64,000 bases of DNA, from assembly GCF_025971925.1 (NCBI RefSeq), contig NZ_JAPDHV010000004.1, positions 186,001-250,000 of the forward strand, given 5' to 3'. Positions 1-64,000 of the stretch are shown here, piece after piece (positions within the stretch are counted from its first letter, which is position 1; each line of letters starts with the position of its first letter). A program made the position numbers and the translations under genes. The notes under the pieces are model-generated. The model was not told the DNA's origin and did no database searches. It was given only the letters and a program-made list of their open reading frames with translations. This DNA comes from Chryseobacterium oryctis (GTDB taxonomy: Bacteria; Bacteroidota; Bacteroidia; Flavobacteriales; Weeksellaceae).

Positions 1-145
1 CAAGTTTTGTCCATTTTTCCATATAAAATTGCTTATCACTTGGATTTTTTGCTGTGAAAGCTGCCATCCAAATACCTTCTTTATTGGTTTGAAAAATAAA
101 TAATGTATCTAAATCTTGCAGGGTTGTTTTTCTCAGTTTAATCAT
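1..145 (-). CDS. GNAT-family acetyltransferase, N-terminal part (runs off window start)
   Basis: The reverse strand from 145 reads M-I-K-L-R-K-T-T-L-Q-D-L-D-T-L-F and continues open to base 1, giving about 48 residues. The motif pattern (a short first strand, a helix with D-L-D-T-L-F, then a segment with KEGIWMAAF) fits the N-terminus of GNAT acetyltransferases, which move an acetyl group from acetyl-CoA to an amine. The acetyl-CoA-binding motif lies outside the window, so the assignment rests on the N-terminus only. Its ATG overlaps the stop of the upstream membrane-protein gene by four bases (ATGA), so the two are probably co-transcribed and translationally coupled. Confidence 0.6.
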   Translation of the reverse strand, partial: MIKLRKTTLQDLDTLFIFQTNKEGIWMAAFTAKNPSDKQFYMEKWTKL

Positions 146-522
146 TGTTTTATTCTGTTCTTTAAATGTTTTACAGTCAATATTGCTATTGTCAAAAAGG
201 GTAGTGTAGAAGCTAATGTTTTAAAATTAGTTGTCAGAATGCTGATGAAAAACATAAATCCTAACAATAAACTCAAACAGGCAAGTCCTATATAAATTAA
301 AATTTTATTGGGTATTTTTTGAAACAGTGTAAAAAGAAGTAAAAGCTGTCCGAAAAGAGGTAATAATATGAACGGATGAATTATTTTTTTCGGGTCATCA
401 ATCAACTGTCTGAATATTGAATATTCTGCCTCTGCTAAAAAAGATTTGTTGTTTCCTCCCCATTCCAAATATCCGAATAATGAGGTAATGATAAGCAAAA
501 AGATTAAAATCTTTATTTTCAT
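142..522 (-). CDS. Small four-helix membrane protein, unknown function
   Basis: A 126-residue protein with about four hydrophobic segments: residues 3-18, 48-65, 72-95 and 100-115. There is no lipobox and no catalytic motif that I recognise. It ends in an ATGA overlap with the acetyltransferase gene, so the pair forms a small operon. The neighbourhood (small unknown genes, AT-rich, beside a decayed cassette array) suggests accessory rather than core function. No family name can be supported. Confidence 0.6.
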   Translation of the reverse strand: MKIKILIFLLIITSLFGYLEWGGNNKSFLAEAEYSIFRQLIDDPKKIIHPFILLPLFGQLLLLFTLFQKIPNKILIYIGLACLSLLLGFMFFISILTTNFKTLASTLPFLTIAILTVKHLKNRIKQ

Positions 523-596
523 ATTTAATATTTTGTTTTCATTTTTTAATTCTGCATCAAAGTCAACTGACTGTTGTTGGAGATTAGGCTTTTTGA

Positions 597-1166
597 TTAA
601 TTAATAGATTCTTCAAGTATTGATTTTAAATTGTTTAATGTTTTTTGCTGAGCTTTTTTAATAAATTGTCGTCCTATTAAATATGAAGGTAAATTGATGG
701 GGTATTTTGCAAAGGCAGAAAATGTACAGGTATAAAGTGTTTTATTTGTTTCAGTTTCAAGAAAGTTGTTTTGTAGCTTACAGATACCGGGCATTGGTTT
801 TATCAGGCGTAGTTCAATATCAATATTATTATCATCCATACTTTTAATTTCCTGCTCACCTTTTCCTGTATTTTTGTTTTTGTCTTCATTATTGCTTTCC
901 CATTTAAGAATAGCTCCAACAGTTCCGTCTGTACCGCTTATTTCTGGCTTTAGGGTATCATCTGATTTCAACCATTCACTGTACTTCAATTGGTTTTGTA
1001 ATATACTTACATATTCAAAAACATCTTTTTGGGGTCTGTTTATAGTTTGGGAAACCGTGACTGAATAGTGTTTGGGTATAAATAATGCTAAAATTAGTAA
1101 AGTAACAACTATGCAAACTAAAATTATCAATATTGTTATAATTATATCCATTTTTATATTTTTCAA
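597..1166 (-). CDS. SRPBCC-family (START-like) protein with N-terminal membrane anchor
   Basis: 189 residues. Residues 8-30 form one transmembrane helix. The rest matches the polyketide-cyclase/SRPBCC fold in layout: a first strand (YSVTVSQTINRPQKDVFEYV), a region around W65 (KYSEWLKSDD), a glycine-rich stretch with G-T-V-G-A-I-L-K-W, and a long C-terminal helix from about residue 163 (IGRQFIKKAQQKTLNNLKSI). Such proteins bind hydrophobic ligands in a deep pocket. The ligand is unknown. It probably faces the periplasm or the cytoplasmic membrane surface. It follows a decayed attC-like element, so it may be an old cassette, but no cassette boundary is visible on its 3' side. Confidence 0.65.
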   Translation of the reverse strand: MKNIKMDIIITILIILVCIVVTLLILALFIPKHYSVTVSQTINRPQKDVFEYVSILQNQLKYSEWLKSDDTLKPEISGTDGTVGAILKWESNNEDKNKNTGKGEQEIKSMDDNNIDIELRLIKPMPGICKLQNNFLETETNKTLYTCTFSAFAKYPINLPSYLIGRQFIKKAQQKTLNNLKSILEESIN

Positions 1167-1255
1167 TAGAACTAAATTACAAAAAAATAGAATCTAAGCA
1201 CATGTTTGTTATATAGGTTAATTTTTTTTAGACATTTTGACAATACATTACTAAT
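1160..1255 (-). repeat. Half-length decayed attC-like element (distal array remnant)
   Basis: The stretch 1163-1200 resembles the conserved central part of the intact 194-bp elements (TTTTTCAATGGAACTAAATTA; here TTTTCAATAGAACTAAATTAC). 1228-1250 resembles their outer arm (ATTTTGCCAATACAATGTTA; here ATTTTGACAATACATTACTA). The other half is missing because the SRPBCC gene starts at 1166. The core GTT is not intact, so this copy is probably inactive. It shows that the array once reached this far. Confidence 0.5.
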
Positions 1256-1778
1256 TAAGACTTTTTTCTTTTTTATAAAGATTGGTTTTTTCGAGCCCAG
1301 AATTATTTATTCGCACTGTAGGAGAATCAAGTTTCCAGTTGGGAAGATTGTTAAATAGGATATTTCCCAATTTTTGAATTCCGGGAGTTTGTTTATCATT
1401 AAACTCATAATGTTTAGTTTCTGTGATGATTTCTAAACCACTATGCTTTTCTCGATGTAAAACAGGTAAACTGAAGGAATTAATTTCTATTATTTCAGTC
1501 CATTTTATGAATTCAGACGTATTATCTTTTGTTATAGTAAAACCATCTTTTTTATATTCAAAAATACCATCAAAATTTTCTAAGATGTCAGTTTCTTTCT
1601 CGATCGACTCATAAGTTTCTTTGTCACTTGGATAACGAATTTTGGCAACTGAAAAAATAATGATTACAAAGCAAGAAAAAATGATTAAAAATGAGGTTCC
1701 TTTATTATCAAAAACAGGGTAGTTATATAAAGTCCCGATTAGAACTAAAGAACTTAAGATTAAGATTTTCTTTTCCAC
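1251..1778 (-). CDS. Membrane-anchored protein with PH-like C-terminal half, unknown function
   Basis: 175 residues with two N-terminal hydrophobic helices (about 4-20 and 28-46). A soluble part follows, with alternating strands: FEYKKDGFTITKDNTSEFIKWTEI, then short strands ending in HYEFNDKQ. This layout resembles small bacterial proteins in which a PH-like or YcxB-like fold follows two membrane helices, but the match is by pattern only. The stop codon sits at the edge of a decayed attC-like element, as in the intact cassettes, so this may be an old cassette gene. Confidence 0.5.
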   Translation of the reverse strand: MEKKILILSSLVLIGTLYNYPVFDNKGTSFLIIFSCFVIIIFSVAKIRYPSDKETYESIEKETDILENFDGIFEYKKDGFTITKDNTSEFIKWTEIIEINSFSLPVLHREKHSGLEIITETKHYEFNDKQTPGIQKLGNILFNNLPNWKLDSPTVRINNSGLEKTNLYKKEKSLN

Positions 1779-1860
1779 AATATTTGTAAATTGTTCCAGT
1801 AAATTGTTTGAGTATTCTTGAAAAAGATAGCAGTTTAGTTGTAAATTTTAACTAAATAGT

Positions 1861-2316
1861 TTACCAATAATTCTTCATTAAATCTTCTACCCAATCTGGT
1901 TGAGTTATATTATTCTTAACTTGAAATTCTTTAAATACAGGTTTTATGTCAAGAATTGGTGTTCCATCAATTGCATCAAGATATTTTACTGTAATTTTTC
2001 TTTCTTCCCATTTTAATAGTTCGACGGTAGTTAAGCCGATTTGGTTGGGTCTGTCTTTTTTTCTTTGCCCGAAAATACCAACATTCGGGTAATTTTTATT
2101 TCCTCGTGGATGTCCGGAGAAAACGATGTTATTAGATTTAACCTGATCAAAATAAAAGATTATTTCTAAATGTGAGAAATCTGATATATTGTTAAAAGCT
2201 TCTGTCGGAATATTATCTGCTAATTCTATGTCGGAAATTATTTGATACCAATTATCATCAATTGGTTCTTTTCTTGAATTTTTTACAAATCCTATTGGTT
2301 CTAATTCTATTTTCAT
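1861..2316 (-). CDS. trmO: tRNA (N6-threonylcarbamoyladenosine37-N6)-methyltransferase TrmO
   Basis: TrmO (YaeB/UPF0066 family) methylates N6 of t6A37 in tRNAs using S-adenosylmethionine. The family motifs are clear: IGFVKNSRKEP near the N-terminus, the SAM-site segment GHPRGNKNYPNVGIFGQRKK followed by D-R-P-N-Q-I-G-L-T-T-V-E-L-L, and the closing DAIDGTPILDIKPV. I start it at 2316 (MKIELEPIGF); the longer reading frame to 2400 would run through the GGCTAAC core site at 2337. The TAA stop lies inside a GTTTACC core-like site (1859-1865). Both ends share GTTA/TACCATAATT-type sequence, so trmO appears to sit in a cassette. It lacks the C-terminal extension of E. coli TrmO. Confidence 0.8.
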   Translation of the reverse strand: MKIELEPIGFVKNSRKEPIDDNWYQIISDIELADNIPTEAFNNISDFSHLEIIFYFDQVKSNNIVFSGHPRGNKNYPNVGIFGQRKKDRPNQIGLTTVELLKWEERKITVKYLDAIDGTPILDIKPVFKEFQVKNNITQPDWVEDLMKNYW

Positions 2317-2336
2317 ATACTTGTCTGTGTAATTAT

Positions 2337-2536
2337 GGCTAACGAAAAAAAACATTGTAAAACTATTATAGACTTGATTGGAGCAAAACTTCAAGCCCAA
2401 CCGATTCTACCAATATTTTTCAATAAAACTAAATTAATAAAAAATAGAAAATGGGACACTATATCATTCAGATATATACCTATAGTTTCATATTTTTGAG
2501 ATTATATTTTTTCAATACAATTTCACAAAACATTTT
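2337..2536 (-). repeat. Decayed full-length attC-like element
   Basis: About 200 bp, starting with an intact GGCTAACG core (2337-2344) and ending near a degenerate core (TTTCACA). The centre (CCAATATTTTTCAATAAAAC, about 2419-2438) matches the central part of the intact elements, and the end TTCAATACAATTT matches their outer arm. The GCGAAGTGCGGG arm is lost, so the fold is weakened. It separates trmO from the WG-repeat gene. Confidence 0.65.
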
Positions 2537-3142
2537 TTAAGGGTTTTTCCAGCCTATTTCCTTTTGTATTTGTTCAAAAGTATAATCTCCGAATTTTAGA
2601 ATTTCTCCTTTTTTATTAATGTATCCGTGTTTTTTACATACAATAGAGTAATGTTCGCAATCGCCATGATTTTTTTGGAGTGTTTCCCATGGTATTTTTT
2701 CACATTTTTCGGCAATCATTGCTTTTCCGTTATGAAATGAACTTGCCATCTCAAATTGTGGTTGGATTACAATATTTCCTTTTTTATCCCCAAAACCAAT
2801 TTTATCTTTCGAATCAACAATTCTGATTCTATTTTCGATAATATCGTCTGGGCTTGGTGTTCCGATTTCAGTATTGTAAACCTTAAAAAGTTTTTTTTCA
2901 TTAATGTCAATTGCAGTCCAGCCTTCTTCGCCCTGAATAGAAAAAATTGAAAAATATCCTAAAGTTTCAGGCTGATAGTTTAAGCTATATGAACTATCTA
3001 ATTTTTTGATTACATTTCTATTTCGGTCGGCAATATATGATATTCTATAATTATCATTTAGATATATTATTTGAAATTTTTTTTGTGAATTACAAGATAA
3101 AACTATAAAGAATAGTAAAATAAGTTTTATTAATTTCATCAT
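2537..3142 (-). CDS. WG-repeat-like lipoprotein, unknown function
   Basis: 201 residues from the M-M-K-L-I-K start at 3142. Residues 3-18 are a signal peptide ending in the lipobox FIVLSC, so Cys17/18 is the likely lipidation site. The C-terminal part contains WG-repeat-like signatures (KDKIGFGDKKGNIVIQPQFE, then HGYINKKGEIL) that form short beta-hairpin repeats. A longer frame to 3268 was rejected: its first 42 residues come from an attC half-site and an acetyltransferase remnant. Sequence flanking both ends (ATCAAAAAACATT and TCACAAAACATT) is similar, as expected for cassette termini. Function unknown; it is probably exposed in the periplasm or at the outer membrane. Confidence 0.7.
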   Translation of the reverse strand: MMKLIKLILLFFIVLSCNSQKKFQIIYLNDNYRISYIADRNRNVIKKLDSSYSLNYQPETLGYFSIFSIQGEEGWTAIDINEKKLFKVYNTEIGTPSPDDIIENRIRIVDSKDKIGFGDKKGNIVIQPQFEMASSFHNGKAMIAEKCEKIPWETLQKNHGDCEHYSIVCKKHGYINKKGEILKFGDYTFEQIQKEIGWKNP

Positions 3143-3164
3143 ATTTTTTTTAATGTTTTTTGAT

Positions 3165-3221
3165 GTATTCTTCAAAGAAGGAGAGGTTTTTAAGCCATAT
3201 TTTGCCGATATAATGTTAGGC
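3165..3221 (-). repeat. attC-like half-site with consensus GTTAGGC core
   Basis: On the minus strand GCCTAAC (3221-3215) is followed by ATTATATCGGCAAAATATGG, matching one outer arm of the intact elements. The core fits the integron consensus RYYYAAC exactly. The rest of the element is missing, and the WG gene begins 23 bases further on. Probably the scar of a deletion. Confidence 0.55.
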
Positions 3222-3229
3222 GATGTATT

Positions 3230-3425
3230 TTTATTTTCTTTTGTCAGTTGATAAAATTGCATATCCATAATTGTCGGCCCAGCCTGATTTTAACGGTAAC
3301 AATTTTCTTGTATGAGCTTCTCTAAACATTCCAACTTTTTCTAAAACATTTATTGAACCAATATTATTGATGGCACAACCTGCTTCAATTCGATGAAGAT
3401 TTAGATTTTCAAATCCGAAATTAAT
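3230..3425 (-). pseudogene. GNAT acetyltransferase remnant (C-terminal third, frameshifted)
   Basis: The minus strand encodes INFGFENLNLHRIEAGCAIN, then NIGSINVLEKVGMFREAHTR, then after a one-base shift SGWADNYGYAILSTDKRK. This is the C-terminal third of a RimJ/RimL-type GNAT acetyltransferase. It has no start and no N-terminal two-thirds. The frame breaks at T4 (3288-3291; AAAA on the coding strand, where three would keep the frame). It lies exactly where the attC element of the upstream cassette should be, so it looks like a cassette that lost its front half in a deletion. Confidence 0.75.
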
Positions 3426-3447
3426 TATTTTTTAGACTTTCAGCTTT

Positions 3448-4461
3448 CTATTCCCACGTCTTTGTTTTTAACTGTTCAGCAATAGTTTTTATGTCGTCTG
3501 GAACTTTATCTAATTCATTCTCAAGATTAAAATATCGTACTCTAAAAATTCCACCTGGACTTGTCTTTTTAAAGTCTGTGTCCGTGAAATTTGATAGTAA
3601 AAAAAATCTGTGGTCAGTCTCAACTCCCCAACCTTTGTCATCAGATTCTTTTATCGCATTTATTAGTTTCTGTTCTTGCTCTTTTGTAACTGGATATTTT
3701 GAGTTTTTAATTATTAAACCTATTTTCTCATTCCAATCTGCTTCAATAATATTCTCAACAAGTCCGATGTGTCTAACTGACTTCCATTTGTAAATACCTA
3801 AATACTTAAAATCACTATATCCGCGTGAAGCCAAGTCAAAGTAGAATTGATGCTTTACATTTAAATCATATGATTGTCCACAAGCCATAGCTCTTAACAC
3901 GTTATTGTTTCTTGACATAAGTCCCATACCCAAACAATAACTCTCAAAATGTTCATTAAGTCTTTGTAAGTAATGCTCATATTGATAGTTGTTTGCAAGT
4001 TCCTTTAATTGGTCAACTAAGTCTTGGTATGTTATTGAATGAAAGTTTACTTTTCCAAGGTTTTTATTATCGTTAAGAATTGTCTTAATTTTTTCTATTT
4101 CACTCTCTGGATATCTTGTTGAACTAAGATGTATCAGTAATTTATATTCACTTGGGTCAAAACTTTGTGCATACTTCACGAGTTTATTTATCCATTCTAG
4201 TCCGTGCAGTTTTGTTTCAATGATAATTTTTGATGCTTTGATTTGAATATGTCCATCTATTATTCCGTTTCCACGATTTCCGATTTGCTGTCTAAAAATG
4301 GGAATCACTTCGTATTGGTCAGAATCTTCTGTTAAGCCCTTTATATATTCTTCGTAATATTTTGGATTTATTTCATACAAATTTGAAAGCATCAATAATA
4401 CATTATTTGTTACCGTATTCTCGCCTTGTGAGTAATGTTGAAATTGGTTTAATACTGCCAT
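3448..4461 (-). CDS. Putative PD-(D/E)XK nuclease-fold protein (cassette gene)
   Basis: 337 residues. Near the N-terminus GENTVTNNVLLMLSNLY resembles the leading helix of PDDEXK-family nucleases. The segment GNGIIDGHIQIKASKIIIET ending E-T-K carries the D-x(n)-ExK pattern: Asp about 69, Glu about 81, Lys about 83. A Q follows in LVKYAQSFD, a position often conserved in such folds. The C-terminal half matches nothing I recognise. Nucleases of this type are common in phage defence, so defence is an inference, not shown. The gene is a cassette: its 5' end sits 36 bases inside a GTTAGCGGTCAGCTT terminus, and a degenerate copy of that terminus lies at its 3' end near 3432-3446. Confidence 0.55.
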   Translation of the reverse strand: MAVLNQFQHYSQGENTVTNNVLLMLSNLYEINPKYYEEYIKGLTEDSDQYEVIPIFRQQIGNRGNGIIDGHIQIKASKIIIETKLHGLEWINKLVKYAQSFDPSEYKLLIHLSSTRYPESEIEKIKTILNDNKNLGKVNFHSITYQDLVDQLKELANNYQYEHYLQRLNEHFESYCLGMGLMSRNNNVLRAMACGQSYDLNVKHQFYFDLASRGYSDFKYLGIYKWKSVRHIGLVENIIEADWNEKIGLIIKNSKYPVTKEQEQKLINAIKESDDKGWGVETDHRFFLLSNFTDTDFKKTSPGGIFRVRYFNLENELDKVPDDIKTIAEQLKTKTWE

Positions 4462-4496
4462 TTTATTCTTTGTTTGTTACGTATGGTTAAGCTGAC

Positions 4497-4690
4497 CGCT
4501 AACGACCCACGTATTGGCGATAGTGGCGGATTAGAAAGCCTAAACTTGTAATCGTGCACTAACCTAAGCAACAGCCTTTTATTATTTTCTAAATTTATGA
4601 AAAAAGGAAATATAAAAGGCTGTTGCGAAAAAAAAGGAGAAACTTTCAATTTCTCCCTTAAACCGCCATTTCGCAAATACGATGTTAGCT
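4497..4690 (-). repeat. attC-like element 5 (194 bp)
   Basis: Bounded by CGCTAAC (4497-4503) and GTTAGCT (4684-4690). The outer arms pair imperfectly (CGTATTGGCGA with TTCGCAAATACGA). The centre differs from the other copies but has a perfect 15-bp hairpin: GCAACAGCCTTTTAT pairs with ATAAAAGGCTGTTGC. Its length equals the other copies despite the different sequence, so length or fold, not sequence, seems to be kept. Confidence 0.8.
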
Positions 4691-4791
4691 GTAGCTATAA
4701 TTTCGATTTTATAAGATACTAAAAAGTAATTTATAAAGTATACAATCTTGTGTTACGTTAATTAATTTTGCTATTTTTTTAAGAAGAAAAA

Positions 4792-5265
4792 ATGGTTATA
4801 TTTTCAACCGTTATTTTTATAACATTTTTTATGGATAAGAAAATAGCAATAGCGCTTAATAGCGTTGATTTAATTAAATATGCTTTATTTAAAGAATATT
4901 ATTTACCAAAAGAGTTTGATATTAATTTAACTCAAGAAAGAATATTGATGAAGGTTAAAAATTCTATCAATATGTCTATGGTAGCTATTTCTCGCTCCAT
5001 TGGTTTGGAAAAAGGTCCTTTTTCAAAAACCATAGATAGATTAGAAGAACTTGATTTGGTTAAAAGAAATCGGTCTTCTGACGATAAAAGATTAGTTTAT
5101 TTATCTCTCACACCAAGAGGAGAAAAATTGGCTAACGAAATTGAAACTAAGATGGAAACCCACTTTTCTGAAATCATAGGTAGATTATCTGAGGACGAAC
5201 AGAATGATTTTTTTAAAGCATTATCTATTCTCAACAACACAGCAAACATTTTAATAAATAAATAA
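4792..5265 (+). CDS. MarR-family transcriptional regulator (reversed cassette, first gene)
   Basis: 157 residues with the winged-helix layout of MarR proteins: a helix MSMVAISRSIGLEKGPFSKT (recognition region about 70-90), then LEELDLVKRNRSSDDKRLVY with the typical D-D-K-R wing, and a C-terminal dimerisation helix. It probably represses its own operon and binds a small ligand. It is transcribed against all other cassettes and must have its own promoter; a TAATTTTG -7-like box lies at 4763-4770. Start 4792 has a purine-rich leader (AAGAAGAAAA). The alternative ATG at 4831 gives a more typical MarR N-terminus (MDKKIAIALN) but has a T-rich leader. Confidence 0.85.
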   Translation: MVIFSTVIFITFFMDKKIAIALNSVDLIKYALFKEYYLPKEFDINLTQERILMKVKNSINMSMVAISRSIGLEKGPFSKTIDRLEELDLVKRNRSSDDKRLVYLSLTPRGEKLANEIETKMETHFSEIIGRLSEDEQNDFFKALSILNNTANILINK

Positions 5266-5267
5266 TA

Positions 5268-5744
5268 ATGAATAGAATGCCTACAACTTTAAAGGAACAT
5301 TTAATATTTACGTTCCTAATGGTTTTTTTTATGTGTTTCGTAATGATCAATTATAATGTAATATTGCACAATGGATTTTCTGTAGATAGTATAAAAAAAG
5401 CATTGTTAATGTTTCCTTTAACATTTGTTGTTGCTTTTATATGCGAATGGTTTATTGTTGGAAGAGTCGCAATGATGTTAGTTCCTAAATTTTTAAAGGA
5501 GAAGGATCCGATATTTAAGAAAATTCTTATAACGGCTTTATTTTTTGTGACAGGTATGGCAACTTTAATGTCGTTATATGGAGCTCTAATTACAGATGGT
5601 TATACATCAAATTTATTCTCTACTTGGATAAAAAATATATCTTTAAATTTTCCAATGGCTTATTTTCTTCAAGTCGCAATTGCAGGGCCTTTTATACGAT
5701 TTATTTTTAATAAAGTATGTTCAGTAAAAGTAGAAAGTAAATAA
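5268..5744 (+). CDS. DUF2798-family membrane protein
   Basis: 158 residues with four predicted membrane helices (about 12-30, 45-62, 85-105, 128-148). The layout of two repeated pairs, each with a polar residue inside the membrane (FMCFVMINYN and a later AYFLQVAIAG), fits the DUF2798 family. The function of that family is unknown. It starts three bases after the MarR stop, so the two form an operon within one cassette, and the regulator probably controls this membrane protein. Confidence 0.75.
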   Translation: MNRMPTTLKEHLIFTFLMVFFMCFVMINYNVILHNGFSVDSIKKALLMFPLTFVVAFICEWFIVGRVAMMLVPKFLKEKDPIFKKILITALFFVTGMATLMSLYGALITDGYTSNLFSTWIKNISLNFPMAYFLQVAIAGPFIRFIFNKVCSVKVESK

Positions 5745-5793
5745 TATTAGGTACATAAGAAAATTTATTGCGGAACATTTCACTTATAGTTGC

Positions 5794-5987
5794 AGTTAAT
5801 GAAAAAAGGCTTTGCGAAGTGCGGGCTAAAAGGGAACTTTAGTTCAATTTTAGACCAATTGTAGCCAATATTTTTTCAATGGAACTAAGTTAATTAAAAA
5901 TGTGGAATTGGAAAATATTGGCGGCTAAAAATGTAGAGTAGTTCAACTTAGAGTTTAACCCCGCATTTTGCCAATACAATGTTATGT
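5794..5987 (-). repeat. attC-like element 4 (194 bp)
   Basis: Bounded by AGTTAAT (5794-5800) and GTTATGT (5981-5987). The arm GCTTTGCGAAGTGCGGG faces CCCGCATTTTGCCAATAC. The centre has GCCAATATTTT pairing with AAAATATTGGC. At the recombination-side core the minus strand reads ATTAACT rather than GTTAACT, so the G of the G/TT cut site is changed and this junction may be hard to recombine. Confidence 0.85.
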
Positions 5988-5995
5988 GTAGTATT

Positions 5996-6586
5996 TTAAT
6001 TCGGATTGAACTGAATATTGAAATTCTTTAAATAATCCTCTATTGGTTCCATTCCCATTTCTTTTCTTCTTTCGTTCACAGTTTCAGGATTTTCTAATTT
6101 ATACAATTTACCATTCTCTATTTGTGAACCATATATTTGGGGTTTTCCTTCGTCCATTAAAATCCTATCTTTCATCAATGCGTATTGTTGTTTAGATAAG
6201 TCTCCATTTTCAACCGCTTTCTCTATTTGTGGAAAATACTTTTTTTTGATTTTTTTAGTACTATGTTGCAGTCCCAACCAGATTACATCCATTTGTTTTT
6301 GACCCACCTCCTTTAATGTTGGCATACCACACTTTTCAATTATGCTAATCACTAATTCTTGATTTCTATGATCTTCTTTAGCGTATTTGATGGGTTCATT
6401 TGATTTTCTAATCCTTTGGTCACTTTCTAAAACTTCGCTCAAGATTTGAAGTTTTTTACTGCAATCGACTTCAATAATATCTACTGAACCTACATAAACA
6501 AATTTATCCCTATTCATATAAAGGAATATTGATACTATTAAAACAAGAGCGGTTAATATGCTAAATAATATTTTTTTTATTTTCAT
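5996..6586 (-). CDS. DUF6624-like protein with signal anchor (cassette gene)
   Basis: 196 residues. Residues 5-23 form one hydrophobic anchor (ILFSILTALVLIVSIFLYM). The soluble part has the signature I associate with DUF6624: an early DQRIRKSN, then IIEKCGMPTLKEVG, AIWLGLQHS-type text (here VIWLGLQHST), then LPQI-type text (FPQIEKAVENGDLSKQQYA), D-R-I-L and a late KPQIYGSQI. Function is unknown. As a cassette it is bounded by the 15-bp inverted termini GTTATGTGTARTATT (5981-5995 and 6601-6615). Confidence 0.6.
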   Translation of the reverse strand: MKIKKILFSILTALVLIVSIFLYMNRDKFVYVGSVDIIEVDCSKKLQILSEVLESDQRIRKSNEPIKYAKEDHRNQELVISIIEKCGMPTLKEVGQKQMDVIWLGLQHSTKKIKKKYFPQIEKAVENGDLSKQQYALMKDRILMDEGKPQIYGSQIENGKLYKLENPETVNERRKEMGMEPIEDYLKNFNIQFNPN

Positions 6587-6608
6587 TACTATTTTTGGTT
6601 AATATTAC

Positions 6609-6802
6609 ACATAACGAGCCGCGGCTTGGCGAAGTGTGGGCTTAATTTGAACGAAAGTTCAAGTTCAGACCAATTGTAGCCGATATTTTTTCCATGAAAC
6701 GAACTTACAAAAATCAGTGGAATGGAAAAATAACGGCGGCTGAAAAAGTAGAGTAGTTCAACTTTATACTTCCTCCCGCATTTTGCCAATACAATGTTAT
6801 CT
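6609..6802 (-). repeat. attC-like element 3 (194 bp)
   Basis: Bounded by ACATAAC (6609-6615) and GTTATCT (6796-6802). Outer arms GGCTTGGCGAAGTGTGGG and CCCGCATTTTGCCAATAC pair. The inner arms are GCCGATATTTTTTCCAT and ATGGAAAAATAACGGC. It keeps the central motif in altered form (GAAACGAACTTACAAAAATC). Confidence 0.85.
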
Positions 6803-6811
6803 GCAGTTTTT

Positions 6812-7448
6812 CTATTTAATAAATGGAAATTTTTTTTCAAGATTTTTGTACTCGGTCATAACCTGATATTTATTTTCATATATTTTCATATCCTTTGTAA
6901 ATATTAAATCTGTCACACCCTTTTCAGTAATCATATTTTTACTTGTTATTTGATAAAAATATTCAACTTCATACATACATAAATTTAAACTATCTTTTTT
7001 GACTAATATTTGTTCATAATGTTTTATTTGTTTTTTAATAAAGTCAATAGAATCCCTCAGAACATTAGATTTTGCTTCATTTTCTTTTACAGACTTATAT
7101 TCTGACTTATTTACGTAGTCTTCATGCATTTGCGAACCAAATTCATCAGTTCCATATTTTAATTCGTTCAAATCTTTCGGCGATTTTGATTGTGATAATA
7201 AATGGTTTTTATATCTATATAATTGACATATATATATATATATACAATTCATCTTTATCAGACAATGTGTCAATTTTTAATATTCTCAATGAGTCTAAGG
7301 ATTTAAAATCTGCATCTTTTTTGAACTCTTCGCTAAAATAAATTTTTGCAGTTTTTAGAAATTCTTTTCTTTGTAATTTTTGTTCGTCTTTACATCCAAA
7401 TAAAATTGGTAAAATAAACACTAAAATTAGCTTGTAAATATTTTTCAT
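6812..7448 (-). pseudogene. Lipoprotein interrupted at a (TA)n tract (cassette gene, possibly phase-variable)
   Basis: The first frame (7448-7215) starts MKNIYKLILVFILPILFGC, a lipoprotein signal with Cys19, and continues to DTLSDKDELYIYIYMSII, where it stops. The rest lies in the next frame (about 7245-6812), from QLYRYKNHLLSQSKSPKD to KKFPFIK. The break is at a tract of 8.5 AT units (7228-7244). Adding one TA unit, or losing two, would join the frames into about 211 residues. The C-terminal part is helical (RDSIDFIKKQIKHYEQILVK). Function unknown. Slippage at the tract could switch the protein on and off; a dead gene or a read error is also possible. Confidence 0.65.
7228..7244. repeat. Dinucleotide (AT)8.5 tract inside a coding region
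   Basis: An uninterrupted run ATATATATATATATATA within the lipoprotein cassette gene. Such tracts slip during replication; here gain of one unit or loss of two would restore the frame. Confidence 0.9.
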
Positions 7449-7471
7449 GGATGCAGTCTTTAAAAAATTGC

Positions 7472-7665
7472 AGATAACGGAAAAAGTATTGGCGAAGTGC
7501 GGGCTTTCGAAGAACTAAATGTTCAAGAACGACCAAACATAGCCAATATTTTTTCAATGGAACTAAATTAAACAAAAATGTGGAATTGAAAAATAATGGC
7601 GGATTAAAAAGTGTAATTTTTCAACTTATTACAAAACCCCGCATTTTGTCAATACAATGTTAGCT
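7472..7665 (-). repeat. attC-like element 2 (194 bp)
   Basis: Bounded by AGATAAC (7472-7478) and GTTAGCT (7659-7665). Outer arms: AGTATTGGCGAAGTGCGGG with CCCCGCATTTTGTCAATAC. Inner arms: GCCAATATTTTTTCAAT with ATTGAAAAATAATGGC. The loop between the inner arms holds GGAACTAAATTAAACAAAAA, shared with elements 3 and 4. Confidence 0.88.
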
Positions 7666-8112
7666 GATGGCGTTACTGTAAAGATTATAAATTATTTTAA
7701 ATTTTTCGACGAAGTTAATATCATAACTATTATTTTGAGATTCTAACCATTTAGTTTTTAGATAAATATCATCTATTAATTCAGTTTTTTTTGATATTCC
7801 ATTGTCTAAAAACTCCAAATATTGAATAAGAATTTCTGAATTTCTTTGTTCGGATAGAAGAAAAGATTTTGCAAAAATAATTCCTGTATCATAATTAGAA
7901 GATTTGTTGTCCTTTATTTCTAAAATTCCATCAACTAAAATAGTTCTTTGTAAATCACTCCATTCATCTAATTGATTATTTAAATTTTCCCAATCCTCAT
8001 ATTTTAGTTTTTGAAGAGGGTAAATTAAATCATTTATTAATCCAAGTTCAAGATATTCTTGCTCCTGTTCAAGAGATTCTATAATTTTTTTTATTTTCTG
8101 AATTTTTTGCAT
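7660..8112 (-). CDS. Unknown 150-residue soluble protein (cassette gene)
   Basis: A mostly helical, acidic protein with no signal peptide and no membrane segment. Features: a first coiled helix (QKIKKIIESLEQEQEYLELG), a W-rich centre (YEDWENLNNQLDEWSDLQ), then paired helices (ILIQYLEFLDNGISKKTELI). The size, acidity and helical repeats resemble immunity or antitoxin proteins, but this is only an impression. The ATG is 26 bases inside the cassette start. The TAA stop lies within the GTTAGCT core (7659-7665), so the gene fills its cassette almost exactly. Confidence 0.6.
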   Translation of the reverse strand: MQKIQKIKKIIESLEQEQEYLELGLINDLIYPLQKLKYEDWENLNNQLDEWSDLQRTILVDGILEIKDNKSSNYDTGIIFAKSFLLSEQRNSEILIQYLEFLDNGISKKTELIDDIYLKTKWLESQNNSYDINFVEKFKIIYNLYSNAIS

Positions 8113-8131
8113 AATGCTGGTAAACGCTTTC

Positions 8132-8323
8132 AGCTAACGAAAAAGTATTTGCGAAGTGCGGGCTGAATTTAACTGCAAGTTCAATTCAGACTGAGCGAAG
8201 CAAAATGCTTTTTCAGATTGTTAAATTACAAATAAAATCAAGATGAAAAGCATTTTTGCGGATAAATGATTGATGCTTTTCAACTTTGGTTTAAATCCGC
8301 ATTTTGCAAATACACTGTTATCT
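8132..8323 (-). repeat. attC-like element 1 (192 bp, nearest the integrase)
   Basis: Bounded by AGCTAAC (8132-8138) and GTTATCT (8317-8323). The outer arms are the best paired of the set: TATTTGCGAAGTGCGG with CCGCATTTTGCAAATA, followed by AAGTTCAA with TTCAACTTT. The inner arms GCAAAATGCTTTTTCAGAT and ATGAAAAGCATTTTTGC replace the GCCAATATT arms of other copies, so the inner stem varies while pairing is kept. Confidence 0.88.
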
Positions 8324-8782
8324 GCTGTTCTTTTTTAGTTTTATTGTAGGTTTAAATTCAATTTCTTCACAAGCATAACATCCTTCTTTTCTGAAAGATT
8401 TATAATCGTCAAATTCTGTTTTATAATTTTCGTAACCTGCTTTTGAAACTTTAAACTCTGCAAAACACCATGCAATTGGTAAATCAAAAGGTGTATGAAA
8501 CCAATCAATACGAGATTTTTGGTCAAGAAAAAAGTAGCCGTTTTTGTCAGTCAATACTGTTTGAAACTCATATTCAGAACTTTCTTCATAACCCCATTTT
8601 TCGTTCTTCCAATTTTTTTCCTCAATTCTTGAAACATACGCATCTTTAATTGGAATTCCATTTTCATCAATAACTTTTCCTGAAATTTTCGGTAAATAAA
8701 TTACTTTTTGTGGACGAATAAAAAGTAGAAGAATCAAAATTCCTAAAATTGTGAAAATTACTTTTATGACACGATTTTTCAT
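8318..8782 (-). CDS. Carboxypeptidase-regulatory-like fold protein, membrane-anchored (first cassette gene)
   Basis: 154 residues from MKNRVIKVIF at 8782. Residues 5-22 form a membrane anchor. The rest matches the carboxypeptidase regulatory-like (Ig-type beta-sandwich) fold: ISGKVIDENGIPIKDAYVSR, a later TVLTDKNGYFFLDQ, and FKVSKAGYENYKTEF. A C-Y-A-C pair near the C-terminus is unusual and may be redox-active or bind a metal. A longer frame to 8827 was rejected because it crosses the cassette boundary into the attI-like region. The start is only 9 bases from the GTTATCT core, and the TAA stop is inside the opposite core (8317-8323). It would be the most strongly expressed cassette if transcription comes from the attI side. 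Confidence 0.7.
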   Translation of the reverse strand: MKNRVIKVIFTILGILILLLFIRPQKVIYLPKISGKVIDENGIPIKDAYVSRIEEKNWKNEKWGYEESSEYEFQTVLTDKNGYFFLDQKSRIDWFHTPFDLPIAWCFAEFKVSKAGYENYKTEFDDYKSFRKEGCYACEEIEFKPTIKLKKNSR

Positions 8783-8824
8783 AGAATAGCAGATAACGTC
8801 TAAATATACGCATTGCGCTAATAT

Positions 8825-8832
8825 CAAATATA
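8825..8832 (-). promoter_or_regulatory. Candidate cassette promoter -7 box
   Basis: The minus strand reads TATATTTG, matching the Bacteroidota -7 consensus TAnnTTTG, about 43 bases upstream of the first cassette ATG. No clear TTTG is seen at -33. By position it would serve as the cassette promoter (Pc). Confidence 0.4.
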
Positions 8833-8871
8833 CATTATTGCGTCTATTTTTCTTAGTAATACGTAAAGTTG

Positions 8872-8904
8872 TTGTAAATCAGTGGATTATTTTTTATATA
8901 TTTG
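8872..8904 (+). promoter_or_regulatory. Candidate integrase promoter
   Basis: TTG at 8872-8874, a 22-base spacer, then TATATTTG at 8897-8904. This fits the Bacteroidota sigma-A consensus (TTG at -33, TAnnTTTG at -7) with slightly long spacing. The integrase ATG is at 8928. Confidence 0.5.
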
Positions 8905-8927
8905 GATAAACGCATAAATGATTTAGA

Positions 8928-9760
8928 ATGGATAATAAATATTTAGAAAAGTTTATTGATATACTTTTACTTCAAAGATATTCTGATAAAAGTATAAGAA
9001 CTTATAAGTTCCATATAAGTTTTTTTCTAAAAGTCTCGGTTAAATATTCTCCTGAAGAAATTACACAAAAACAACTTGAAGATTTTATTTTTTGGTTGTA
9101 GATAAAAAGAAAGTTGGGCAATCTTATCAAAAAGCAATGATTGCTTCTCTTACAAAGTTTTATAAAGAAGTTTTTCAAAGAAATATTAATCTTAAACATC
9201 TTTACCCTACAAGAAAAGAATATAAATTACCAAGATTCCTGACAAAACAAGAGGTTAAAAAACTATTAGAATCCATAGAAAATTTAAAACATAAGGCGAT
9301 TCTTACGACAATTTATTCATGTGGGTTGCGTCTAAGTGAAGTACTGGAGCTGAAGTTGTCAGATATTAAAACGGAAGGAAAGATAATATTGATAAGACAA
9401 TCTAAAGGAAATAAAGATAGAGTTGTTGCATTATCTCCAAGACTACTTGATTTATTAAGAGATTATTATATCATGTATCAACCTCAAAATTATTTATTTG
9501 AAGGTAAATTTAATGAAAAATATTCTGAAAGAAGTGTTCAACAGGTTCTTAAAGACTCTTTGATAAAAGCTAATATTACTTCTCCGGCCACTGTTCATAC
9601 ATTAAGACATTCATATGCAACACATCTATTAGAAAATGGAACGGATATAAGAATTATTAAAGAACTTTTAGGACATAACAATATCAAAACAACTGAAATA
9701 TATACCCATATAACTGATATTAGCAAGAGTAATATCAAAAGTCCACTGGATTTTTTGTAA
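8928..9760 (+). CDS. Tyrosine recombinase of the cassette array (integron-type integrase), one frame break
   Basis: The first frame starts ATG at 8928 (MDNKYLEKFIDILLLQRYSD) and holds the SAM-like N-terminal domain. It stops at 9099-9101, just after a T6 run (9088-9093). A seventh T would join it to the open frame 9092-9760 and give 277 residues. All catalytic residues are present; in the joined protein: R135 (SCGLR), K160/K163 (KGNKDR), H214 and R217 (HTLRH), H240 (LLGH), Y249 (EIYTH). The end NIKSPLDFL resembles the end of IntI1. Only about 48 residues separate KGNKDR from HTLRH, so the extra helical insertion of canonical IntI is absent. It is divergent from the cassettes, as IntI usually is. 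Without the frame fix, a TTG start at 9092 would give a protein lacking the N-terminal domain. Confidence 0.8.
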
Positions 9761-9797
9761 AAATCAATTGAAATTAAAGATAAATGCCATGAAAGAA

Positions 9798-9822
9798 TCT
9801 CATAAATCTGGCTTATATGAGA
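9798..9822 (+). terminator. Weak hairpin after the integrase gene
   Basis: TCTCATA (9798-9804) pairs with TATGAGA (9816-9822), followed by AATTTTAT. The stem is only 7 bp and the T-run is poor, so termination would be weak. It lies between the integrase and scoA. Confidence 0.35.
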
Positions 9823-9862
9823 AATTTTATTAATTTTAAACCAACAGAAAATCTAATATTTC

Positions 9863-10561
9863 ATGATAGATAAAAGAGTAAAAAATGCAAAGGAAGCCAT
9901 TGAAGGTATTAAAGATGGTATGACTTTGATGCTTGGTGGGTTTGGACTTTGCGGGATTCCTGAAAACTCAATTAATGCTTTGGTAGAAAGCGATGTAAAA
10001 GATTTAACATGTATTTCGAATAATGCGGGAGTTGATGATTTCGGATTGGGATTATTGCTTCATAAAAGACAAATCAAAAAAATGATTTCTTCTTATGTAG
10101 GAGAAAATGCCGAGTTTGAAAGACAAATGCTTTCCGGAGAATTAGAGGTTGAATTGACTCCACAAGGTACTTTGGCTGAAAAATGTAGAGCTGCACAAGC
10201 GGGTATTCCTGCTTTTTACACACCTGCAGGTTTCGGAACTGAGGTCGCGGAAGGTAAGGAAGTTAAAAATTTTGAAGGAAAACCTCATATTTTAGAACAT
10301 GCTTATAAAGCAGATTTTTCAATAGTTAAGGCTTGGAAAGGGGATCATGCGGGAAATCTTATTTTTAAAGGTTCGGCAAGAAATTTCAACCATCCAATGG
10401 CAGGAGCTGCAAAAATCACCATTGCTGAGGTGGAAGAATTGGTAGAACCAGGAGAATTAGATCCCAATCAGATTCATATTCCTGGGATTATGATTCAGAG
10501 AATTTTCCAAGGGGAGAAATTTGAAAAGAGAATTGAACAAAGAACAACCAGAAAAAAATAA
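9863..10561 (+). CDS. scoA: 3-oxoacid CoA-transferase subunit A
   Basis: 232 residues. The alpha subunit of succinyl-CoA:3-ketoacid CoA-transferase, which moves CoA from succinyl-CoA to acetoacetate in ketone-body and leucine breakdown. The family I CoA-transferase motif [10 protein letters not shown] is at residues 25-34. [12 protein letters not shown], the [15 protein letters not shown] strand-helix and KGSARNFN follow in the normal order. Length is normal. The beta subunit starts five bases after its stop, so the two are co-transcribed and probably form a heterotetramer in the cytoplasm. It marks the return to ordinary chromosome after the cassette array. Confidence 0.93.
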
Positions 10562-10566
10562 GCAGA

Positions 10567-11220
10567 ATGTTAAGTAAAGAAGATATTGCAAGACGTATTT
10601 CCAAAGAGGTAAAAGACGGATATTACGTAAATTTAGGAATCGGAATTCCTACTCTGGTTGCCAATTATGTTCCTGAAAACCTTTCTGTAGAGTTTCAGAG
10701 TGAGAACGGAGTTCTTGGGATGGGACCTTTTCCTTACGAAGGTGAAGAAGATGCAGATATTATTAACGCAGGAAAACAAACGATTACGATTTTACCGGGA
10801 GGTTCATTCTTTGATTCTGCTTTTAGTTTCGGAATGATAAGAAGCAAAAAAGTTGATTTAACGATTCTTGGAGCAATGGAAGTTTCCGAAAACGGAGATA
10901 TTGCCAACTGGAAAATCCCCGGGAAAATGGTGAAAGGTATGGGAGGAGCGATGGATTTGGTAGCTTCTGCCGAAAATATTATCGTTGCCATGATGCACGT
11001 AAATAAAGCGGGAGAAAGTAAAATCCTGAAAAAATGTACACTTCCTTTAACCGGAGTAAACTGCGTGAAAAGAGTGGTGACAGAATTAGCCGTTTTGGAT
11101 GTTACTCCTCAAGGTTTTAAATTGGTTGAAAGAGCACCCGGAGTTTCTGTTGAGCATATTATAAAATCTACGGAAGCAGAGCTTATCATTGAAGGAGATA
11201 TTCCTGAAATGCAGTTTTAG
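10567..11220 (+). CDS. scoB: 3-oxoacid CoA-transferase subunit B
   Basis: 217 residues. The beta subunit holds the catalytic glutamate that forms the glutamyl-CoA thioester: Glu46 in the motif QSENGVLGMGP. GIGIPTLVANY (24-34) and LPGGSFFDSA follow the family pattern. It has normal length and a clear strong terminator right after it, so the scoAB transcript ends here. The dimer with ScoA acts in the cytoplasm. Confidence 0.93.
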   Translation: MLSKEDIARRISKEVKDGYYVNLGIGIPTLVANYVPENLSVEFQSENGVLGMGPFPYEGEEDADIINAGKQTITILPGGSFFDSAFSFGMIRSKKVDLTILGAMEVSENGDIANWKIPGKMVKGMGGAMDLVASAENIIVAMMHVNKAGESKILKKCTLPLTGVNCVKRVVTELAVLDVTPQGFKLVERAPGVSVEHIIKSTEAELIIEGDIPEMQF

Positions 11221-11238
11221 CGTTTAAACAAAATAAAT

Positions 11239-11273
11239 AAAATGCCGTTTCAGAGATTGAAACGGCATTTTTT
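11239..11273 (+). terminator. Strong Rho-independent terminator of scoAB
   Basis: AAATGCCGTTTC pairs with GAAACGGCATTT around the loop AGAGATT, with T-rich sequence after it. Since A-runs flank it on the left, it could also work on the minus strand for the porin gene. Confidence 0.9.
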
Positions 11274-11343
11274 CTACAAAAAAATCATTTTATATCAGTT
11301 AAACTATGATAAAATGAGATATGAATATAATAATAGAGTGCTT

Positions 11344-12024
11344 TTAGAATAAGAATTTAAACCCGAAAGATAATGTTGAAATAGCATTTCCGTTAGGTCC
11401 AAATATCGCCTTGTTGTAATCTGGAGCTACTGTAGCAATGTGAGCTAGAGAGAAATCTGTTGTTTTGATATCTTTTACTGTTCCTGGGTAGTTTTTAATA
11501 GTAGTAAATGATAAATTAGCCAGATTGTAAGAGAATTCTACAGTAAAGTGTTTAGTAAGAACATAATCAAAACCTCCTGATAAAGCCAACCCAAACTGAT
11601 TTACTTTAATATCGCTATCCGGAACAGCTTGTCCGGCTGCTGTTACTTTAGTTTTTCCTGAAATAATTGGAACAGCCAATTGTCCGAAGAAGAACAGACC
11701 ACCATGTATATTCCAATATTTTCTAGCCAATGGTTCTACAACTAATAAATTGGTTTTTAAAGTAACATCTTCTGCAAATTGGTTTGTAGACTTTACTCCA
11801 ACGTTACCTACAGCAACTCCAACAGCTGTAGAAGGAGCTACGAAATAACCAACAATAGGTAAAATAGTAGTACTTGTTGATTTGCCGGATTCTGAACCGT
11901 CATTTGTACTTTGATAACCAACCTGCGCAGATGCAAACCAAGTTCCTTTTAAACCTTCATTTTTTTCCTGAGCATTTGTCAGCCCCATTATAACTAGAAA
12001 ACTAGCTAATAATAATTTTTTCAT
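11344..12024 (-). CDS. Outer-membrane beta-barrel protein (porin-like)
   Basis: 226 residues from MKKLLLASFLVIMGLTNAQE, a signal peptide cut after N-A. Start 12024 is chosen over 12030 because it gives the cleaner signal peptide. The mature part has alternating strands (GTWFASAQVGYQST, TTILPIVGYFVAPSTAVGVA, ending TLSFGFKFLF), typical of small eight-stranded barrels with a terminal aromatic residue. Function is probably structural or small-solute passage. A -7-like TACATTTG (minus strand, 12060-12053) and a tandem operator-like repeat lie upstream, so it is probably regulated. Confidence 0.75.
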   Translation of the reverse strand: MKKLLLASFLVIMGLTNAQEKNEGLKGTWFASAQVGYQSTNDGSESGKSTSTTILPIVGYFVAPSTAVGVAVGNVGVKSTNQFAEDVTLKTNLLVVEPLARKYWNIHGGLFFFGQLAVPIISGKTKVTAAGQAVPDSDIKVNQFGLALSGGFDYVLTKHFTVEFSYNLANLSFTTIKNYPGTVKDIKTTDFSLAHIATVAPDYNKAIFGPNGNAISTLSFGFKFLF

Positions 12025-12030
12025 GTCCAT

Positions 12031-12451
12031 ATATTTAGTTTGTTAACACTTTCAAATGTAGCTGTGTTTGAGGTGTTTAGGGCTATGTATTTAGGTGACA
12101 TTTGTCATTTTGACATTTATCATTTTTGGAAAAAATCATATATTTTATTTTTAAATTTACAGTAAATTGGGGTGTGTTTTTGTTTGTATTTAAAATAAAT
12201 ATAATATGTGTTGAATTGTATTTGTTTATAAAGTCATGTCTTTTTTCAAGAAAATTTTGTAAGTAATAAATACATATTTTAGAATTAAATTTTCAATTGA
12301 ATTTAGTTGTTTTTTCATAAAAAAGAAAGCTAATATATGTCATAGCTAAACTTCCGTAAAACTATAATTTGTTCACTAACTTTGAGTAGAACAAAGGGAA
12401 TGGAAGATTTTAGTCAGTGAAAATTTTTAAAACAATTAAATCAAAAATATT
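12031..12451. other. 421-bp AT-rich divergent intergenic region
   Basis: It holds the upstream regions of the porin gene (minus) and the CBS gene (plus). Seen in it are the tandem TGACATT repeats (12096-12122), a TACATTTG -7 box for the porin and TAACTTTG (12377-12384) as a -7 box for the CBS gene. The rest (12130-12350) is T-rich; no reading frame or stable hairpin is apparent. Confidence 0.6.
12096..12122 (-). promoter_or_regulatory. Tandem operator-like repeats upstream of porin
   Basis: TGACATTTGTCA (12096-12107) and TGACATTTATCA (12111-12122): two units with a 15-bp period, each a short inverted repeat (TGACA-TT-TGTCA and TGACA-TT-TATCA). They lie 36-70 bases upstream of the porin -7 box, where an activator could bind. 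The regulator is unknown. Confidence 0.45.
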
Positions 12452-12880
12452 ATGAAACAAAGAGTTCCTGTATCACAGATTATGACTAAAGATTTAATAA
12501 CTCTTAATCTTTCACAATCGTTGTATGACGCTGAAAAATTATTTAAAAATAATAATATCAGACATATACCTGTGGTTGAAAATAATAAGTTGTTAGGAGT
12601 TTTAAGCTATTCGGATTTATTGAAAATCAGTTATGCAGATGTAGATGAATCGGGTGATGCTGAAGATGTTCCCGTTTCTGCAGTAGTATATGATATGTTC
12701 AGTATTTCGCAGGTGATGACCAAAGCTCCAATCACTGTAGAGCCTGACACTACAATTAAAGAAGTTGCGGAGATTCTATCACAACAAAGTTTTCATTCCA
12801 TTCCTATCGTTGAAAACGGAGAATTGAAAGGAATTGTAACGACAACAGATATTTTAAAATATTTATTACAGCAATATTAA
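12452..12880 (+). CDS. CBS-domain protein
   Basis: 142 residues made of two CBS motifs: VSQIMTKDLITLNLSQSLYD to RHIPVVENNKLLGVLSYSDL (about 5-60), and ISQVMTKAPITVEPDTTIKE to HSIPIVENGELKGIVTTTDI (about 84-140). Paired CBS motifs form a Bateman domain that binds adenine nucleotides and senses energy state. There is no attached enzyme, so it acts as a stand-alone sensor with an unknown partner. A terminator follows directly. Confidence 0.88.
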   Translation: MKQRVPVSQIMTKDLITLNLSQSLYDAEKLFKNNNIRHIPVVENNKLLGVLSYSDLLKISYADVDESGDAEDVPVSAVVYDMFSISQVMTKAPITVEPDTTIKEVAEILSQQSFHSIPIVENGELKGIVTTTDILKYLLQQY

Positions 12881-12918
12881 AAAAAGCCTCTTAAATCTAT
12901 GGATTTGAGAGGCTTTTT
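12881..12918. terminator. Bidirectional terminator between converging genes
   Basis: AAAAAGCCTCTTAAATC pairs with GATTTGAGAGGCTTTTT. A-run on the left and T-run on the right, so it can end both the CBS transcript and the DUF4197 transcript. Confidence 0.9.
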
Positions 12919-12942
12919 AAGTTAATTGGTTATTTTTAAATG

Positions 12943-13746
12943 TTATTTATTATCCTGCGCTCCGAAAACTTTCTGTAAAATACTTGTGGTTCTCATCGCT
13001 GGAGTATTTCTGATTCCGCTTTCTTTGTCTGCAACCATTTTAAATACGCCGTTTATGGTTTCTGTAGTTACATATTCGTTAAGGTCTGTAGTTACAGATT
13101 GTCCCGTTAACATATTGTATTTTGAAATCAGATTTTTCCATACAGAATCTGCACCAACTTTTCCTAAAGAAGCTTTTATTTTTGGCTGGAATGCCGTAAA
13201 TAATTGACTTTGAGTTTTACTTTGTAAATAGTCGGTTGCTGCATTATTGCTTCCTAATAAAATATTTTTAGCATCTGTAATCGTCATAGAAGTAATGGCA
13301 TTCGTGAAAATAGGAGCGGCTTCTGTTACTGCATCTTCGGCAGCTCTGTTGAGTAATTTTACACCTTGGTCTGCTAAACTTCCTAAACCTACAGAACGAA
13401 GAGTTGTATCGATTTTTCTAAGTTTTTCAGGCATCAATATTTTTACAGCTTCATTTTTTAAAAATCCGTCTGTAACACCCAATTTTTTTACACCTTCACT
13501 TACACCAAGGCTCAAAGCCTCTTTTAATCCTGATGAAATCTGTGTTGAGGTTAAATTACCAAGATTTACAGCAGAGCTATTGGTTGTTGTAGATGTAGAA
13601 GTTGTTGTAGAGTTTTTTGTTTTTACAGAATTATCAAGGTCGATACCTGTTTTGTCTTTTACGGTAGATTTTATGATATCTAAAATTTGCGCTTGTGTAG
13701 AAACCGAAAATAGTAATCCGGCAGCTAATAGAAATGTTTTTCTCAT
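12943..13746 (-). CDS. DUF4197-family secreted protein
   Basis: 267 residues. Signal peptide MRKTFLLAAGLLFSVSTQAQ. A low-complexity Ser/Thr/Asn linker follows (about 43-60: KTKNSTTTSTSTTTNSS). Then the DUF4197 core: GLKEALSLGVSEGVKKLG, ILMPEKLRKIDTTLRSVG, AAEDAVTEAAPIFTNAI and the ITDAKNILLGSNNAATDYL segment. The family is helical and periplasmic, with no known activity. It stands alone between a terminator and a divergent GH20 gene. Confidence 0.85.
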   Translation of the reverse strand: MRKTFLLAAGLLFSVSTQAQILDIIKSTVKDKTGIDLDNSVKTKNSTTTSTSTTTNSSAVNLGNLTSTQISSGLKEALSLGVSEGVKKLGVTDGFLKNEAVKILMPEKLRKIDTTLRSVGLGSLADQGVKLLNRAAEDAVTEAAPIFTNAITSMTITDAKNILLGSNNAATDYLQSKTQSQLFTAFQPKIKASLGKVGADSVWKNLISKYNMLTGQSVTTDLNEYVTTETINGVFKMVADKESGIRNTPAMRTTSILQKVFGAQDNK

Positions 13747-13849
13747 TATTTATTTTTACAAATTTAGATGTTTTATTTTTTTAAAGGTTAAAATGACTTT
13801 AGAAATTTTCAGAAAATGGCTATATTAGCTAAAACCATAATCACTTCTA

Positions 13850-16123
13850 ATGATACGTATTCTGTTAATACTCTTTTTATTGTCTTTCAGTAAATTTTTT
13901 TCTCAAAATAGGTTAAATTTGATTCCTTATCCGCAAAAAGTTGAATTTTTAGAAGGGGAATTTTTGATACCAGAGGAATTTAACCTTGATGAAAACTTAC
14001 CAAAAGAAGAAACAGAGTATTTAAAAAAACGTTTAGAGGGAGTAGTTAAGTTTAGTTATGGTAAGAAAGATGAAGGGGTTCATTTAGTATACTCTTTATA
14101 TCCTCCGGTTTTATCGCATTTACCAAAGAATGATGAACAACAAAAAGAAAGATATTCAATTTATATTTCTCCAAAGCGAATAGTTATAAATTCTTATACA
14201 AAGCAGGGCTATTTTCTAGCAATTCAAACCTTTATTCAGCTTATAGAGCAATATAAAGAAATTGGGAAAATTCCTGCTTTAAAAATTAAAGACCAACCCA
14301 AATTCGCTTGGCGTGGAATGCATCTCGATGTTTGCCGTCATTTTTTTACAGTTGAGGAGGTAAAACAATATATTGATTATTTGGCGATGTATAAGTTGAA
14401 TACTTTTCATTGGCATTTGACGGACGACCAAGGTTGGAGAATTGAAATTAAAAAATATCCCAAACTCACTCAAATTGGTTCTAGACGTAAAGAATCAATG
14501 ATTGGAGCTTATGTTGACAATACTTTTGACGGAAAACCTTACGGTCCTTATTTTTATACTCAGGAACAGATAAAAGAAGTTGTAGATTATGCAAAAGAAT
14601 GTCATATTACGGTTGTTCCTGAAATTGAAATGCCGGGTCATGCGTTAGCTGCTCTTTCTGCTTATCCCGAATTGGCATGTACAAAAGGACCTTTTGAACC
14701 GGCTACAAAATGGGGTGTTTTTGATGATGTTTTTTGCCCGAAAGAAGAGACTTTCACATTCTTGCAAAATGTTTTGGATGAAATGATAGCCCTTTTTCCG
14801 TCTGAATATATTCATATTGGAGGTGATGAATGTCCTAAAACAAGATGGAAAGAATGTGCCCATTGTCAGGATTTAATCAAGAAAAATAATTTAAAAGATG
14901 AACATGGTTTACAGAGTTATTTCATTCAAAGAATTGAAAAATTTGTCAATAAAAAAGGGAGGAAAATTATTGGCTGGGACGAAATTTTAGAAGGTGGATT
15001 AGCTCCAAATGCTGCAGTAATGAGCTGGACTGGCGTGAATGGAGGTATTGAAGCTGCGAAATCAAATCATTTTGCGGTAATGACGCCCGGATCATATTGT
15101 TATTTTGACCATTATCAAGGAGATCCAGCAACAGAACCCAATGCTTTCGGTGGTTTTACTCCGTTGGATAAGGTTTATTCTTATAACCCGATTCCGAGTG
15201 AACTGACTCTAGAACAATCAAAATATATTTTAGGAGTTCAGGCAAATTTATGGACGGAATATATTCTGGACTTTAAGCGTGTTCAATATATGATTTTTCC
15301 AAGATTATTGGCTCTTTCGGAAGTGGGTTGGGGTACTGCCGATTCTAAAAACTATAAAGAATTTGAAGGAAGAGTAATCGAACAATTTAAAACTTTGGAT
15401 AAAATGAATATAAACTATTCCAGAAGTATTTATAATATTTCGGGAATAGTTATTTCAAAAGATAATAGTATCGGTTATGAGCTTTCAACTTCTCAAAATC
15501 CTTCAGGGATTCGGTATACATTAGACGGAAGTGAACCAACAATCAGCTCTCCTACATATCAAAATCCTATTTCAATTTCTAAATCATTAACTTTAAAGTC
15601 GGCTTATTTCGAGCAAGGTAAATTAAAAAGTGCTATTTCTTCACAAGACTTTATTACTTCAAAAACAACAGGGAAAAGTATTAAATTAGAAGAACAACCT
15701 AATGAAAATTACTCTTTTGGAGGTGCTTTTACTTTAGTTGACGGAATTATTGGAAATCAAAGGCAATTAGGAAAAACTTGGTTGGGTTTTCAAGGAAAAG
15801 ATGTAGTTGCAACAATTGATTTAGAGCAGAAAACTCAGTTCTCGGAAGTGTATTTCAATACTTTGGAAAATAAAGGAAGCTGGATTCATTTGGCAAAATC
15901 GGCTCAGATTTTTGTTTCTGATGATAATCAAAATTTTAAAATGATTAAAGAAATAGGCAAAGAAGAAATTCAAAAGGCTAAAGGAAAAATCAGACTTAAT
16001 GTTGGAAATCAAACTTCAAAATATATTAAAGTTAAAATAGAAAATGCGGGAATAATTCCTGCAGGAAATCCTGGTGCAGATTCCAAAGCATGGCTTTTTG
16101 TGGATGAAATCGGGGTAAACTAA
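13850..16123 (+). CDS. Family 20 beta-N-acetylhexosaminidase, secreted
   Basis: 757 residues. It removes terminal beta-linked GlcNAc/GalNAc by substrate-assisted catalysis. In order: signal peptide (1-19, ending FFSQ), the GH20 N-terminal domain (about 20-150), and the catalytic barrel from KFAWRGMHLDVCRHF to about 500 with the motif HIGGDE (322-327; Asp326 and Glu327 catalytic). After it come a chitobiase C-terminal-like domain (IRYTLDGSEPTISSPTYQNP) and a C-terminal F5/8-type sugar-binding domain (about 620-757). There is no T9SS sorting domain. It is followed 12 bases later by the glycosylasparaginase gene and is the first gene of an N-glycan-degrading group. Confidence 0.93.
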   Translation: MIRILLILFLLSFSKFFSQNRLNLIPYPQKVEFLEGEFLIPEEFNLDENLPKEETEYLKKRLEGVVKFSYGKKDEGVHLVYSLYPPVLSHLPKNDEQQKERYSIYISPKRIVINSYTKQGYFLAIQTFIQLIEQYKEIGKIPALKIKDQPKFAWRGMHLDVCRHFFTVEEVKQYIDYLAMYKLNTFHWHLTDDQGWRIEIKKYPKLTQIGSRRKESMIGAYVDNTFDGKPYGPYFYTQEQIKEVVDYAKECHITVVPEIEMPGHALAALSAYPELACTKGPFEPATKWGVFDDVFCPKEETFTFLQNVLDEMIALFPSEYIHIGGDECPKTRWKECAHCQDLIKKNNLKDEHGLQSYFIQRIEKFVNKKGRKIIGWDEILEGGLAPNAAVMSWTGVNGGIEAAKSNHFAVMTPGSYCYFDHYQGDPATEPNAFGGFTPLDKVYSYNPIPSELTLEQSKYILGVQANLWTEYILDFKRVQYMIFPRLLALSEVGWGTADSKNYKEFEGRVIEQFKTLDKMNINYSRSIYNISGIVISKDNSIGYELSTSQNPSGIRYTLDGSEPTISSPTYQNPISISKSLTLKSAYFEQGKLKSAISSQDFITSKTTGKSIKLEEQPNENYSFGGAFTLVDGIIGNQRQLGKTWLGFQGKDVVATIDLEQKTQFSEVYFNTLENKGSWIHLAKSAQIFVSDDNQNFKMIKEIGKEEIQKAKGKIRLNVGNQTSKYIKVKIENAGIIPAGNPGADSKAWLFVDEIGVN

Positions 16124-16135
16124 ATTGTATAAATA

Positions 16136-17127
16136 ATGAATTCACGTAGAAAATTTCTTAAAAATACAGCATTAGCATCTTCAGCATTATTGTTGAATCC
16201 GTTGGATTTGATTGCTAAAGATTTTCCTGAAAATAATAAAGCTGTTAACAAGCCAATTGTCCTTTCCACTTGGAATTTTGGTTTAAAAGCTAATAATGAA
16301 GCATGGAAGGTTCTTGGAAATGGAGGTAGAGCCTTAGATGCGGTAGAAAAAGGTGTACGTTTGGTGGAACTTGACCCCAATGAAAGAAGTGTTGGCTTTG
16401 GCGGTAGACCGGACAGAGACGGAAGGGTAACGTTGGATGCTTGTATTATGGACGAAAACTTTAATATTGGCTCTGTTGCTTGTCTTGAAAATATTAAAAA
16501 TCCGATTTCTGTTGCAAGAGCTGTGATGGAAAAAACACAACACGTAATGTTGGTTGGGGAAGGAGCATTTCAGTTTGCCGTTTCACAAGATTTTAAAAAG
16601 AAAATCTTTTAACTCCCGAATCCGAAAAAGAATGGAAAGAGTGGCTGAAAGATAGCAAATATCAACCTATTGTAAATGTTGAAAATCACGATACTATCGG
16701 GATGATAGCTTTAGATTCTCAAGGTAATCTTTCTGGAGCTTGTACAACGAGTGGAATGGCTTTCAAAATGCATGGAAGAGTAGGAGATTCACCCATTATA
16801 GGAGCCGGATTATTTGTTGATAATGAAGTAGGAGCTGCGACGGCAACAGGTCATGGGGAAGAAGTTATCAGAACTGTAGGTACTCATTTGGTTGTAGAGC
16901 TGATGAGACAAGGCAGGACTCCTCAACAGGCGTGCAAAGAAGCTGTAGAGAGAATTGTACAGATTGCAAAAAGAAGAAACAAAAACCTAAAAGATATTCA
17001 GGTAGGTTTTATTGCGTTAAATAAGAAAGGGGAGTATGGATCGTACTGTATTCAGGACGGATTCAATTTTGCCGTGTATGACCAAAAAGGAAATCGTTTA
17101 GAAAAACCTGATTTTGCTTTGAAATAA
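16136..17127 (+). pseudogene. N4-(beta-N-acetylglucosaminyl)-L-asparaginase, frame-broken at an A-run
   Basis: This Ntn-hydrolase cleaves GlcNAc-Asn, the last bond of N-glycan breakdown. Part 1 (16136-16612): a Tat-type signal (MNSRRKFLKNTALASSALLL), STWNFGLKANNEAW, FGGRPDRDGRVTLDACIMDE. Part 2: VNVENHDTIGMIALD with the nucleophile Thr after His-Asp, the self-cleavage point, then GACTTSGMAFKMHGRVGDSP and ATGHGEEVI. The frame breaks at A5 (16595-16599); a sixth A would give one 330-residue protein reading DFKKENLLTPESEKEW. All active-site residues remain, so the gene is either newly broken or mis-sequenced. Its neighbours supply the preceding steps of N-glycan degradation. Confidence 0.85.
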
Positions 17128-17136
17128 TTTAAAAAA

Positions 17137-17799
17137 ATGTCAAAAATAGAAATAGCATGTTTCAATCCGCAATCGGCAATGATTGCATTTGAAAACGGAG
17201 CAGATAGAATAGAATTTTGTGATGGATTAAGCGAAGGCGGAACGACCCCCGATTTTGAAACCACAAAACAACTTCGGGAAAATATTAATATTCCGATTTT
17301 CGTGATGATTCGTCCTAGAGGTGGAGACTTTACTTATTCTGATACAGAATTTGAACAAATGAAGTCAGATTTAATTCGATTAAAATCTTTAAATATAGAT
17401 GGTTTCGTTTTCGGAGTTTTAAGCGAAAATAATGAGATTAATGTTGAGCAAAATAAAGAATTAATTCAGTTGGCAAATCCGCTTCCTTGCACTTTTCATC
17501 GTGCATTTGATAGAGCTAAAGATTTGGAGAATTCATTAGATAAAGTAATTGATTGTGGTTTTAAAACGATTCTTACCTCTGGACAAAAACCTAATGTTTC
17601 AGAAGGAAAAGAAAACTTAAAAAAGCTGGTGGAATTATCAAACGGAAGAATAGAAATTCTTGTTGGCGGAGGTTTGCGTTCTACCAATATTGCAGAAATC
17701 AGAGAGTTTACAAAAGCTCAATATTTCCATTCTTCGGCTATAACAGATGGAGGAGCTTTTGCGAATCCAGATGAGGTTATTGCTTTGAAAAACAAATAA
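17137..17799 (+). CDS. cutC: CutC family protein (copper homeostasis name; role uncertain)
   Basis: 220 residues with the CutC TIM-barrel pattern: IEIACFNPQSAMIAFENGAD, RIEFCDGLSEGGTTP, FVMIRPRGGDFTYSD, DGFVFGVL, CTFHRAFDRAKD, ILTSGQKPNVSEG, ILVGGGLRSTNI and a C-terminal HSSA. The family was named from E. coli copper sensitivity, but no copper-binding cluster is evident here. It starts nine bases after the glycosylasparaginase stop and lies among glycan-degrading genes, so a role in sugar processing is plausible. This is an inference from context. Confidence 0.9.
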   Translation: MSKIEIACFNPQSAMIAFENGADRIEFCDGLSEGGTTPDFETTKQLRENINIPIFVMIRPRGGDFTYSDTEFEQMKSDLIRLKSLNIDGFVFGVLSENNEINVEQNKELIQLANPLPCTFHRAFDRAKDLENSLDKVIDCGFKTILTSGQKPNVSEGKENLKKLVELSNGRIEILVGGGLRSTNIAEIREFTKAQYFHSSAITDGGAFANPDEVIALKNK

Positions 17800-17803
17800 T
17801 TTA

Positions 17804-17965
17804 AACGCAAAGTTTTTAATAATAAAACTTATTATTTTAAGGAGCAAAGAATTGCGACAAAGTCGCTGATGAAGGTGTTTGGTTGAAACTTTCGCTTAGT
17901 AGAATCAATCTATTGATTCATCTTTGCCCCTTAAATAAAATGTGAAAAAATATAAACCTTTGCGA
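17804..17965. repeat. Intergenic element with CGCAAAG inverted termini
   Basis: Left end AACGCAAAGTTT (17804-17815) and right end AAACCTTTGCGA (17954-17965) are inverted copies. Inside are ACAAAGTCGCTGATGAAGG and TAGAATCAATCTATTGATTC; the latter forms a small palindrome (AATCAATctATTGATT). It lies directly upstream of a GxxExxY gene. Confidence 0.55.
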
Positions 17966-17988
17966 TAAAAAATAAAAAACAAACACAA

Positions 17989-18366
17989 ATGAAGGAAAAT
18001 GAATTATCTTATAAAATTATAGGAGCAGCTTTAGAGGTACACAGAAATTTAGGAGCCGGTTTGTTAGAGAATGCTTATGAAACAGCTCTGGCGTACGAAT
18101 TAAAAGAATTGGGATTAAAAGTTAATCAACAGGTTTCGTTACCTCTTAAATACAAAGAAGAAATAATTGAAAAGGCATATAAACTTGATTTAATTGTAGA
18201 AGATAAGGTAATTGTTGAAATCAAATCAGTAGTTGAAATTCACCCAATATTCTATTCTCAGTTATTAACTTATCTGAAGTTGACCAATCTGAAATTAGGA
18301 CTTCTCATTAATTTTAACACGCCACTTATTAAAGACGGAATTCATCGAATTGTAAATAAATTATAA
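17989..18366 (+). CDS. GxxExxY protein
   Basis: 125 residues with the name-giving motif G-A-G-L-L-E-N-A-Y-E (about 21-30). After it come LAYELKELGLKVNQQVSLPL, DLIVEDKVIVEIKSVVEIHP (a D-x(n)-ExK pattern as in PD-(D/E)XK nuclease folds) and LTYLKLTNLKLGLLINFN. Function is unknown; a nuclease fold is likely from the motif. Its stop overlaps the beta-mannosidase start (TAATG), so the two are translationally coupled, which is odd for an accessory protein. The inverted-repeat element just upstream may be part of the same insertion. Confidence 0.88.
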   Translation: MKENELSYKIIGAALEVHRNLGAGLLENAYETALAYELKELGLKVNQQVSLPLKYKEEIIEKAYKLDLIVEDKVIVEIKSVVEIHPIFYSQLLTYLKLTNLKLGLLINFNTPLIKDGIHRIVNKL

Positions 18367-20852
18367 TGAACAAAACCCTACTTTTTGCTTTCCTTTTCAT
18401 TCAAACTTTTGTTAATGCTCAATTTTCTGAGAGAAATTTATCGTTAGAAAATTGGAGTTTTAAGAATTCAAAAGAAAAAAAATGGCTGACTGCCACAGTC
18501 CCGGGAACGGTTCATTTGGATTTAATGAATCATCAAATTATTCCTGACCCTTTCAAAGATGAAAATGAAAAAAAGGTTCAATGGGTAGAAAATGAAGATT
18601 GGGATTATCAAACCATTTTTAACCTTTCCGAAAAAGAGCTTAAAAATCAAAATATAGATTTGGTTTTTGACGGACTAGATACATTTTCCGAAATTTATTT
18701 AAATGGAAAACTCTTGAAAAAGACAGATAATATGTTCAGAAAATGGGAAATTCCTGTTAAAACATATTTGAAAAATGGAGAAAATATTTTACAGGTTAAG
18801 TTTAAATCTGCTGTCAATGTTGGAAAAGATTTAGCTGAAAAAGTACCTTTTACAATGCCGGAATCGCCGAGAAGTTTTGTGAGAAAGGCTCAATATCAAT
18901 TTGGGTGGGATTGGGGACCAAGATTAGTGACTTCGGGAATTTGGAAAGAGGTAAAACTGGAATTTTGGAATAATGCCAAATTTGAAAATATAAAAATTGA
19001 ACAGAAACTTTTGACCAAGCAAAAAGCAGATTTGCAGATTTATGCTGAAGTTAATGCATTTGTACAAGGAAAATATAGAATATTGGTTAATAATAAGGAA
19101 AATGTTGTTCAGTTAGACAAAGGTAAAAATACTATTAAACTTCCTTTTGTTATTAAAACCCCTAAACTTTGGCAACCTAATGGTTTGGGTGAACAGAATC
19201 TATATGACATTACAATATCTTTAGAAAAAGATTCAAAGAAAATAGCTGAAAAAACAGAAAAAATAGGTCTTAGAACCATTGAGTTGGTTCAGGAAAAAGA
19301 TGAAAAAGGAAAATCGTTCTATTTTAAAGTCAATGGAAACCCGATGTATGCAAAAGGTGTCAATTGGATTCCTTCCGATAGTTTTTTACCAAGAATAAGT
19401 AAAGAAAAGTATCAAAAATTAATCAGAGACTGCAAAGAAGCGAATATGAATATGATTCGTATTTGGGGTGGCGGAATTTACGAAGGTGATGAGTTTTACA
19501 AGGCTTGTGATGAAAACGGAATTTTGGTTTGGCAGGATTTTATGTTTGCAGGAAGTTTTTATCCAGCTGATGAGAATTTTCAACAAAATGTTGAGTTGGA
19601 AGTAAAAGATCAAATAAATAGACTTCAAAATCATCCTTCTTTAGCTTTATGGTGCGGAAACAACGAAATTGATGAAGCAATTGTGAATTGGGGGTATCAA
19701 AAGCAATTCAAGTATTCAAAAGAAGATTCTTTACAGGTTGGGAAAGATTACAAGAAAATCTTTCATGAAGTAATTCCAAATGCTGTAAAAAAATATGCAA
19801 CAAGCGATAAACTGATTTATTGGCCAAGTTCTCCATCAATCGGTTGGGGACATAAAGAAAGTTTAACGGAAGGAGATTCTCATTATTGGGGAGTTTGGTG
19901 GGGAGAACAGCCTTTTGAAATTTACAATGAAAAAGTACCCAGATTTGCTTCGGAATACGGTTTTCAGGGAATGCCAACTTTGGAGACTACAAAATCTATG
20001 TTTTCAGGAAATCAGGACATAGATTTACAAAATCCAGTGATAAAAGCCCATCAAAAACATGGAAGAGGTTGGGAAATCATTAATGAATACATGAAGAGAG
20101 ATTATATTGTTCCGACAGATCTTGTGAAATACAATTATGTTTCTCAATTACTTCAATCTCGAGGTATGAAAATAGCCATTGAAGCGCATCGTCGAGCAAA
20201 ACCTTATAATATGGGGACTTTGTATTGGCAACTGAACGATTGTTGGCCTGTCGTTTCTTGGTCTTCTATTGATTATTTAGGAAATTGGAAGGCTTTACAT
20301 TATCAGATTAAAAGAAGTTTTGAACCGATTGTAATTGCACCTTATCTACAAGAAGGTTTATTATCTACTTCTGTAATCAATGATGAGTTTAAAGATTATC
20401 AATCGGTTAGATTAAGTACACAAATTTATACATTGAATGGAGGTTTGCTACAAGAATTTGATGAAACTGACCAAGATTTAAAAGAAAATTCTGTTCTCAA
20501 TTACCATCCGTTACAAGTAAAAGACCTTGTAAAACAAGAAAAATGGAATGAAGTTTTTTTAAACTTTACATTGAAGGATAATCAAGGAAAAACACTTGCC
20601 AATACCATTTGTTTTCTATCCAAACCAAAAGATTTAAAATTATCTAAACCCAATATTCAAATCAGGAAAATTTCGCCTACCGAAATTGAAGTTTCTACAG
20701 ATGTTTTGGCAAAAGATGTGTATTTGATGGGTGATACTCATTTCAGTGATAATTTCTTTGATTTATTACCGAAAATGCCAAAAAGAGTCACCCATTCAAA
20801 ACCTTTAGAGAAAGTTGAGGTAATGAGTTTGTTTGATACGATGAATGAATAA
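18366..20852 (+). CDS. Family GH2 beta-mannosidase, secreted
   Basis: 828 residues. It cleaves the Man-beta-1,4-GlcNAc bond at the core of N-glycans, or other beta-mannosides. Order: signal peptide (1-18), a jelly-roll sugar-binding domain (WLTATVPGTVHLDLMNH, KAQYQFGWDWGPRLVTSGIW), an Ig-like domain (about 200-310), and the TIM barrel with N-M-I-R-I-W-G-G-G-I-Y-E. The acid/base Glu is in WCGNNEIDEA (about 435) and the nucleophile Glu in FASEYGFQG (about 532). Length is normal. It closes the N-glycan group and may be expressed with the GxxExxY gene. Confidence 0.9.
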   Translation: MNKTLLFAFLFIQTFVNAQFSERNLSLENWSFKNSKEKKWLTATVPGTVHLDLMNHQIIPDPFKDENEKKVQWVENEDWDYQTIFNLSEKELKNQNIDLVFDGLDTFSEIYLNGKLLKKTDNMFRKWEIPVKTYLKNGENILQVKFKSAVNVGKDLAEKVPFTMPESPRSFVRKAQYQFGWDWGPRLVTSGIWKEVKLEFWNNAKFENIKIEQKLLTKQKADLQIYAEVNAFVQGKYRILVNNKENVVQLDKGKNTIKLPFVIKTPKLWQPNGLGEQNLYDITISLEKDSKKIAEKTEKIGLRTIELVQEKDEKGKSFYFKVNGNPMYAKGVNWIPSDSFLPRISKEKYQKLIRDCKEANMNMIRIWGGGIYEGDEFYKACDENGILVWQDFMFAGSFYPADENFQQNVELEVKDQINRLQNHPSLALWCGNNEIDEAIVNWGYQKQFKYSKEDSLQVGKDYKKIFHEVIPNAVKKYATSDKLIYWPSSPSIGWGHKESLTEGDSHYWGVWWGEQPFEIYNEKVPRFASEYGFQGMPTLETTKSMFSGNQDIDLQNPVIKAHQKHGRGWEIINEYMKRDYIVPTDLVKYNYVSQLLQSRGMKIAIEAHRRAKPYNMGTLYWQLNDCWPVVSWSSIDYLGNWKALHYQIKRSFEPIVIAPYLQEGLLSTSVINDEFKDYQSVRLSTQIYTLNGGLLQEFDETDQDLKENSVLNYHPLQVKDLVKQEKWNEVFLNFTLKDNQGKTLANTICFLSKPKDLKLSKPNIQIRKISPTEIEVSTDVLAKDVYLMGDTHFSDNFFDLLPKMPKRVTHSKPLEKVEVMSLFDTMNE

Positions 20853-20873
20853 AATAAAATCACATATACAATT

Positions 20874-20970
20874 TGTCATTCTAAATGAAGCAAAGCGGAA
20901 TGAAGAATCTTCTCTTAAACATTCTAATGAATCAGAAATATGAAGCGTTGTCAATCTGAGTGGAGTCGAG
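20874..20970. repeat. REP-like intergenic sequence
   Basis: TGTCATTCTAAATGAAGCAA with GCGGAATGAAGAATCTT, and further on GTCAATCTGAGTGGAGTCGA. Both resemble GTCATT/GTCAAT-CTGAG-type intergenic repeats that I know from flavobacterial genomes. Seen as two related pieces here; the genomic copy number cannot be judged. Confidence 0.4.
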
Positions 20971-21061
20971 GGCTTTTTATTGAAGAAGATTTCAAAAAAC
21001 AAATCATTTAGTATTCATTCTGAAAATTCAACCGTAAATTTGTAGTATATCTTTTAAAACT

Positions 21062-21970
21062 ATGGTAAATTTTGTTCTGATTGCGGTGTGTATTATTGCG
21101 GGAATGGTTTTCAAAGCAACAAAATCTATCCATCCGGATGCGCATAAAGGCATCAATACCTGGATTCTTTATTTAGCTTTACCAGCAGTTTCTTTTAAGT
21201 ATCTGCCAAAAGTAAAATGGACAACGGAAATGCTTTTCCCGATTTTGGCGACTTTTTTGATTGCTGTTTTTTCCTTTTTGTTCATGATGTTTTACAGTAA
21301 GAGCAAGAATTATTCAAGACGTTCCAGAAGTACATTAGAATTGGTAAGCGGTTATAGCAATACTTCATTCATCGGTTTTCCTTTGATTTCAGCTTTTTAT
21401 GGGGAAAGTCTTTTGAGTATAGCCATAATTTGTGACCAAACCATGTTTTTTGCCCTTTCAACATTAGGGATTATTGCAGCAGTAAAAGGCGGAAGCAAAT
21501 CCGGAAAAGTAAGTGCAAAATTTATTTTGAAAAGATTAATAAGTTTCCCTCCGTTAATCGGGTGCGTTTCTGCATTGATATTATCTCAGTTTGTAGACCT
21601 TTCTTTCGGTGAACCATTATTTGATAAATTAGCAGCGACAGTAAGTCCTTTGGCTTTATTTTCAGTCGGTTTACAACTGAAATTTAATGGTTGGAAAAAA
21701 TTAATTCCGCAAATGTCTGCTTCAATGCTGTTTAAACTGATTTTAGCCCCGGCAATTGTCTTAGTGTTTGCTTTATTGTTGGGAATTAAAGGAGATGTTG
21801 CCAAAATAACCATTTTTGAAGCTGCAATGCCGACTTTGGTTACAGCAAGTATTATTGCCGAACAATTCAGATTAAATACTAAGCTTACTAATCTAATTAT
21901 CGGATTCAGTATAATTGTAGGATTTTTTACTTCTGCGATTTGGTACAAAATTCTTGAACTGATTTTTTAA
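21062..21970 (+). CDS. AEC-family (auxin efflux carrier type) transporter
   Basis: 302 residues with about ten membrane helices in two five-helix halves, the AEC/BART layout. Supporting text: an N-terminal half with LALPAVSFKYLP (the helix break of TM2), SGYSNTSFIGFPLISAFYGE after the central region, and a second-half crossover LFSVGLQLKF. Family members export organic acids or amino-acid-like anions. The substrate here is unknown. It stands alone, 73 bases before priA. Confidence 0.85.
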   Translation: MVNFVLIAVCIIAGMVFKATKSIHPDAHKGINTWILYLALPAVSFKYLPKVKWTTEMLFPILATFLIAVFSFLFMMFYSKSKNYSRRSRSTLELVSGYSNTSFIGFPLISAFYGESLLSIAIICDQTMFFALSTLGIIAAVKGGSKSGKVSAKFILKRLISFPPLIGCVSALILSQFVDLSFGEPLFDKLAATVSPLALFSVGLQLKFNGWKKLIPQMSASMLFKLILAPAIVLVFALLLGIKGDVAKITIFEAAMPTLVTASIIAEQFRLNTKLTNLIIGFSIIVGFFTSAIWYKILELIF

Positions 21971-22043
21971 TTATATCAAAAAAATCTTCTTGGTTTTGCG
22001 TTTCAATAAAGAAAAATCTAATTTTACATTTTAAAAATTTCCT

Positions 22044-24491
22044 TTGAACTACGCTCAAATCGTTTTACCATTAAATTTAAAAGGTTCTTTTACTTATAAA
22101 GTTCCTGATGAACTCATTTCTGATATTCAGGTCGGAATGCGTGTTCTGGTTCCTTTTGGCGGAAAGAAAATTTATACGGGAATTGTCTTTGAAATTCATC
22201 AGAATGCTCCGGAAAAATTTGTAGCAAAGGAAGTTATCGGTATTTTGGACGACAAACCTATTGTTCCGCAAGAGCAAATTAACTTCTGGAATTGGCTTTC
22301 AGATTATTATTTGTGTAGTTTGGGAGAAATTTATCGTTTTGCTTTTCCTTCTTCTTTGAAACTGGAAAGTGAAACGTATTTGAAAATTAAGCCTAATGTT
22401 CATATAGATTTTCAGAATCTTGATGTGAATGAAATGTATCTCATTCAGGCACTGGAAGTTCGTCAGTTGATAAATCTTACAGACATTGAAGCCTTTATTC
22501 CCAAAAAAGATATCATCAAAACTATTAATTCATTAATTGATTTACAATACATTGAAATTGATGAAAAAGTTGCGGAAAAATATAAAGCGAAAGAAGTAGC
22601 CTACGTAAAGATTAATGATGAGGTTTTAAAGTATCAGAATATTACCGAAATTCTTTTAACATTAAAAAGAGCGCAGAAGCAGAAAGACCTTTTCCTTCAT
22701 ATCTTAGAAAAACAGACTGAGAATCCGGATTTGCCGATAAAAAAATCTGAATTGTTTGAGGGCGGATACTTTGGAAATTCGCATTTTAAAGCTTTAGCGG
22801 ATAAAAATCTTGTTGAAGAATATTATTTGCAGAAAGACAGAATTGAAAGCTATGAAGGTGAAATCGAACAAATAGAGCAGCTTTCCGAAGCTCAGATTAT
22901 TGCAAAAAAAGAAATTGATGAAGCTTTTGAGGAAGGGAAAAATGTTTTGCTTCACGGTGTGACTTCTTCTGGTAAAACCCATATTTATTTAGAGAAAATT
23001 GAAGAATGTATTAATGAAGGGAAAAATGTATTGTTTTTACTTCCTGAAATTTCTTTAACCAAGCAGATTACTCAAAGATTAGAAAAAAAATATGGGAGAC
23101 AATTAGGTTTTTACCATCAAAAACTGACCGATTTTGAAAGGGTGGAAGTTTGGAGAAGAATCAGACAAAACGATATCAAAATTCTTATCGGAACAAGAAA
23201 TGCTTTGTTTTTGCCTTATCAGAATTTAGGACTGATTATTGTGGATGAAGAACATGATTCGGCTTATAAACCAAGAGAAGTTTCTCCTTATTTCAATGCT
23301 AAAGATTCAGCGTTGGTTTTTGGGAATTTTTATGGGGCAAATGTTATTTTAGGTTCTGCAACACCTTCTGTTGAAAGTTATTATAACGCCCGAAAGGATA
23401 AGATGAAGTATGTATTCCTTAATGAAAGATTTGGGAATGTAAAATTGCCTGAATATGAATTGATTAATTTTAAAGAAGCTCAAGATTCAAAAAAAGTTTC
23501 AGGAAATTTTTCTCTGCAATTGGTTGATTCGATTAAGAAAGTTTTAGACGAAAAAAATCAGGTGATTGTACTTCATAATCGTAGAGGATATGCCAATGTG
23601 GTTGAATGCGAATCTTGCGGATATGTGAATTATTGTTCTAATTGTGATGTGGTAATGACGTATCATAAGTCTACGAATGAGATGAAATGTCATTATTGTG
23701 GTCAAAGAGCATCAAAGCCTAAAACCTGCCCGAAATGCCACTCTGAAAACCTAAATGAAAGAGGAGTTGGGGTGGAACAAATACACGAAGAAGTTTCTAA
23801 ATTGTTTCCTGATAATGAAGTTGACAGAATGGATGTAGATTCTATGAGGAAAAAGTTTGCTTACGAGAAATTGTATGAGAAAATTGAAGAAAGAGAAACA
23901 GATATTGTTGTTGGAACTCAAATGATTTCGAAAGGATTAGATTTTGATCATATCGAATTAGTCGCTATTCCAAAAGCAGATTCTTTATTGTATGTTCAGG
24001 ATTTTAGAGCGGAAGAAAGAGCGTATCAACTTATTACTCAGGTCTCGGGAAGAGCAGGAAGGGTTTCTGGGAACGGTAAAGTTTTTATTCAGACTTATAA
24101 TCCGGATCATTCTGTTTTTCAGTTGTTAAAAATGAATGAACCTGCAAAAGTTTATAAATATATTTTAACTGAACGCCAGAAATTTCATTATCCACCTTTC
24201 ACCAAATTAATAATGATTGAACTTAAACACAGAAGAGAAGATAAAGTGAATAGAGCTTCTCAGTTTTTAGGTTCTATTTTCAGAAAATATCTTCCTGAAG
24301 ATTGCGTTTTAGGTCCCGAAAAAGCGCAAATCGCAAGACTGAATAACCTCTATCAATTTCAAATTTTATTGAAACTTCCGCGAGGTAAAAAATATGAAGA
24401 ATACAAGAAGTTGATTTTGATAAGTCTAAAAGAATTTGATGAAATTACTGCTTATCAAAGCATTAAAAAAGGCGTTTTTGTTGATTTTTAA
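22044..24491 (+). CDS. priA: Primosomal replication restart helicase PriA
   Basis: 815 residues. It binds stalled forks and reloads the replication machinery. Order: N-terminal DNA-binding domain (YAQIVLPLNLKGSFTYKVPD), Walker A GVTSSGKTH (about 305-313), DEEH (about 400-403), a zinc region with eight cysteines (about 521-575: CESCGYVNYCSNC, then CHYCGQ and CPKC), and helicase motifs V/VI (GTQMISKGLDFDH, QVSGRAGR). The start is a TTG at 22044, since no ATG gives the conserved N-terminus; this is a start call with some doubt. Length is normal for Bacteroidota PriA. Confidence 0.93.
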   Translation: MNYAQIVLPLNLKGSFTYKVPDELISDIQVGMRVLVPFGGKKIYTGIVFEIHQNAPEKFVAKEVIGILDDKPIVPQEQINFWNWLSDYYLCSLGEIYRFAFPSSLKLESETYLKIKPNVHIDFQNLDVNEMYLIQALEVRQLINLTDIEAFIPKKDIIKTINSLIDLQYIEIDEKVAEKYKAKEVAYVKINDEVLKYQNITEILLTLKRAQKQKDLFLHILEKQTENPDLPIKKSELFEGGYFGNSHFKALADKNLVEEYYLQKDRIESYEGEIEQIEQLSEAQIIAKKEIDEAFEEGKNVLLHGVTSSGKTHIYLEKIEECINEGKNVLFLLPEISLTKQITQRLEKKYGRQLGFYHQKLTDFERVEVWRRIRQNDIKILIGTRNALFLPYQNLGLIIVDEEHDSAYKPREVSPYFNAKDSALVFGNFYGANVILGSATPSVESYYNARKDKMKYVFLNERFGNVKLPEYELINFKEAQDSKKVSGNFSLQLVDSIKKVLDEKNQVIVLHNRRGYANVVECESCGYVNYCSNCDVVMTYHKSTNEMKCHYCGQRASKPKTCPKCHSENLNERGVGVEQIHEEVSKLFPDNEVDRMDVDSMRKKFAYEKLYEKIEERETDIVVGTQMISKGLDFDHIELVAIPKADSLLYVQDFRAEERAYQLITQVSGRAGRVSGNGKVFIQTYNPDHSVFQLLKMNEPAKVYKYILTERQKFHYPPFTKLIMIELKHRREDKVNRASQFLGSIFRKYLPEDCVLGPEKAQIARLNNLYQFQILLKLPRGKKYEEYKKLILISLKEFDEITAYQSIKKGVFVDF

Positions 24492-24652
24492 CAATTTTTA
24501 ACAAACTTTATATTGTTTTATGGTGCCGCTGTAAACCTACTTATAGCAATATTTTCCTACTTTTGATCGTTTAATATGTGTTTTGGACTATAGATTTCAA
24601 TTTAACCAATTGATTTTTACCTTATCCAAAACCATAGAAAAATGAAAAATAG

Positions 24653-26122
24653 ATGGTAAATTTCAGAAAATATATTTCAAGCGTTGCGGTTTTAGCTTCA
24701 GGTTTTTTCCTTGCGCAATCTACCGTTTCTACAGTTCTATATTCTCAGGCTTACGACAATCAAAAGAGCAGTTTAAACTTACCTTCTCCTGTCACTTCGA
24801 TGGTGGAGAAAACTATTTTGTCGTCTAAAGAACTTGTAGATATTAATGTAAACACAATGATGGCAGACCCTGTGCTGAAAAATGCAAATTGGGGATTTGT
24901 TGTGTATGACCCGAAAACAAAGAAAGTAATTTCTTCGTATAATGAAAATACACCTTTGGTTCCGGCTTCTACAACGAAATTATTAACTACAGAAACAGCT
25001 ATGAGTTTGCTGGGTGAAAATTATCGTTGGATGACTCAGTTGGAATACTCAGGAAGTATTGACGAAAATGGGGTTTTAAACGGAAATCTTTATATTGTTG
25101 GAAGCGGAGATCCTTCTTTGGGAACAAACAAAGCCGGAGCTTGGTCTTACAGAGATATTGTTTCAGACTTCGTAAGCGGAATTTCTCGTGAGGGAATCAA
25201 AAAGGTAAATGGTGATATTATTATTCAGACAGCGCTTTTCAAAGGTAACATTGCGAGGCTTCCGGAAAATGTTGTTTGGCTTGAAAACAATAATTATTAT
25301 TTGCCTGTTGGTACCACGAAAGAGATAAATCCTGCCAACGAAAAACTGATCGTTAAAAAAGGAGGCTTTTCTACTGAAAAGAAGTATTTCTATGTCTCTC
25401 CATATAATAATCAGATGGTTTATGCTGATAAATATGACGGAGAGGGAATTTTAACAACAAAATTACCGGATGCTCCGGCATATTTGGCAAATACATTCAG
25501 AACTACTTTGGTGAAAAGTGGGGTGGCTGTTACAGGGAAAGTGACTCCAAAAATGACAGATCCATCTCCTGAAAACAGAAAACTTGTTTCTGCTTACAAA
25601 TCTCCAACATTGGGAGATATTGTTTATTACACAAATCAGCGTAGTGATAATTCTTTGGCGGAAGCTTTATTAAGAACAGTTGGTTTTCAAAGTTTAGGAG
25701 ATCAAACCTCTGAAACTGGAAGAATTGTTGTTACTAATCATTTAAAAGAACAAGGTTTTGATATGGTTGGTCTTAATTATTCTGACGGAAGTGGACTTTC
25801 TAGGAGTAATAATGTGACGCCAATTTCTCAAGTTAAGTTTTTATCATCTTTAATGGATGAAAAATACTATAAAACTTATTTCAATTCATTACCAATCGGT
25901 GGGCAATCCGGAACGTTGAAAAGTATGTTTTTAGGTACAGGAAACGGGCAAATTTTTGCTAAAACAGGAACTTTGAATAAGGTGAAAACTTTAGCGGGAT
26001 ATTTGAAAACAAATTCAGGAAAAACATTAGCATTTTCTTTGATGGTTAATAATTATGCAGGTTCTGTAGATATGGTGAAGAAAAGAATGGAAAAAATTCT
26101 CGAACCGGCTTTAGATCTTTAG
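24653..26122 (+). CDS. dacB: D-alanyl-D-alanine carboxypeptidase/endopeptidase (PBP4 type)
   Basis: 489 residues of the S13 peptidase family, trimming or cutting peptidoglycan cross-links in the periplasm. A signal peptide covers about 1-22. The three penicillin-binding motifs are present: SxxK as S-T-T-K in PASTTKLL (about 105-112), SxN as SDN in QRSDNSLAEALLR, and KTG in FAKTGTLNKV (about 436). The large insertion between SxxK and SxN is present, as expected of PBP4. A hairpin terminator follows. Confidence 0.92.
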   Translation: MVNFRKYISSVAVLASGFFLAQSTVSTVLYSQAYDNQKSSLNLPSPVTSMVEKTILSSKELVDINVNTMMADPVLKNANWGFVVYDPKTKKVISSYNENTPLVPASTTKLLTTETAMSLLGENYRWMTQLEYSGSIDENGVLNGNLYIVGSGDPSLGTNKAGAWSYRDIVSDFVSGISREGIKKVNGDIIIQTALFKGNIARLPENVVWLENNNYYLPVGTTKEINPANEKLIVKKGGFSTEKKYFYVSPYNNQMVYADKYDGEGILTTKLPDAPAYLANTFRTTLVKSGVAVTGKVTPKMTDPSPENRKLVSAYKSPTLGDIVYYTNQRSDNSLAEALLRTVGFQSLGDQTSETGRIVVTNHLKEQGFDMVGLNYSDGSGLSRSNNVTPISQVKFLSSLMDEKYYKTYFNSLPIGGQSGTLKSMFLGTGNGQIFAKTGTLNKVKTLAGYLKTNSGKTLAFSLMVNNYAGSVDMVKKRMEKILEPALDL

Positions 26123-26143
26123 AAATATTTATTTAATATTATA

Positions 26144-26178
26144 AAAACCTTTTAATCAATGATTAGAAGGTTTTTTTT
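26144..26178 (+). terminator. Rho-independent terminator of dacB
   Basis: AAAACCTTTTAATCA and TGATTAGAAGGTTTT pair imperfectly, followed by a T-run. Confidence 0.88.
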
Positions 26179-26204
26179 ATCTTTGGTTTTATAATCTTCT
26201 GAAT

Positions 26205-28136
26205 ATGAGAAAACTTTATCTGTTAGTTTTAACCATTTTTGCATTTCATCAATATTATTCCCAGAATGAAAATATTGAAAGAAAAGGATTGATTACAAAA
26301 GAAATGAAATCATTTGCTAATAAAATGACGACTTATAATATCAATCCCAATACTTTAAATTACGATTTGCAGTATCAAAGGATGGATGTAAGTTTGGATC
26401 CTGCTGTATATAATATTTCAGGCTCGGTAACTTCGCATTTTAAACCCAATCAAAGTATGAGTAGTATCTATTTTGATTTGGCTAATACTTTGACGGTTTC
26501 TCAGGTTCAGTATCATGGGACAGATCTTGTTTTTCAGCAACTTTCAACAAAAGAAGTTAAGATTGATTTTCCGGCTTCACTTCCTGCTAATGTTTTAGAT
26601 TCTCTGACCATTCACTATTCCGGACCTCCGGCTACCAATAATAATGCATTTTCAACGGGTTCGCAGAACGGAAACTTAATTTTAGCAACATTAAATGAAC
26701 CTTATGGTGCTCAGGATTGGTTTCCTACGAAGCAGAGTATGAATGATAAAATTGATAGATTTGATTTTAAAATTACAACTCCCGACCAGTATAATGTTGC
26801 AGCAAATGGAAAATTGATGTCAGAAACTTTGCTTCCGAATAGCAAAAAACTGACTTTTTGGAGAACCGCGTATCCTATGGCGGCTTATTTGGTTGCTTTG
26901 TCAATTACAAATTTTGTGAAAGTGAATTCTACCGTAGGAAATCCACCTTTTCCTTTCGTGAATTATGTATATCCTACAACTTATAGCAATACTACAGCTA
27001 TGGCTAATATAAACTGGACGGATGATGTGATGCAGCTTTTCGAAACTTATTTTGGAACATATCCTTTCAGAAATGAAAAATATGGACATATGGAGTTTCA
27101 TTATAATGGTGCTTGTATGGAACATCAAACAATGTCTTCTATGAGTGGTTGGGATAAATATGTGATTGCTCATGAGTTGGCGCATCAGTGGTTTGGAGAT
27201 AAAGTGACTTGCGGGGCATGGAATGATATATGGCTGAATGAAGGTTTTGCAACGTTTGGTGAACATTTGGCTCATGAAAAACTATTGATGTCTCATTCTC
27301 AGTTTATGACTTATTTGGCCAATCAAAAAGACTATATAACTCAAGTTCCTTCTGGAAGTACTTATGTTTCCGATGCAAATTTAGGAAATGTTGGAACTGT
27401 TTTTAGCGGAAGGTTTTCGTATGCAAAAGGAGCTTATATTTTGAGAATGATTAAATGGATTTTAGGAGAGAATACATTTTATCAGGCAATTAAAGATTAT
27501 CATTCAAGGCCAAACTTGGCTTATAATTATGCTAAAACTCCAGACCTTTTAGCATCGCTTTTACAATCCACAGGAAAAGATTTTACAGAATTTTTCAATG
27601 ACTGGGTATATGGGGAAGGGTATCCTACTTATGATATTCGATGGACACAATCTGCAGCAAATCAGAGTTTAACCTTTAAAGTTTCCCAAACACAAAGTAG
27701 TCCTACGGTTAGTTTTTTTGAAATGCCTTTACCTATAAAAGTGAATGGAACGGGAGGTCAGGTCGCTTATCTTACCTTGAATAATACTGTAAATAACCAA
27801 TATTTTACTGAAGCTGTGTCATTTCCGGTTGCAAGTGTAGAGTTTAACTATGAATATCAAATGTTGGAAAGAAATTCTACAGTTACAAAAGATACTACTT
27901 TGAGTACAGTAAATGTAAATCTTGAGGGCTTTGCTTTATATCCAAACCCTGCCAAAAGCGAATTGTATTTAAGAGGAATCAATAAAGTAACAGATTACAC
28001 GATTTATTTCATTGATGGAAAATTGGTTCAGAAAGGAATTTATCAGCCCGAAAAACCGATTGATATTCAGAAATTGATTCCGGGAACCTATATCTTTAAA
28101 ATAGAAGATAAAAATATAAAATTTATTAAAAAATAA
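26205..28136 (+). CDS. M1-family metallopeptidase with T9SS sorting domain
   Basis: 643 residues. Order: signal peptide (1-20), an N-terminal beta-sandwich domain (about 45-240), and the catalytic domain with the zinc motif HELAH (about 322-326) and the third ligand Glu in NEGFATFGEH (about 345). The usual GAMEN exopeptidase motif reads GACMEHQTM here, so substrate-end binding may differ. The C-terminal sorting domain starts near 578 (ALYPNPAKSELYLRG) and ends NIKFIKK, marking export by the type IX system and attachment to the cell surface or release. Its sorting domain is about 80% identical to that of the next gene. Confidence 0.9.
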   Translation: MRKLYLLVLTIFAFHQYYSQNENIERKGLITKEMKSFANKMTTYNINPNTLNYDLQYQRMDVSLDPAVYNISGSVTSHFKPNQSMSSIYFDLANTLTVSQVQYHGTDLVFQQLSTKEVKIDFPASLPANVLDSLTIHYSGPPATNNNAFSTGSQNGNLILATLNEPYGAQDWFPTKQSMNDKIDRFDFKITTPDQYNVAANGKLMSETLLPNSKKLTFWRTAYPMAAYLVALSITNFVKVNSTVGNPPFPFVNYVYPTTYSNTTAMANINWTDDVMQLFETYFGTYPFRNEKYGHMEFHYNGACMEHQTMSSMSGWDKYVIAHELAHQWFGDKVTCGAWNDIWLNEGFATFGEHLAHEKLLMSHSQFMTYLANQKDYITQVPSGSTYVSDANLGNVGTVFSGRFSYAKGAYILRMIKWILGENTFYQAIKDYHSRPNLAYNYAKTPDLLASLLQSTGKDFTEFFNDWVYGEGYPTYDIRWTQSAANQSLTFKVSQTQSSPTVSFFEMPLPIKVNGTGGQVAYLTLNNTVNNQYFTEAVSFPVASVEFNYEYQMLERNSTVTKDTTLSTVNVNLEGFALYPNPAKSELYLRGINKVTDYTIYFIDGKLVQKGIYQPEKPIDIQKLIPGTYIFKIEDKNIKFIKK

Positions 28137-28154
28137 ATTCTTGTATTTAGAATC

Positions 28155-28199
28155 AAAAAGACAGTTTCTTTAAAATTTTGTAGAAGCTGTCTTTTTTTT
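28155..28199 (+). terminator. Rho-independent terminator of the M1 peptidase gene
   Basis: AAAAAGACAGTTTCT pairs with AGAAGCTGTCTTTTT (one mismatch), followed by more T. Confidence 0.85.
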
Positions 28200-28448
28200 G
28201 TGTCTTTTTATTATATTTTCAAATAATGTATTATTTTTTTTAATTATTTATTTTTCTTTAATAGTAGTTTATTTTTGTATTTGGTTTAATTTAAATTTTT
28301 TAATCTATTTTCACTTATTTGTTATTTTTATTTTTAAATTGGTTTTTTAATTTATTTATTTTTGTTTATTTGATATTTTTTGATTGTTTTTGTTTGATTT
28401 ATTTAATTCTATTTGTATATTAGAATGTTTGAAATAAATTAAATAACT
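28200..28448. other. T-rich low-complexity intergenic region
   Basis: About 250 bases made almost only of A and T, with short TTATTTTT-like runs. No reading frame and no clear promoter box is visible apart from scattered TTTG. It probably contains the promoter of the next gene. Confidence 0.5.
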
Positions 28449-29366
28449 ATGAGAAGATTCTATTTTTCAACAATCCTTTTGGGGTTGTCATTCACTACAA
28501 TTTTACATGCTCAGACACAGATTTCTTTTGAAAACTCTGAAGGTTATGCTTTAAGTACTATTAATGGGCAAAACGGATGGCAGGTATGGTCTGCTAATAA
28601 TAACTTTCCTAGTACGGGGGTTACAGTAGTAAATACACTTTCTTCTAACGGAACAAATTCTGTACACATGGTTAGTAACGGGTCGGCACAGAATGAATGC
28701 GGTTTTAGAAAGGATATATCGTCATTTGTTACTGGAAATGATAATGAAATCAGTTTTGATCATTACATTGACGCTTTGGGAGGTTCTGGTTTTGGAATAG
28801 TGGTGTTTAAATCCACAAACACAACAATTGATTTGGCAAATTTGACGGCATATTTATCTATTGATTATCAAACAGGGAGGGTTGTTATTTTGAATCCAGC
28901 ATCCAGTTTTGTTTCAACGAATACATTTATAAGTGCAAATCAATGGCATAGCTTTAAAATAGTGATCAAGAAGTCAACAAATATTCTTCAATATTATGTT
29001 GACGGCGCCTTAGTGTATTCTGGAACATTAGGAGCGAATAAAAATATTGGGGTTCTGGATTTTATTTTTAATGATAAAGGATCGGGATTCCATGTGGATA
29101 ATGTGAAAGTTACAAATCTGGATAATTTATCTATTCATGAGATTTCTCAAAAAAATCAGGTCTCATTTTATCCAAATCCTGCTAAAAGTGAATTGTCTTT
29201 AAAAGGAATCAATAAAGCTGCAGATTATGCGATTTATTCGATTGACGGAAAACTGGTTCAGAAAGGAAATTATCAACCAGAAAAACGGATTGATATTCAG
29301 GAGCTAATTCCTGGTACTTATATTTTTAAAATTAATGACGAGAACATTAAATTTTTAAAGGAATAA
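28449..29366 (+). CDS. T9SS-exported protein with lectin-like (LamG-type) domain
   Basis: 305 residues. Signal peptide 1-21 (ending LHAQ). Residues about 25-225 have the strand pattern of concanavalin A-like jelly rolls (ISFENSEGYALSTINGQNGW, FDHYIDALGG, WHSFKIVIKKSTNILQYYVD, GFHVDNVKV), so it probably binds sugars or surfaces. The T9SS sorting domain runs from YPNPAKSELSLKG to the end. The domain is nearly the same as in the upstream peptidase, which suggests duplication or conversion of the module. No catalytic residues were seen. Confidence 0.8.
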   Translation: MRRFYFSTILLGLSFTTILHAQTQISFENSEGYALSTINGQNGWQVWSANNNFPSTGVTVVNTLSSNGTNSVHMVSNGSAQNECGFRKDISSFVTGNDNEISFDHYIDALGGSGFGIVVFKSTNTTIDLANLTAYLSIDYQTGRVVILNPASSFVSTNTFISANQWHSFKIVIKKSTNILQYYVDGALVYSGTLGANKNIGVLDFIFNDKGSGFHVDNVKVTNLDNLSIHEISQKNQVSFYPNPAKSELSLKGINKAADYAIYSIDGKLVQKGNYQPEKRIDIQELIPGTYIFKINDENIKFLKE

Positions 29367-29370
29367 ATGA

Positions 29371-29404
29371 AAACAGGCAACTCAAGTGAGTTGCCTGTTC
29401 TTTT
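29371..29404. terminator. Strong bidirectional terminator
   Basis: AACAGGCAACTC pairs perfectly with GAGTTGCCTGTT around AAGT, with A- and T-runs outside. It lies between converging genes. Confidence 0.92.
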
Positions 29405-29449
29405 GAGTGTAAAGCAATAGTTAATGTTATATAATAATCTTTAACATGT

Positions 29450-30328
29450 TTAAATTGAAAAACTTTTTTGCTTTTTAATGGCTCGATTGGCCTTTCTTTT
29501 AGCTTTTCTTACTTTAAATTCAAACCATTTTTCTTTAAATAAATTTCTCATCATGTTGTCAAAATTTCTGATAAGAACAACGTTCCTAAATCCTCTCCAT
29601 TTTTCAAGTAAACTTGAAGGTAAAGCTCTTATTGATACAGAATATCCTTCGGTTTCATATTGGATGTAATGCCACCATCCTGATGGTATATAGAGGGTTT
29701 CTCCTGGTTTTAGAATGGCTTCATAGCCGTTTAAGTATTTTAAAGCTGGAAATTCCTTGTAATCAGGTTCTTTAATATTTGCCAGACTATGGAAATTATA
29801 TGGAAGTTTATACATTAAATCTGACTGTTCCCAAGGAAATAGCCATATTTTTTTGATGCCTTGAAATTGTGTAATAAAAACATGGGACATGTCGATGTCA
29901 ATATGATTTCGGGTAATTGAACCCTCTCCTCCGAAAAACATGAAGGGTAGCCATTTTATAATTTTACCTTTTGTAACATCATTATAATGAATGTCATTCT
30001 TCAATTCTGGTTTTATATTGAGCAAATTAAATAAAAATAATCTGTGTTCGGTAGGAGTGGAGGTTATAAGGTCTAGGTATTCAGAGAAAGTTGTTTGAGT
30101 AATCGGTTTGCTGGCAACTCTGTCTAAAGACTCCAGCTCACTTCCATAGATGTTTACTTTATGGCTTCCTGCAATTTCTTTAAAATAGGTGTAATTCCAT
30201 TTTTTGAAGGCAGGACTTTCTGCGTGTACAAAATTTTCTAATATCAAAGGCTTTCTTGGTTTCATATAATTTTTGAGAAAAGCTTCTGAAGATATCTTTT
30301 TGATTTTTGATACGGGTGACAATCTCAT
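29450..30328 (-). CDS. Cupin-like / JmjC-domain protein
   Basis: 292 residues of the cupin_8 (JmjC-like) type, a 2-oxoglutarate/Fe(II)-dependent oxygenase fold. The metal triad is visible: H-x-D in NHIDIDMSHVF (about 141-145) and the second His in IPSGWWHYIQYE (about 217). LKPGETLYIPSGWWH is the usual closing motif. The N-terminal PRKPLILENF also fits the family. The substrate could be a protein side chain or a small molecule; nothing nearby settles it. The C-terminus is highly basic (FKVRKAKRKANRAIKKQK) and may bind nucleic acid or membrane. Confidence 0.82.
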   Translation of the reverse strand: MRLSPVSKIKKISSEAFLKNYMKPRKPLILENFVHAESPAFKKWNYTYFKEIAGSHKVNIYGSELESLDRVASKPITQTTFSEYLDLITSTPTEHRLFLFNLLNIKPELKNDIHYNDVTKGKIIKWLPFMFFGGEGSITRNHIDIDMSHVFITQFQGIKKIWLFPWEQSDLMYKLPYNFHSLANIKEPDYKEFPALKYLNGYEAILKPGETLYIPSGWWHYIQYETEGYSVSIRALPSSLLEKWRGFRNVVLIRNFDNMMRNLFKEKWFEFKVRKAKRKANRAIKKQKSFSI

Positions 30329-30489
30329 TTTTCTAAAATTTTGAGAGACAAATTTATTGATAGTCTATTAATTTTATAGACTATTAACGGAAATATTCTG
30401 ATTTTATTTAAACGTCTAGTAATAAAAATTATAAAAGTGGTTAGTTTAGTACCTTTTTACTAAATTAGCGCATCTAAAAATTACTGAAA

Positions 30490-31686
30490 ATGATCTCTAA
30501 AAAGTATCTTGAAAATTTACAAAATGAACTTCAGAATATCGAGAATGATGGGCTTTATAAAAGAGAAAGGATTATTACTTCTCAGCAAAGCGCAGAAATT
30601 GAAGCTAATGGTAAAAAATTATTAAACTTTTGTGCTAATAATTATTTAGGATTATCAAACAATCCGGAAGTAATGAAAGCTTCTCAGGATATGATAGAAT
30701 CTCATGGATATGGTATGTCTTCTGTTCGTTTTATCTGTGGAACTCAGGATATTCACAAGCAATTGGAGCAAAAAATTGCTGAGTTTTTAGGTCTTGAAGA
30801 TACAATTCTATATGCAGCGTGTTTTGATGCGAACGGAGGGGTTTTTGAACCTTTATTTACAGAAGAAGATGCTATTATTTCTGATGAACTGAATCACGCT
30901 TCTATTATTGATGGAGTACGTCTTTGTAAAGCAGCAAGATATCGTTATAAAAACAATAATATGGAAGATTTGGAAGCTCAATTGATTGCAGCTTCTGAAA
31001 AAAATCACCGTTTCAAAATTATTGTAACAGATGGTGTTTTTTCAATGGACGGAATTGTTGCAGATTTGAAAGGGGTTTGCGATTTAGCTGATAAATATGA
31101 TGCGTTAGTAATGGTTGACGATTCTCACGCTACAGGTTTCATCGGAAAAACAGGTCGTGGAACTCATGAAGCGAACGATGTGATGGGTAGAGTAGATATC
31201 ATTACTTCTACTTTAGGAAAGGCTTTAGGAGGTGCTTTAGGAGGATTTACTTCCGGGAAAAAAGAAATCATTGATATGCTGAGACAGCGTTCTCGTCCTT
31301 ATTTATTTTCCAATTCATTAGCTCCGGGTATTGTTGGTGCGGCTTTGAAAGTATTGGATATGATTTCTCAAGACACATCTCTTCGTGATAAAGTAATGGA
31401 AAACGCAGAATATTTCAGAACAGAAATGAAAGCTAAAGGTTTTGATATTCCTGATGGTGATGCTGCAATTGTTCCGGTAATGCTTTATGATGCGCCTTTG
31501 GCTCAGAAAATGGCAGAAAAATTAATGGATGAAGGTATTTATGTGATTGGTTTCTTCTATCCTGTTGTACCAAAAGGAAAAGCCAGAATCAGAGTTCAGC
31601 TTTCTGCGGCTCATACAAGAGAACATTTGGATAAAGCTATTGCTGCTTTTGAAAAAGTAGGAAAAGAATTGGGAGTTATTTCTTAA
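30490..31686 (+). CDS. kbl: Glycine C-acetyltransferase (2-amino-3-ketobutyrate CoA ligase)
   Basis: 398 residues. A PLP enzyme of the alpha-oxoamine synthase family, acting after threonine dehydrogenase to split 2-amino-3-ketobutyrate into glycine and acetyl-CoA. Motifs: [11 protein letters not shown] near the start, [38 protein letters not shown], and the PLP lysine in [13 protein letters not shown] (about 244). The F-I-C-G-T-Q signature supports Kbl over BioF or serine palmitoyltransferase. No threonine dehydrogenase gene is in this window. A hairpin follows. Confidence 0.92.
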
Positions 31687-31715
31687 AAAAAGTTAATCTC
31701 TACAATTGTAGAATA

Positions 31716-31754
31716 AAAAACAGAATTTCTTATATTTACAGAAATTCTGTTTTT
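31716..31754 (+). terminator. Terminator or attenuator hairpin touching the next start codon
   Basis: AAAAACAGAATTTCT pairs with AGAAATTCTGTTTTT. The T-run ends at 31754 and the ATG of the next gene is at 31755. Confidence 0.8.
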
Positions 31755-32189
31755 ATGAATAAAATATATGTTGTTTTGTCGCTGCTTTTATTGACAGTTT
31801 CGTGTAAAACCAAATTCAATCAGTATATAAAAGTTGACAAATTTCAGAAAAGGCATGGCAAATGGAAGGAAGAGTATTCTGCTGATAAAGGCACTCTCAT
31901 TGCTGTAGGAAAATATAAATACGGTGAGAAAGTAGGAACTTGGAAAACCACTTTTGAAAACAAGTTATATCAAAAAGATAAAATTCGTAAGAATATTACC
32001 AAAACAAAGATGTATTTTCCGAACGGAAAAGTAATGGAAAGAGGGCAGTCAAGATTGGATGTTTCAACTAACGAACGGCATTGGTATTACTTCGGAGACT
32101 GGAAATTTTATAATGAAGAAGGAAAACTTTTATACATAAAAAAATATGAGGACGGTAGAAAGATTGACAGTATTTCCTTCATAAAATAG
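31755..32189 (+). CDS. MORN-like repeat lipoprotein
   Basis: 144 residues. Signal peptide with lipobox LLTVSC (Cys17). The body has MORN-type units, such as RHGKWKEEYSADKGTLIAVG, KYKYGEKVGTWKTTF and a later WKFYNEEGKLLYIKKYEDG. Such repeats bind lipids or serve as scaffolds; no specific role is known. It starts directly after the hairpin that ends kbl, so its own promoter must overlap that hairpin or it depends on readthrough. It is followed 11 bases later by the hemJ-like gene. Confidence 0.75.
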   Translation: MNKIYVVLSLLLLTVSCKTKFNQYIKVDKFQKRHGKWKEEYSADKGTLIAVGKYKYGEKVGTWKTTFENKLYQKDKIRKNITKTKMYFPNGKVMERGQSRLDVSTNERHWYYFGDWKFYNEEGKLLYIKKYEDGRKIDSISFIK

Positions 32190-32200
32190 AAAATTTTAGA

Positions 32201-32746
32201 ATGCTTTATACAATAATAAAGGCTTTACATATTATCTTTATGGTAAGCTATTTTGCGGGTATTTTTTATCTCGTAAGAATTTTTGTTTATTATAAAGATA
32301 CTGACGAATTTGCTGAGGAAAAGAAAAATATTTTAAGAGAGCAATACACTTTCATGGCGAGAAGGCTTTGGAATATTATCACAGTTCCTGCAGGTGTTAT
32401 TATGGCTGTATGCGGGTTGATAATGATATTTCTGAATTCAGGATTAATGAAAATGCCTTGGTTTCATCTGAAATTAACTTTCCTTATTGGTTTGGCGGTT
32501 TATCATTACTGGTGTTGGAAGAAAGTCTTAAAACTAAAAGAGCTCAACGGAAATACATTGGAATCTTCCAATATCAAGCTGAGACAAGCCAATGAAATAG
32601 CAACTTTTATTTTATTTTTGGTGGTATTTACCGTGATTCTAAAATCTACTGTAATTGAATATTGGTGGCAATTAATCACAGGATTTTTCGTTCTTGTATT
32701 TTTGATATCTATAACGGTGAAACTTGTAAATAAAAAAAGAAAATAA
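32201..32746 (+). CDS. hemJ: HemJ-like protoporphyrinogen IX oxidase
   Basis: 181 residues, four membrane helices. The N-terminal KALHIIFMVSYFAGIFYLVR with its conserved His10 and the later arginine (MARRLWNIIT) match the HemJ family, which oxidises protoporphyrinogen IX to protoporphyrin IX in the late heme pathway. The central W-F-H-L-K-L-T-F segment holds a second conserved His and Lys. It is at the family's usual length. It could be coupled to the upstream lipoprotein gene. Confidence 0.85.
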   Translation: MLYTIIKALHIIFMVSYFAGIFYLVRIFVYYKDTDEFAEEKKNILREQYTFMARRLWNIITVPAGVIMAVCGLIMIFLNSGLMKMPWFHLKLTFLIGLAVYHYWCWKKVLKLKELNGNTLESSNIKLRQANEIATFILFLVVFTVILKSTVIEYWWQLITGFFVLVFLISITVKLVNKKRK

Positions 32747-32750
32747 TGAA

Positions 32751-32835
32751 GTTATAAGTTATGAATGATGAGTTATTAAATCAATAATTAACTTGAAATT
32801 CGTAACTGAAAACTTACAACTCATAACTATAAAAC
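32751..32835. repeat. Intergenic inverted repeat (GTTATAAGTTATGA type)
   Basis: GTTATAAGTTATGAATGATG (from 32751) is inverted as ACAACTCATAACTATAAAAC (32816-32835). A related sequence occurs at 38644-38686. Confidence 0.5.
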
Positions 32836-33564
32836 ATGATTGCAATTTTAAAAAAAGAACTTTGGAGTTACTTTGGAAACTGGAGTGCGTGGGTTATCAT
32901 CGCCGCTTTCAGTTTGATAAGTACTCTTTTTTTGTTTTTTTTCGATAATGATTCTAATATTTTTGAAATCGGATTGGCATCTCTACAAAGTTACTTTGTT
33001 TTGGTTCCATGGTTGCTGATGTTCATCATTCCGGCACTTTCTATGAAAACTTTTGCGGAAGAACAACAAACAGGAACATTAAACTGGCTGTTTTCTCAAC
33101 CTCTGAAAGTAGCAGATTTGGTTTGGGGAAAGTTTCTTTCGGTTTGGGTGGTTGGAGTTTTATGTTTAATTCCGTCTCTCATTTATCTTTATACTGTTTA
33201 TATTTTGGGAGTTCCTGCCGGAAATATTGATTTGGGAATGACTTTCGGAAGTTATTTCGGACTTATTATTTTAATCGCAACATTTTCTGGAGTTGGTATA
33301 TTGGCTTCTTCTATTTCTCAAAACCAGATTATGGCTTATTTGTTAGGCGTTTTCATGTGTTTTATCATGTATTTTGGAATTGAGCAGTTGGCAAGTTATA
33401 AATTGTTGGGAGGAGCAGATTTTATTCTTCAAAATATAGGGTTTTATCAACATTTCTTAGGTTTTACGAGAGGTTTAATAGACTTTAAAGATGTTGCTTA
33501 TTTTGTTTTTGTAATAGGGCTTACTTTGGTTTTGTCCAATCATTTTATTAATAAAAAGAAGTAA
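32836..33564 (+). CDS. gldF: Gliding-motility ABC transporter permease GldF
   Basis: 242 residues with six membrane helices. The start MIAILKKELWSYFGNWSAWV and the segment LSMKTFAEEQQTGTLNWLFS match GldF/ABC-2-type permeases. It forms a transporter with GldG (next gene) and the ATPase GldA, which is not in this window. GldA/F/G are linked to gliding of Flavobacterium, but the transported substrate is unknown. Four bases separate its stop from gldG, so they form an operon. Confidence 0.93.
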   Translation: MIAILKKELWSYFGNWSAWVIIAAFSLISTLFLFFFDNDSNIFEIGLASLQSYFVLVPWLLMFIIPALSMKTFAEEQQTGTLNWLFSQPLKVADLVWGKFLSVWVVGVLCLIPSLIYLYTVYILGVPAGNIDLGMTFGSYFGLIILIATFSGVGILASSISQNQIMAYLLGVFMCFIMYFGIEQLASYKLLGGADFILQNIGFYQHFLGFTRGLIDFKDVAYFVFVIGLTLVLSNHFINKKK

Positions 33565-33568
33565 AATT

Positions 33569-35239
33569 ATGAAGAAGATACAATTTAAATCTCCATTAGG
33601 AATTTTACTGTTCATCATCCTTCCGTTAGCTATTATTTTAGCAATTACAGGAATCAGATTGGATTTAACGAAAGAGAAACGATATACCCTTTCAGAAAAT
33701 ACCATTAAAGTATTAGAGTCGGTGAAAAAACCGGTTACAGTTGACGTTTATCTTGAAGGTGATTTCCCGGCAAGCTTTAAACAATTGCAAGGTGAGACGA
33801 AGTTTATGTTGGAGAATTTCAGAAAAATTAATCCAAAAGTAGATTTCAAATTTATTGATCCTATCAAAACCAAAATGTCTCAGGATACATTGATGGCGAT
33901 GGGAATGCAGCCTTCTGTTTTGCCCGATGTAAAAGATGGAAAAGTTTCTCAGATTGTTTTGTTTCCATATGCTGTGGTAAAACAGGGTAATAAAGGTGTT
34001 TCTATTCCACTTGTGGTGCAGCAGACGGGAATTGATGCAGATGAACAGCTTAGAAAATCAATAGAAAATCTAGAGTATAATCTTATCTCAAATATCAAAA
34101 ATATAGCTGTTGATAAGAGGAAGAAAATAGGTGTTTTGGTTAATCAGGATGAATTGAGACCAGATGAGTTTCAAGGTTTTATGAATTTAGCATTGGAAAA
34201 CTATGATGCAGGGCCAATTATTCCTAAAAATCAAACTGAACTTTCTTTGGAAGATGTTCCTTTACTAAAGCAAATGAGCGCCTTAGTGATTGCAAAACCC
34301 AGAAAAGCTTTTACGGATAACGAAAAGGTGATTTTGGATCAATACATCATGAACGGAGGTAAAACGTTATGGATGATTGATGCTGTAAATGCTGAAATGG
34401 ATACCTTGATGAGATCTCAAAAAGTAATGCCCTTTCCCATAGATGTTAATATGACGGACTTCTTTTTCAATTATGGAATCAGAATTAATCCTGCGTTGGT
34501 AAAAGATGTAAAAAAGTTTGCTTTATTAAAGTTAGTAACAGGAGAGGTAAGCGGAAATCCTCAGTTTACGTCTCTTCCGTGGCCGTATTATCCGTTAGGA
34601 ATTGCAGAGAATAATAACCCTGTTACAAAAAATATCAATCCTGTAAAGTTTGAATTTCCAACTTCAATTGATACGTTGGGAGGAAGGAAAAATATTAAAA
34701 CTAAAGTTCTTTTCGAATCCAGCGAAAGAACATTATTGAAGCAGGTTCCTAATTATGTTGAATTAAAAGAAGTTGCAAGTGTAGACAGCCTGGGGCAAAT
34801 GGAAAAACCAAGTACTCCAAAAATTTATGCTGTTGCTTTGGAAGGTAAGTTTAACTCAGCTTATGCATCAAGAATCGAAAGAAAATCTTATCCAGGTTTT
34901 AAAGGGCAGAGTCCTGAAAACAAAATGATTGTTATTGCAGATGGAGATGTAGGGAGAAATAAGGTTGTAAAAGGAGAGCCTTTGCCTTTAGGAGTTGACT
35001 TAATGACGAATGAGCAATTTGGAAACGAACAGTTTTTAAGAAATGCGTTAGATTATTTATTAGATGATAGTAATCTAATTGATTTAAGAAACCGAAATAT
35101 TGAAGAAAGACTTCTTGACAGGCACAGAATAAATGAAGAAAAATCAACGTGGCAAATGTTCAATTTGTTACTTCCACTAATTATTATTGGAATTTTGGGA
35201 GGTTTATTCTTCTGGCTGAGAAAGAAAAAATTTGGATAA
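33569..35239 (+). CDS. gldG: Gliding-motility-associated ABC transporter substrate-binding protein GldG
   Basis: 556 residues. A membrane helix near the N-terminus (11-30) and one at the C-terminus (about 530-550, PLIIIGILGGLFFWL). Between them lies the ABC-transporter auxiliary domain (GldG/DUF4350-like): KPVTVDVYLEGDFPASFKQL, DFKFIDPIKTK, VLVNQDEL, ALVIAKPRKAFTDNEK, LWMIDAVNAEMD. The large part faces the periplasm. It works with GldF. A terminator follows, so gldFG end here. Confidence 0.93.
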   Translation: MKKIQFKSPLGILLFIILPLAIILAITGIRLDLTKEKRYTLSENTIKVLESVKKPVTVDVYLEGDFPASFKQLQGETKFMLENFRKINPKVDFKFIDPIKTKMSQDTLMAMGMQPSVLPDVKDGKVSQIVLFPYAVVKQGNKGVSIPLVVQQTGIDADEQLRKSIENLEYNLISNIKNIAVDKRKKIGVLVNQDELRPDEFQGFMNLALENYDAGPIIPKNQTELSLEDVPLLKQMSALVIAKPRKAFTDNEKVILDQYIMNGGKTLWMIDAVNAEMDTLMRSQKVMPFPIDVNMTDFFFNYGIRINPALVKDVKKFALLKLVTGEVSGNPQFTSLPWPYYPLGIAENNNPVTKNINPVKFEFPTSIDTLGGRKNIKTKVLFESSERTLLKQVPNYVELKEVASVDSLGQMEKPSTPKIYAVALEGKFNSAYASRIERKSYPGFKGQSPENKMIVIADGDVGRNKVVKGEPLPLGVDLMTNEQFGNEQFLRNALDYLLDDSNLIDLRNRNIEERLLDRHRINEEKSTWQMFNLLLPLIIIGILGGLFFWLRKKKFG

Positions 35240-35242
35240 AAT

Positions 35243-35273
35243 AAAAAAGAGAAACCTTAGGTTTCTCTTTTTT
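35243..35273. terminator. Bidirectional terminator after gldG
   Basis: AAAAAAGAGAAACC pairs with GGTTTCTCTTTTTT. It lies between converging genes. Confidence 0.9.
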
Positions 35274-35286
35274 GTATGAAAATTGC

Positions 35287-35928
35287 TTATAGTTTTCTTT
35301 TTTTACTTTCAATTTCAATGAATTCGGGTAAATAGTTAGGTGTACAACCTTTAGATACCATTTCGCCTTTATAAAGACTGGTTCTTTCTCCAAGTTCAAT
35401 GCAGCGATCTCTATATTGTTTATCATATATACCAATCCAGCCTGCTGTGAAATTCATTGCCCATTGTACTTCAGGTCTTTCTTGGGCGATTTTATCTTCA
35501 ATAACAGATAATAGGTATTCAGTATTTTCAGGAGGGGGTTGTCCCATCCACCTTAATCTTCCCTGATAATACCAAAAAATACGTCTTTGGAGAGAAGATG
35601 GGCTATTTTCCCAAGATTCAATCAAAGCGAGTGTTTTTTTGTTTTTAGTAAGTTGATTGGCCATCAACCAGTCAATTAATTGATTTCTTTCATCAAATGA
35701 GTGGTTCTGAATATCTTTGTCAAGTTCATCAATTACATCCTGTGAAAGAGTTTTATTATCCATGATTAAAATTGATAATAATCTAGGTAAAACCCTTCCG
35801 GAATGCCACAATTCCATCGCTAAAGAGTGATCCTTTTTGATTTCTTTTGCAATATTCCTTAGATCACCTAGTTTAGTTTTGTTATTTATTTCATTTAGGA
35901 TATTTTCTGCTTTTGGAGAAATTTTCAT
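35287..35928 (-). CDS. DNA alkylation repair protein (AlkD-like)
   Basis: 213 residues of HEAT-like helical repeats. Supporting text: LRNIAKEIKKDHSLAMELWH, SIDE-type helix RNQLIDWLMANQL and the late VQWAMNFTAGWIGIYDKQYR, characteristic of the AlkD-type family in Bacteroidota. These glycosylases remove bulky or positively charged alkylated bases without flipping them. The C-terminus is rich in Lys/Arg (IESKKRKL). Probably co-transcribed with the upstream DUF4268 gene (24-base gap). Confidence 0.8.
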   Translation of the reverse strand: MKISPKAENILNEINNKTKLGDLRNIAKEIKKDHSLAMELWHSGRVLPRLLSILIMDNKTLSQDVIDELDKDIQNHSFDERNQLIDWLMANQLTKNKKTLALIESWENSPSSLQRRIFWYYQGRLRWMGQPPPENTEYLLSVIEDKIAQERPEVQWAMNFTAGWIGIYDKQYRDRCIELGERTSLYKGEMVSKGCTPNYLPEFIEIESKKRKL

Positions 35929-35952
35929 GTCTGTTTTGTGGTTAAAATTTCA

Positions 35953-36381
35953 TTAAATATCTTTTATAAAATCCTCATATTCATAATAAAATCTTTCAAA
36001 ACCATCCATTTTATCGACAAAAAACTCAAATGTTTCCTGCCATGTATTTTTATTAAAAATAGAGACATTATGTTTTTGAATCCAGATTCTGCTGATTACT
36101 TTTCCGTTTTCTAAAGTGAAATGTTCATCTTTCTGAAAATCTCCAATGAAATCCTTCAAAATATCTTCTAATGACCAAATTTTCTCATAATATGCATTTC
36201 TGAATACTTCATCCTTCATTTCGATGTCTAAAGAAACTTCAGCCTTTTTATTGTCTGCATAGAATTTGAAAGACATATCCTTAATTTTGGTATCATACAA
36301 AATCCATTTTCTAGGAAAAGATTTTCCAAATGCTGTCCAAAATTCCTTTTTTAATTGTTGTGCTTCCTGTTTACTGAACAT
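35953..36381 (-). CDS. DUF4268-family protein
   Basis: 142 residues. MFSKQEAQQLKKEFWTAFGK, then KWILYDTKIKDMSFKFYADN and SFIGDF-like text match DUF4268 proteins of Bacteroidota. The fold looks alpha/beta with several tryptophans; function unknown. No signal peptide, so cytoplasmic. It precedes the AlkD-like gene in the same direction. Confidence 0.75.
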   Translation of the reverse strand: MFSKQEAQQLKKEFWTAFGKSFPRKWILYDTKIKDMSFKFYADNKKAEVSLDIEMKDEVFRNAYYEKIWSLEDILKDFIGDFQKDEHFTLENGKVISRIWIQKHNVSIFNKNTWQETFEFFVDKMDGFERFYYEYEDFIKDI

Positions 36382-36519
36382 GACACAAACATAACAATTT
36401 AGACTAAAAAAAGCAAAACCGAAGGTGTATTCAGGCTTAATAAAGATATTTGAAGGTTTATATTTATCATTTTGTTGTCTTCCTGTAGAATATTAAACAA
36501 TTTTCTTATTTTTGCCGTA

Positions 36520-36927
36520 ATGCTGTCAAAAAAATCTCAATATGCTTTTAAGGCTCTGTCATATCTTGTAGAGAAAAGAAATGACGGACCAATTCTTATT
36601 TCCGAAATCGCAGAACATAAAAAAATCCCTTTAAAATTTTTAGAAAATATTTTGCTTGAATTAAAAAAAGCAGAAATCCTTGATAGTAAAAAAGGAAAAG
36701 GAGGAGGGTATTTTTTTAAAGAAAATCCTGAAAATGTAAAGCTTGCAAAGATTATCAGATTGGTAAACGGTCCCATTGCAATGCTTCCTTGTGTGAGTTT
36801 AAATTTTTATGAAAAATGTGAAGATTGTAACGAAGAACATTGTGGTTTACATGATGTTTTGATAGAAGTTCGGGATGCTTCACTTAATATTTTAGAGAAA
36901 AAAACTTTAATGGATTTAATCGACTGA
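36520..36927 (+). CDS. Rrf2-family transcriptional regulator
   Basis: 135 residues from MLSKKSQYAFKALSYLVEKR. The winged-helix part (1-80) includes the recognition region EIAEHKKIPLKFLENILLEL and the glycine-rich wing KKGKGGGYFF. Cysteines in LPCVSLNFYEKCEDC and EEHCGLHD suggest an iron-sulfur cluster or a thiol/cysteine sensor, as in IscR, NsrR and CymR. Start 36520 is preferred to 36472 (TTG). Being next to the cysH-cysD-cysN operon, it is probably its regulator, like CymR. A palindrome at 36948-36978 is a candidate operator. Confidence 0.88.
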   Translation: MLSKKSQYAFKALSYLVEKRNDGPILISEIAEHKKIPLKFLENILLELKKAEILDSKKGKGGGYFFKENPENVKLAKIIRLVNGPIAMLPCVSLNFYEKCEDCNEEHCGLHDVLIEVRDASLNILEKKTLMDLID

Positions 36928-36947
36928 TTTAAATCCTTTTTTTTGAA

Positions 36948-36978
36948 TAATTAGTCTACTTGTTTGGTAGGATAATTA
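36948..36978 (+). promoter_or_regulatory. Candidate operator and promoter of the cys operon
   Basis: Left arm TAATTAGTCTAC (36948-36959), spacer TTGTTTG, right arm GTAGGATAATTA (36967-36978); 10 of 12 bases pair. The spacer contains TTTG (36963-36966), which can serve as the -33 box with GATATTTG (36987-36994) as a -7 box, 20 bases between. A protein bound here would block RNA polymerase. Confidence 0.6.
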
Positions 36979-37016
36979 TTTTATTAGATATTTGCAAAAC
37001 TTCAAATGAATAAATT

Positions 37017-37709
37017 ATGATTTCAAAAGAAGATGCAGATACACTCAAACAGCTTTCGGCAGAGGATGGATTGAAATTTATCTCCGAAAAATTCTCAGAA
37101 GGAGTTGTTTTTTCAACATCGCTTGGTCAGGAAGATCAGGTTATTACAGATATCATTTTCAGCAATCAGTTGCCTATAAAAGTCTTCACATTAGATACAG
37201 GAAGGCTTTTTTATGAACATTATGATTTGCTTTCCAAAAACAATTCAAGGTACAAAATCAAGACTGAAGTTTATTTTCCCGATGCTTCTGATGTAGAAAA
37301 ATATGTGAATGAAAAGGGGATAAACGCATTTTATCATTCGGTAGAAAACAGGAAAGAATGCTGTTTTATCCGAAAAGTAAAACCTCTCAACCGAGCATTA
37401 GAAAATGCAAAAGTATGGATTACGGGTTTGCGTTCCGAACAATCTGAAAATCGTGAAAATATGCCTGTTTTAGAATGGGATGAACATAGAAATTTGTACA
37501 AATACAATCCTTTGATACATTGGACTTATCAGGACGTTTTAGATTATTTGGAAGAACAGAATGTCCAAGACTTGCCTCTTCATAAAAAAGGTTTCATTAG
37601 TGTTGGTTGTCAGCCTTGTACGAGAGCTATTGAACCCGGAGAAAATCCTAGAGCAGGACGTTGGTGGTGGGAAAATTCACATAAAGAATGCGGTCTGCAT
37701 ACACATTAA
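37017..37709 (+). CDS. cysH: Adenylyl-sulfate reductase (assimilatory, Fe-S type), CysH
   Basis: 230 residues. It reduces adenosine 5'-phosphosulfate (APS) to sulfite with thioredoxin. The PP-loop-like start is FSTSLGQEDQVITD, followed by TLDTGRLFYEHYDL. The cysteine pairs C-C in RKECCFIRKV (about 114-115) and C-x-x-C in GCQPCTRAI (about 197-200) are the 4Fe-4S ligands typical of APS-type rather than PAPS-type enzymes. The catalytic Cys is in KECGLH at the C-terminus. It leads the operon cysH-cysD-cysN-TSUP. Confidence 0.92.
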   Translation: MISKEDADTLKQLSAEDGLKFISEKFSEGVVFSTSLGQEDQVITDIIFSNQLPIKVFTLDTGRLFYEHYDLLSKNNSRYKIKTEVYFPDASDVEKYVNEKGINAFYHSVENRKECCFIRKVKPLNRALENAKVWITGLRSEQSENRENMPVLEWDEHRNLYKYNPLIHWTYQDVLDYLEEQNVQDLPLHKKGFISVGCQPCTRAIEPGENPRAGRWWWENSHKECGLHTH

Positions 37710-37730
37710 TCAAAAATCTTATACAACATA

Positions 37731-38639
37731 ATGAGTAATTATAAATTAGATTATCTGGAACAGCTGGAAGCAGAAAGTATTTATATCATGAGAGAAGTGG
37801 CTGCCCAGTTTGAAAAACCTTCTTTACTTTTTAGTGGAGGGAAAGATTCCATTACTTTGGTGCATTTGGCTAAAAAGGCTTTTGCTCCTATGAAAATCCC
37901 GTTTCCATTGGTGCATATAGATACAGGTCATAATTTTCCTGAGGCTCTGGAATTCAGAGATTATTTAGCTAAAACTATCGGAGCTGAATTGATTGTAAGA
38001 AAAGTTGAAGATACCATAAAAGCTAAAAAATTGACAGAACCTAAAGGTAAGTTTGCTTCAAGAAACTGGCTGCAAACTCATACTTTATTGGATACTATTG
38101 AAGAATTTCAGTTTGATGCTTGTATTGGCGGAGCAAGAAGAGACGAAGAAAAAGCGAGAGCGAAAGAACGCTTTTTCTCTGTTCGTGACGAATTTGGGCA
38201 ATGGGATCCGAAATTACAACGTCCCGAATTATGGAATATCTACAACGGCAAAATAAATAAAGGTGAAAATGTAAGAGTTTTCCCTATTTCAAACTGGACA
38301 GAACTGGATGTTTGGAATTATATCCGAAAAGAAAACATTCAGCTTCCTTCTATTTATTTTGCTCATAACAGAGATGTAATTGAGTATGAAAGTCAGTTGA
38401 TTGCAGTTTCTGATTTTATTCAGATTGACGAAAATGATGAGATTGTTAATAAAAAAGTGCGTTACAGAACGGTAGGAGATATGACTTGTACAGCTGCTGT
38501 TGAAAGTAATGCGGAGACTTTGGATAGTGTAATTAACGAAATCATTGCCTCTAAAATTTCTGAACGTGGCGAAACCCGAATTGACGATAAAGTAACGGAA
38601 GCCGCAATGGAAGACAGAAAAAAAGGAGGGTATTTTTAA
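37731..38639 (+). CDS. cysD: Sulfate adenylyltransferase subunit 2
   Basis: 302 residues. It joins sulfate and ATP to form APS. The PP-loop motif LLFSGGKDSITLVHLA lies at about 33-48, followed by VHIDTGHNFPEALEFRD, CIGGARRDEEKARAKERFFS and FPISNWTELDVWNYI. All are family signatures. It works in a complex with the GTPase subunit CysN. A short intergenic inverted-repeat type sequence separates it from cysN. Confidence 0.95.
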   Translation: MSNYKLDYLEQLEAESIYIMREVAAQFEKPSLLFSGGKDSITLVHLAKKAFAPMKIPFPLVHIDTGHNFPEALEFRDYLAKTIGAELIVRKVEDTIKAKKLTEPKGKFASRNWLQTHTLLDTIEEFQFDACIGGARRDEEKARAKERFFSVRDEFGQWDPKLQRPELWNIYNGKINKGENVRVFPISNWTELDVWNYIRKENIQLPSIYFAHNRDVIEYESQLIAVSDFIQIDENDEIVNKKVRYRTVGDMTCTAAVESNAETLDSVINEIIASKISERGETRIDDKVTEAAMEDRKKGGYF

Positions 38640-38643
38640 TCAA

Positions 38644-38686
38644 TAAGTTTTACACTTATAACTTATCACTCATAATTCATAACTAA
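38644..38686. repeat. Intergenic repeat (TTATAACTTATCACTCATAA type)
   Basis: AAGTTTTACACTTATAACTT and CACTCATAATTCATAACTAA. On the opposite strand this resembles 32751-32776. It lies inside the cys operon between cysD and cysN without a clear terminator fold. Confidence 0.45.
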
Positions 38687-38687
38687 A

Positions 38688-39929
38688 ATGGATATACTAA
38701 GATTTATAACTGCAGGAAGTGTAGACGATGGGAAAAGCACTCTTATCGGAAGACTTTTGTATGATAGTAAAAATATATTGATTGACCAGCTTGAAGCATT
38801 GGAAAAACAATCAAAAAACAAGAACGAAAACGGAGTAGATTTAGCCATTCTTACGGATGGTTTGAGAGCGGAAAGAGAACAGGGAATCACAATTGATGTG
38901 GCGTATCGTTATTTTTCAACTCCGAAAAGAAAATTTATCATTGCAGATGCGCCGGGGCATATTCAGTACACCAGAAATATGATAACGGGAGCGTCGAATT
39001 CTCAATTAATTATTATCCTTATTGATGCGAGACAAGGTGTAATTGAGCAAACAAGAAGGCATTCTATCATCGCTTCATTATTAAAAATGAAAAATGTGGT
39101 AGTGGCTATCAATAAAATGGATTTGGTTGATTATTCCGAAGAAGTTTTTAATGATATAAAAGCTCAATATCAATTGGTTGCTCAAAAATTAGGACTTGAA
39201 AATGTAAATTATTTCCCGATTTCTGCATTTTATGGTGATAATATTGTTGATAAATCGGAGAGAACACCTTGGTATAAAGGTTCAACTCTTTTGAATTTTC
39301 TTGAAACGGTTGACGTAAATGAAGATGTTAACTTAGAAAAAGCAAGATTTCAGGTTCAGTATGTGATTCGTCCTCAAACCGATGAGTTGCATGATTACAG
39401 AGGGTACTCAGGACAGGTGATTTCCGGAATTTATAGGAAAGGTGATAAGGTTACAATTCTTCCGCAGAATATTGAAACCAAGATTTCAAAAGTTGAAACA
39501 GGAGGAAAAGAAGTTGATTTTGTATTTGCCAATCAACCTGCAGTTTTGCATACGGAGGATGATATTGATATCAGCAGAGGAGATTTCATTGTAAAAACTG
39601 ATAATCAGCCAAAAGTTGAAAACGAAATTGATGCTGTTGTCTGCTGGCTCGATAAAAAAGAATTAAATGAAGGAAATAAGTATTTCATTCAACATAAAAG
39701 CAAGGTTCTAAAGGCAATTGTAAAAGAAATTGACTATAAAATAGATGTAAATACTTTGGAAAACATTCCGATGTATTCAGGGATTAAGCTTAATGAAGTC
39801 GTAAAAGTAAGACTGAAAACTTCTTCGCCATTGGTTTTTGACAGTTTTGAAGAAAACAATGATACGGGAAGCGCAATCCTGATTGACGAAACAAGTAATT
39901 CTACCGTTGGAGCTTTAATGATTTTATAG
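38688..39929 (+). CDS. cysN: Sulfate adenylyltransferase subunit 1 (GTPase)
   Basis: 413 residues, an EF-Tu-like GTPase that drives APS formation. P-loop GSVDDGKSTLIG (10-21), switch region RAEREQGITIDVAYR, DAPGH, and NKMD (about 143). The C-terminal barrel domains are present (PQTDELHDYRGYSGQVISGI). It has no fused CysC kinase domain, consistent with an APS-type CysH. The TSUP gene follows after one base. Confidence 0.95.
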   Translation: MDILRFITAGSVDDGKSTLIGRLLYDSKNILIDQLEALEKQSKNKNENGVDLAILTDGLRAEREQGITIDVAYRYFSTPKRKFIIADAPGHIQYTRNMITGASNSQLIIILIDARQGVIEQTRRHSIIASLLKMKNVVVAINKMDLVDYSEEVFNDIKAQYQLVAQKLGLENVNYFPISAFYGDNIVDKSERTPWYKGSTLLNFLETVDVNEDVNLEKARFQVQYVIRPQTDELHDYRGYSGQVISGIYRKGDKVTILPQNIETKISKVETGGKEVDFVFANQPAVLHTEDDIDISRGDFIVKTDNQPKVENEIDAVVCWLDKKELNEGNKYFIQHKSKVLKAIVKEIDYKIDVNTLENIPMYSGIKLNEVVKVRLKTSSPLVFDSFEENNDTGSAILIDETSNSTVGALMIL

Positions 39930-39930
39930 T

Positions 39931-40815
39931 ATGGTAATTTCGCGAAAAATTCAGGTAAGATTAAATATATTGTTGGTAACGATTGCATTAGTATTGATTG
40001 CCATATTTTCAATGTATGAACTGGGTTATCTGGATGAGCTTTTTACCATTTTGGCAAAAGATAATTACATTTTTTATTGGATGCTTTTGGTGGGAGTTTT
40101 AGCGGAAATCGTTGCCGGGTCTATGGGAATGGGATATGGCGTGATTTGCACAACCACGCTTTTATTTCTGAACATTCCGCCGCATATTGTAAGTGCAAGT
40201 ATTCACTCTGCTGAAAGTTTTACGACTGCGGCAGGAAGTATTAGTCATATTAAGCTGAAAAATGTAAGTAAAAGTTTAGTCAAGAGATTAGCGATTCCTG
40301 CAATTATCGGGGCAATTATCGGTGCTTTGAGTCTTACTTATTTGGGTGAATATTATGCAAAAATTACCAAAACTGTCATTGCATTTTACACTTTATATCT
40401 TGGATTCCAGATTTTATCGAATGCTTTTAAGAAAAAACAGAGTAAATCTTTAAAAAGGAAAACAAATTTAACCCGATTGGGAGTAATTGGTGGATTTATA
40501 GATTCCTTTGCAGGTGGAGGTTGGGGGCCTTTGGTGACAGGAACTTTAATCAAAAATGCTTTTACACCGAGATTTGCAGTAGGAAGTTCCACAGTTGCCA
40601 AGTTTATTTTGACGATAACAGCAGCAATTACGTTTATTTTTACATTAGGTATTCAGCATTGGAATATTATTTTAGGGCTTCTTATCGGGGGTATTATCAC
40701 AGCTCCTTTTTCGGCAATGCTGACTGCAAAACTACCTGTAAAAGGAATGTTTATTGTGATCGGGACTTTGGTGATTATTATGAGTTCAATTACGATTTGT
40801 AAATCTGTTTTTTAA
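39931..40815 (+). CDS. TSUP-family (TauE/SafE) sulfur-compound transporter
   Basis: 294 residues with about eight or nine helices. The two TSUP repeats are seen as GSMGMGYGVICTTTLLFL with HIVSASIHSAESFTTAAGSI, and FIDSFAGGGWGPLVTGTLI with VGSSTVAKFILTITAA. By position at the end of the cys operon it probably moves sulfate, sulfite or another sulfur anion. Direction of transport cannot be told from sequence. Confidence 0.88.
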   Translation: MVISRKIQVRLNILLVTIALVLIAIFSMYELGYLDELFTILAKDNYIFYWMLLVGVLAEIVAGSMGMGYGVICTTTLLFLNIPPHIVSASIHSAESFTTAAGSISHIKLKNVSKSLVKRLAIPAIIGAIIGALSLTYLGEYYAKITKTVIAFYTLYLGFQILSNAFKKKQSKSLKRKTNLTRLGVIGGFIDSFAGGGWGPLVTGTLIKNAFTPRFAVGSSTVAKFILTITAAITFIFTLGIQHWNIILGLLIGGIITAPFSAMLTAKLPVKGMFIVIGTLVIIMSSITICKSVF

Positions 40816-40906
40816 TGGGAAATTTCTTGAATGTGGAAAAATAAAATAGATAAAAATTGAAATTGATTTTAAAAATATTTTACTTTTACCGCATTAAAAA
40901 AAGAAT

Positions 40907-41197
40907 ATGAATGTATATGTAATTGCGCTTTTTAAGTTTAATGAAAATTATCTGATGGAAGCGATTGAACTTTTCCAAACTTTGGTAAGAGAAACAAGAA
41001 AGGAGGAAGGATGTTTGCAGTATGATTTAGTTGAAGATAAAGATAATAAAGGAAGTTTTTTCATGGTTGAATTATGGGAAAGTGAAGAACACCTTAATCG
41101 ACATAATGGACAAGACCATTTATTAAACTTTAGAAGAGATGCTTCAAAAATGCTTGAAAGCTCTACTCAGGTCTACAAAGGATTTAAAACTTTATAA
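40907..41197 (+). CDS. Antibiotic biosynthesis monooxygenase (ABM) domain protein
   Basis: 96 residues, a dimeric ferredoxin-like alpha/beta fold. Signatures are EGCLQYDLVEDKDNKGSFFM and ELWESEEHLNRHNGQDHLL, including the conserved His. Members are cofactor-free monooxygenases or heme-degrading enzymes of the IsdG/quinol type; the activity of this one is unknown. A strong terminator follows. Confidence 0.85.
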   Translation: MNVYVIALFKFNENYLMEAIELFQTLVRETRKEEGCLQYDLVEDKDNKGSFFMVELWESEEHLNRHNGQDHLLNFRRDASKMLESSTQVYKGFKTL

Positions 41198-41222
41198 AAG
41201 AAAATATTTTACTTAAAATGTC

Positions 41223-41258
41223 AAAAGGCTGTTCAAATAATTTGAACAGCCTTTTTAT
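41223..41258. terminator. Bidirectional terminator
   Basis: AAAAGGCTGTTCAAA pairs with TTTGAACAGCCTTTT around TAAT. It lies between converging genes. Confidence 0.92.
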
Positions 41259-41315
41259 TAGAAAAAATAGAAAGTATTAAAATTTGAATTGTTTAATAAT
41301 AAATCGTGAAATATT

Positions 41316-42119
41316 TTATTTCTTGATAAATTTAGATTTTGTTAAACTGCCGTTTGCTTCTTCAATTAAAATGTAATAAACTCCTGTTTGAAGTTGAGTG
41401 ATGTCTAGTTTTTTATTGTTTAATTTTCCTTCAATTACTTTTGCTCCTGAAGCTGAATACACATGGATTGCTTTAGGTTCTTTGTTAGCTGAAAATTGTA
41501 ACGTTGAGTTGTCAGGAGTTAATGCAAATTGAGTTTTCTCTTTAGATTTTATGTTATCTGAAACTGCAAGACTCGAAGGTGTATTGTAAATGACATCGTC
41601 TATTTGTAAAGCTACGTGACTTGCTGTAGGGGTAAACTTAAAAACAATGTATGAACCTGTAGATGCAGGAATCGGGATATTTACGTTCTGAGTAGCGTTT
41701 ACGGTAGCTAAATTAATCAAATCACCAACTGCCACAAATGTGCTCATATCTAAAGGGTCAGAAGCTATTCCGATTTGTATAGAACCAGGACCTGGAGATG
41801 GCGAAGCTAATGTCGCTTTAAAAGACAAAGTTTTGTCACCTGTAGGTGTTACAATTTGAGGAGAGATAAGATATGAAGGCTGACTAGAATTATTCCCTGA
41901 ATATGCTTGAATAGATTTATTGGTGTCTGTCGTAACTATCATTAACGGAGCTGGTGGATAAGGCATTGGGTTGGCTGCTAATTTTACTGTCCATCCGTTT
42001 TGTGGGAAAGTTGAACTCCCTGAAGTAAATCCGTCAAAGTTTTCGTAAATCGTTGCTAGCTGGGCATTTGCAGTGGCTGTTGTTAACACTAAAGCTCCAA
42101 AAAGTAATCGTAAGTTCAT
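41316..42119 (-). CDS. T9SS-exported protein with cleaved-adhesin-like domain
   Basis: 267 residues. Signal peptide 1-19 (LTTATANAQ). The middle (about 25-185) resembles the cleaved-adhesin beta-sandwich: IYENFDGFTSGSSTFPQNGW, SYLISPQIVTPTGDKTLSFK, HVALQIDDVIY. The C-terminal sorting domain (about 200-267) ends GVYYILIEEANGSLTKSKFI. Likely a surface adhesin. It is divergent from the heme receptor gene and shares the 109-bp intergenic region with the perfect inverted repeat, so it may be regulated by iron as well. Confidence 0.82.
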   Translation of the reverse strand: MNLRLLFGALVLTTATANAQLATIYENFDGFTSGSSTFPQNGWTVKLAANPMPYPPAPLMIVTTDTNKSIQAYSGNNSSQPSYLISPQIVTPTGDKTLSFKATLASPSPGPGSIQIGIASDPLDMSTFVAVGDLINLATVNATQNVNIPIPASTGSYIVFKFTPTASHVALQIDDVIYNTPSSLAVSDNIKSKEKTQFALTPDNSTLQFSANKEPKAIHVYSASGAKVIEGKLNNKKLDITQLQTGVYYILIEEANGSLTKSKFIKK

Positions 42120-42143
42120 AATAGTATTTTATTTATTGTAATA

Positions 42144-42199
42144 TTTATTTAGAATTGTTTTACAAAACTAATAAATTATTTTTAACTATTCTAAATAAA
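42144..42199. promoter_or_regulatory. Perfect 12-bp inverted repeat at the heme-uptake promoter
   Basis: TTTATTTAGAAT (42144-42155) and ATTCTAAATAAA (42188-42199) are perfect inverted copies, 32 bases apart. The right arm lies just upstream of TATATTTG (42204-42211), a -7 box for the TonB receptor gene. A Fur-type iron repressor is the natural candidate, but the site differs from the E. coli Fur box and the assignment is inference. Confidence 0.6.
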
Positions 42200-42228
42200 A
42201 TTATATATTTGTCGAAATTTTTATCCTT

Positions 42229-44361
42229 ATGAAGAAGAAAGTACTTTCTGTAGCCTTATTATCTGTAGCCTTATGGATGGATGCACAGGAAAAAGATTCT
42301 CTTAATCAATTGAAAATAGAAGAAGTTGTTATTACGGGGCAGTATATGCAGCAATCTATTAATAAATCTATTTATAAAGTTGAGGTAATTACTGCGCAGC
42401 AAATCAAGAATATGGCAGTAACTACCGCAGCGGAAGTTCTTAATCAAAATCTTAATGTTTTAATAGTTCCGGATAGTGGAAATGGTGATTTTCAGGCTAA
42501 TATCATGGGCTTGAATGGTGCTTATACCAAAATATTGATTGATAATATCCCTGTTGTGACCGATAGAGGAAGTGGTAATCAGGTGGATTTAAGCAAAATC
42601 AATGTCAATAATATTGAGCGCATTGAGGTGGTAAAAGGAGCGATGGGGGTGGAATACGGAAATAACGCAGTGACCGGAGTTATTAATATCATAACTAAAA
42701 AAGGGTACAATAAGAAAGTAAATGTCAACTTATCTGTTCAGGAAGAAACTGTGGCTAAAGATTATGACTGGCTCAAAAAAGGAAATGGAAAACATATTCA
42801 ATCTTTGAATTTGGGATACAGAATAAATGATAATTGGACTATAGCAGCCGATATTAATCACAACGATTTTCAAGGGTATAAAGGAAAGTATAACGGTTAC
42901 AAATATTTTAGTGAATCGAGTAATGGAGAAAGAGGGTATGAATGGCTTCCTAAAGACCAATTAACGACTAATGCTTCGGTACGTTATAGTAAAAATAATA
43001 CGACTTTATTCTACAAGCTAAATTTTTTGAAGGAAGAGATTAATTATTATAATCAGAATACCGAAGAATTACCTTTGGGAGGAGGTGAAAGAACGTATAT
43101 AGGAAAGGATAAAGATTACTTTACCAAACGATGGATTCATCAGTTCAATATACAGACAAAATTGGGAAGAATAAATTATCTCGGTGATTTTTCATATCAA
43201 ACTCAAGAAAGAAATAGTCAGGATTATCAATTTGATATTCCGAACAGGCAAGAAATTTCCCGCGAACCTAAAAATACTTATTACGATTCTAAAGTTTTAT
43301 ATTCCAGAGGAATGTTCAGTAATTTTTTAGATAGTAAAAAGATTAATTTCCAGATAGGATATGAGCTAGATAGAACAAGCGGTTTTGCGAGTGCCTCTAC
43401 ATTTCAAAGTATTGAAGGGCGAGAAAGTATCAATAAAGCAATATTTAATTATGCCAATTTCATATCTGCAGAATGGAATGTTTCAGACAAATTTTCTTTA
43501 CGACCGGGTTATAGATTAGCTTTTAGTGACAGGTTTGACTCGCAAAGTAATTATTCATTAACGGCTAGATATCAGACTTCTGAAAAATCAAACTTACGTG
43601 CAGTTTTTGGTTCTTCTAATAGATTTCCGACATACGAAGAGCTGTATTCTTATACGGTAGATGCTAATCATGATATTCGTGGGAATGAGAATTTAGCTCC
43701 TGAGAAGGGATATTCGTTAGGCTTATTTTGGGATTACCAATCTCAAACACAAAATGCCTGGAAGTTTGATGCAAGCCTTTCTGCGATGTATCTGGATGTA
43801 AAAGATAGAATTGAAAGTGTTATAGTGAGTAATATTCCTTTGAAATTCACTTATCTTAATATTAACAGATATAATTCTTTGCTTTTCGGTGGAGGTATTT
43901 CTGCAAAAAAAGATAATGTATCATTTAACGCAGGTATTTCTGTAATGGGAATTTCGCAAGAACTTGTAGCGGGAGATGCTCAATCTCCATCTGATTATAA
44001 TTTCTATGCAGAAGCCAACTTTTCGGCTAATTATACACTTCCTAAAACAAAAACATTATTTGCATTGTATTATAAATATACAGGAGTAAGAAAACAGTTT
44101 GTACATGAGTCTACTTCTGATATTTCAGCTCCTCCAAGATTCATTTTGGGAGAAGTAGGGAGTTACAACATGATGAATTTTACTATTTCTCAGCCTTTCT
44201 TTAAAAATCATTTTGAAATAAGTGCAGGGGTAAAAAATATATTCAATGTAAGCAGTGTAAGAAATTCTATTCAGTCAGGAAGTGCACATAATGCAGCCAA
44301 TAGCCAACAAAATCTTTTTTACGGCAGAAGTTATTTTGCCCGATTAAACTATAACTTTTAA
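42229..44361 (+). CDS. TonB-dependent heme receptor
   Basis: 710 residues. Signal peptide 1-19 (ending WMDAQ). Plug domain (about 30-150) with IEEVVITGQYMQQSINKSIY, the RGxxxxxxxxDGxP-like region (GLNGAYTKILIDNIPVVTDR) and VEYGNNAVTGVINIITKKG. The barrel (about 160-710) ends with the terminal aromatic FARLNYNF. By its place before hmuY and hmuTUV it imports heme across the outer membrane, powered by TonB. Length is normal. The promoter region has a perfect 12-bp inverted repeat. Confidence 0.9.
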   Translation: MKKKVLSVALLSVALWMDAQEKDSLNQLKIEEVVITGQYMQQSINKSIYKVEVITAQQIKNMAVTTAAEVLNQNLNVLIVPDSGNGDFQANIMGLNGAYTKILIDNIPVVTDRGSGNQVDLSKINVNNIERIEVVKGAMGVEYGNNAVTGVINIITKKGYNKKVNVNLSVQEETVAKDYDWLKKGNGKHIQSLNLGYRINDNWTIAADINHNDFQGYKGKYNGYKYFSESSNGERGYEWLPKDQLTTNASVRYSKNNTTLFYKLNFLKEEINYYNQNTEELPLGGGERTYIGKDKDYFTKRWIHQFNIQTKLGRINYLGDFSYQTQERNSQDYQFDIPNRQEISREPKNTYYDSKVLYSRGMFSNFLDSKKINFQIGYELDRTSGFASASTFQSIEGRESINKAIFNYANFISAEWNVSDKFSLRPGYRLAFSDRFDSQSNYSLTARYQTSEKSNLRAVFGSSNRFPTYEELYSYTVDANHDIRGNENLAPEKGYSLGLFWDYQSQTQNAWKFDASLSAMYLDVKDRIESVIVSNIPLKFTYLNINRYNSLLFGGGISAKKDNVSFNAGISVMGISQELVAGDAQSPSDYNFYAEANFSANYTLPKTKTLFALYYKYTGVRKQFVHESTSDISAPPRFILGEVGSYNMMNFTISQPFFKNHFEISAGVKNIFNVSSVRNSIQSGSAHNAANSQQNLFYGRSYFARLNYNF

Positions 44362-44372
44362 ATAGTATTAAA

Positions 44373-45458
44373 ATGAAAAAAATACTTTATTGCTTTGTAA
44401 TAGGCGTTTCTCTTATTTCTCAATCTTGTATTAATGATAATGAAGATATTGTAAAAGTATCTAAAATTGAGGGAGATATTATTGAGCCTCATGTTGGAGG
44501 AGCCACACAGCCCAATCAGGTTTGGTTTGATTTAAGTGAAAATAGGGAAGTTGTAACAAAAAGAACAGATTGGGATATTGCGTTGTATTCAGGAGGAGAA
44601 TTTAAAGTAATTATAAATTCTTCAATTATGATGGCTGCAGGAAAAATTCCTAATGCAATCGATATTGATCAGGTTACAGAAAGTAGTGTAGCACCTTTGA
44701 AAAATCAGGTTCAGGTAGCCAACTTCAATCCTTCTAATGAAGTTTATGTAGACGATGTTAAAGGTGATTTTCCGTCAGGTTATACTGCGATTGAAGAAAT
44801 AAAACCCACCGAAATCGAAAACGGAATTTATCTTTTGAATATGGGTAAAGAAATCTATACGGGAACTGTTGCCAATGGTTCTGTAGTAACAGGAGGAGAT
44901 TCCAGAGGATGGATGAAAATTCAGGTAATAAGGTTCGGAGAAGGTTACAAAGTAAGATATGCTGAACTAAATGATTCAAAACACAAAGAAATCGTTGTCG
45001 CTAAAAATCAGGCTTATAATTTTAATTTCATCAGCCTTAAAAATAATAAGGAAGTTTACATTCAGCCCGAAAAAAAGAAATGGGATATCTGTTTTACCGT
45101 ATTCACGAATGTTATTGAAGGTGCAGGAAGTTATGTTTATGCCGATTTTGTCAACAATAATAATGTAGGAGGAGTTGGAGCTTACGAAGTTAAAATTATC
45201 TCTGGATCCGGAATTGAGGCTTATAATAATTTCAAAGCATCAGATATTGATAAATCTAAATTCATTTACAATGACTATAGAGTTATTGGTGGAAATTGGA
45301 GAAATCCTGTAGGTGCAAACGGACTGGAAGTTTACAACGATCGTTTTTACATCATTAAAGATTCTGATGGCTATTACTTTAAACTTAGGTTTACGAGACT
45401 TACTAATAGCAATACAGGTGAAAGAGGATATCCTCAATTTGAATATAAACCTTTGTAA
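44373..45458 (+). CDS. hmuY: HmuY-family heme-binding lipoprotein
   Basis: 361 residues. Lipoprotein signal with lipobox LISQSC (about 14-19). HmuY-type text: QVWFDLSENREVVTKRTDWD, IALYSGGEFKVIINSS, and a second strand set W-D-I-C-F-T-V-F. These are the signatures of the all-beta heme-binding fold that takes heme from host proteins and passes it to the TonB receptor. It is longer than Porphyromonas HmuY because of a C-terminal extension. It lies 11 bases after the receptor gene. Confidence 0.88.
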   Translation: MKKILYCFVIGVSLISQSCINDNEDIVKVSKIEGDIIEPHVGGATQPNQVWFDLSENREVVTKRTDWDIALYSGGEFKVIINSSIMMAAGKIPNAIDIDQVTESSVAPLKNQVQVANFNPSNEVYVDDVKGDFPSGYTAIEEIKPTEIENGIYLLNMGKEIYTGTVANGSVVTGGDSRGWMKIQVIRFGEGYKVRYAELNDSKHKEIVVAKNQAYNFNFISLKNNKEVYIQPEKKKWDICFTVFTNVIEGAGSYVYADFVNNNNVGGVGAYEVKIISGSGIEAYNNFKASDIDKSKFIYNDYRVIGGNWRNPVGANGLEVYNDRFYIIKDSDGYYFKLRFTRLTNSNTGERGYPQFEYKPL

Positions 45459-45478
45459 AATAAATTAAATAATATATC

Positions 45479-46357
45479 ATGAAAAAATTAATCATTGCAA
45501 CATCTGTTCTTCTTGCAGTATATTCTTGTAAAAAAGCAGAAGGATCGAAAGCTGGAAACAGTACAGAAATCAGTTCTGAAGCACCAAAATCTAATAATAA
45601 AATTGTAACGCTTAACGGTGGAATTACAGAAATCGTAAGCGAATTGGGTTACGAAAAAGAAATCGTTGGTACCGATGTTACAAGTACCTATCCAGAGACA
45701 TTAAAAGCTACAGCCAAAGATTTGGGACATGTAAGGTCTATGACAATTGAGCCAATCATGGCTGTAAACCCTACGTTGATTTTAGCTTCTGATAAGGATA
45801 TTAATCCTGAGTTGATGGGTAAATTGAAGTCCTCAGGCATTAAAACAGAAACTTTCAAGCAAGAATTTACGGTTGAAGGAACTAAAAAACTAATTGCTGA
45901 CGTAGCAAAAGCAATAGGAAGTGAAGAGTATCAAAAACTAAATGATAAAATTGATGCCGATTTAAAACAGATTCAGCCAATTGCTAAAAAACCAAAAGTA
46001 TTGTTCATTTATGCCAGAGGAAATATGTTGATGGTTTCAGGGAAAAATACACCTATGACTTCATTGATTGAGATTGCAGGAGGAGAAAATGCTGTGAATG
46101 ATTTTGCAGATTTCAAGCCATTAACTCCAGAAGCTGTTGTAAAGGCAAATCCTGATGTATTATTCTTCTTTACAAGCGGATTGCAAGGTGCTGGTGGTAA
46201 CGAAGGTGCTCTTCAAATGCCAGGAGTTTCTCAAACAAACGCTGGAAAAAATAAAAAGATTATTGCAATGGATGGAGGTTTAGTTTCAAGTTTCGGTCCA
46301 AGATTAGGTGAGGCAGCAGTACAATTAAACAAACTTTTAATTGAAAGCACAAAATAA
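45479..46357 (+). CDS. hmuT: Heme ABC transporter substrate-binding protein HmuT
   Basis: 292 residues of the helical-backbone metal-receptor type. Lipoprotein signal with Cys17 (LAVYSCKKAE). Supporting text: IVTLNGGITEIVSELGYEKE, VGTDVTSTYPETLKA, LGHVRSMTIEPIMAVNPTLI, GNMLMVSGKNTPMTSLIEIA and GGENAVNDFADFKPLTPEAV. It binds heme in the periplasm and gives it to HmuUV. The permease start overlaps its end. Confidence 0.9.
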   Translation: MKKLIIATSVLLAVYSCKKAEGSKAGNSTEISSEAPKSNNKIVTLNGGITEIVSELGYEKEIVGTDVTSTYPETLKATAKDLGHVRSMTIEPIMAVNPTLILASDKDINPELMGKLKSSGIKTETFKQEFTVEGTKKLIADVAKAIGSEEYQKLNDKIDADLKQIQPIAKKPKVLFIYARGNMLMVSGKNTPMTSLIEIAGGENAVNDFADFKPLTPEAVVKANPDVLFFFTSGLQGAGGNEGALQMPGVSQTNAGKNKKIIAMDGGLVSSFGPRLGEAAVQLNKLLIESTK

Positions 46358-47381
46358 ACTTTATCTGTATATTTTGATGAGCACCGTACTGCTTGTAATT
46401 ATAGCAGTATGGTCGCTCAATATCGGAGTATACGATTTTGGAGATAAGTCTGCATTTGATGTATTGATTCAATATATTAAAGGTGATTCAAGATTATCTC
46501 TAAGTGATAAATATGTGGTTTGGGATGTAAGAGCAGCCAGAATTGTGATGGCGATTCTTATAGGAAGTATGCTTGCTGTTTCAGGAACAAGTTTACAAGG
46601 ATTGTTTAAAAATCCTTTGGCAACAGGAGATTTAATAGGATTGACTTCGGGAGCTACATTACTTGCAGCTATTACTATTGTTTTAGGAGGGTATTTCAAA
46701 CACTATCTTCCTGAAGCTGTACAATTTTCATTAGTAGGAATTGCTGCTTTTATCGGTTCTTTTTTGTCGATGTTGTTGGTGTATAAAATTTCAACAAGTG
46801 GAGGAAAAACAAATGTTGTAATGATGTTGCTGACGGGTGTTGCTATTACGGCGATTGGTTTTTCGATTACAGGATTTCTGATTTATATTTCAAAAGATGA
46901 ACAATTAAGAGATTTAACCTTTTGGAATTTAGGAAGTTTAGCGGCTGCAACCTGGACGAAGAATATCATTTTAGTAATTGTTGTTTTAATCTCTTATTTT
47001 ATTCTTTTGCCCAAAGGAAAGGCTTTAAACGCAATGATGTTGGGCGAAAAAGATGCTCAGCATTTAGGAATTAATGTAGAAAGATTAAAAAAGCAAATTA
47101 TAATTCTTACTGCATTGATGGTGGGAAGTTGTGTTGCTTTTTCAGGAACAATTGGCTTTGTAGGTCTTATTATACCCTATATTTTAAGGCTTTTGTTTAA
47201 GTCAAATTATGTATTCATATTGCCTTTATCGGCAGTTTTTGGGAGTGTTTTGCTATTGTTGGCAGACACGTTAAGTAGAAGTATAGTGCAACCTTCAGAA
47301 TTGCCGATTGGTATTTTAACGGCTTTAATGGGTGGGCCAATTTTCATCGCTATTTTAGTTAAACTCAAAAAATCATTGTAA
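46341..47381 (+). CDS. hmuU: Heme ABC transporter permease HmuU
   Basis: 346 residues, FecCD-type permease with about ten helices. Signatures: VWDVRAARIVMAILIGSMLA, SGTSLQGLFKNPLATGDLIG, GIVTAIGFSI-like text (VAITAIGFSITGFLIY), LGEKDAQHLGINVE and the late SGTIGFVGLIIPYILRLLF. The track start is a TTG at 46341 overlapping hmuT by 17 bases; an ATG at 46377 (MSTVLLVIIA) would also keep the first helix. It shares its last base with hmuV. It sits in the inner membrane with HmuV. Confidence 0.92.
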   Translation: MKAQNKLYLYILMSTVLLVIIAVWSLNIGVYDFGDKSAFDVLIQYIKGDSRLSLSDKYVVWDVRAARIVMAILIGSMLAVSGTSLQGLFKNPLATGDLIGLTSGATLLAAITIVLGGYFKHYLPEAVQFSLVGIAAFIGSFLSMLLVYKISTSGGKTNVVMMLLTGVAITAIGFSITGFLIYISKDEQLRDLTFWNLGSLAAATWTKNIILVIVVLISYFILLPKGKALNAMMLGEKDAQHLGINVERLKKQIIILTALMVGSCVAFSGTIGFVGLIIPYILRLLFKSNYVFILPLSAVFGSVLLLLADTLSRSIVQPSELPIGILTALMGGPIFIAILVKLKKSL

Positions 47382-48151
47382 TGATAAAGGCGCATCAGAT
47401 TAGTTATAAACATAAAGACTTTCATATTTTAGAAGGAATTGATGTTATATTGGAATACGGAGAATTTTTGGCAATTGTAGGACCAAACGGAGCTGGAAAA
47501 TCAAGCCTTTTGAGTGTGTTGGCGAATGAAATAAAATCTAAACATCAAATTGTATTTAAAGATAAAAATATCAGAGATTGGGAAATTGGGGAATTATCTA
47601 AGCATAAAGCCAAATTTTCTCAGCATAACAGTAATGATATTTCGCTTGATGTAAAAGACGTAGTAATGATGGGACGTTATCCGTATTTTGAGGCGCAGCC
47701 AAGACAAGAAGACCATGAAGCGATAAACGGAATGATGTTAGAAACAGATATTGTTCATTTAAAAGATAGAGAATACAATACGCTTTCCGGAGGAGAGAAG
47801 CAACGTGTACATCTTTCGAGGATAATGGCACAATTGCAGAACGAAATAGCTCATAAATTGGTTTTTCTTGACGAACCTTTAAATAATTTGGATATAAAAC
47901 ATCAATACAAAACATTGGAAATTATTAAAAACTTTACTGAAAAGGCAAATTCTGCCGTGGTTGTTCTTCATGATTTGAATTTGGCTGCTCAGTTTGCCGA
48001 TAAAATTCTATTGATGAAATCAGGACGAGTTGCCGCGTACGGAACGCCACAGGAAGTTTTTACTGCTAAAAACATTAGTGAAGCATACAATTTTCCGTGT
48101 ACCATTTGTGAACATCCCATTACTAATAACCCAATGATTATTTTTGGATAA
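47381..48151 (+). CDS. hmuV: Heme ABC transporter ATP-binding protein HmuV
   Basis: 256 residues. Walker A GPNGAGKSSLL (about 33-43), Q-loop FSQHNSND, the signature NTLSGGEKQRVHLSRIMAQL, Walker B LVFLDEPLNNLD, and the switch His in VLHDLNLAAQFAD. The layout is that of heme/siderophore ATPases. It powers heme import through HmuU. A methyltransferase gene begins two bases after its stop. Confidence 0.93.
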   Translation: MIKAHQISYKHKDFHILEGIDVILEYGEFLAIVGPNGAGKSSLLSVLANEIKSKHQIVFKDKNIRDWEIGELSKHKAKFSQHNSNDISLDVKDVVMMGRYPYFEAQPRQEDHEAINGMMLETDIVHLKDREYNTLSGGEKQRVHLSRIMAQLQNEIAHKLVFLDEPLNNLDIKHQYKTLEIIKNFTEKANSAVVVLHDLNLAAQFADKILLMKSGRVAAYGTPQEVFTAKNISEAYNFPCTICEHPITNNPMIIFG

Positions 48152-48152
48152 T

Positions 48153-48803
48153 ATGGAAAAAGAAGACTTAAAAATATTAGCTCAGAATCTTGCGAATCCT
48201 CAAGGCGAAAAAGGGATTGAAATTGGTGAGATGATGAATGATACAAACATAGGAATGACTCTTGAAAGCATTAAAACACTTTTAATTGAAGATCACGAAA
48301 CGATTCTTGAAATCGGTCATGGAAATGCAGGTCATGTCAAAAGTATTTTGAGTAAAGCTCAGAATATACAATATACAGGAATTGATATTTCCGAAACCAT
48401 GCATCAGGAAGCCAAAAGATTGAACCAAGAATATGAGAGTCAGGTGAATTTTATTTTATATGAAGGTGAAAAATTTCCTTTTGAAGATAAAAAGTTTGAT
48501 AAAATATTCACTGTAAATACAGTCTATTTCTGGAAAAAACCGATTGACTTTTTAAATGAAATCTATAGGGTTTTGAAAGATAAAGGAACATTTGTATTGA
48601 CTTTTGGGCAAAGAGATTTTATGGAGAAATTACCTTTCACACAATTTGATTTTACATTGTATAATACCGATGAAATGGAGGAGTTGGTTGCTAAAAGCCA
48701 TTTTAAAAGAATGAAAGTTTCTGAAAAAGAAGAGCAGGTAAAAAGTAAAACAGGAGACGAAACCATAACGAGAAATTATACGGTTTTAACTATTAAAAAG
48801 TAA
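48153..48803 (+). CDS. Class I SAM-dependent methyltransferase in the heme operon
   Basis: 216 residues from MEKEDLKILA at 48153 (the TTG at 48144 would overlap hmuV). SAM-binding motif I: ETILEIGHGNAGHVKSILSK; motif II: YTGIDISETMHQEAKRL; then FPFEDKKFDKIFTVNTVYFW and LNEIYRVLKDKGTFVLTFGQ. It resembles UbiE/MenG-type small-molecule methyltransferases. It lies between hmuV and hmuS with tiny gaps, so it is part of the heme operon. Its substrate is not known; a heme product or a quinone is possible. Confidence 0.85.
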   Translation: MEKEDLKILAQNLANPQGEKGIEIGEMMNDTNIGMTLESIKTLLIEDHETILEIGHGNAGHVKSILSKAQNIQYTGIDISETMHQEAKRLNQEYESQVNFILYEGEKFPFEDKKFDKIFTVNTVYFWKKPIDFLNEIYRVLKDKGTFVLTFGQRDFMEKLPFTQFDFTLYNTDEMEELVAKSHFKRMKVSEKEEQVKSKTGDETITRNYTVLTIKK

Positions 48804-48823
48804 ATAAAAAAACAATAAAAATA

Positions 48824-49852
48824 ATGAGTACATTAATTAACGAATTAAAGCAAAAATGGGAGGCTTTGAAGGCTGAAAATCCACATTTGAGAATTAGAAA
48901 TGCAGCTTCACAATTAGGAGTAAGCGAAGCCGAATTGTTGGTTACCAACATTGGTGAAGGGGTAACTGTTTTGAGACCTGATTTTAAAGATATTTTAATG
49001 GATGTAGAGCAATTAGGAAAAGTAATGGCTCTTACACGTAATAATGAATGTGTTCATGAGAGAAAAGGTACTTATCAGAACGGAGATTTTAGCAGTCCTC
49101 ATGCACAACTTTTTGTAGGAGAAGATATTGATTTGAGAATTTTTCTGAATCATTGGAAATTTGCTTTCGGAGTAGTTGAAGGTGATAAAAAAAGTCTTCA
49201 GTTTTTCGGAAAAGACGGATCGGCTCTTCACAAAATTTATTTGACGAAAGATAGCAACGAAGCTGCTTTTGAGGTTATTGTTGAAAAATTCAAAGATGAA
49301 AACCAAAATCAGGTTTTCGAATTTGAAACTCTTGAGCCAAAAGCAGAAGAAAAACCCGATTCCGAAATAGACGTTGAAGGTTTCCAAAATGCATGGCGAG
49401 AACTGAAAGACACTCACGATTTCTTTATGATGACCAGAAAATTCGGAGTGAGCAGAACTCAGGCGTTGAGATTAGCTCCTGAAGGTTTTGCAAAAAAAAT
49501 TGATAATGCAAAAGTTGTTAATGTTTTAGAAGATGCTTCAGAAAGGCAACTTCCAATCATGGTTTTTGTCGGAAACAGAGGAATCATTCAAATTCACACA
49601 GGAAATGTAAAAAAAACGCTTTGGCATCAGCAATGGTTTAATGTAATGGATCCTGATTTCAATTTACATTTGGATATGAGTGCGATTGCAGAAACTTGGA
49701 TTGTAAAGAAACCAACGGAAGATGGCGAAGTTACAGCAATAGAAGTATTTAACAAAGAAGGAGATTTTATCGTTCAATTCTTTGGTAAAAGAAAACCGGG
49801 AATTCCTGAATTGCAGGAATGGAAAGATTTGGTTGTAGAATTAGAAAAATAA
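48824..49852 (+). CDS. hmuS: Hemin-degrading factor HmuS (HemS/ChuS type)
   Basis: 342 residues with two repeated halves, as in HemS/ChuS. First: LRIRNAASQLGVSEAELLVT and VKALTRNNECVHERKG-like text (VMALTRNNECVHERKGTYQ). Second: FFMMTRKFGVSRTQALRLAP and LPIMVFVGNRGIIQIHTGNV. The family binds cytoplasmic heme and either carries or breaks it. The likely axial His is in NECVHERKG or GIIQIHTGN. It closes the operon; a weak terminator follows. Confidence 0.92.
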   Translation: MSTLINELKQKWEALKAENPHLRIRNAASQLGVSEAELLVTNIGEGVTVLRPDFKDILMDVEQLGKVMALTRNNECVHERKGTYQNGDFSSPHAQLFVGEDIDLRIFLNHWKFAFGVVEGDKKSLQFFGKDGSALHKIYLTKDSNEAAFEVIVEKFKDENQNQVFEFETLEPKAEEKPDSEIDVEGFQNAWRELKDTHDFFMMTRKFGVSRTQALRLAPEGFAKKIDNAKVVNVLEDASERQLPIMVFVGNRGIIQIHTGNVKKTLWHQQWFNVMDPDFNLHLDMSAIAETWIVKKPTEDGEVTAIEVFNKEGDFIVQFFGKRKPGIPELQEWKDLVVELEK

Positions 49853-49871
49853 ATAGTTAGATATTTTTTTG

Positions 49872-49912
49872 AGGCCGTTTTGTTTTTTATAATTCAAAGC
49901 GGTCTTTTATTT
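49872..49912 (+). terminator. Terminator of the heme operon
   Basis: AGGCCGTTTTG pairs with CAAAGCGGTCT (imperfect) followed by TTTATTTT. Confidence 0.65.
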
Positions 49913-49920
49913 TGAATTGT

Positions 49921-50105
49921 AACCACAAAAGTCATAAACGATTTGACTACTAAAGTTTAAATAATTATGTGTATTGAAGCTCAGACAAGATGAAAATCAG
50001 AGATTTTCAAAAAAACTAAAGTGTTCTTAATTTTATATTCAAAATATTTCTAAAATCAACTAAAGTGCTAAGAAAGCTAAAGATACTTTTGTGACTTTTG
50101 TGGTT
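49921..50105. repeat. 185-bp element with perfect 14-bp inverted ends
   Basis: AACCACAAAAGTCA (49921-49934) and TGACTTTTGTGGTT (50092-50105) are perfect inverted copies. Inside, ACTAAAGT-type words recur (at about 49949, 50017 and 50059). No reading frame. It resembles a small non-coding mobile element or a structured repeat. It fills most of the gap between hmuS and chaN. Confidence 0.6.
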
Positions 50106-50132
50106 AAAGTTTATTAATCTATTTTTACAAAA

Positions 50133-51014
50133 ATGATAAAAATGAAAAATATTTTTTTAGCGATATTGTCAATAGGTTTTTGTAAAATAAATGCCCAAAA
50201 TTTTAAAGCCTATCAATTCTATGATAAAAAAGGAAAGGAAATAAAAACTGAAAAATTGATTAAGCAGTTAGCTGAATATGATGTTGTTTTTTTTGGTGAA
50301 AATCATAATAATTCAATCAATCATTGGCTTCAGCTGAAAGTTACGGAAGCACTGTATCAACAAAAAAACGGACAAATTATTTTGGGGGCAGAAATGTTTG
50401 AAAGAGATAATCAATCGCACTTGAATCAATATTTAAGTGGAAAGTTTGATGCAAAAACATTGAGAGATTCTGCTCGTTTATGGAATAATTTTTCAACCGA
50501 CTACAAACCTTTGGTTGATTTTGCTAAAGCCAAAAAATTGGATTTTATAGCAACCAATGTGCCAAGAAGATATGCTTCTCAAACCGCAAAAGAAGGATTA
50601 GAATCTTTAAATAAACTGTCTGAAAAAGATAAATCGTATATTGCTCAATTACCTATAAAAGTAACACTTGATACACCTGGTTATCCTGAAATGAAAGCTA
50701 TGATGGGCGAACATGCAGAAGGTCCAAAAGTGATGAATTTTATTTCGGCTCAAGCTATAAAAGATGCTACAATGGCTGAATCTATTTTGAAAAATATTCA
50801 ACCCGGAAAGCTTTTTATTCATTATAACGGAAATTATCATTCTAAAGAATTTGGTGGAATTTATTGGTATATTAAACAGAAAAATCCGAACCTAAAAATG
50901 GCTGTCATTTCCGTTTTTGAATCTGAAAATCCAGATCTGAAAATTCCTGAGAAGGATTATATTCCGACAGATTTTAACCTGATAATTCCTGCGGATATGA
51001 CGAAAACATATTAA
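50133..51014 (+). CDS. ChaN-family heme-binding protein
   Basis: 293 residues. Signal peptide about 1-21 (ending KINAQ). The ChaN fold is marked by DVVFFGENHNNSINHWLQLK, LGAEMFERDNQSHLNQYLSG and SARLWNNFSTDYKPLVDFAK, then IHYNGNYHSKEFGGIYWYI. The two His in GENHNN and YNGNYHS are likely heme or metal ligands. ChaN is known as an iron-regulated heme-binding protein in Campylobacter. It is directly downstream of the heme operon but has its own upstream region. A terminator follows. Confidence 0.85.
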   Translation: MIKMKNIFLAILSIGFCKINAQNFKAYQFYDKKGKEIKTEKLIKQLAEYDVVFFGENHNNSINHWLQLKVTEALYQQKNGQIILGAEMFERDNQSHLNQYLSGKFDAKTLRDSARLWNNFSTDYKPLVDFAKAKKLDFIATNVPRRYASQTAKEGLESLNKLSEKDKSYIAQLPIKVTLDTPGYPEMKAMMGEHAEGPKVMNFISAQAIKDATMAESILKNIQPGKLFIHYNGNYHSKEFGGIYWYIKQKNPNLKMAVISVFESENPDLKIPEKDYIPTDFNLIIPADMTKTY

Positions 51015-51030
51015 GGTTTAATTTCAATTA

Positions 51031-51063
51031 AAAATTCCCGTAAAAATCTATTTACGGGAATTT
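51031..51063. terminator. Bidirectional terminator
   Basis: AAAATTCCCGTAAA pairs with TTTACGGGAATTT around AATCTA, between converging genes. Confidence 0.92.
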
Positions 51064-51083
51064 ATTTTTTTATTTAGTAATAT

Positions 51084-51911
51084 TTAATCTTGAACGGCAG
51101 GAAGATTTCCTTCTCGTTTCTGTGCTTTTTTATAAGTGTAAGAACACATTACAATACTGAATTCATACAGCAAAAGAAGCGGGAATGCAGCCATCAGCAT
51201 ACTTAGAACATCTGCGGGAGTAATGATTGCTGCAACTACCATAATCAAAACAATGGCATGACGACGGTAGGTTTTCATAAACATTGGCGTAAGAATTCCG
51301 ATACTTGTAAGGAAATAAATAAGAATTGGGAAAAGAAAAATAACACCCATACCTATCACAACCTGTAAAAATAATGTAGTATAATCACTTAAATCATAAA
51401 GAGGTACAATAATATCGGAAATTTTAAAAATTACCCCGAAATTAACTGCAAACGGAAGAATTAGAAAATATCCGCACAAAACTCCTGTCATAAAAAGAAC
51501 CCATACTGCATTGATGATAAAAACAGAGTTTTTTCTTTCATTTGGGTGTAAAGCAGGGCTGATAAATCTCCAAAGTTCCCAAACAATATACGGGAACGCA
51601 ACTACTATTCCTCCAAAAATGGAAACAGCCATCATTACATTAAACTGTTGATAAAGTCTTTGTACACGTACAGGGAAATCTTTAGGAAGTGTAATGCTGT
51701 CTTCTCCCAAAATCATTCTCGAAAAATGATTCACAATTTTAAAGGTAGGAAAATCATTTCTTGTTGGGCCAAAGAAAATATGATCCATTATCCAGTTGAT
51801 ATTAAAACCAACGATAAATGCGGCTAATACAATAGCGATAATCGAGCGTATGAGATGACCTCTTAATTCTCCTATATGTCCAAGAAAGGACATTTCTTTA
51901 CCTTCACTCAT
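51084..51911 (-). CDS. tatC: Sec-independent protein translocase TatC
   Basis: 275 residues, six membrane helices. It begins with the TatC motif MSFLGHIGELRGHLIRSIIA (conserved E and R/L in the first cytoplasmic part). FPYIVWELWRFISPALHPNE, and the central Glu region, follow the family pattern, as does RRHAIVLIMVVAAIITPADV near the end. It recognises twin-arginine signals and, with TatA, moves folded proteins. The window contains one candidate cargo: the glycosylasparaginase with an R-R-K-F-L-K signal. Confidence 0.93.
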   Translation of the reverse strand: MSEGKEMSFLGHIGELRGHLIRSIIAIVLAAFIVGFNINWIMDHIFFGPTRNDFPTFKIVNHFSRMILGEDSITLPKDFPVRVQRLYQQFNVMMAVSIFGGIVVAFPYIVWELWRFISPALHPNERKNSVFIINAVWVLFMTGVLCGYFLILPFAVNFGVIFKISDIIVPLYDLSDYTTLFLQVVIGMGVIFLFPILIYFLTSIGILTPMFMKTYRRHAIVLIMVVAAIITPADVLSMLMAAFPLLLLYEFSIVMCSYTYKKAQKREGNLPAVQD

Positions 51912-51975
51912 TTAGAAATTTTTTATATTGAGGTTTTAAAGTTGCGAAATTATGAAATTAATCTCTAATATAGAG

Positions 51976-52344
51976 CTATTCATAAGATTCTAAAATGTTT
52001 ATGCGATGTTTTTTTCCCCAGTTTACAAGTATATCAATAATTTCTTTGGTAGATTTTCCGTATTCTGTGATAGAGTATTCTACTTTTATGGGTTTGGTTT
52101 TTTGCTCCTCTCTTTTAATGAGCTTGTTAGCTTCTAAATCTTTAAGTTCTTTAGACAGCATTTTCGACGAAATACCGTCAATGTCACGCTCCATTTTTTT
52201 AAAAGTATTACTATCATCTTCACGAACGATTAAATAGTGAAGAATTAATAGTTTCCATTTTCCGCCAAGAGTTTCGAGCGTATCACGCATGGCTAATAAG
52301 TTTCCTGTACATGCAGGTGGATCTGAAATCGGTTTTTTTACCAT
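51976..52344 (-). CDS. HxlR-family transcriptional regulator
   Basis: 122 residues with the HxlR winged-helix layout: Cys12 near the N-terminus (DPPACTGNLLAM), then TLGGKWKLLILHYLI, IDGISSKMLSKELKDLEANK and KVEYSITEYGKS. Many members sense aldehydes or oxidants through the N-terminal Cys. It is divergent from the epimerase/pirin genes and likely controls them. Repeats of GTTACC upstream of its ATG may be its binding site. Confidence 0.9.
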   Translation of the reverse strand: MVKKPISDPPACTGNLLAMRDTLETLGGKWKLLILHYLIVREDDSNTFKKMERDIDGISSKMLSKELKDLEANKLIKREEQKTKPIKVEYSITEYGKSTKEIIDILVNWGKKHRINILESYE

Positions 52345-52359
52345 TTCGCTTACTTTTTT

Positions 52360-52383
52360 GTTACCAGTTACCTAAAGTTAACC
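52360..52383 (-). promoter_or_regulatory. Repeated GTTACC sites, candidate HxlR operator
   Basis: GTTACC at 52360-52365, again at 52367-52372, and GTTAACC at 52377-52383, just 16 bases upstream of the HxlR ATG in the intergenic region shared with the epimerase gene. Confidence 0.4.
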
Positions 52384-52539
52384 CATACCAAATATAGCTT
52401 ATTTCAGCCATAAATTTGTACAAGAAATCATAAATATTACTATGAAAAGACAAGTTTACTCAGATATAATCTTTTTTTTGATTCATATAGAGGGTATCAG
52501 TAGGGTAATTTGTATTCAATCACAAAACAAAATATAGAA

Positions 52540-53410
52540 ATGAAAGAAACAGTATTAATAACAGGAGCAAATAGTTTTATAGCAGGTCATTTGATTCAGA
52601 TTTTAAAGGAAAATTACAATATTAAATTATTAACAAGAAGCCCTAGAGAAAGTAATGAGTTCAAATGGGATGTTCATGAGAAAACAATTGATGATAAAGC
52701 ATTAGAAGGAGTGGATTATATTGTGCATTTGGCAGGTTCTAAATTGAATGACGGAACACCTTTAACATTAGAACGTAAAAAGCTGGTGTATGAAAGTAGA
52801 ATAGGAGCTTCCGATTTCCTTCGTGAAGAACTGAAAAAAAGAGGTCATAAACTTAAAGCTTTTGTTTCGGCTTCAGCAATTGGGTATTACGGGTTTCAGG
52901 AACGTACACTTGAAATTGATGAAAACGGAAAAAAAAGGAATCGGTTTTGCGGCTGATCTTAGTGATGATTGGGAAAAAGCAGCAGACAGATTTAAAGAAG
53001 ACGGAATTGCTGAAAATGTATCTAAAATAAGAGTGTCTTTGGTTTTAGGTAATGAAGGGGGGATTTTCCCGGTGTATGAACAAATAGTAAAAAGTGATCC
53101 GAATATTATTTTTAAGGAAAATGATTCGGCTGTTCCTTGGAATCATGTAGAAGATATGGCAGGAATTTTTGCTTTTGCAGTTGAGAAAAAATTAGATGAC
53201 ATTTATAATTCTGTGGCACCACAACCTGCCTCACAACAAGATATTTACAAAGCTATTTCAAATGAATTAGGATTGAATGATAAGTTGCCGATTTCAAAGT
53301 TTAAAGGGCAGCATTTAGTTTCAAGGAAAATTGAAAATGAAGGCTTTGTTTTCAAATATCCTGATATTGAAAAAGCTGTTAAAAATTTAATCACAAAATC
53401 TAAAATTTAA
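52540..53410 (+). pseudogene. TIGR01777-family NAD-dependent epimerase (SDR), frame-broken at an A-run
   Basis: Part 1 (52540-52956): Rossmann start MKETVLITGANSFIAGHLIQ, then DYIVHLAGSKLNDGTPLTLE and FVSASAIGYYGFQE, the catalytic Y region. Part 2 (to 53410): GIGFAADLSDDWEKAADRFK, RVSLVLGNEGGIFPVYEQIV, VPWNHVEDMAGIFAFAVEKK and the TIGR01777 end (VKNLITKSKI). The break is at A8 (52929-52936); seven A would join the frames into 289 residues. Start 52540 is chosen because it gives the normal Rossmann N-terminus. The substrate of this family is not defined. Probably co-regulated with the pirin gene by HxlR. Confidence 0.85.
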
Positions 53411-53485
53411 TATGATAACTTTATTGTTCACAGCTACTCATTTGATGTTAGCTAATATTAAAAAATTAATCTAAAAAATAAAGAA

Positions 53486-54358
53486 ATGAATACTAGAAAT
53501 ATAGAAAAAGTATTGCATCCAGGCTCATTCAATTGGGTTGGAAATGCATTTTATACCACATCATTTATAGGGAGAGGAATTACCCGTCGTAGAATGGATC
53601 CTTTTTTTGCACTAGGGTATAATGCGGATATAGAATTTGAGGCTGAGGAAATTCCGAGAGGAGTAGGTCCACATCCACACAAAGGTTTTGAAACTGTAAC
53701 AGTAGCTTATAAAGGTAAAATTGCGCACAGAGACAGTTACAGAAATCATGGTGTGATAGGAGAAGGTGATGTACAATGGATGACAGCCGGAGCAGGAATT
53801 CTTCACGAAGAATATCACGAAGAAGAATGGTCTAAAGAAGGTGGTACTTTTCAAATGGTGCAAATGTGGGTGAATCTTCCTGCAAAAGACCGTGAAACCA
53901 AACCTCATTATCAGGATTTGTTGTTTGATGATATGACTAAAGTACAGCTTGAAAATAACGGAGGCTTTATAAATGTAATTGCAGGTGAATATCAGGGGCA
54001 AAAAGGAAAAGCAACTACCTATTCTCCAATCAATATGTTTAATGCATACTTGAATAAAGGAGGAAAAGCTGTTTTTGAATTTCCGAATCATTACAATACA
54101 GCGATTCTTATTATTGAAGGCGGAGTTGTTGTTAACGGAACAGAGAATCTGAATAAAGACACTTTTGCAATGTTTGAAAATGAAAAAGGAGATACGTTCA
54201 GCCTTGAAGCGACAAGTGATAATACTATCGTTTTGATTGTAAGCGGAGAACCTCTAAATGAGCCTATCGCACATTACGGTCCATTTGTAATGAACACTCA
54301 GGAACAATTGGTGAAAGCATTTGAAGAGTTTCAGGCAGGGAAATTTGGAACATTATAA
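53486..54358 (+). CDS. Pirin-family protein
   Basis: 290 residues, a bicupin. The N-terminal cupin has the metal ligands in VGPHPHKGFETVTVAY (H-P-H and later Glu) and TAGAGILHEEYHEEEW, all typical of pirins. The C-terminal cupin contains YSPINMFNAYLNKGGKAVFE. Some pirins have quercetin 2,3-dioxygenase activity; others are redox sensors. It lies 76 bases after the epimerase gene. Confidence 0.92.
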   Translation: MNTRNIEKVLHPGSFNWVGNAFYTTSFIGRGITRRRMDPFFALGYNADIEFEAEEIPRGVGPHPHKGFETVTVAYKGKIAHRDSYRNHGVIGEGDVQWMTAGAGILHEEYHEEEWSKEGGTFQMVQMWVNLPAKDRETKPHYQDLLFDDMTKVQLENNGGFINVIAGEYQGQKGKATTYSPINMFNAYLNKGGKAVFEFPNHYNTAILIIEGGVVVNGTENLNKDTFAMFENEKGDTFSLEATSDNTIVLIVSGEPLNEPIAHYGPFVMNTQEQLVKAFEEFQAGKFGTL

Positions 54359-54378
54359 AAATAAAAGAAGTAGTAATA

Positions 54379-54416
54379 AATCAGGCAGAGATTATTTCTC
54401 TGCCTGATTGTTTTTT
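54379..54416. terminator. Bidirectional terminator
   Basis: AATCAGGCAGAGA pairs perfectly with TCTCTGCCTGATT around TTATT, then a T-run. Between converging genes; the KdsD stop overlaps its last bases. Confidence 0.92.
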
Positions 54417-55374
54417 ATATAATTCCTTCGTCCAGAAGTCTGTGAATGTCGATAATACCGTGATAATTTCCGTTTTCAGTAACAATCAATTGCCCGATAT
54501 TGTTTTCTTTCAAAATTCTCATTGCCTCTTTAGCTAATGCCTCTTTCTCAATTGTTTTAGGGTTTTTAGACATAATATCTTTTGCTATAATGAATGAAAC
54601 ATCTTCATTTTTCATTAGCATTCTTCTCAAATCTCCGTCCGTAATAACACCTATAATTTCATTATTGTTGGTTACAACTGTAATTCCATGTGAAGAAGAA
54701 CTTATTGAAATGATAACCTCTCTTATAGATGCCGTATCTGAAACCTGAGGTTTTTGAGAAGATAAAAATTGTTCTACAGTTGCTGTAAGGTTCTTTCCTA
54801 AACTTCCTCCTGGATGAAATTTTGCGAAATCAGTTTCTTTGAATTGGTTTAATTCCATCAAACATACCGCCAAAGCATCACCTAAAGCCATTTGTAAAGT
54901 GGTAGAACTTGTAGGAGCTAATTTATTGGGACACGCTTCCATATCAACATGGGTGTCCAAAATAACTTCAGAAAACTCGGCCAATTTGCTCTTTTTGTTT
55001 CCTGTCATTCCTATTAAAGCTGAGGAATAGTTCTTCAAATATGGAACGAGATTTACAATTTCAGGAGAATTTCCCGAATTTGAAATGCATAAAACCACAT
55101 CCTGCTTTTGAATAACTCCTAAATCCCCATGAATAGCTTCTGAAGCGTGTAAAAATTGTGATGGTGTACCTGTGGAATTTAATGTAGCTACAATTTTATT
55201 TCCGACATGGGCAGATTTCCCGATTCCTACAACAATTAGTTTTCCTTTTGCCGAATGAATGATTTCTACAGCTTTGGCAAAATCCTCATTAATACGGCTT
55301 TTTAATTTTTCAAGTTCTGAAATTTCTATTTCTATAGTTTTTTTTGCTATTGAAATAATATTGGTATTTTCCAT
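54415..55374 (-). CDS. kdsD: Arabinose-5-phosphate isomerase (KpsF/GutQ family)
   Basis: 319 residues. It converts ribulose-5-phosphate to arabinose-5-phosphate, the first step to Kdo of lipopolysaccharide. An SIS domain (about 30-190) shows KLIVVGIGKSAHVGNKIVAT, STGTPSQFLHASEAIHGDLG and LCISNSGNSPEIVNLVPYLK. Two CBS motifs follow (about 200-319). GGSLGKN before the CBS part is typical. The length is normal. Confidence 0.93.
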   Translation of the reverse strand: MENTNIISIAKKTIEIEISELEKLKSRINEDFAKAVEIIHSAKGKLIVVGIGKSAHVGNKIVATLNSTGTPSQFLHASEAIHGDLGVIQKQDVVLCISNSGNSPEIVNLVPYLKNYSSALIGMTGNKKSKLAEFSEVILDTHVDMEACPNKLAPTSSTTLQMALGDALAVCLMELNQFKETDFAKFHPGGSLGKNLTATVEQFLSSQKPQVSDTASIREVIISISSSSHGITVVTNNNEIIGVITDGDLRRMLMKNEDVSFIIAKDIMSKNPKTIEKEALAKEAMRILKENNIGQLIVTENGNYHGIIDIHRLLDEGII

Positions 55375-55532
55375 TTTATTTTGATAGGGCTTACAAAAAA
55401 TCTCTTAAAAAATGTTATATTTTAAAAAGAATATTTAATATAAGTTTTATTTTTTATAAATTCGTTCGCTTTTATTTTAAGTAAAATTTTTATAACTTTG
55501 GAATAGATGCAAATTTAGCAATAGAAAATTAG

Positions 55533-57737
55533 ATGAGCGCAAAAAAAGCCAATTTATCAGGCGAATTGAAAAAACATTTCGGGTTTTCTACTTTTAAAGG
55601 TCAACAAGAACAAATCATAGATAACCTGTTAGCTGGGAAAGATATTTTTGTTTTAATGCCGACAGGAGGTGGTAAATCTTTATGTTATCAGCTTCCGGCA
55701 CTTATTTCTGAAGGCACAGCGATAGTAGTTTCTCCCTTAATAGCGTTAATGAAGAATCAGGTAGATGCGGTAAACGGTCTTTCGTCTGATGATGGGGTAG
55801 CGCATGTTTTGAATTCATCATTGAATAAAACACAAACCAAACAGGTTTTTGATGATATTAAAAGTGGTAAAACAAAACTTTTATATGTTGCTCCTGAATC
55901 ATTGATTAAGGAAGATTATCTGGACTTTTTGAAAGAAGTGAAAATTTCTTTCTTTGCTATTGATGAGGCACACTGTATTTCAGAATGGGGACACGATTTT
56001 AGACCAGAATACAGAAATCTTAAGCAAATTATTGATAAAATTGCCGAAGTTCCGGTAATTGCATTAACGGCAACAGCAACACCTAAAGTTCAGGATGATA
56101 TCCAGAAAACTTTGGGAATGACAAATGCTTTGGTTTTTAAAGAAAGCTTTAACAGACCTAATCTTTATTATGAAGTACGTCCTAAAGTAAATGTTGACAA
56201 AGAGATTGTAAAGTTTATAAATCAACACAAAGGCAAATCAGGGATTGTTTATTGTCTAAGCCGAAGAAAGGTAGAAGAGTTTGCTCAACTGTTACAGGTT
56301 AATGGTGTAAATGCTTTACCTTATCACGCTGGTCTTGACCAAAAAATAAGGGTCGCAAATCAGGACAAATTTTTGATGGAAGAAGTAGATGTGATTGTCG
56401 CTACAATTGCATTTGGAATGGGGATTGATAAACCGGATGTACGATTTGTAATTCATTATGATTTTCCAAAATCTTTAGAAAGTTATTATCAGGAAACCGG
56501 TCGTGCCGGTCGAGACGGAGGAGAAGGTCATTGTTTGGCATTCTATGATCCGAAAGATATTGAAAAACTAGAGAAATTCTTGGCTCAAAAGCCTGTTTCC
56601 GAAAGGGAAATTGGGTTACAGCTTTTAAATGAAGTTGTAGGTTATGCCGAAACTTCAATGAGTAGAAGACAATATATTTTATATTATTTCGGGGAGAATT
56701 TTGATCCTGTTAATGGAGAGGGAGCGAAGATGTGTGATAACTCATCAAATCCTCCGAAATTAAAAGATGCTACGAATGATTTGAAGAAAGCTCTTGAGCT
56801 AATTAGAGATACAGGAGAAAAGTTCAAAGCTAAAGATTTAATCTCTGTAATTGGTGGAAAAGAAACGGCAGTTACCAAATCTTATAAATTAGAACAATCG
56901 TCTTATTTCGGTTTCGGAAAAGAGGAAAAAGATAATTATTGGAAAAGTATTCTAAGACAGGGCACAGTTCAGAACTATATACAGAAAGATATTGAAACGT
57001 ATGGAGTTTTAAAGATTGCCGAAAAAGGAAAACAGCTTTTGGAGGGTAAACTAGAACCTCCTTTCTTAATTGCTGAAGACAGAGAATTTGATTTGACTCA
57101 GGCTAAAGCTGAAAGTGATCAGGTGCAAATGCAGTCCGGAGGAGGTTTAGATCAGAATTTATTTGGTCAGCTGAAAGAATTGAGAAAAAAAGTAGCCAAA
57201 AAACATGGGATTCCACCTTATACCGTATTTATGGATCCTAGTTTGGAGGATATGACGGTTCAATACCCGATTACTGTTGAAGAAATTACAAAAATATATG
57301 GTGTTGGTGAAGGAAAAGCAAAAAAGTATGGAAAAGAATTTGCTGATTTCATCAGTAAATATGTAGAGGATAATAATATCGAGCGTACTCAGGATATGGT
57401 TCTGAAACAGGTGGCAAACAAATCTAGCCACAAAGTTTTTATTATTCAGAGTACTGACAAAAAAATTGACCTTGAAGACATTGCAAGAGCTAAAAACCTT
57501 TCAATGGATGAATTGTTGAAAGAAATGGAGCGTATCGTGTATCAAGGAACAAAATTAAATATTGATTATTATATTGAAGATAATTTTGATGAAGATATCG
57601 TTGATGAATTCATGGAATTTATGAACGAATCTGAAAGTGACAGCATGAAAGTTTTATTAGATGAATTTGGAGATGAATTATCAGATGAAGAAGTAAGAAT
57701 GTTGAGAATAAAATTCATTAGTGATGTAGCTAATTAG
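55533..57737 (+). CDS. recQ: ATP-dependent DNA helicase RecQ
   Basis: 734 residues, a 3'-5' helicase in recombination and fork repair. Helicase motifs: [34 protein letters not shown] (Walker A, about 43-56), [20 protein letters not shown] (about 143-162), [33 protein letters not shown]. The RQC region (about 350-520) has fewer zinc cysteines than the standard four. An HRDC domain (about 540-610) and a C-terminal tail rich in acidic residues follow. A TAACTTTG -7 box lies at 55493-55500. Confidence 0.93.
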
Positions 57738-57760
57738 AATCATTTAAATGATAATGAAAT

Positions 57761-57798
57761 AAAAAAGAAATCCTTTCAAAAGAAGGGTTTCTTTTTTA
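57761..57798 (+). terminator. Terminator of recQ
   Basis: AAAAAAGAAATCCTTT pairs with AGAAGGGTTTCTTTTTT (imperfect) with a T-run. Confidence 0.85.
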
Positions 57799-57885
57799 TT
57801 AAAATTTGGTCAAATACCATGTAATTATTTCTGTTTTTATGGATTGAAACTAAACTGTACCAAACTTTTTACTAATTTTACACTG

Positions 57886-58968
57886 ATGAAAAAGATTTCT
57901 GTCATATTTATTCTGCCGGATCTGGAGACCGGAGGTGCAGAAAGGATTGTTACCACCATTGCGAATCATCTTTCCCGAGATAGATTTGAACCTAAAATTT
58001 TGTTGTTACGCAAGCAAGGAGGGTATCTTAATTTCTTAAAAGAAGATGTTGAAATTATTGATGTTAATACAGAAAGAATCAGGCATTCTTTGAAACCAAT
58101 TTTAAGAGAGATTTATAGAAGAAAACCTGATATTGTCTTTTCGGGTTTTGGAGAAGTAAATGCATATTTATCACTGTTTATAAAACTTTTTCCGAGAACT
58201 AAATTCATAGCTCGTGAAACGAATGTTGTATCTCAACATGTTACCAGAAAAGAAATAAAGTTTTTCTATAATTTTTACAATAATTATCACAAAGTCATTG
58301 CTCAAAGTGATGATATGAAGAAGGATTTGATTGACAATTTTAGTATTAAGCAAAAGAAAATTGTCAAAATAAATAATCCTGTTGATTTTGAGTTTATTAA
58401 TTCAAAACTTGAAAGCTCAATAAAACCTGAAAGTTTTAAATACAATTACAAGAATGTAGTTGCTATTGGAAATTTATCGGGAAGGAAAGGTTTTGACAAT
58501 CTTTTAAAGGTTTTTTCCAGACTTAAAAATGAAAATATTATTCTTCATATTTTAGGTGACGGTGACGATAGAGAACTACTTCATCAAATGAAAGATTTTT
58601 TAGGGTTAAATCAGGTTGTTTTCCATGGAAGACAGGAAAATCCTTACCAATTTCTGAAGTATGCAGATTTATTTATTCTCTCATCAAGATATGAAGGTTT
58701 TCCGAATGTTTTGCTTGAGGCCGGAGCTTGTGGAGTGTATTCTCTAGCCAATAACTGCCCTGGTGGAATTAACGAAATTATTCAGGATAATATCAACGGC
58801 GAAATTGTTGATATCGAAAATCATGACAATTTTGCGGAGAAAATCATTTCTGTACTTCAAAGAGAACATGATAAAACAGCTATTAAAAATTCCATTCGAT
58901 CAAGGTTTTCAAAGCATATCATTTTGGATAAGTATGAAAAATTACTTTTGGAAATGATTAATAAATAA
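57886..58968 (+). CDS. GT4-type glycosyltransferase
   Basis: 360 residues from MKKISVIFILPDLETGGAER at 57886; the frame to 57844 starts at a TTG without a good leader. It has the GT-B fold with the N-terminal GGAER loop and the C-terminal EX7E-type signature: SSRYEGFPNVLLEAGACGVY. Such enzymes add sugars to lipid carriers or surface polymers from nucleotide sugars. It stands alone, so the polymer is unknown. Confidence 0.88.
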   Translation: MKKISVIFILPDLETGGAERIVTTIANHLSRDRFEPKILLLRKQGGYLNFLKEDVEIIDVNTERIRHSLKPILREIYRRKPDIVFSGFGEVNAYLSLFIKLFPRTKFIARETNVVSQHVTRKEIKFFYNFYNNYHKVIAQSDDMKKDLIDNFSIKQKKIVKINNPVDFEFINSKLESSIKPESFKYNYKNVVAIGNLSGRKGFDNLLKVFSRLKNENIILHILGDGDDRELLHQMKDFLGLNQVVFHGRQENPYQFLKYADLFILSSRYEGFPNVLLEAGACGVYSLANNCPGGINEIIQDNINGEIVDIENHDNFAEKIISVLQREHDKTAIKNSIRSRFSKHIILDKYEKLLLEMINK

Positions 58969-59028
58969 TACAATTAAAACTCAGTATTTACCTAAATTTG
59001 AACTTTAAATTTTATCTATTATTTATTC

Positions 59029-59379
59029 ATGAACAAAATTCAGAAATTAGGATGTGCTTGTGAAAAACCGACCTCAAATTATACAGAATACAGAAGCTCT
59101 CAGCTGGGAATAGATCATTCTAATGGAAGATACCGAGAAGTAAGTATTCAGCAGTGCAAATTGTGCCAGAGAATCTGGATCCGTTATTTTGTTGAATATG
59201 AAAGTTTCTCCAATTCAGGAAGATGGTACAAAGGAATTGTTTCGAAAAAAGACCGTCCGCAAATAACTCCCGAAAATGCTGTTGAATATCTGGAAAGCCT
59301 TGATTGGTATGTGTTTGGAGGTTCTTATTTTGAAAGTACAGGAGAATTCGGGCAAGGGAAACTGAATGTAGATTTGTAA
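59029..59379 (+). CDS. Conserved hypothetical protein with a Cys-x-Cys and Cys-x-x-Cys pair
   Basis: 116 residues. GCACEKP near the N-terminus (C9, C11) and QQCKLCQRIWIRYFVEYESF (C43, C46) could form a four-cysteine zinc site. The C-terminal half has many aromatics (ESLDWYVFGGSYFESTGEF). I recognise no named family. It starts close after the glycosyltransferase gene and precedes lpdA, which has its own promoter. Confidence 0.6.
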   Translation: MNKIQKLGCACEKPTSNYTEYRSSQLGIDHSNGRYREVSIQQCKLCQRIWIRYFVEYESFSNSGRWYKGIVSKKDRPQITPENAVEYLESLDWYVFGGSYFESTGEFGQGKLNVDL

Positions 59380-59428
59380 TATTTCAGAATACAATAAAAA
59401 TTTCTATTTCAAATTTGGCGAAACACAC

Positions 59429-59459
59429 TTTGGCACTTGGTAATTAATCTGTAAATTTG
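59429..59459 (+). promoter_or_regulatory. Promoter of lpdA
   Basis: TTTG (59429-59432), 19 bases, TAAATTTG (59452-59459): an exact match to the Bacteroidota consensus TTTG-N19-TAnnTTTG. The ATG is 44 bases further on. Confidence 0.75.
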
Positions 59460-59502
59460 TAAGAATTAAGATTGATAATAATAAACAAATTCATAAAATA
59501 AC

Positions 59503-60906
59503 ATGAGTCAATTCGATGTTACCGTAATCGGTTCTGGTCCTGGTGGTTATGTTGCTGCAATTCGTGCTGCACAATTAGGCTTCACAACAGCAATTATCGA
59601 GAAATATTCAACTTTAGGAGGAACTTGCCTTAATGTGGGATGTATTCCGTCAAAAGCGCTTTTAGATAGTTCTGAACATTTCGAAAATGCAAAACACAAT
59701 TTCGAAAACCATGGAATCATCATTAATGAACCAAAGGCAGACATTGCAAGAATGATTGCCAGAAAAAATGAAGTAGTAGAACAAACTACAAAAGGTATCA
59801 ACTTTTTGATGGACAAAAACAAAATTACTGTTTTTGAAGGAGTTGGAAGCTTTGAATCTGCTACTCAGATTAAAGTAACGAAGAACGACGGTTCTACTGA
59901 AACCATAGAGTCTAAATATACAATTATTGCAACTGGTTCTAAACCATCTTCTTTGCCTTTCATTACTTTAGATAAAGAAAGAATCATTACTTCTACGGAA
60001 GCATTAAATCTTAAGGAAATTCCTAAGCATTTGGTAGTTATCGGAGGAGGAGTTATCGGTCTTGAGCTAGGTTCTGTTTATTTAAGATTAGGAGCTCAGG
60101 TTACTGTTGTTGAGTTTATGGATAAAATCATCCCTGGAATGGATGGAGCTTTAAGTAAAGAATTGACTAAAGTTCTTAAAAAACAAGGAATGAAATTCAT
60201 GCTTTCTACGGCTGTTTCTGCAGTTGAAAGAAATGGAGACTCTGTAAAAGTTACAGCTAAAGATAAAAAAGGAGAAGAAGTAGTTGTAGAAGGAGATTAT
60301 TGTTTAGTTTCTGTGGGAAGAAGACCTTATACAGAAGGTCTTGGACTTGAAAAAGCAGGAGTGGAGCTTGACGAAAGAGGAAGAATTAAAACAAATGATC
60401 ACTTACAAACTAATGTTGCAAACATCTACGCAATCGGAGATGTTATCAAAGGAGCAATGTTGGCTCATAAAGCTGAAGAAGAAGGAGTTTTCGTTGCTGA
60501 AACTTTAGCTGGTCAAAAGCCTCATATCAATTATAACCTGATTCCGGGGGTTGTATATACTTGGCCTGAAGTTGCAGGAGTTGGTAAAACTGAAGAACAA
60601 CTAAAAGAAGAAGGTGTGGCTTACAAGGTAGGTTCTTTCCCAATGAGAGCTTTGGGAAGAAGCCGTGCAAGTGGTGATGTTGATGGTTTAGTGAAAATTA
60701 TTGCTGACGAAAAGACTGATGAAGTTTTAGGTTTCCACGTGATTGGAGCAAGAGCTGCAGACCTTATTGCAGAAGGTGTAATCGCAATGGAATTCCGTGC
60801 AAGTGCAGAAGATATCGCAAGAAGTTCTCATGCTCATCCAACGTATGCAGAAGCTATTAAAGAAGCTGCATTGGATGCTACAGGAAAGAGAGCAATTCAT
60901 ATTTAA
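59503..60906 (+). CDS. lpdA: Dihydrolipoyl dehydrogenase
   Basis: 467 residues. The E3 component of pyruvate, 2-oxoglutarate and branched-chain dehydrogenase complexes and of the glycine cleavage system; it reoxidises dihydrolipoamide with NAD. FAD site GSGPGGYVAAIRAAQLG (about 9-25), redox disulfide GGTCLNVGCIPSKALL (Cys 41 and 46), NAD site VIGGGVIGLELGSVYLRLGA, and the catalytic HAHPTYAEA. Length is normal. It is flanked by its own promoter and terminator, so it is a single-gene unit. Confidence 0.95.
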   Translation: MSQFDVTVIGSGPGGYVAAIRAAQLGFTTAIIEKYSTLGGTCLNVGCIPSKALLDSSEHFENAKHNFENHGIIINEPKADIARMIARKNEVVEQTTKGINFLMDKNKITVFEGVGSFESATQIKVTKNDGSTETIESKYTIIATGSKPSSLPFITLDKERIITSTEALNLKEIPKHLVVIGGGVIGLELGSVYLRLGAQVTVVEFMDKIIPGMDGALSKELTKVLKKQGMKFMLSTAVSAVERNGDSVKVTAKDKKGEEVVVEGDYCLVSVGRRPYTEGLGLEKAGVELDERGRIKTNDHLQTNVANIYAIGDVIKGAMLAHKAEEEGVFVAETLAGQKPHINYNLIPGVVYTWPEVAGVGKTEEQLKEEGVAYKVGSFPMRALGRSRASGDVDGLVKIIADEKTDEVLGFHVIGARAADLIAEGVIAMEFRASAEDIARSSHAHPTYAEAIKEAALDATGKRAIHI

Positions 60907-60930
60907 TTTTATTTAATCATTTATATATTC

Positions 60931-60959
60931 AAGAGAGGCGAAAATGCCTCTCTTTTTTG
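60931..60959 (+). terminator. Strong terminator of lpdA
   Basis: AAGAGAGGC pairs with GCCTCTCTT around GAAAAT, then TTTT. Confidence 0.93.
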
Positions 60960-61047
60960 TTGAAGTATATGAATGCTTTTCATTTGAACTTCATTTTGCT
61001 CTTTCGGTTATATTTTCCATACCTTTGCAGACTAATATTATCTTTAC

Positions 61048-61872
61048 ATGCAACTCGGAAAAACTCAAACTTTAAAAATTTCGGAAAAAATCAATTCAGG
61101 ATGGATTTTAACAGATGAATTAGGTGAAAAGGCTTTTTTGCCCAAAATTTTCATTCAGGACGAAAAAGAGATTGATGAAGAAGTTGAAGTTTTTGTATAT
61201 CAGGATGATAATAAATTAAAGGCAACAACTGAAATTCCTTTGGCTGAAGTCGGCGAATTTGCTGTGATGAGCTGTGTTCAAAGTCTTCCAAGTGGAGCAT
61301 TTATGGATTGGGGAATTATTAAAGATTTATTCATTCCTTATAAGCAGCAAAAATCTAAAATCATTGAAGGTAAAAGATATTTAGTACATATCTATGTTGA
61401 TGAAAGTTTAGATTTAATTACTGGGACTACTAAATTTAAAAGAAATCCTCAGTATCAGGATTTACCTTTTAAGAAAGGAGATAAAGTTGATTTGATTATG
61501 ATGAATGAAAGCGAATTGGGCTGGAATGTTGTCATTAATAAAAAATATATCGGATTGATATATGCTTCGGATGTATTCAAGAAGTTATACCCTTTGTCAG
61601 AAGAAACGGGATACATTAAGGCAATTCGTGAAGATGGCAAAATAGATGTTTCTTTACAACCGGAAGGATTTGAAAATATTGACGAATTCAAACAAAAAAT
61701 TCTCAATAAATTAGAGGAGAATTATGGTTTGCTTCATCTTTCAGACAAATCTTCACCGGAAGAAATCAAGGATGAGGTTCAGATGAGTAAAAAGAACTTT
61801 AAGAAAGCAATCGGAGGTCTTTATAAAGATAAAATAATTGATATTTTAGATGATAAAATACGGTTATTATAA
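61048..61872 (+). CDS. S1-like RNA-binding protein (CvfB family)
   Basis: 274 residues made of three S1-like OB-folds and a C-terminal winged helix. Supporting text: GWILTDELGEKAFLPKIFI, VFVYQDDNKLKATTEIPLAE, LPSGAFMDWGIIKDLFIPYK, YASDVFKKLYPLSEETGYIK and the last KKAIGGLYKDKIIDI. Members such as CvfB/YitL bind RNA and affect virulence gene expression in Gram-positives. A role in RNA regulation here is inferred from the family. Confidence 0.9.
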   Translation: MQLGKTQTLKISEKINSGWILTDELGEKAFLPKIFIQDEKEIDEEVEVFVYQDDNKLKATTEIPLAEVGEFAVMSCVQSLPSGAFMDWGIIKDLFIPYKQQKSKIIEGKRYLVHIYVDESLDLITGTTKFKRNPQYQDLPFKKGDKVDLIMMNESELGWNVVINKKYIGLIYASDVFKKLYPLSEETGYIKAIREDGKIDVSLQPEGFENIDEFKQKILNKLEENYGLLHLSDKSSPEEIKDEVQMSKKNFKKAIGGLYKDKIIDILDDKIRLL

Positions 61873-61876
61873 AACA

Positions 61877-61910
61877 AAAAAGCGAGTAGAATTTTCTACT
61901 CGCTTTTTTT
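61877..61910 (+). terminator. Strong terminator
   Basis: AAAAGCGAGTAGAA pairs with TTCTACTCGCTTTT around TT, then a T-run. Confidence 0.93.
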
Positions 61911-61946
61911 ATAATGTAAAGTTTTCATAAAATCTATTTAAATTTT

Positions 61947-62019
61947 TTGTTTAACAATTTTGTCAAAAAAAATATTTGTTATAATTTTGCGACAAATTTG
62001 TTTAACAAAAATGTCAAAT
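61947..62019 (+). promoter_or_regulatory. Direct repeats over the TetR promoter, candidate operators
   Basis: TTGTTTAACAATTTTGTCAA (from about 61948) and TTGTTTAACAAAAATGTCAA (from about 61999) are near copies, 51 bases apart. The first covers the -33 box and the second covers the start codon. TTTGTTTAACAAA within the second copy is a near-palindrome. A regulator bound at both would shut the promoter, so autoregulation by TetR is likely. Confidence 0.6.
61959..61989 (+). promoter_or_regulatory. Promoter of the tetR-tolC unit
   Basis: TTTG (61959-61962), 19 bases, TAATTTTG (61982-61989): matches the Bacteroidota consensus exactly in sequence and spacing. Confidence 0.75.
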
Positions 62020-62604
62020 CAAGCAAAAAAGGACCAAACGCAGGAGTTAATCAAGGAAACGGCAAAGAATTTATTCTTTGTGAAAGGCAAATTTGATGCT
62101 ACTACACAAGAGATTGCGGATGCGGCAGGGATAAATAGAACTCTGATAAATTACTATTTCCGTTCGAGAGATAATCTTATTCAGATTGTTTTTGAAGAAG
62201 CTCAGAAGGTGGAGAGAGAGAAATCTGATATTATAATGGATTCTGAAATGCCTTTTAAAGAGAAAATAAGTGAGTTTATAGAAAGCAGTTTGTCTACAAG
62301 TTTGCGTTACCCTTACCTTGAAACTTATATTGTTTCACAGATTAATAAAGGGAATTGTCAACGAAAAGATATTGAGGAACACGATCTTAATAAATTCTAT
62401 CGAGATATTGAAAAAGAAATGGAGCTAGGAAGAATTGAAAAGATGAAGCCTGTACAATTTATCCTTAATATGATTTCTCTGCTTGTTTTTCCTAGTGCAG
62501 TCAGACCTTTATTGATGGAGAATCTTATCATTGATGATAAAGAATATGATCAGTTGATCTCCGAAAGAAAAGAAATAATATTAAATATGTTATTTAAGCA
62601 CTAA
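62011..62604 (+). CDS. TetR/AcrR-family transcriptional regulator
   Basis: 197 residues from MSNQAKKDQTQELIKETAKN at 62011; the longer frame to 61960 would cover the promoter. The HTH (about 25-55) reads FDATTQEIADAAGINRTLIN then YYFRSRDNLIQIVFEEA, the TetR hallmark. The C-terminal helices form the ligand and dimer domain. It is 82 bases upstream of a TolC-type gene on the same strand, so it probably represses an efflux system and itself. Confidence 0.93.
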   Translation: MSNQAKKDQTQELIKETAKNLFFVKGKFDATTQEIADAAGINRTLINYYFRSRDNLIQIVFEEAQKVEREKSDIIMDSEMPFKEKISEFIESSLSTSLRYPYLETYIVSQINKGNCQRKDIEEHDLNKFYRDIEKEMELGRIEKMKPVQFILNMISLLVFPSAVRPLLMENLIIDDKEYDQLISERKEIILNMLFKH

Positions 62605-62686
62605 AATAGATTAAAGTATTTTGAAAATACATTCGTCTTTTATAAATAAAATCATCTAAGAAAATAATAAACGTAGTAATAAAATT

Positions 62687-64000
62687 ATGAAAAGGAAACG
62701 TATAACTGCAAAAAAGCTAAAAATTGGGATAGCTGCAGCATTTATGATTTTCGGTTATTCATCTGTGTCTGCTCAACAGCAGATTTCTTTACAAGAAGCC
62801 ATAAAACAGGCGCTTCAGAACAAAGCAGAAGCTAAAAAAGCTGCTTTACAGGTGAAAAAAGCGGAATATAAAATTGATGAAGCTAGAGCAGGAGCACTTC
62901 CACAAGTAAGTGCAACAGGTAATATTACCTATAACCCGATTATTCAAGAATCTGTACTTGATTTTGGAGGACAGAGAACTGTAGTAAAAATGGGACAACC
63001 TTGGACGTCAAATATTTCGGCATCGGTTTACCAGACATTATTTGACCAGAGAGTATTTACAGGATTAAAAGCCGCGAAATCTACACGCGAGTTTTATATT
63101 CTTAATTCTCAGCTTACGAATGAGCAAATTATTGAAAATGTAGCAACTGCTTACTACAATGTTTTTGTTCAGGAAGAGAACTTGAAAACGGTAGAGTCTA
63201 GTTATACCAATACCGAAAAAGTAAGAAATATTATTAAAAGTTTAGTTGATAATGGTTTGGCTAAAGAAATAGATTTAGACAGAACAAACGTACAACTTAC
63301 TAATATAAGTTCTAATAAGCAAAGGTTAATCAATGGAGTTGATTTAGCGAAAAATGCCCTTAAATTCTATATGGGTATTCCTATTGATACTGAAATTGAA
63401 CTGGAAGAGAGAGAAATTGAGCCTAAACCTGAGTTATTGGCTTCTGTAACGAATATTGAGAACCGTTCTGAAATAAAAGTTCTTGAAAAACAGAAAGAAC
63501 TTTTACAATATAACAAAAAAGCAACAGAGGCATTACTTTATCCTACGGTTGGTTTGCAAGGTAATTACGGTTGGTATGGAGTAGGAGGTAAATTTCCTCT
63601 TACAAATGGTTTAAACAATGGTGTGAACTGGAGTGATTTTGCCTCAATAGGTCTTAATGTAAATATTCCCATTTTTACAGGTGGAGCCACAAAAGCTAAA
63701 ATACAGCAGGCCGAAATTGATATTCAGGATTTGAATCAGGATATTGAAAATACTAAACTGAGTTTAAATTTAGATTATGAAAATTCGGTTACGAATATTG
63801 AAAATGCCTTAATCAATCTGAAAAGCATGAAAGAAAATGTTGAATTGGCTGAAAAAGTGCAAAAAAATACACAGTCAAATTATCAGTATGGATTGGCTAA
63901 TCTTACAGAAGTTTTAGATGCTGAAAATGCTTTAACACAGGCAAAACAAAATCATGCTAATGCTTTACTAGATTATAAACAAGCGGAAATAAAACTGATA
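62687..64000 (+). CDS. TolC-family outer-membrane efflux protein (cut by window end)
   Basis: Open from ATG 62687 (MKRKRITAKKLKIGIAAAFM) to the last base, 438 residues. Signal peptide about 1-30 (ending SVSAQ). The TolC repeat layout is present: ISLQEAIKQALQNKAEAKKA with long helices and strands such as QVSATGNITYNP, ending the first half; the second half starts with NRSEIKVLEKQKELLQYNKK and has LYPTVGLQGNYGWYGVGGKF. The LTQAK-like helix (NALTQAKQNHANALLDYKQA) is near the end. It forms the outer-membrane channel for an RND or ABC pump whose other genes probably follow outside the window. Confidence 0.92.
   Translation, partial: MKRKRITAKKLKIGIAAAFMIFGYSSVSAQQQISLQEAIKQALQNKAEAKKAALQVKKAEYKIDEARAGALPQVSATGNITYNPIIQESVLDFGGQRTVVKMGQPWTSNISASVYQTLFDQRVFTGLKAAKSTREFYILNSQLTNEQIIENVATAYYNVFVQEENLKTVESSYTNTEKVRNIIKSLVDNGLAKEIDLDRTNVQLTNISSNKQRLINGVDLAKNALKFYMGIPIDTEIELEEREIEPKPELLASVTNIENRSEIKVLEKQKELLQYNKKATEALLYPTVGLQGNYGWYGVGGKFPLTNGLNNGVNWSDFASIGLNVNIPIFTGGATKAKIQQAEIDIQDLNQDIENTKLSLNLDYENSVTNIENALINLKSMKENVELAEKVQKNTQSNYQYGLANLTEVLDAENALTQAKQNHANALLDYKQAEIKLI

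Follow-up and report, generated by a model that had tools for sequence, protein, structure and literature searches.

It is highly probable that the 64-kb window, i.e. the whole stretch of Chryseobacterium oryctis DNA that was analysed, contains the cassette array of a Bacteroidia chromosomal integron, with an integrase that lacks the I2 insert and attC hairpins free of extrahelical bases. The system probably constitutes an integron of a second kind, which may form a lineage of its own.

Five attC-like sites are found between the small genes of the window, all on the minus strand and each 184-186 nt from core to core: 8136-8319 (site 1, E 6.4e-7), 7476-7661 (site 2, E 1.2e-11), 6613-6798 (site 3, E 7.4e-9), 5798-5983 (site 4, E 1.3e-5) and 4501-4686 (site 5, E 1.2e-10). 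The E values refer to covariance model R1, trained on 45 elements from other genomes only; run over the 64 kb at E up to 1, it returned five matches, exactly these sites, at E 1.2e-11 to 1.3e-5. All five were also recovered by a two-ended PWM scan, which gave no match at window positions 12001-64000 and two weak ones in 372 kb of simulated sequence. Together with short flanks, the sites correspond to the five palindromic elements of 192-194 bp with core sites described in the sequence-only reading, and confirm them. The decayed copies that it placed beyond the array are also present: one at 2373-2456 (minus strand, beside a TrmO-like gene) was detected by nhmmer at E 4.6e-4, and partial blast matches were obtained at 1159-1188 and 2410-2445. 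In a further 77 kb of control loci model R1 gave no match at E up to 1, and its best match at six loci of the phylum with canonical IntI was unconvincing (E 0.099). Rfam contained no family matching the element; the two plastid matches returned, near 12.9 kb, were sub-threshold.

Among 122 distinct elements, 90 measure 123-127 nt, 20 measure 184-188 nt and 12 have other lengths; the arrays of relatives reach 11 sites, mostly of 123-127 nt each. The great length noted in the sequence-only reading is therefore correct for the window and is not a trait of the system as a whole. The architecture is that of attC, with R''/R' cores, L''/L' pairing, an unpaired central spacer and a variable terminal structure. 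The pairing is further reflected in covariation: both sides have changed in 13 of 19 pairs (shuffled mean 9.5, with 2 of 500 shuffles as high), and the covariation score is 0.382, compared with 0.093 for shuffled alignments (reached in 0 of 500) and at most 0.060 for slid ones. In canonical attC sites the R''-L'' arm is described as having two or three extrahelical bases (PMC2727003), which are lacking here, as 117 of the 122 sites show no bulged base on this arm; a bulged base does occur on the L'-R' arm in 33 of 122. Since a de novo attC search at the six canonical IntI loci of the phylum revealed no clear arrays, two class 1 cassettes were used as control, and the same alignment found 2 and 3 bulges in their canonical attC sites. 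Instead, the sites have two conserved A.C mismatches on the top strand, which become G.T pairs on the bottom strand. Upon folding, the bottom strand is the more stable in 90 of 120 arm pairs (p 1e-9), by a small margin (mean 1.2 kcal/mol) that is absent or reversed in the other 30.

The integrase gene, at 8928-9760 on the plus strand, is transcribed divergently from the array. The divergent tyrosine recombinase had been recognised from the letters, and its frameshift had been overlooked: the gene is split into ORFs 8928-9101 and 9092-9760, so that this copy is probably dead. In relatives from the genus (L032-L042, 71-76% identity) the frame is intact, with 276-280 aa, in 10 of 11 cases, the exception being G115 (L041). 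The earlier statement that the recombinase is not a canonical IntI proved accurate, as the additional domain specific to IntI is absent. The insert of about 41 residues is missing from all 42 family members, the K-to-H spacing is 64-65 in all 42 versus 106 in 16 of 16 IntI, and the catalytic R, K, H, R, H and Y are all present in 42/42. With the IntI model TIGR02249 (cut-off 265), four intact members score 190-209 bits, below the cut-off, while three XerD proteins reach 142-154 bits and three XerC fall under the reporting threshold. The same four members also remain below the cut-offs of the XerD model (179-198 bits vs 329.6) and the XerC model (173-186 bits vs 335.15). The general NCBI model NF040815, 'site-specific tyrosine recombinase/integron integrase', is matched by two of the four and decides nothing, because three of six Xer proteins reach it as well.

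In the phylogenetic tree, the family and IntI form one clade (support 99/99) apart from the nine other recombinases used, and the family lies outside the part holding eight Xer rows. This grouping, the SP(L/F)D tail common to both and IntI-model scores above those of Xer proteins would fit a canonical integron whose IntI lost the insert secondarily, a system that shares its ancestry with known integrons and whose sites have drifted. We consider such a loss unlikely, though worth weighing: IntI itself is a clade at 100/100 with no insert-less row inside it, not one of the 42 members has the insert, and on their R''-L'' arm the sites, too, are devoid of extrahelical bases. The members without insert come together as a clade in 28% of 200 bootstrap trees, and both a clade and a grade below IntI are compatible with the data. 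An AlphaFold model of middling quality (pLDDT 80.9, pTM 0.59), used for fold neighbours only, matches XerA, XerH and IntI4, the nearest solved structures being XerA-type.

A predicted attI is located at 8795-8865 on the minus strand, its crossover core GTT at 8797-8795 lying about 130 nt 5' of the integrase start codon; the core is preceded by a genus-conserved block, which in the window reads GCGCAATGCGTATATTTAGAC before GTT. The entry core agrees with R'' of the first detected cassette in at least 6 of 8 positions at 13 of 18 divergent-type loci with elements and at 9 of 13 downstream-type loci, and falls short of this at 5 and 4 loci, respectively. The attI-to-gene distance is nearly fixed in two different gene orders. 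As far as the sequence can tell, an attI is thus present beside the integrase, where the first cassette starts.

Within each gene order the array keeps to one strand and one side, with four exceptions: at 24 type A loci, 58 of 58 matches are on the minus strand and 54 of 58 upstream, and at 56 type B loci, 31 of 31 are on the plus strand and downstream. For type B, sites were seen in 14 of the 56 loci, and in 33 of the 56 the contig stops no more than 2 kb 3' of the gene; among 20 genus stretches around the integrase, 4 contain no site. Adjacency alone does not prove that a neighbouring integrase acts on the sites. Across 395 Bacteroidia genomes, sites occur in 263, the insert-less integrase in 199 and canonical IntI, which is common in the phylum outside this class, in 1. 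Sites and integrase are both present in 179 genomes, sites only in 84, the integrase only in 20 and neither in 112 (p 2.6e-24); within the genus, sites are found in 23 of 23 genomes with integrase versus 60 of 125 without (Fisher p 3.7e-7). At the thresholds used, 84 of 263 site-bearing genomes of the class and 60 of 83 of the genus thus have no integrase. The sequence-only reading had suggested a distinct class of cassette system in Bacteroidota, and this is supported, because the recombinase is not IntI by its defining domain and canonical IntI was found in only that single genome of the 395; the corrections are that long sites represent one length class and that the integrase copy of the window is disrupted.

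The many genomes with sites and no insert-less integrase also raise the question of whether host XerC/XerD or another integrase mobilises the cassettes in trans, the adjoining recombinase being incidental; the genome itself encodes an XerD that exceeds the cut-off and another Xer protein that fits the XerC model best without reaching the XerC cut-off. This is quite improbable, taking into account the nearly fixed distance between entry core and gene in both gene orders, the constant placement of the arrays apart from the four exceptions and the strong co-occurrence of sites and integrase.

The cassettes, each including its attC and all on the minus strand, follow one another from the predicted attI. 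Cassette 1 (8138-8796; ORF 8318-8782, no assigned function) shows 7/8 identity between the attI core and its R''. The start agrees with R'' in 6/6 positions in cassette 2 (7478-8137; ORF 7660-8112, no assigned function), cassette 3 (6615-7477) and cassette 4 (5800-6614; ORF 5996-6586, DUF6624), and in 4/6 in cassette 5 (4503-5799). In 81 adjacent pairs, the 6 bases after the entry core were compared with the complement of the cassette's own distal R''. The mean agreement is 4.86/6, perfect in 47 of 81 cassettes and imperfect in 34, versus 3.11/6 and 5 of 81 for a site's own two ends, while 2000 shuffles give a mean of 2.80 (SD 0.12, maximum 3.25). Judged from these borders, a cassette is a unit with a 3' attC and crossover at G^TT. 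Furthermore, two cassettes of the window are found border to border in other species, with borders at cores: the body of cassette 3 matches the first cassette of G041 at 92.2% identity over 683/683 nt, and that of cassette 4 matches a cassette of the same-genus genome G011 at 94.0% over 634/635 nt. In four relatives, cassettes have been gained and lost at a shared, fixed site. The idea that the elements are REP or MITE-like palindromes spread by another process, unrelated to recombination of the intervening genes, could draw on their occurrence at several other places in the genome, but its probability is practically negligible and it was rejected, since it predicts an end-to-end match within each copy, whereas an end is instead matched by the distal end of the gene unit next to it (47/81 vs 5/81 perfect), and whole gene units are common to species with borders at cores. 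The sequence-only reading had regarded genome-wide copies without turnover as evidence against a cassette system; copies do exist elsewhere in the genome, mostly as additional clusters, but turnover is evident in relatives.

Collectively, the cassette units, the predicted attI, the attC-type pairing and the turnover bear out the integron logic that had been proposed for the array. We infer that the adjacent integrase recombines these sites, in which case it would pair attI, in double-stranded form, with the bottom strand of an attC in its folded state. This strand would be favoured because, where the top strand has its two conserved A.C mismatches, it has G.T wobbles, giving a continuous L stem beside an asymmetric unpaired spacer; stem and spacer would replace the extrahelical bases read by the I2 helix. 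Since the integrase is frameshifted in this genome, the cassettes here are probably locked in place, barring the action of another integrase in trans.

The type of sedentary chromosomal integrons with IntI is the Vibrio cholerae superintegron, and the length range of VCRs covers most sites of the present system. Both kinds of system have an integrase beside attI, small genes arrayed with an attC (R''/L''/L'/R') behind each of them, cassettes delimited as units at G^TT, and turnover; they differ in that the integrase described here has no additional domain and the sites carry A.C / G.T positions instead of R''-L'' bulges. In the Treponema denticola integron the integrase runs in the same direction as the array, as in the downstream, co-directional type B arrays, whose integrase, in contrast, lacks the IntI-specific domain. 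XerA, XerC and XerD are similar in size and in domain make-up without the insert, and the nearest structural neighbours are XerA-type. However, the family is distinct from the XerD and the XerC-like protein that this genome encodes, falls outside the Xer part of the tree, and is accompanied by a predicted attI and cassettes. The CTXphi hairpin site of XerCD likewise combines a stem without extrahelical bases and an enzyme without I2 (PMC4792948), whereas here a dedicated integrase and many cassettes are present.

No paper on this cassette system was found in the open-licence PMC literature, the scope of the search. Published descriptions state that IntI needs the additional domain for recombination and that this domain is what integron surveys look for (PMC9668308, PMC2426708). 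IntegronFinder 2.0 is reported with one added complete integron in Salinibacter ruber, which it assigns to Bacteroidetes (PMC9024848), and a review records integrons at the level of the entire phylum (PMC8618304). Provided that the system works as proposed, integron sites are present in about two thirds of the Bacteroidia genomes sampled, and a large cassette pool has so far gone uncounted. The origin of IntI from Xer-like enzymes is presented as an open question in PMC4792948, for which an enzyme without I2 acting on sites without extrahelical bases would provide living test material. In our estimation the chances are about even that there are two integron lineages, the second of which, dominant in Bacteroidia, never had I2 and is missed by tools requiring the IntI domain; its integrase and bulge-free, wobble-polarised attC would then have preserved the state between Xer and IntI, and the system would be among the most widespread for cassette exchange in bacteria.

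Regarding the remaining gene content, the two ORFs of cassette 3 (7215-7448 and 6812-7273) are probably one broken lipoprotein gene. Cassette 5 contains a MarR family gene (about 4831-5265) and a DUF2798 gene (5268-5744), both on the plus strand and thus opposite to the cassette. PADLOC, applied to ten ORFs of the window, returned nothing beyond weak matches for the MarR-family protein (E 3.6e-4 or worse, CARF3/Csa3 models). The gene at 3448-4461 on the minus strand, for which no distal site was found, likely belongs to a sixth cassette.

Five palindromic elements lie among small genes at 4.5-8.9 kb of the window, which comes from a draft genome of 3.5 Mb, and a tyrosine recombinase gene (8928..9760, plus strand) is divergent from them, in agreement with the sequence-only reading. 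When a covariance model is built from 45 elements, all of other genomes, and run on the whole 64 kb, it recovers exactly these same five. Because the training elements were gathered by a PWM whose seed came partly from the window, this match shows family likeness; the end, pair and border tests are independent of the training. The proposal that the sites are unusually long holds for the window, where the PWM scan gives 184-186 nt core to core, but not for the family: the 122 distinct elements collected over all loci comprise 90 of 123-127 nt, 20 of 184-188 nt and 12 of other lengths. In the genus, sequence of up to 20 kb surrounding each of 20 further recombinase places was scanned (G026, G099 and G105 left out, the window being the remaining one). 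At least one element is present in 16 of these 20 at scan threshold 17, the longest rows having 10 and 11 elements (L063 and L072), while L060, L065, L066 and L073 hold none at this threshold; the genome of L073 (G079) has sites on other contigs. Further clusters in the window's own genome, distant from its recombinase (L075-L080, on contigs C11, C21, C23, C18 and C19; that on C11 is about 16 kb long), resemble CALINs in lying away from the integrase gene. In the window, a decayed site adjoins a TrmO-like tRNA methyltransferase gene (1861-2400), which is of housekeeping type and may have been taken up as a cassette, and cassette 5, counted from the recombinase outward, carries two genes opposing the array direction, MarR family and DUF2798 (4831-5744, plus strand).

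Excision of an integron cassette occurs at G^TT, and a site's own R' and R'' come together only in the cassette circle. For the bases that follow the entry core, the expected match is therefore the complement of the R'' with which that cassette ends, rather than the opposite end of the palindrome. This was examined in 81 adjacent pairs (sites scoring at least 30; same-sequence repeats and gaps above 4.5 kb dropped; L085-L087, L092, L094 and L096-L098, mostly second copies of genus loci, left out). The bases following the entry core match the R'' of their own cassette at a mean of 4.86/6, perfectly in 47 of the 81 pairs; for the two ends of one palindrome the mean is 3.11/6, with five perfect pairs, and 2000 shuffles gave a mean of 2.80 (SD 0.12, maximum 3.25). 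Within the window, the scores of the four internal cassettes are 6, 6, 6 and 4. From a static repeat family one would expect the reverse, with a palindrome's own ends matching best.

Gene order here differs among related genomes; one and the same order in all close relatives would have told against the cassette reading. Four genomes, G097, G093, G057 and G041, have both flanks in common at 73-96% identity. Between G097 and G093 most cassettes are common at 99-100%; the first cassette body differs, and G093 has an additional segment of about 1 kb ending at a site core. Apart from site-sized matches, G057 has just the last cassette in common with these two, the common distal part starting at base 8171 of the G093 stretch (site end 8172) and at 8427, a site end, in G057. 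G041 matches the other three only over site-sized segments, with no cassette body in common. Cassettes also recur across loci: window cassette 3 is the first cassette of G041 (683/683 nt, 92.2%, with recombinase regions at 71%), window cassette 4 is found in G011 (634/635 nt, 94.0%), a 1033-nt cassette is common to G115 and G011 at 99.8%, and two further pairs have whole cassettes in common at 80-81%. The body at window 6796-7478 corresponds to 4008-4671 of the G041 locus at 92%, and its site is 186 nt in the window and of the 124-nt class in G041, so that body and site can part; the breakpoint of such re-assortment can lie at the R'' core, and this might be explained by conversion between adjacent sites. 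The reverse case is seen between L055 and L056, whose first cassette bodies differ and whose sites are near-identical.

To look for a predicted attI, 20 loci, 18 of them with elements, were probed with the R'' that closes the first detected cassette. The best match, taken as the entry core, lies upstream of the start codon, at 124-130 nt in nine loci and at 203-208 nt in five; at L063 it lies at 304 nt, a distance taken from a truncated frame. It agrees with the first detected R'' in at least 6/8 positions in 13 of the 18 loci, and was not confirmed in the other five: L085 (5/8), L087 (4), L090, L094 (4/8 at that place) and L097. At the genus loci a block like CGCAATGCGTATATTTGGGT precedes the core; L100-L102 are without it. 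Where the array lies downstream of the gene, the core stands 93-106 nt downstream of the stop codon in 13/13 listed sequences, read by eye, preceded by an inverted repeat and TATAARTAA-like bases, and agrees with the first detected R'' in at least 6/8 positions in 9 of 13.

The recombinase is not a canonical IntI, as had been suspected. In the window its gene is split by a frameshift, and the larger piece scores 190 bits with the XerA-type model NF040815 (titled 'site-specific tyrosine recombinase/integron integrase'), 181 with IntI and 165 with XerD, all below the NCBIfam cut-offs. Four intact members reach 205-225 bits with NF040815, two exceeding its cut-off of 220, a level also reached by three of six Xer proteins scored; they give 190-209 with IntI (cut-off 265) and 179-198 with XerD (cut-off 329.6), and the IntI model gives XerD proteins from the phylum 142-154 bits. 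Alignment to IntI4 falls into two stretches. Among 67 aligned sequences, the catalytic lysine and first catalytic histidine are 64-65 residues apart in 42/42 members of the group without the IntI-specific insert (I2), 106 apart in 16/16 IntI and 68-78 apart in nine others; none of the 42 insert-less members lacks any of the six catalytic residues. IntI and this group form a single clade (99/99), within which IntI alone is a clade (100/100) and bootstrap trees recover the insert-less group as monophyletic in only 28% of cases. That this group is sister to IntI is likely rather than proven, given a small comparison set and the meeting of long branches. In G115 an in-frame stop (L063, about 10930) falls within a few codons of the window's frameshift place (9092-9101), either by coincidence or at a hotspot.

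The sites differ from attC in a corresponding manner. Their L stem and second stem covary, with changes on both sides in 13/19 pairs, and by arm alignment the R''-L'' arm is without a bulged base in 117 of 122 elements, at least one bulge being present on the other arm in 33; in two class 1 attC sites used as control, the bulges, two and three of them, all lie on the R''-L'' arm. Three oppositions are conserved, two A.C (36/45 and 39/45), which become wobbles on the bottom strand, and one T.G (36/45). With DNA parameters, bottom arms are stabler in 90/120 elements, by a mean of 1.2 kcal/mol, and the full bottom strand in 82/120 (two elements containing N left out). PMC4792948 describes I2 as accommodating extrahelical bases and XerCD as lacking I2; the joint absence of insert and extrahelical bases is consistent with co-evolution.

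Judged from sequence, the system is integron-like by every cassette, attI and turnover test made here. It is not classed as a canonical integron, because the enzyme falls short of the IntI definition and the sites are without the extrahelical bases of attC; the suggestion of a distinct class of cassette system is thus upheld in that it is a variant of the integron rather than a canonical one, and possibly a second integron lineage. By analogy with known integrons, the integrase would most likely bring a double-stranded attI together with attC folded from its bottom strand, a single strand would be exchanged at G^TT, and replication would then probably resolve the junction.

Identity was used to sort the best 80 of 483 relatives, all at loci in named genomes, into two gene orders, with 24 loci of type A (array divergent from the integrase) and 56 others, type B (array downstream and co-directional). 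The 22 type B rows in the tree form a clade (100/97), many B loci lying outside the tree. At E <=1e-5, sites are present in 20/24 type A loci; all 58 share the minus strand, and 54 precede the gene. The other four, of which L098 has three and L096 one, lie 3' of the integrase, a possible rearrangement. In type B, 14/56 loci have sites, and each of the 31 is downstream of the gene on the plus strand. Mirror matches on the opposite strand of strong sites are weaker (E >1e-3). Type B contigs end within 2 kb of the gene on the 3' side in 33/56 loci, against 8/56 on the 5' side, and 9 of the 17 contigs above 50 kb end so on the 3' side, as expected if repeat arrays break assemblies. Among the site and integrase matches listed for 395 Bacteroidia genomes and paired by hand (same contig, within 26 kb), 22 of 24 pairs are same-strand downstream, one is same-strand upstream and one divergent. 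Type B frames are often longer, 334-386 aa with automatic start codons (L128, L134, L137, L138, L142, L152, L159, L163), the additional length being an N-terminal extension.

A close homologue of the recombinase (E <=1e-60) occurs at 24 places in 23 of 148 genomes of the genus, the window's included. Sites are present in 23/23 of these genomes (at least 214 sites) versus 60 of the 125 others (at least 197), with up to 22 scored per genome (p 3.7e-7, kinship ignored). A search beyond the genus, as proposed earlier for Bacteroidota, covered one class. In 395 Bacteroidia genomes of 196 genera, the covariance model detects sites in 263 genomes and 140 genera (E <=1e-4; up to 8 scored per genome) and the insert-less integrase occurs in 199 genomes and 115 genera (E <=1e-60); both are present in 179 genomes, sites only in 84, integrase only in 20 and neither in 112 (Fisher p 2.6e-24, kinship ignored). 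Canonical IntI exceeds its cut-off in one of these 395 genomes; across 395 genomes sampled from the entire GTDB phylum it does so in 105, and one Bacteroidia genome is among the 107 matching genomes listed. Bacteroidota-type integrases were also met in MAGs labelled Rhizobium and Azoarcus (L127, which has sites too, and L109), probably by misbinning or transfer, and a plasmid of Chryseobacterium oryzae (L166) carries an integrase relative near IS91 transposases.
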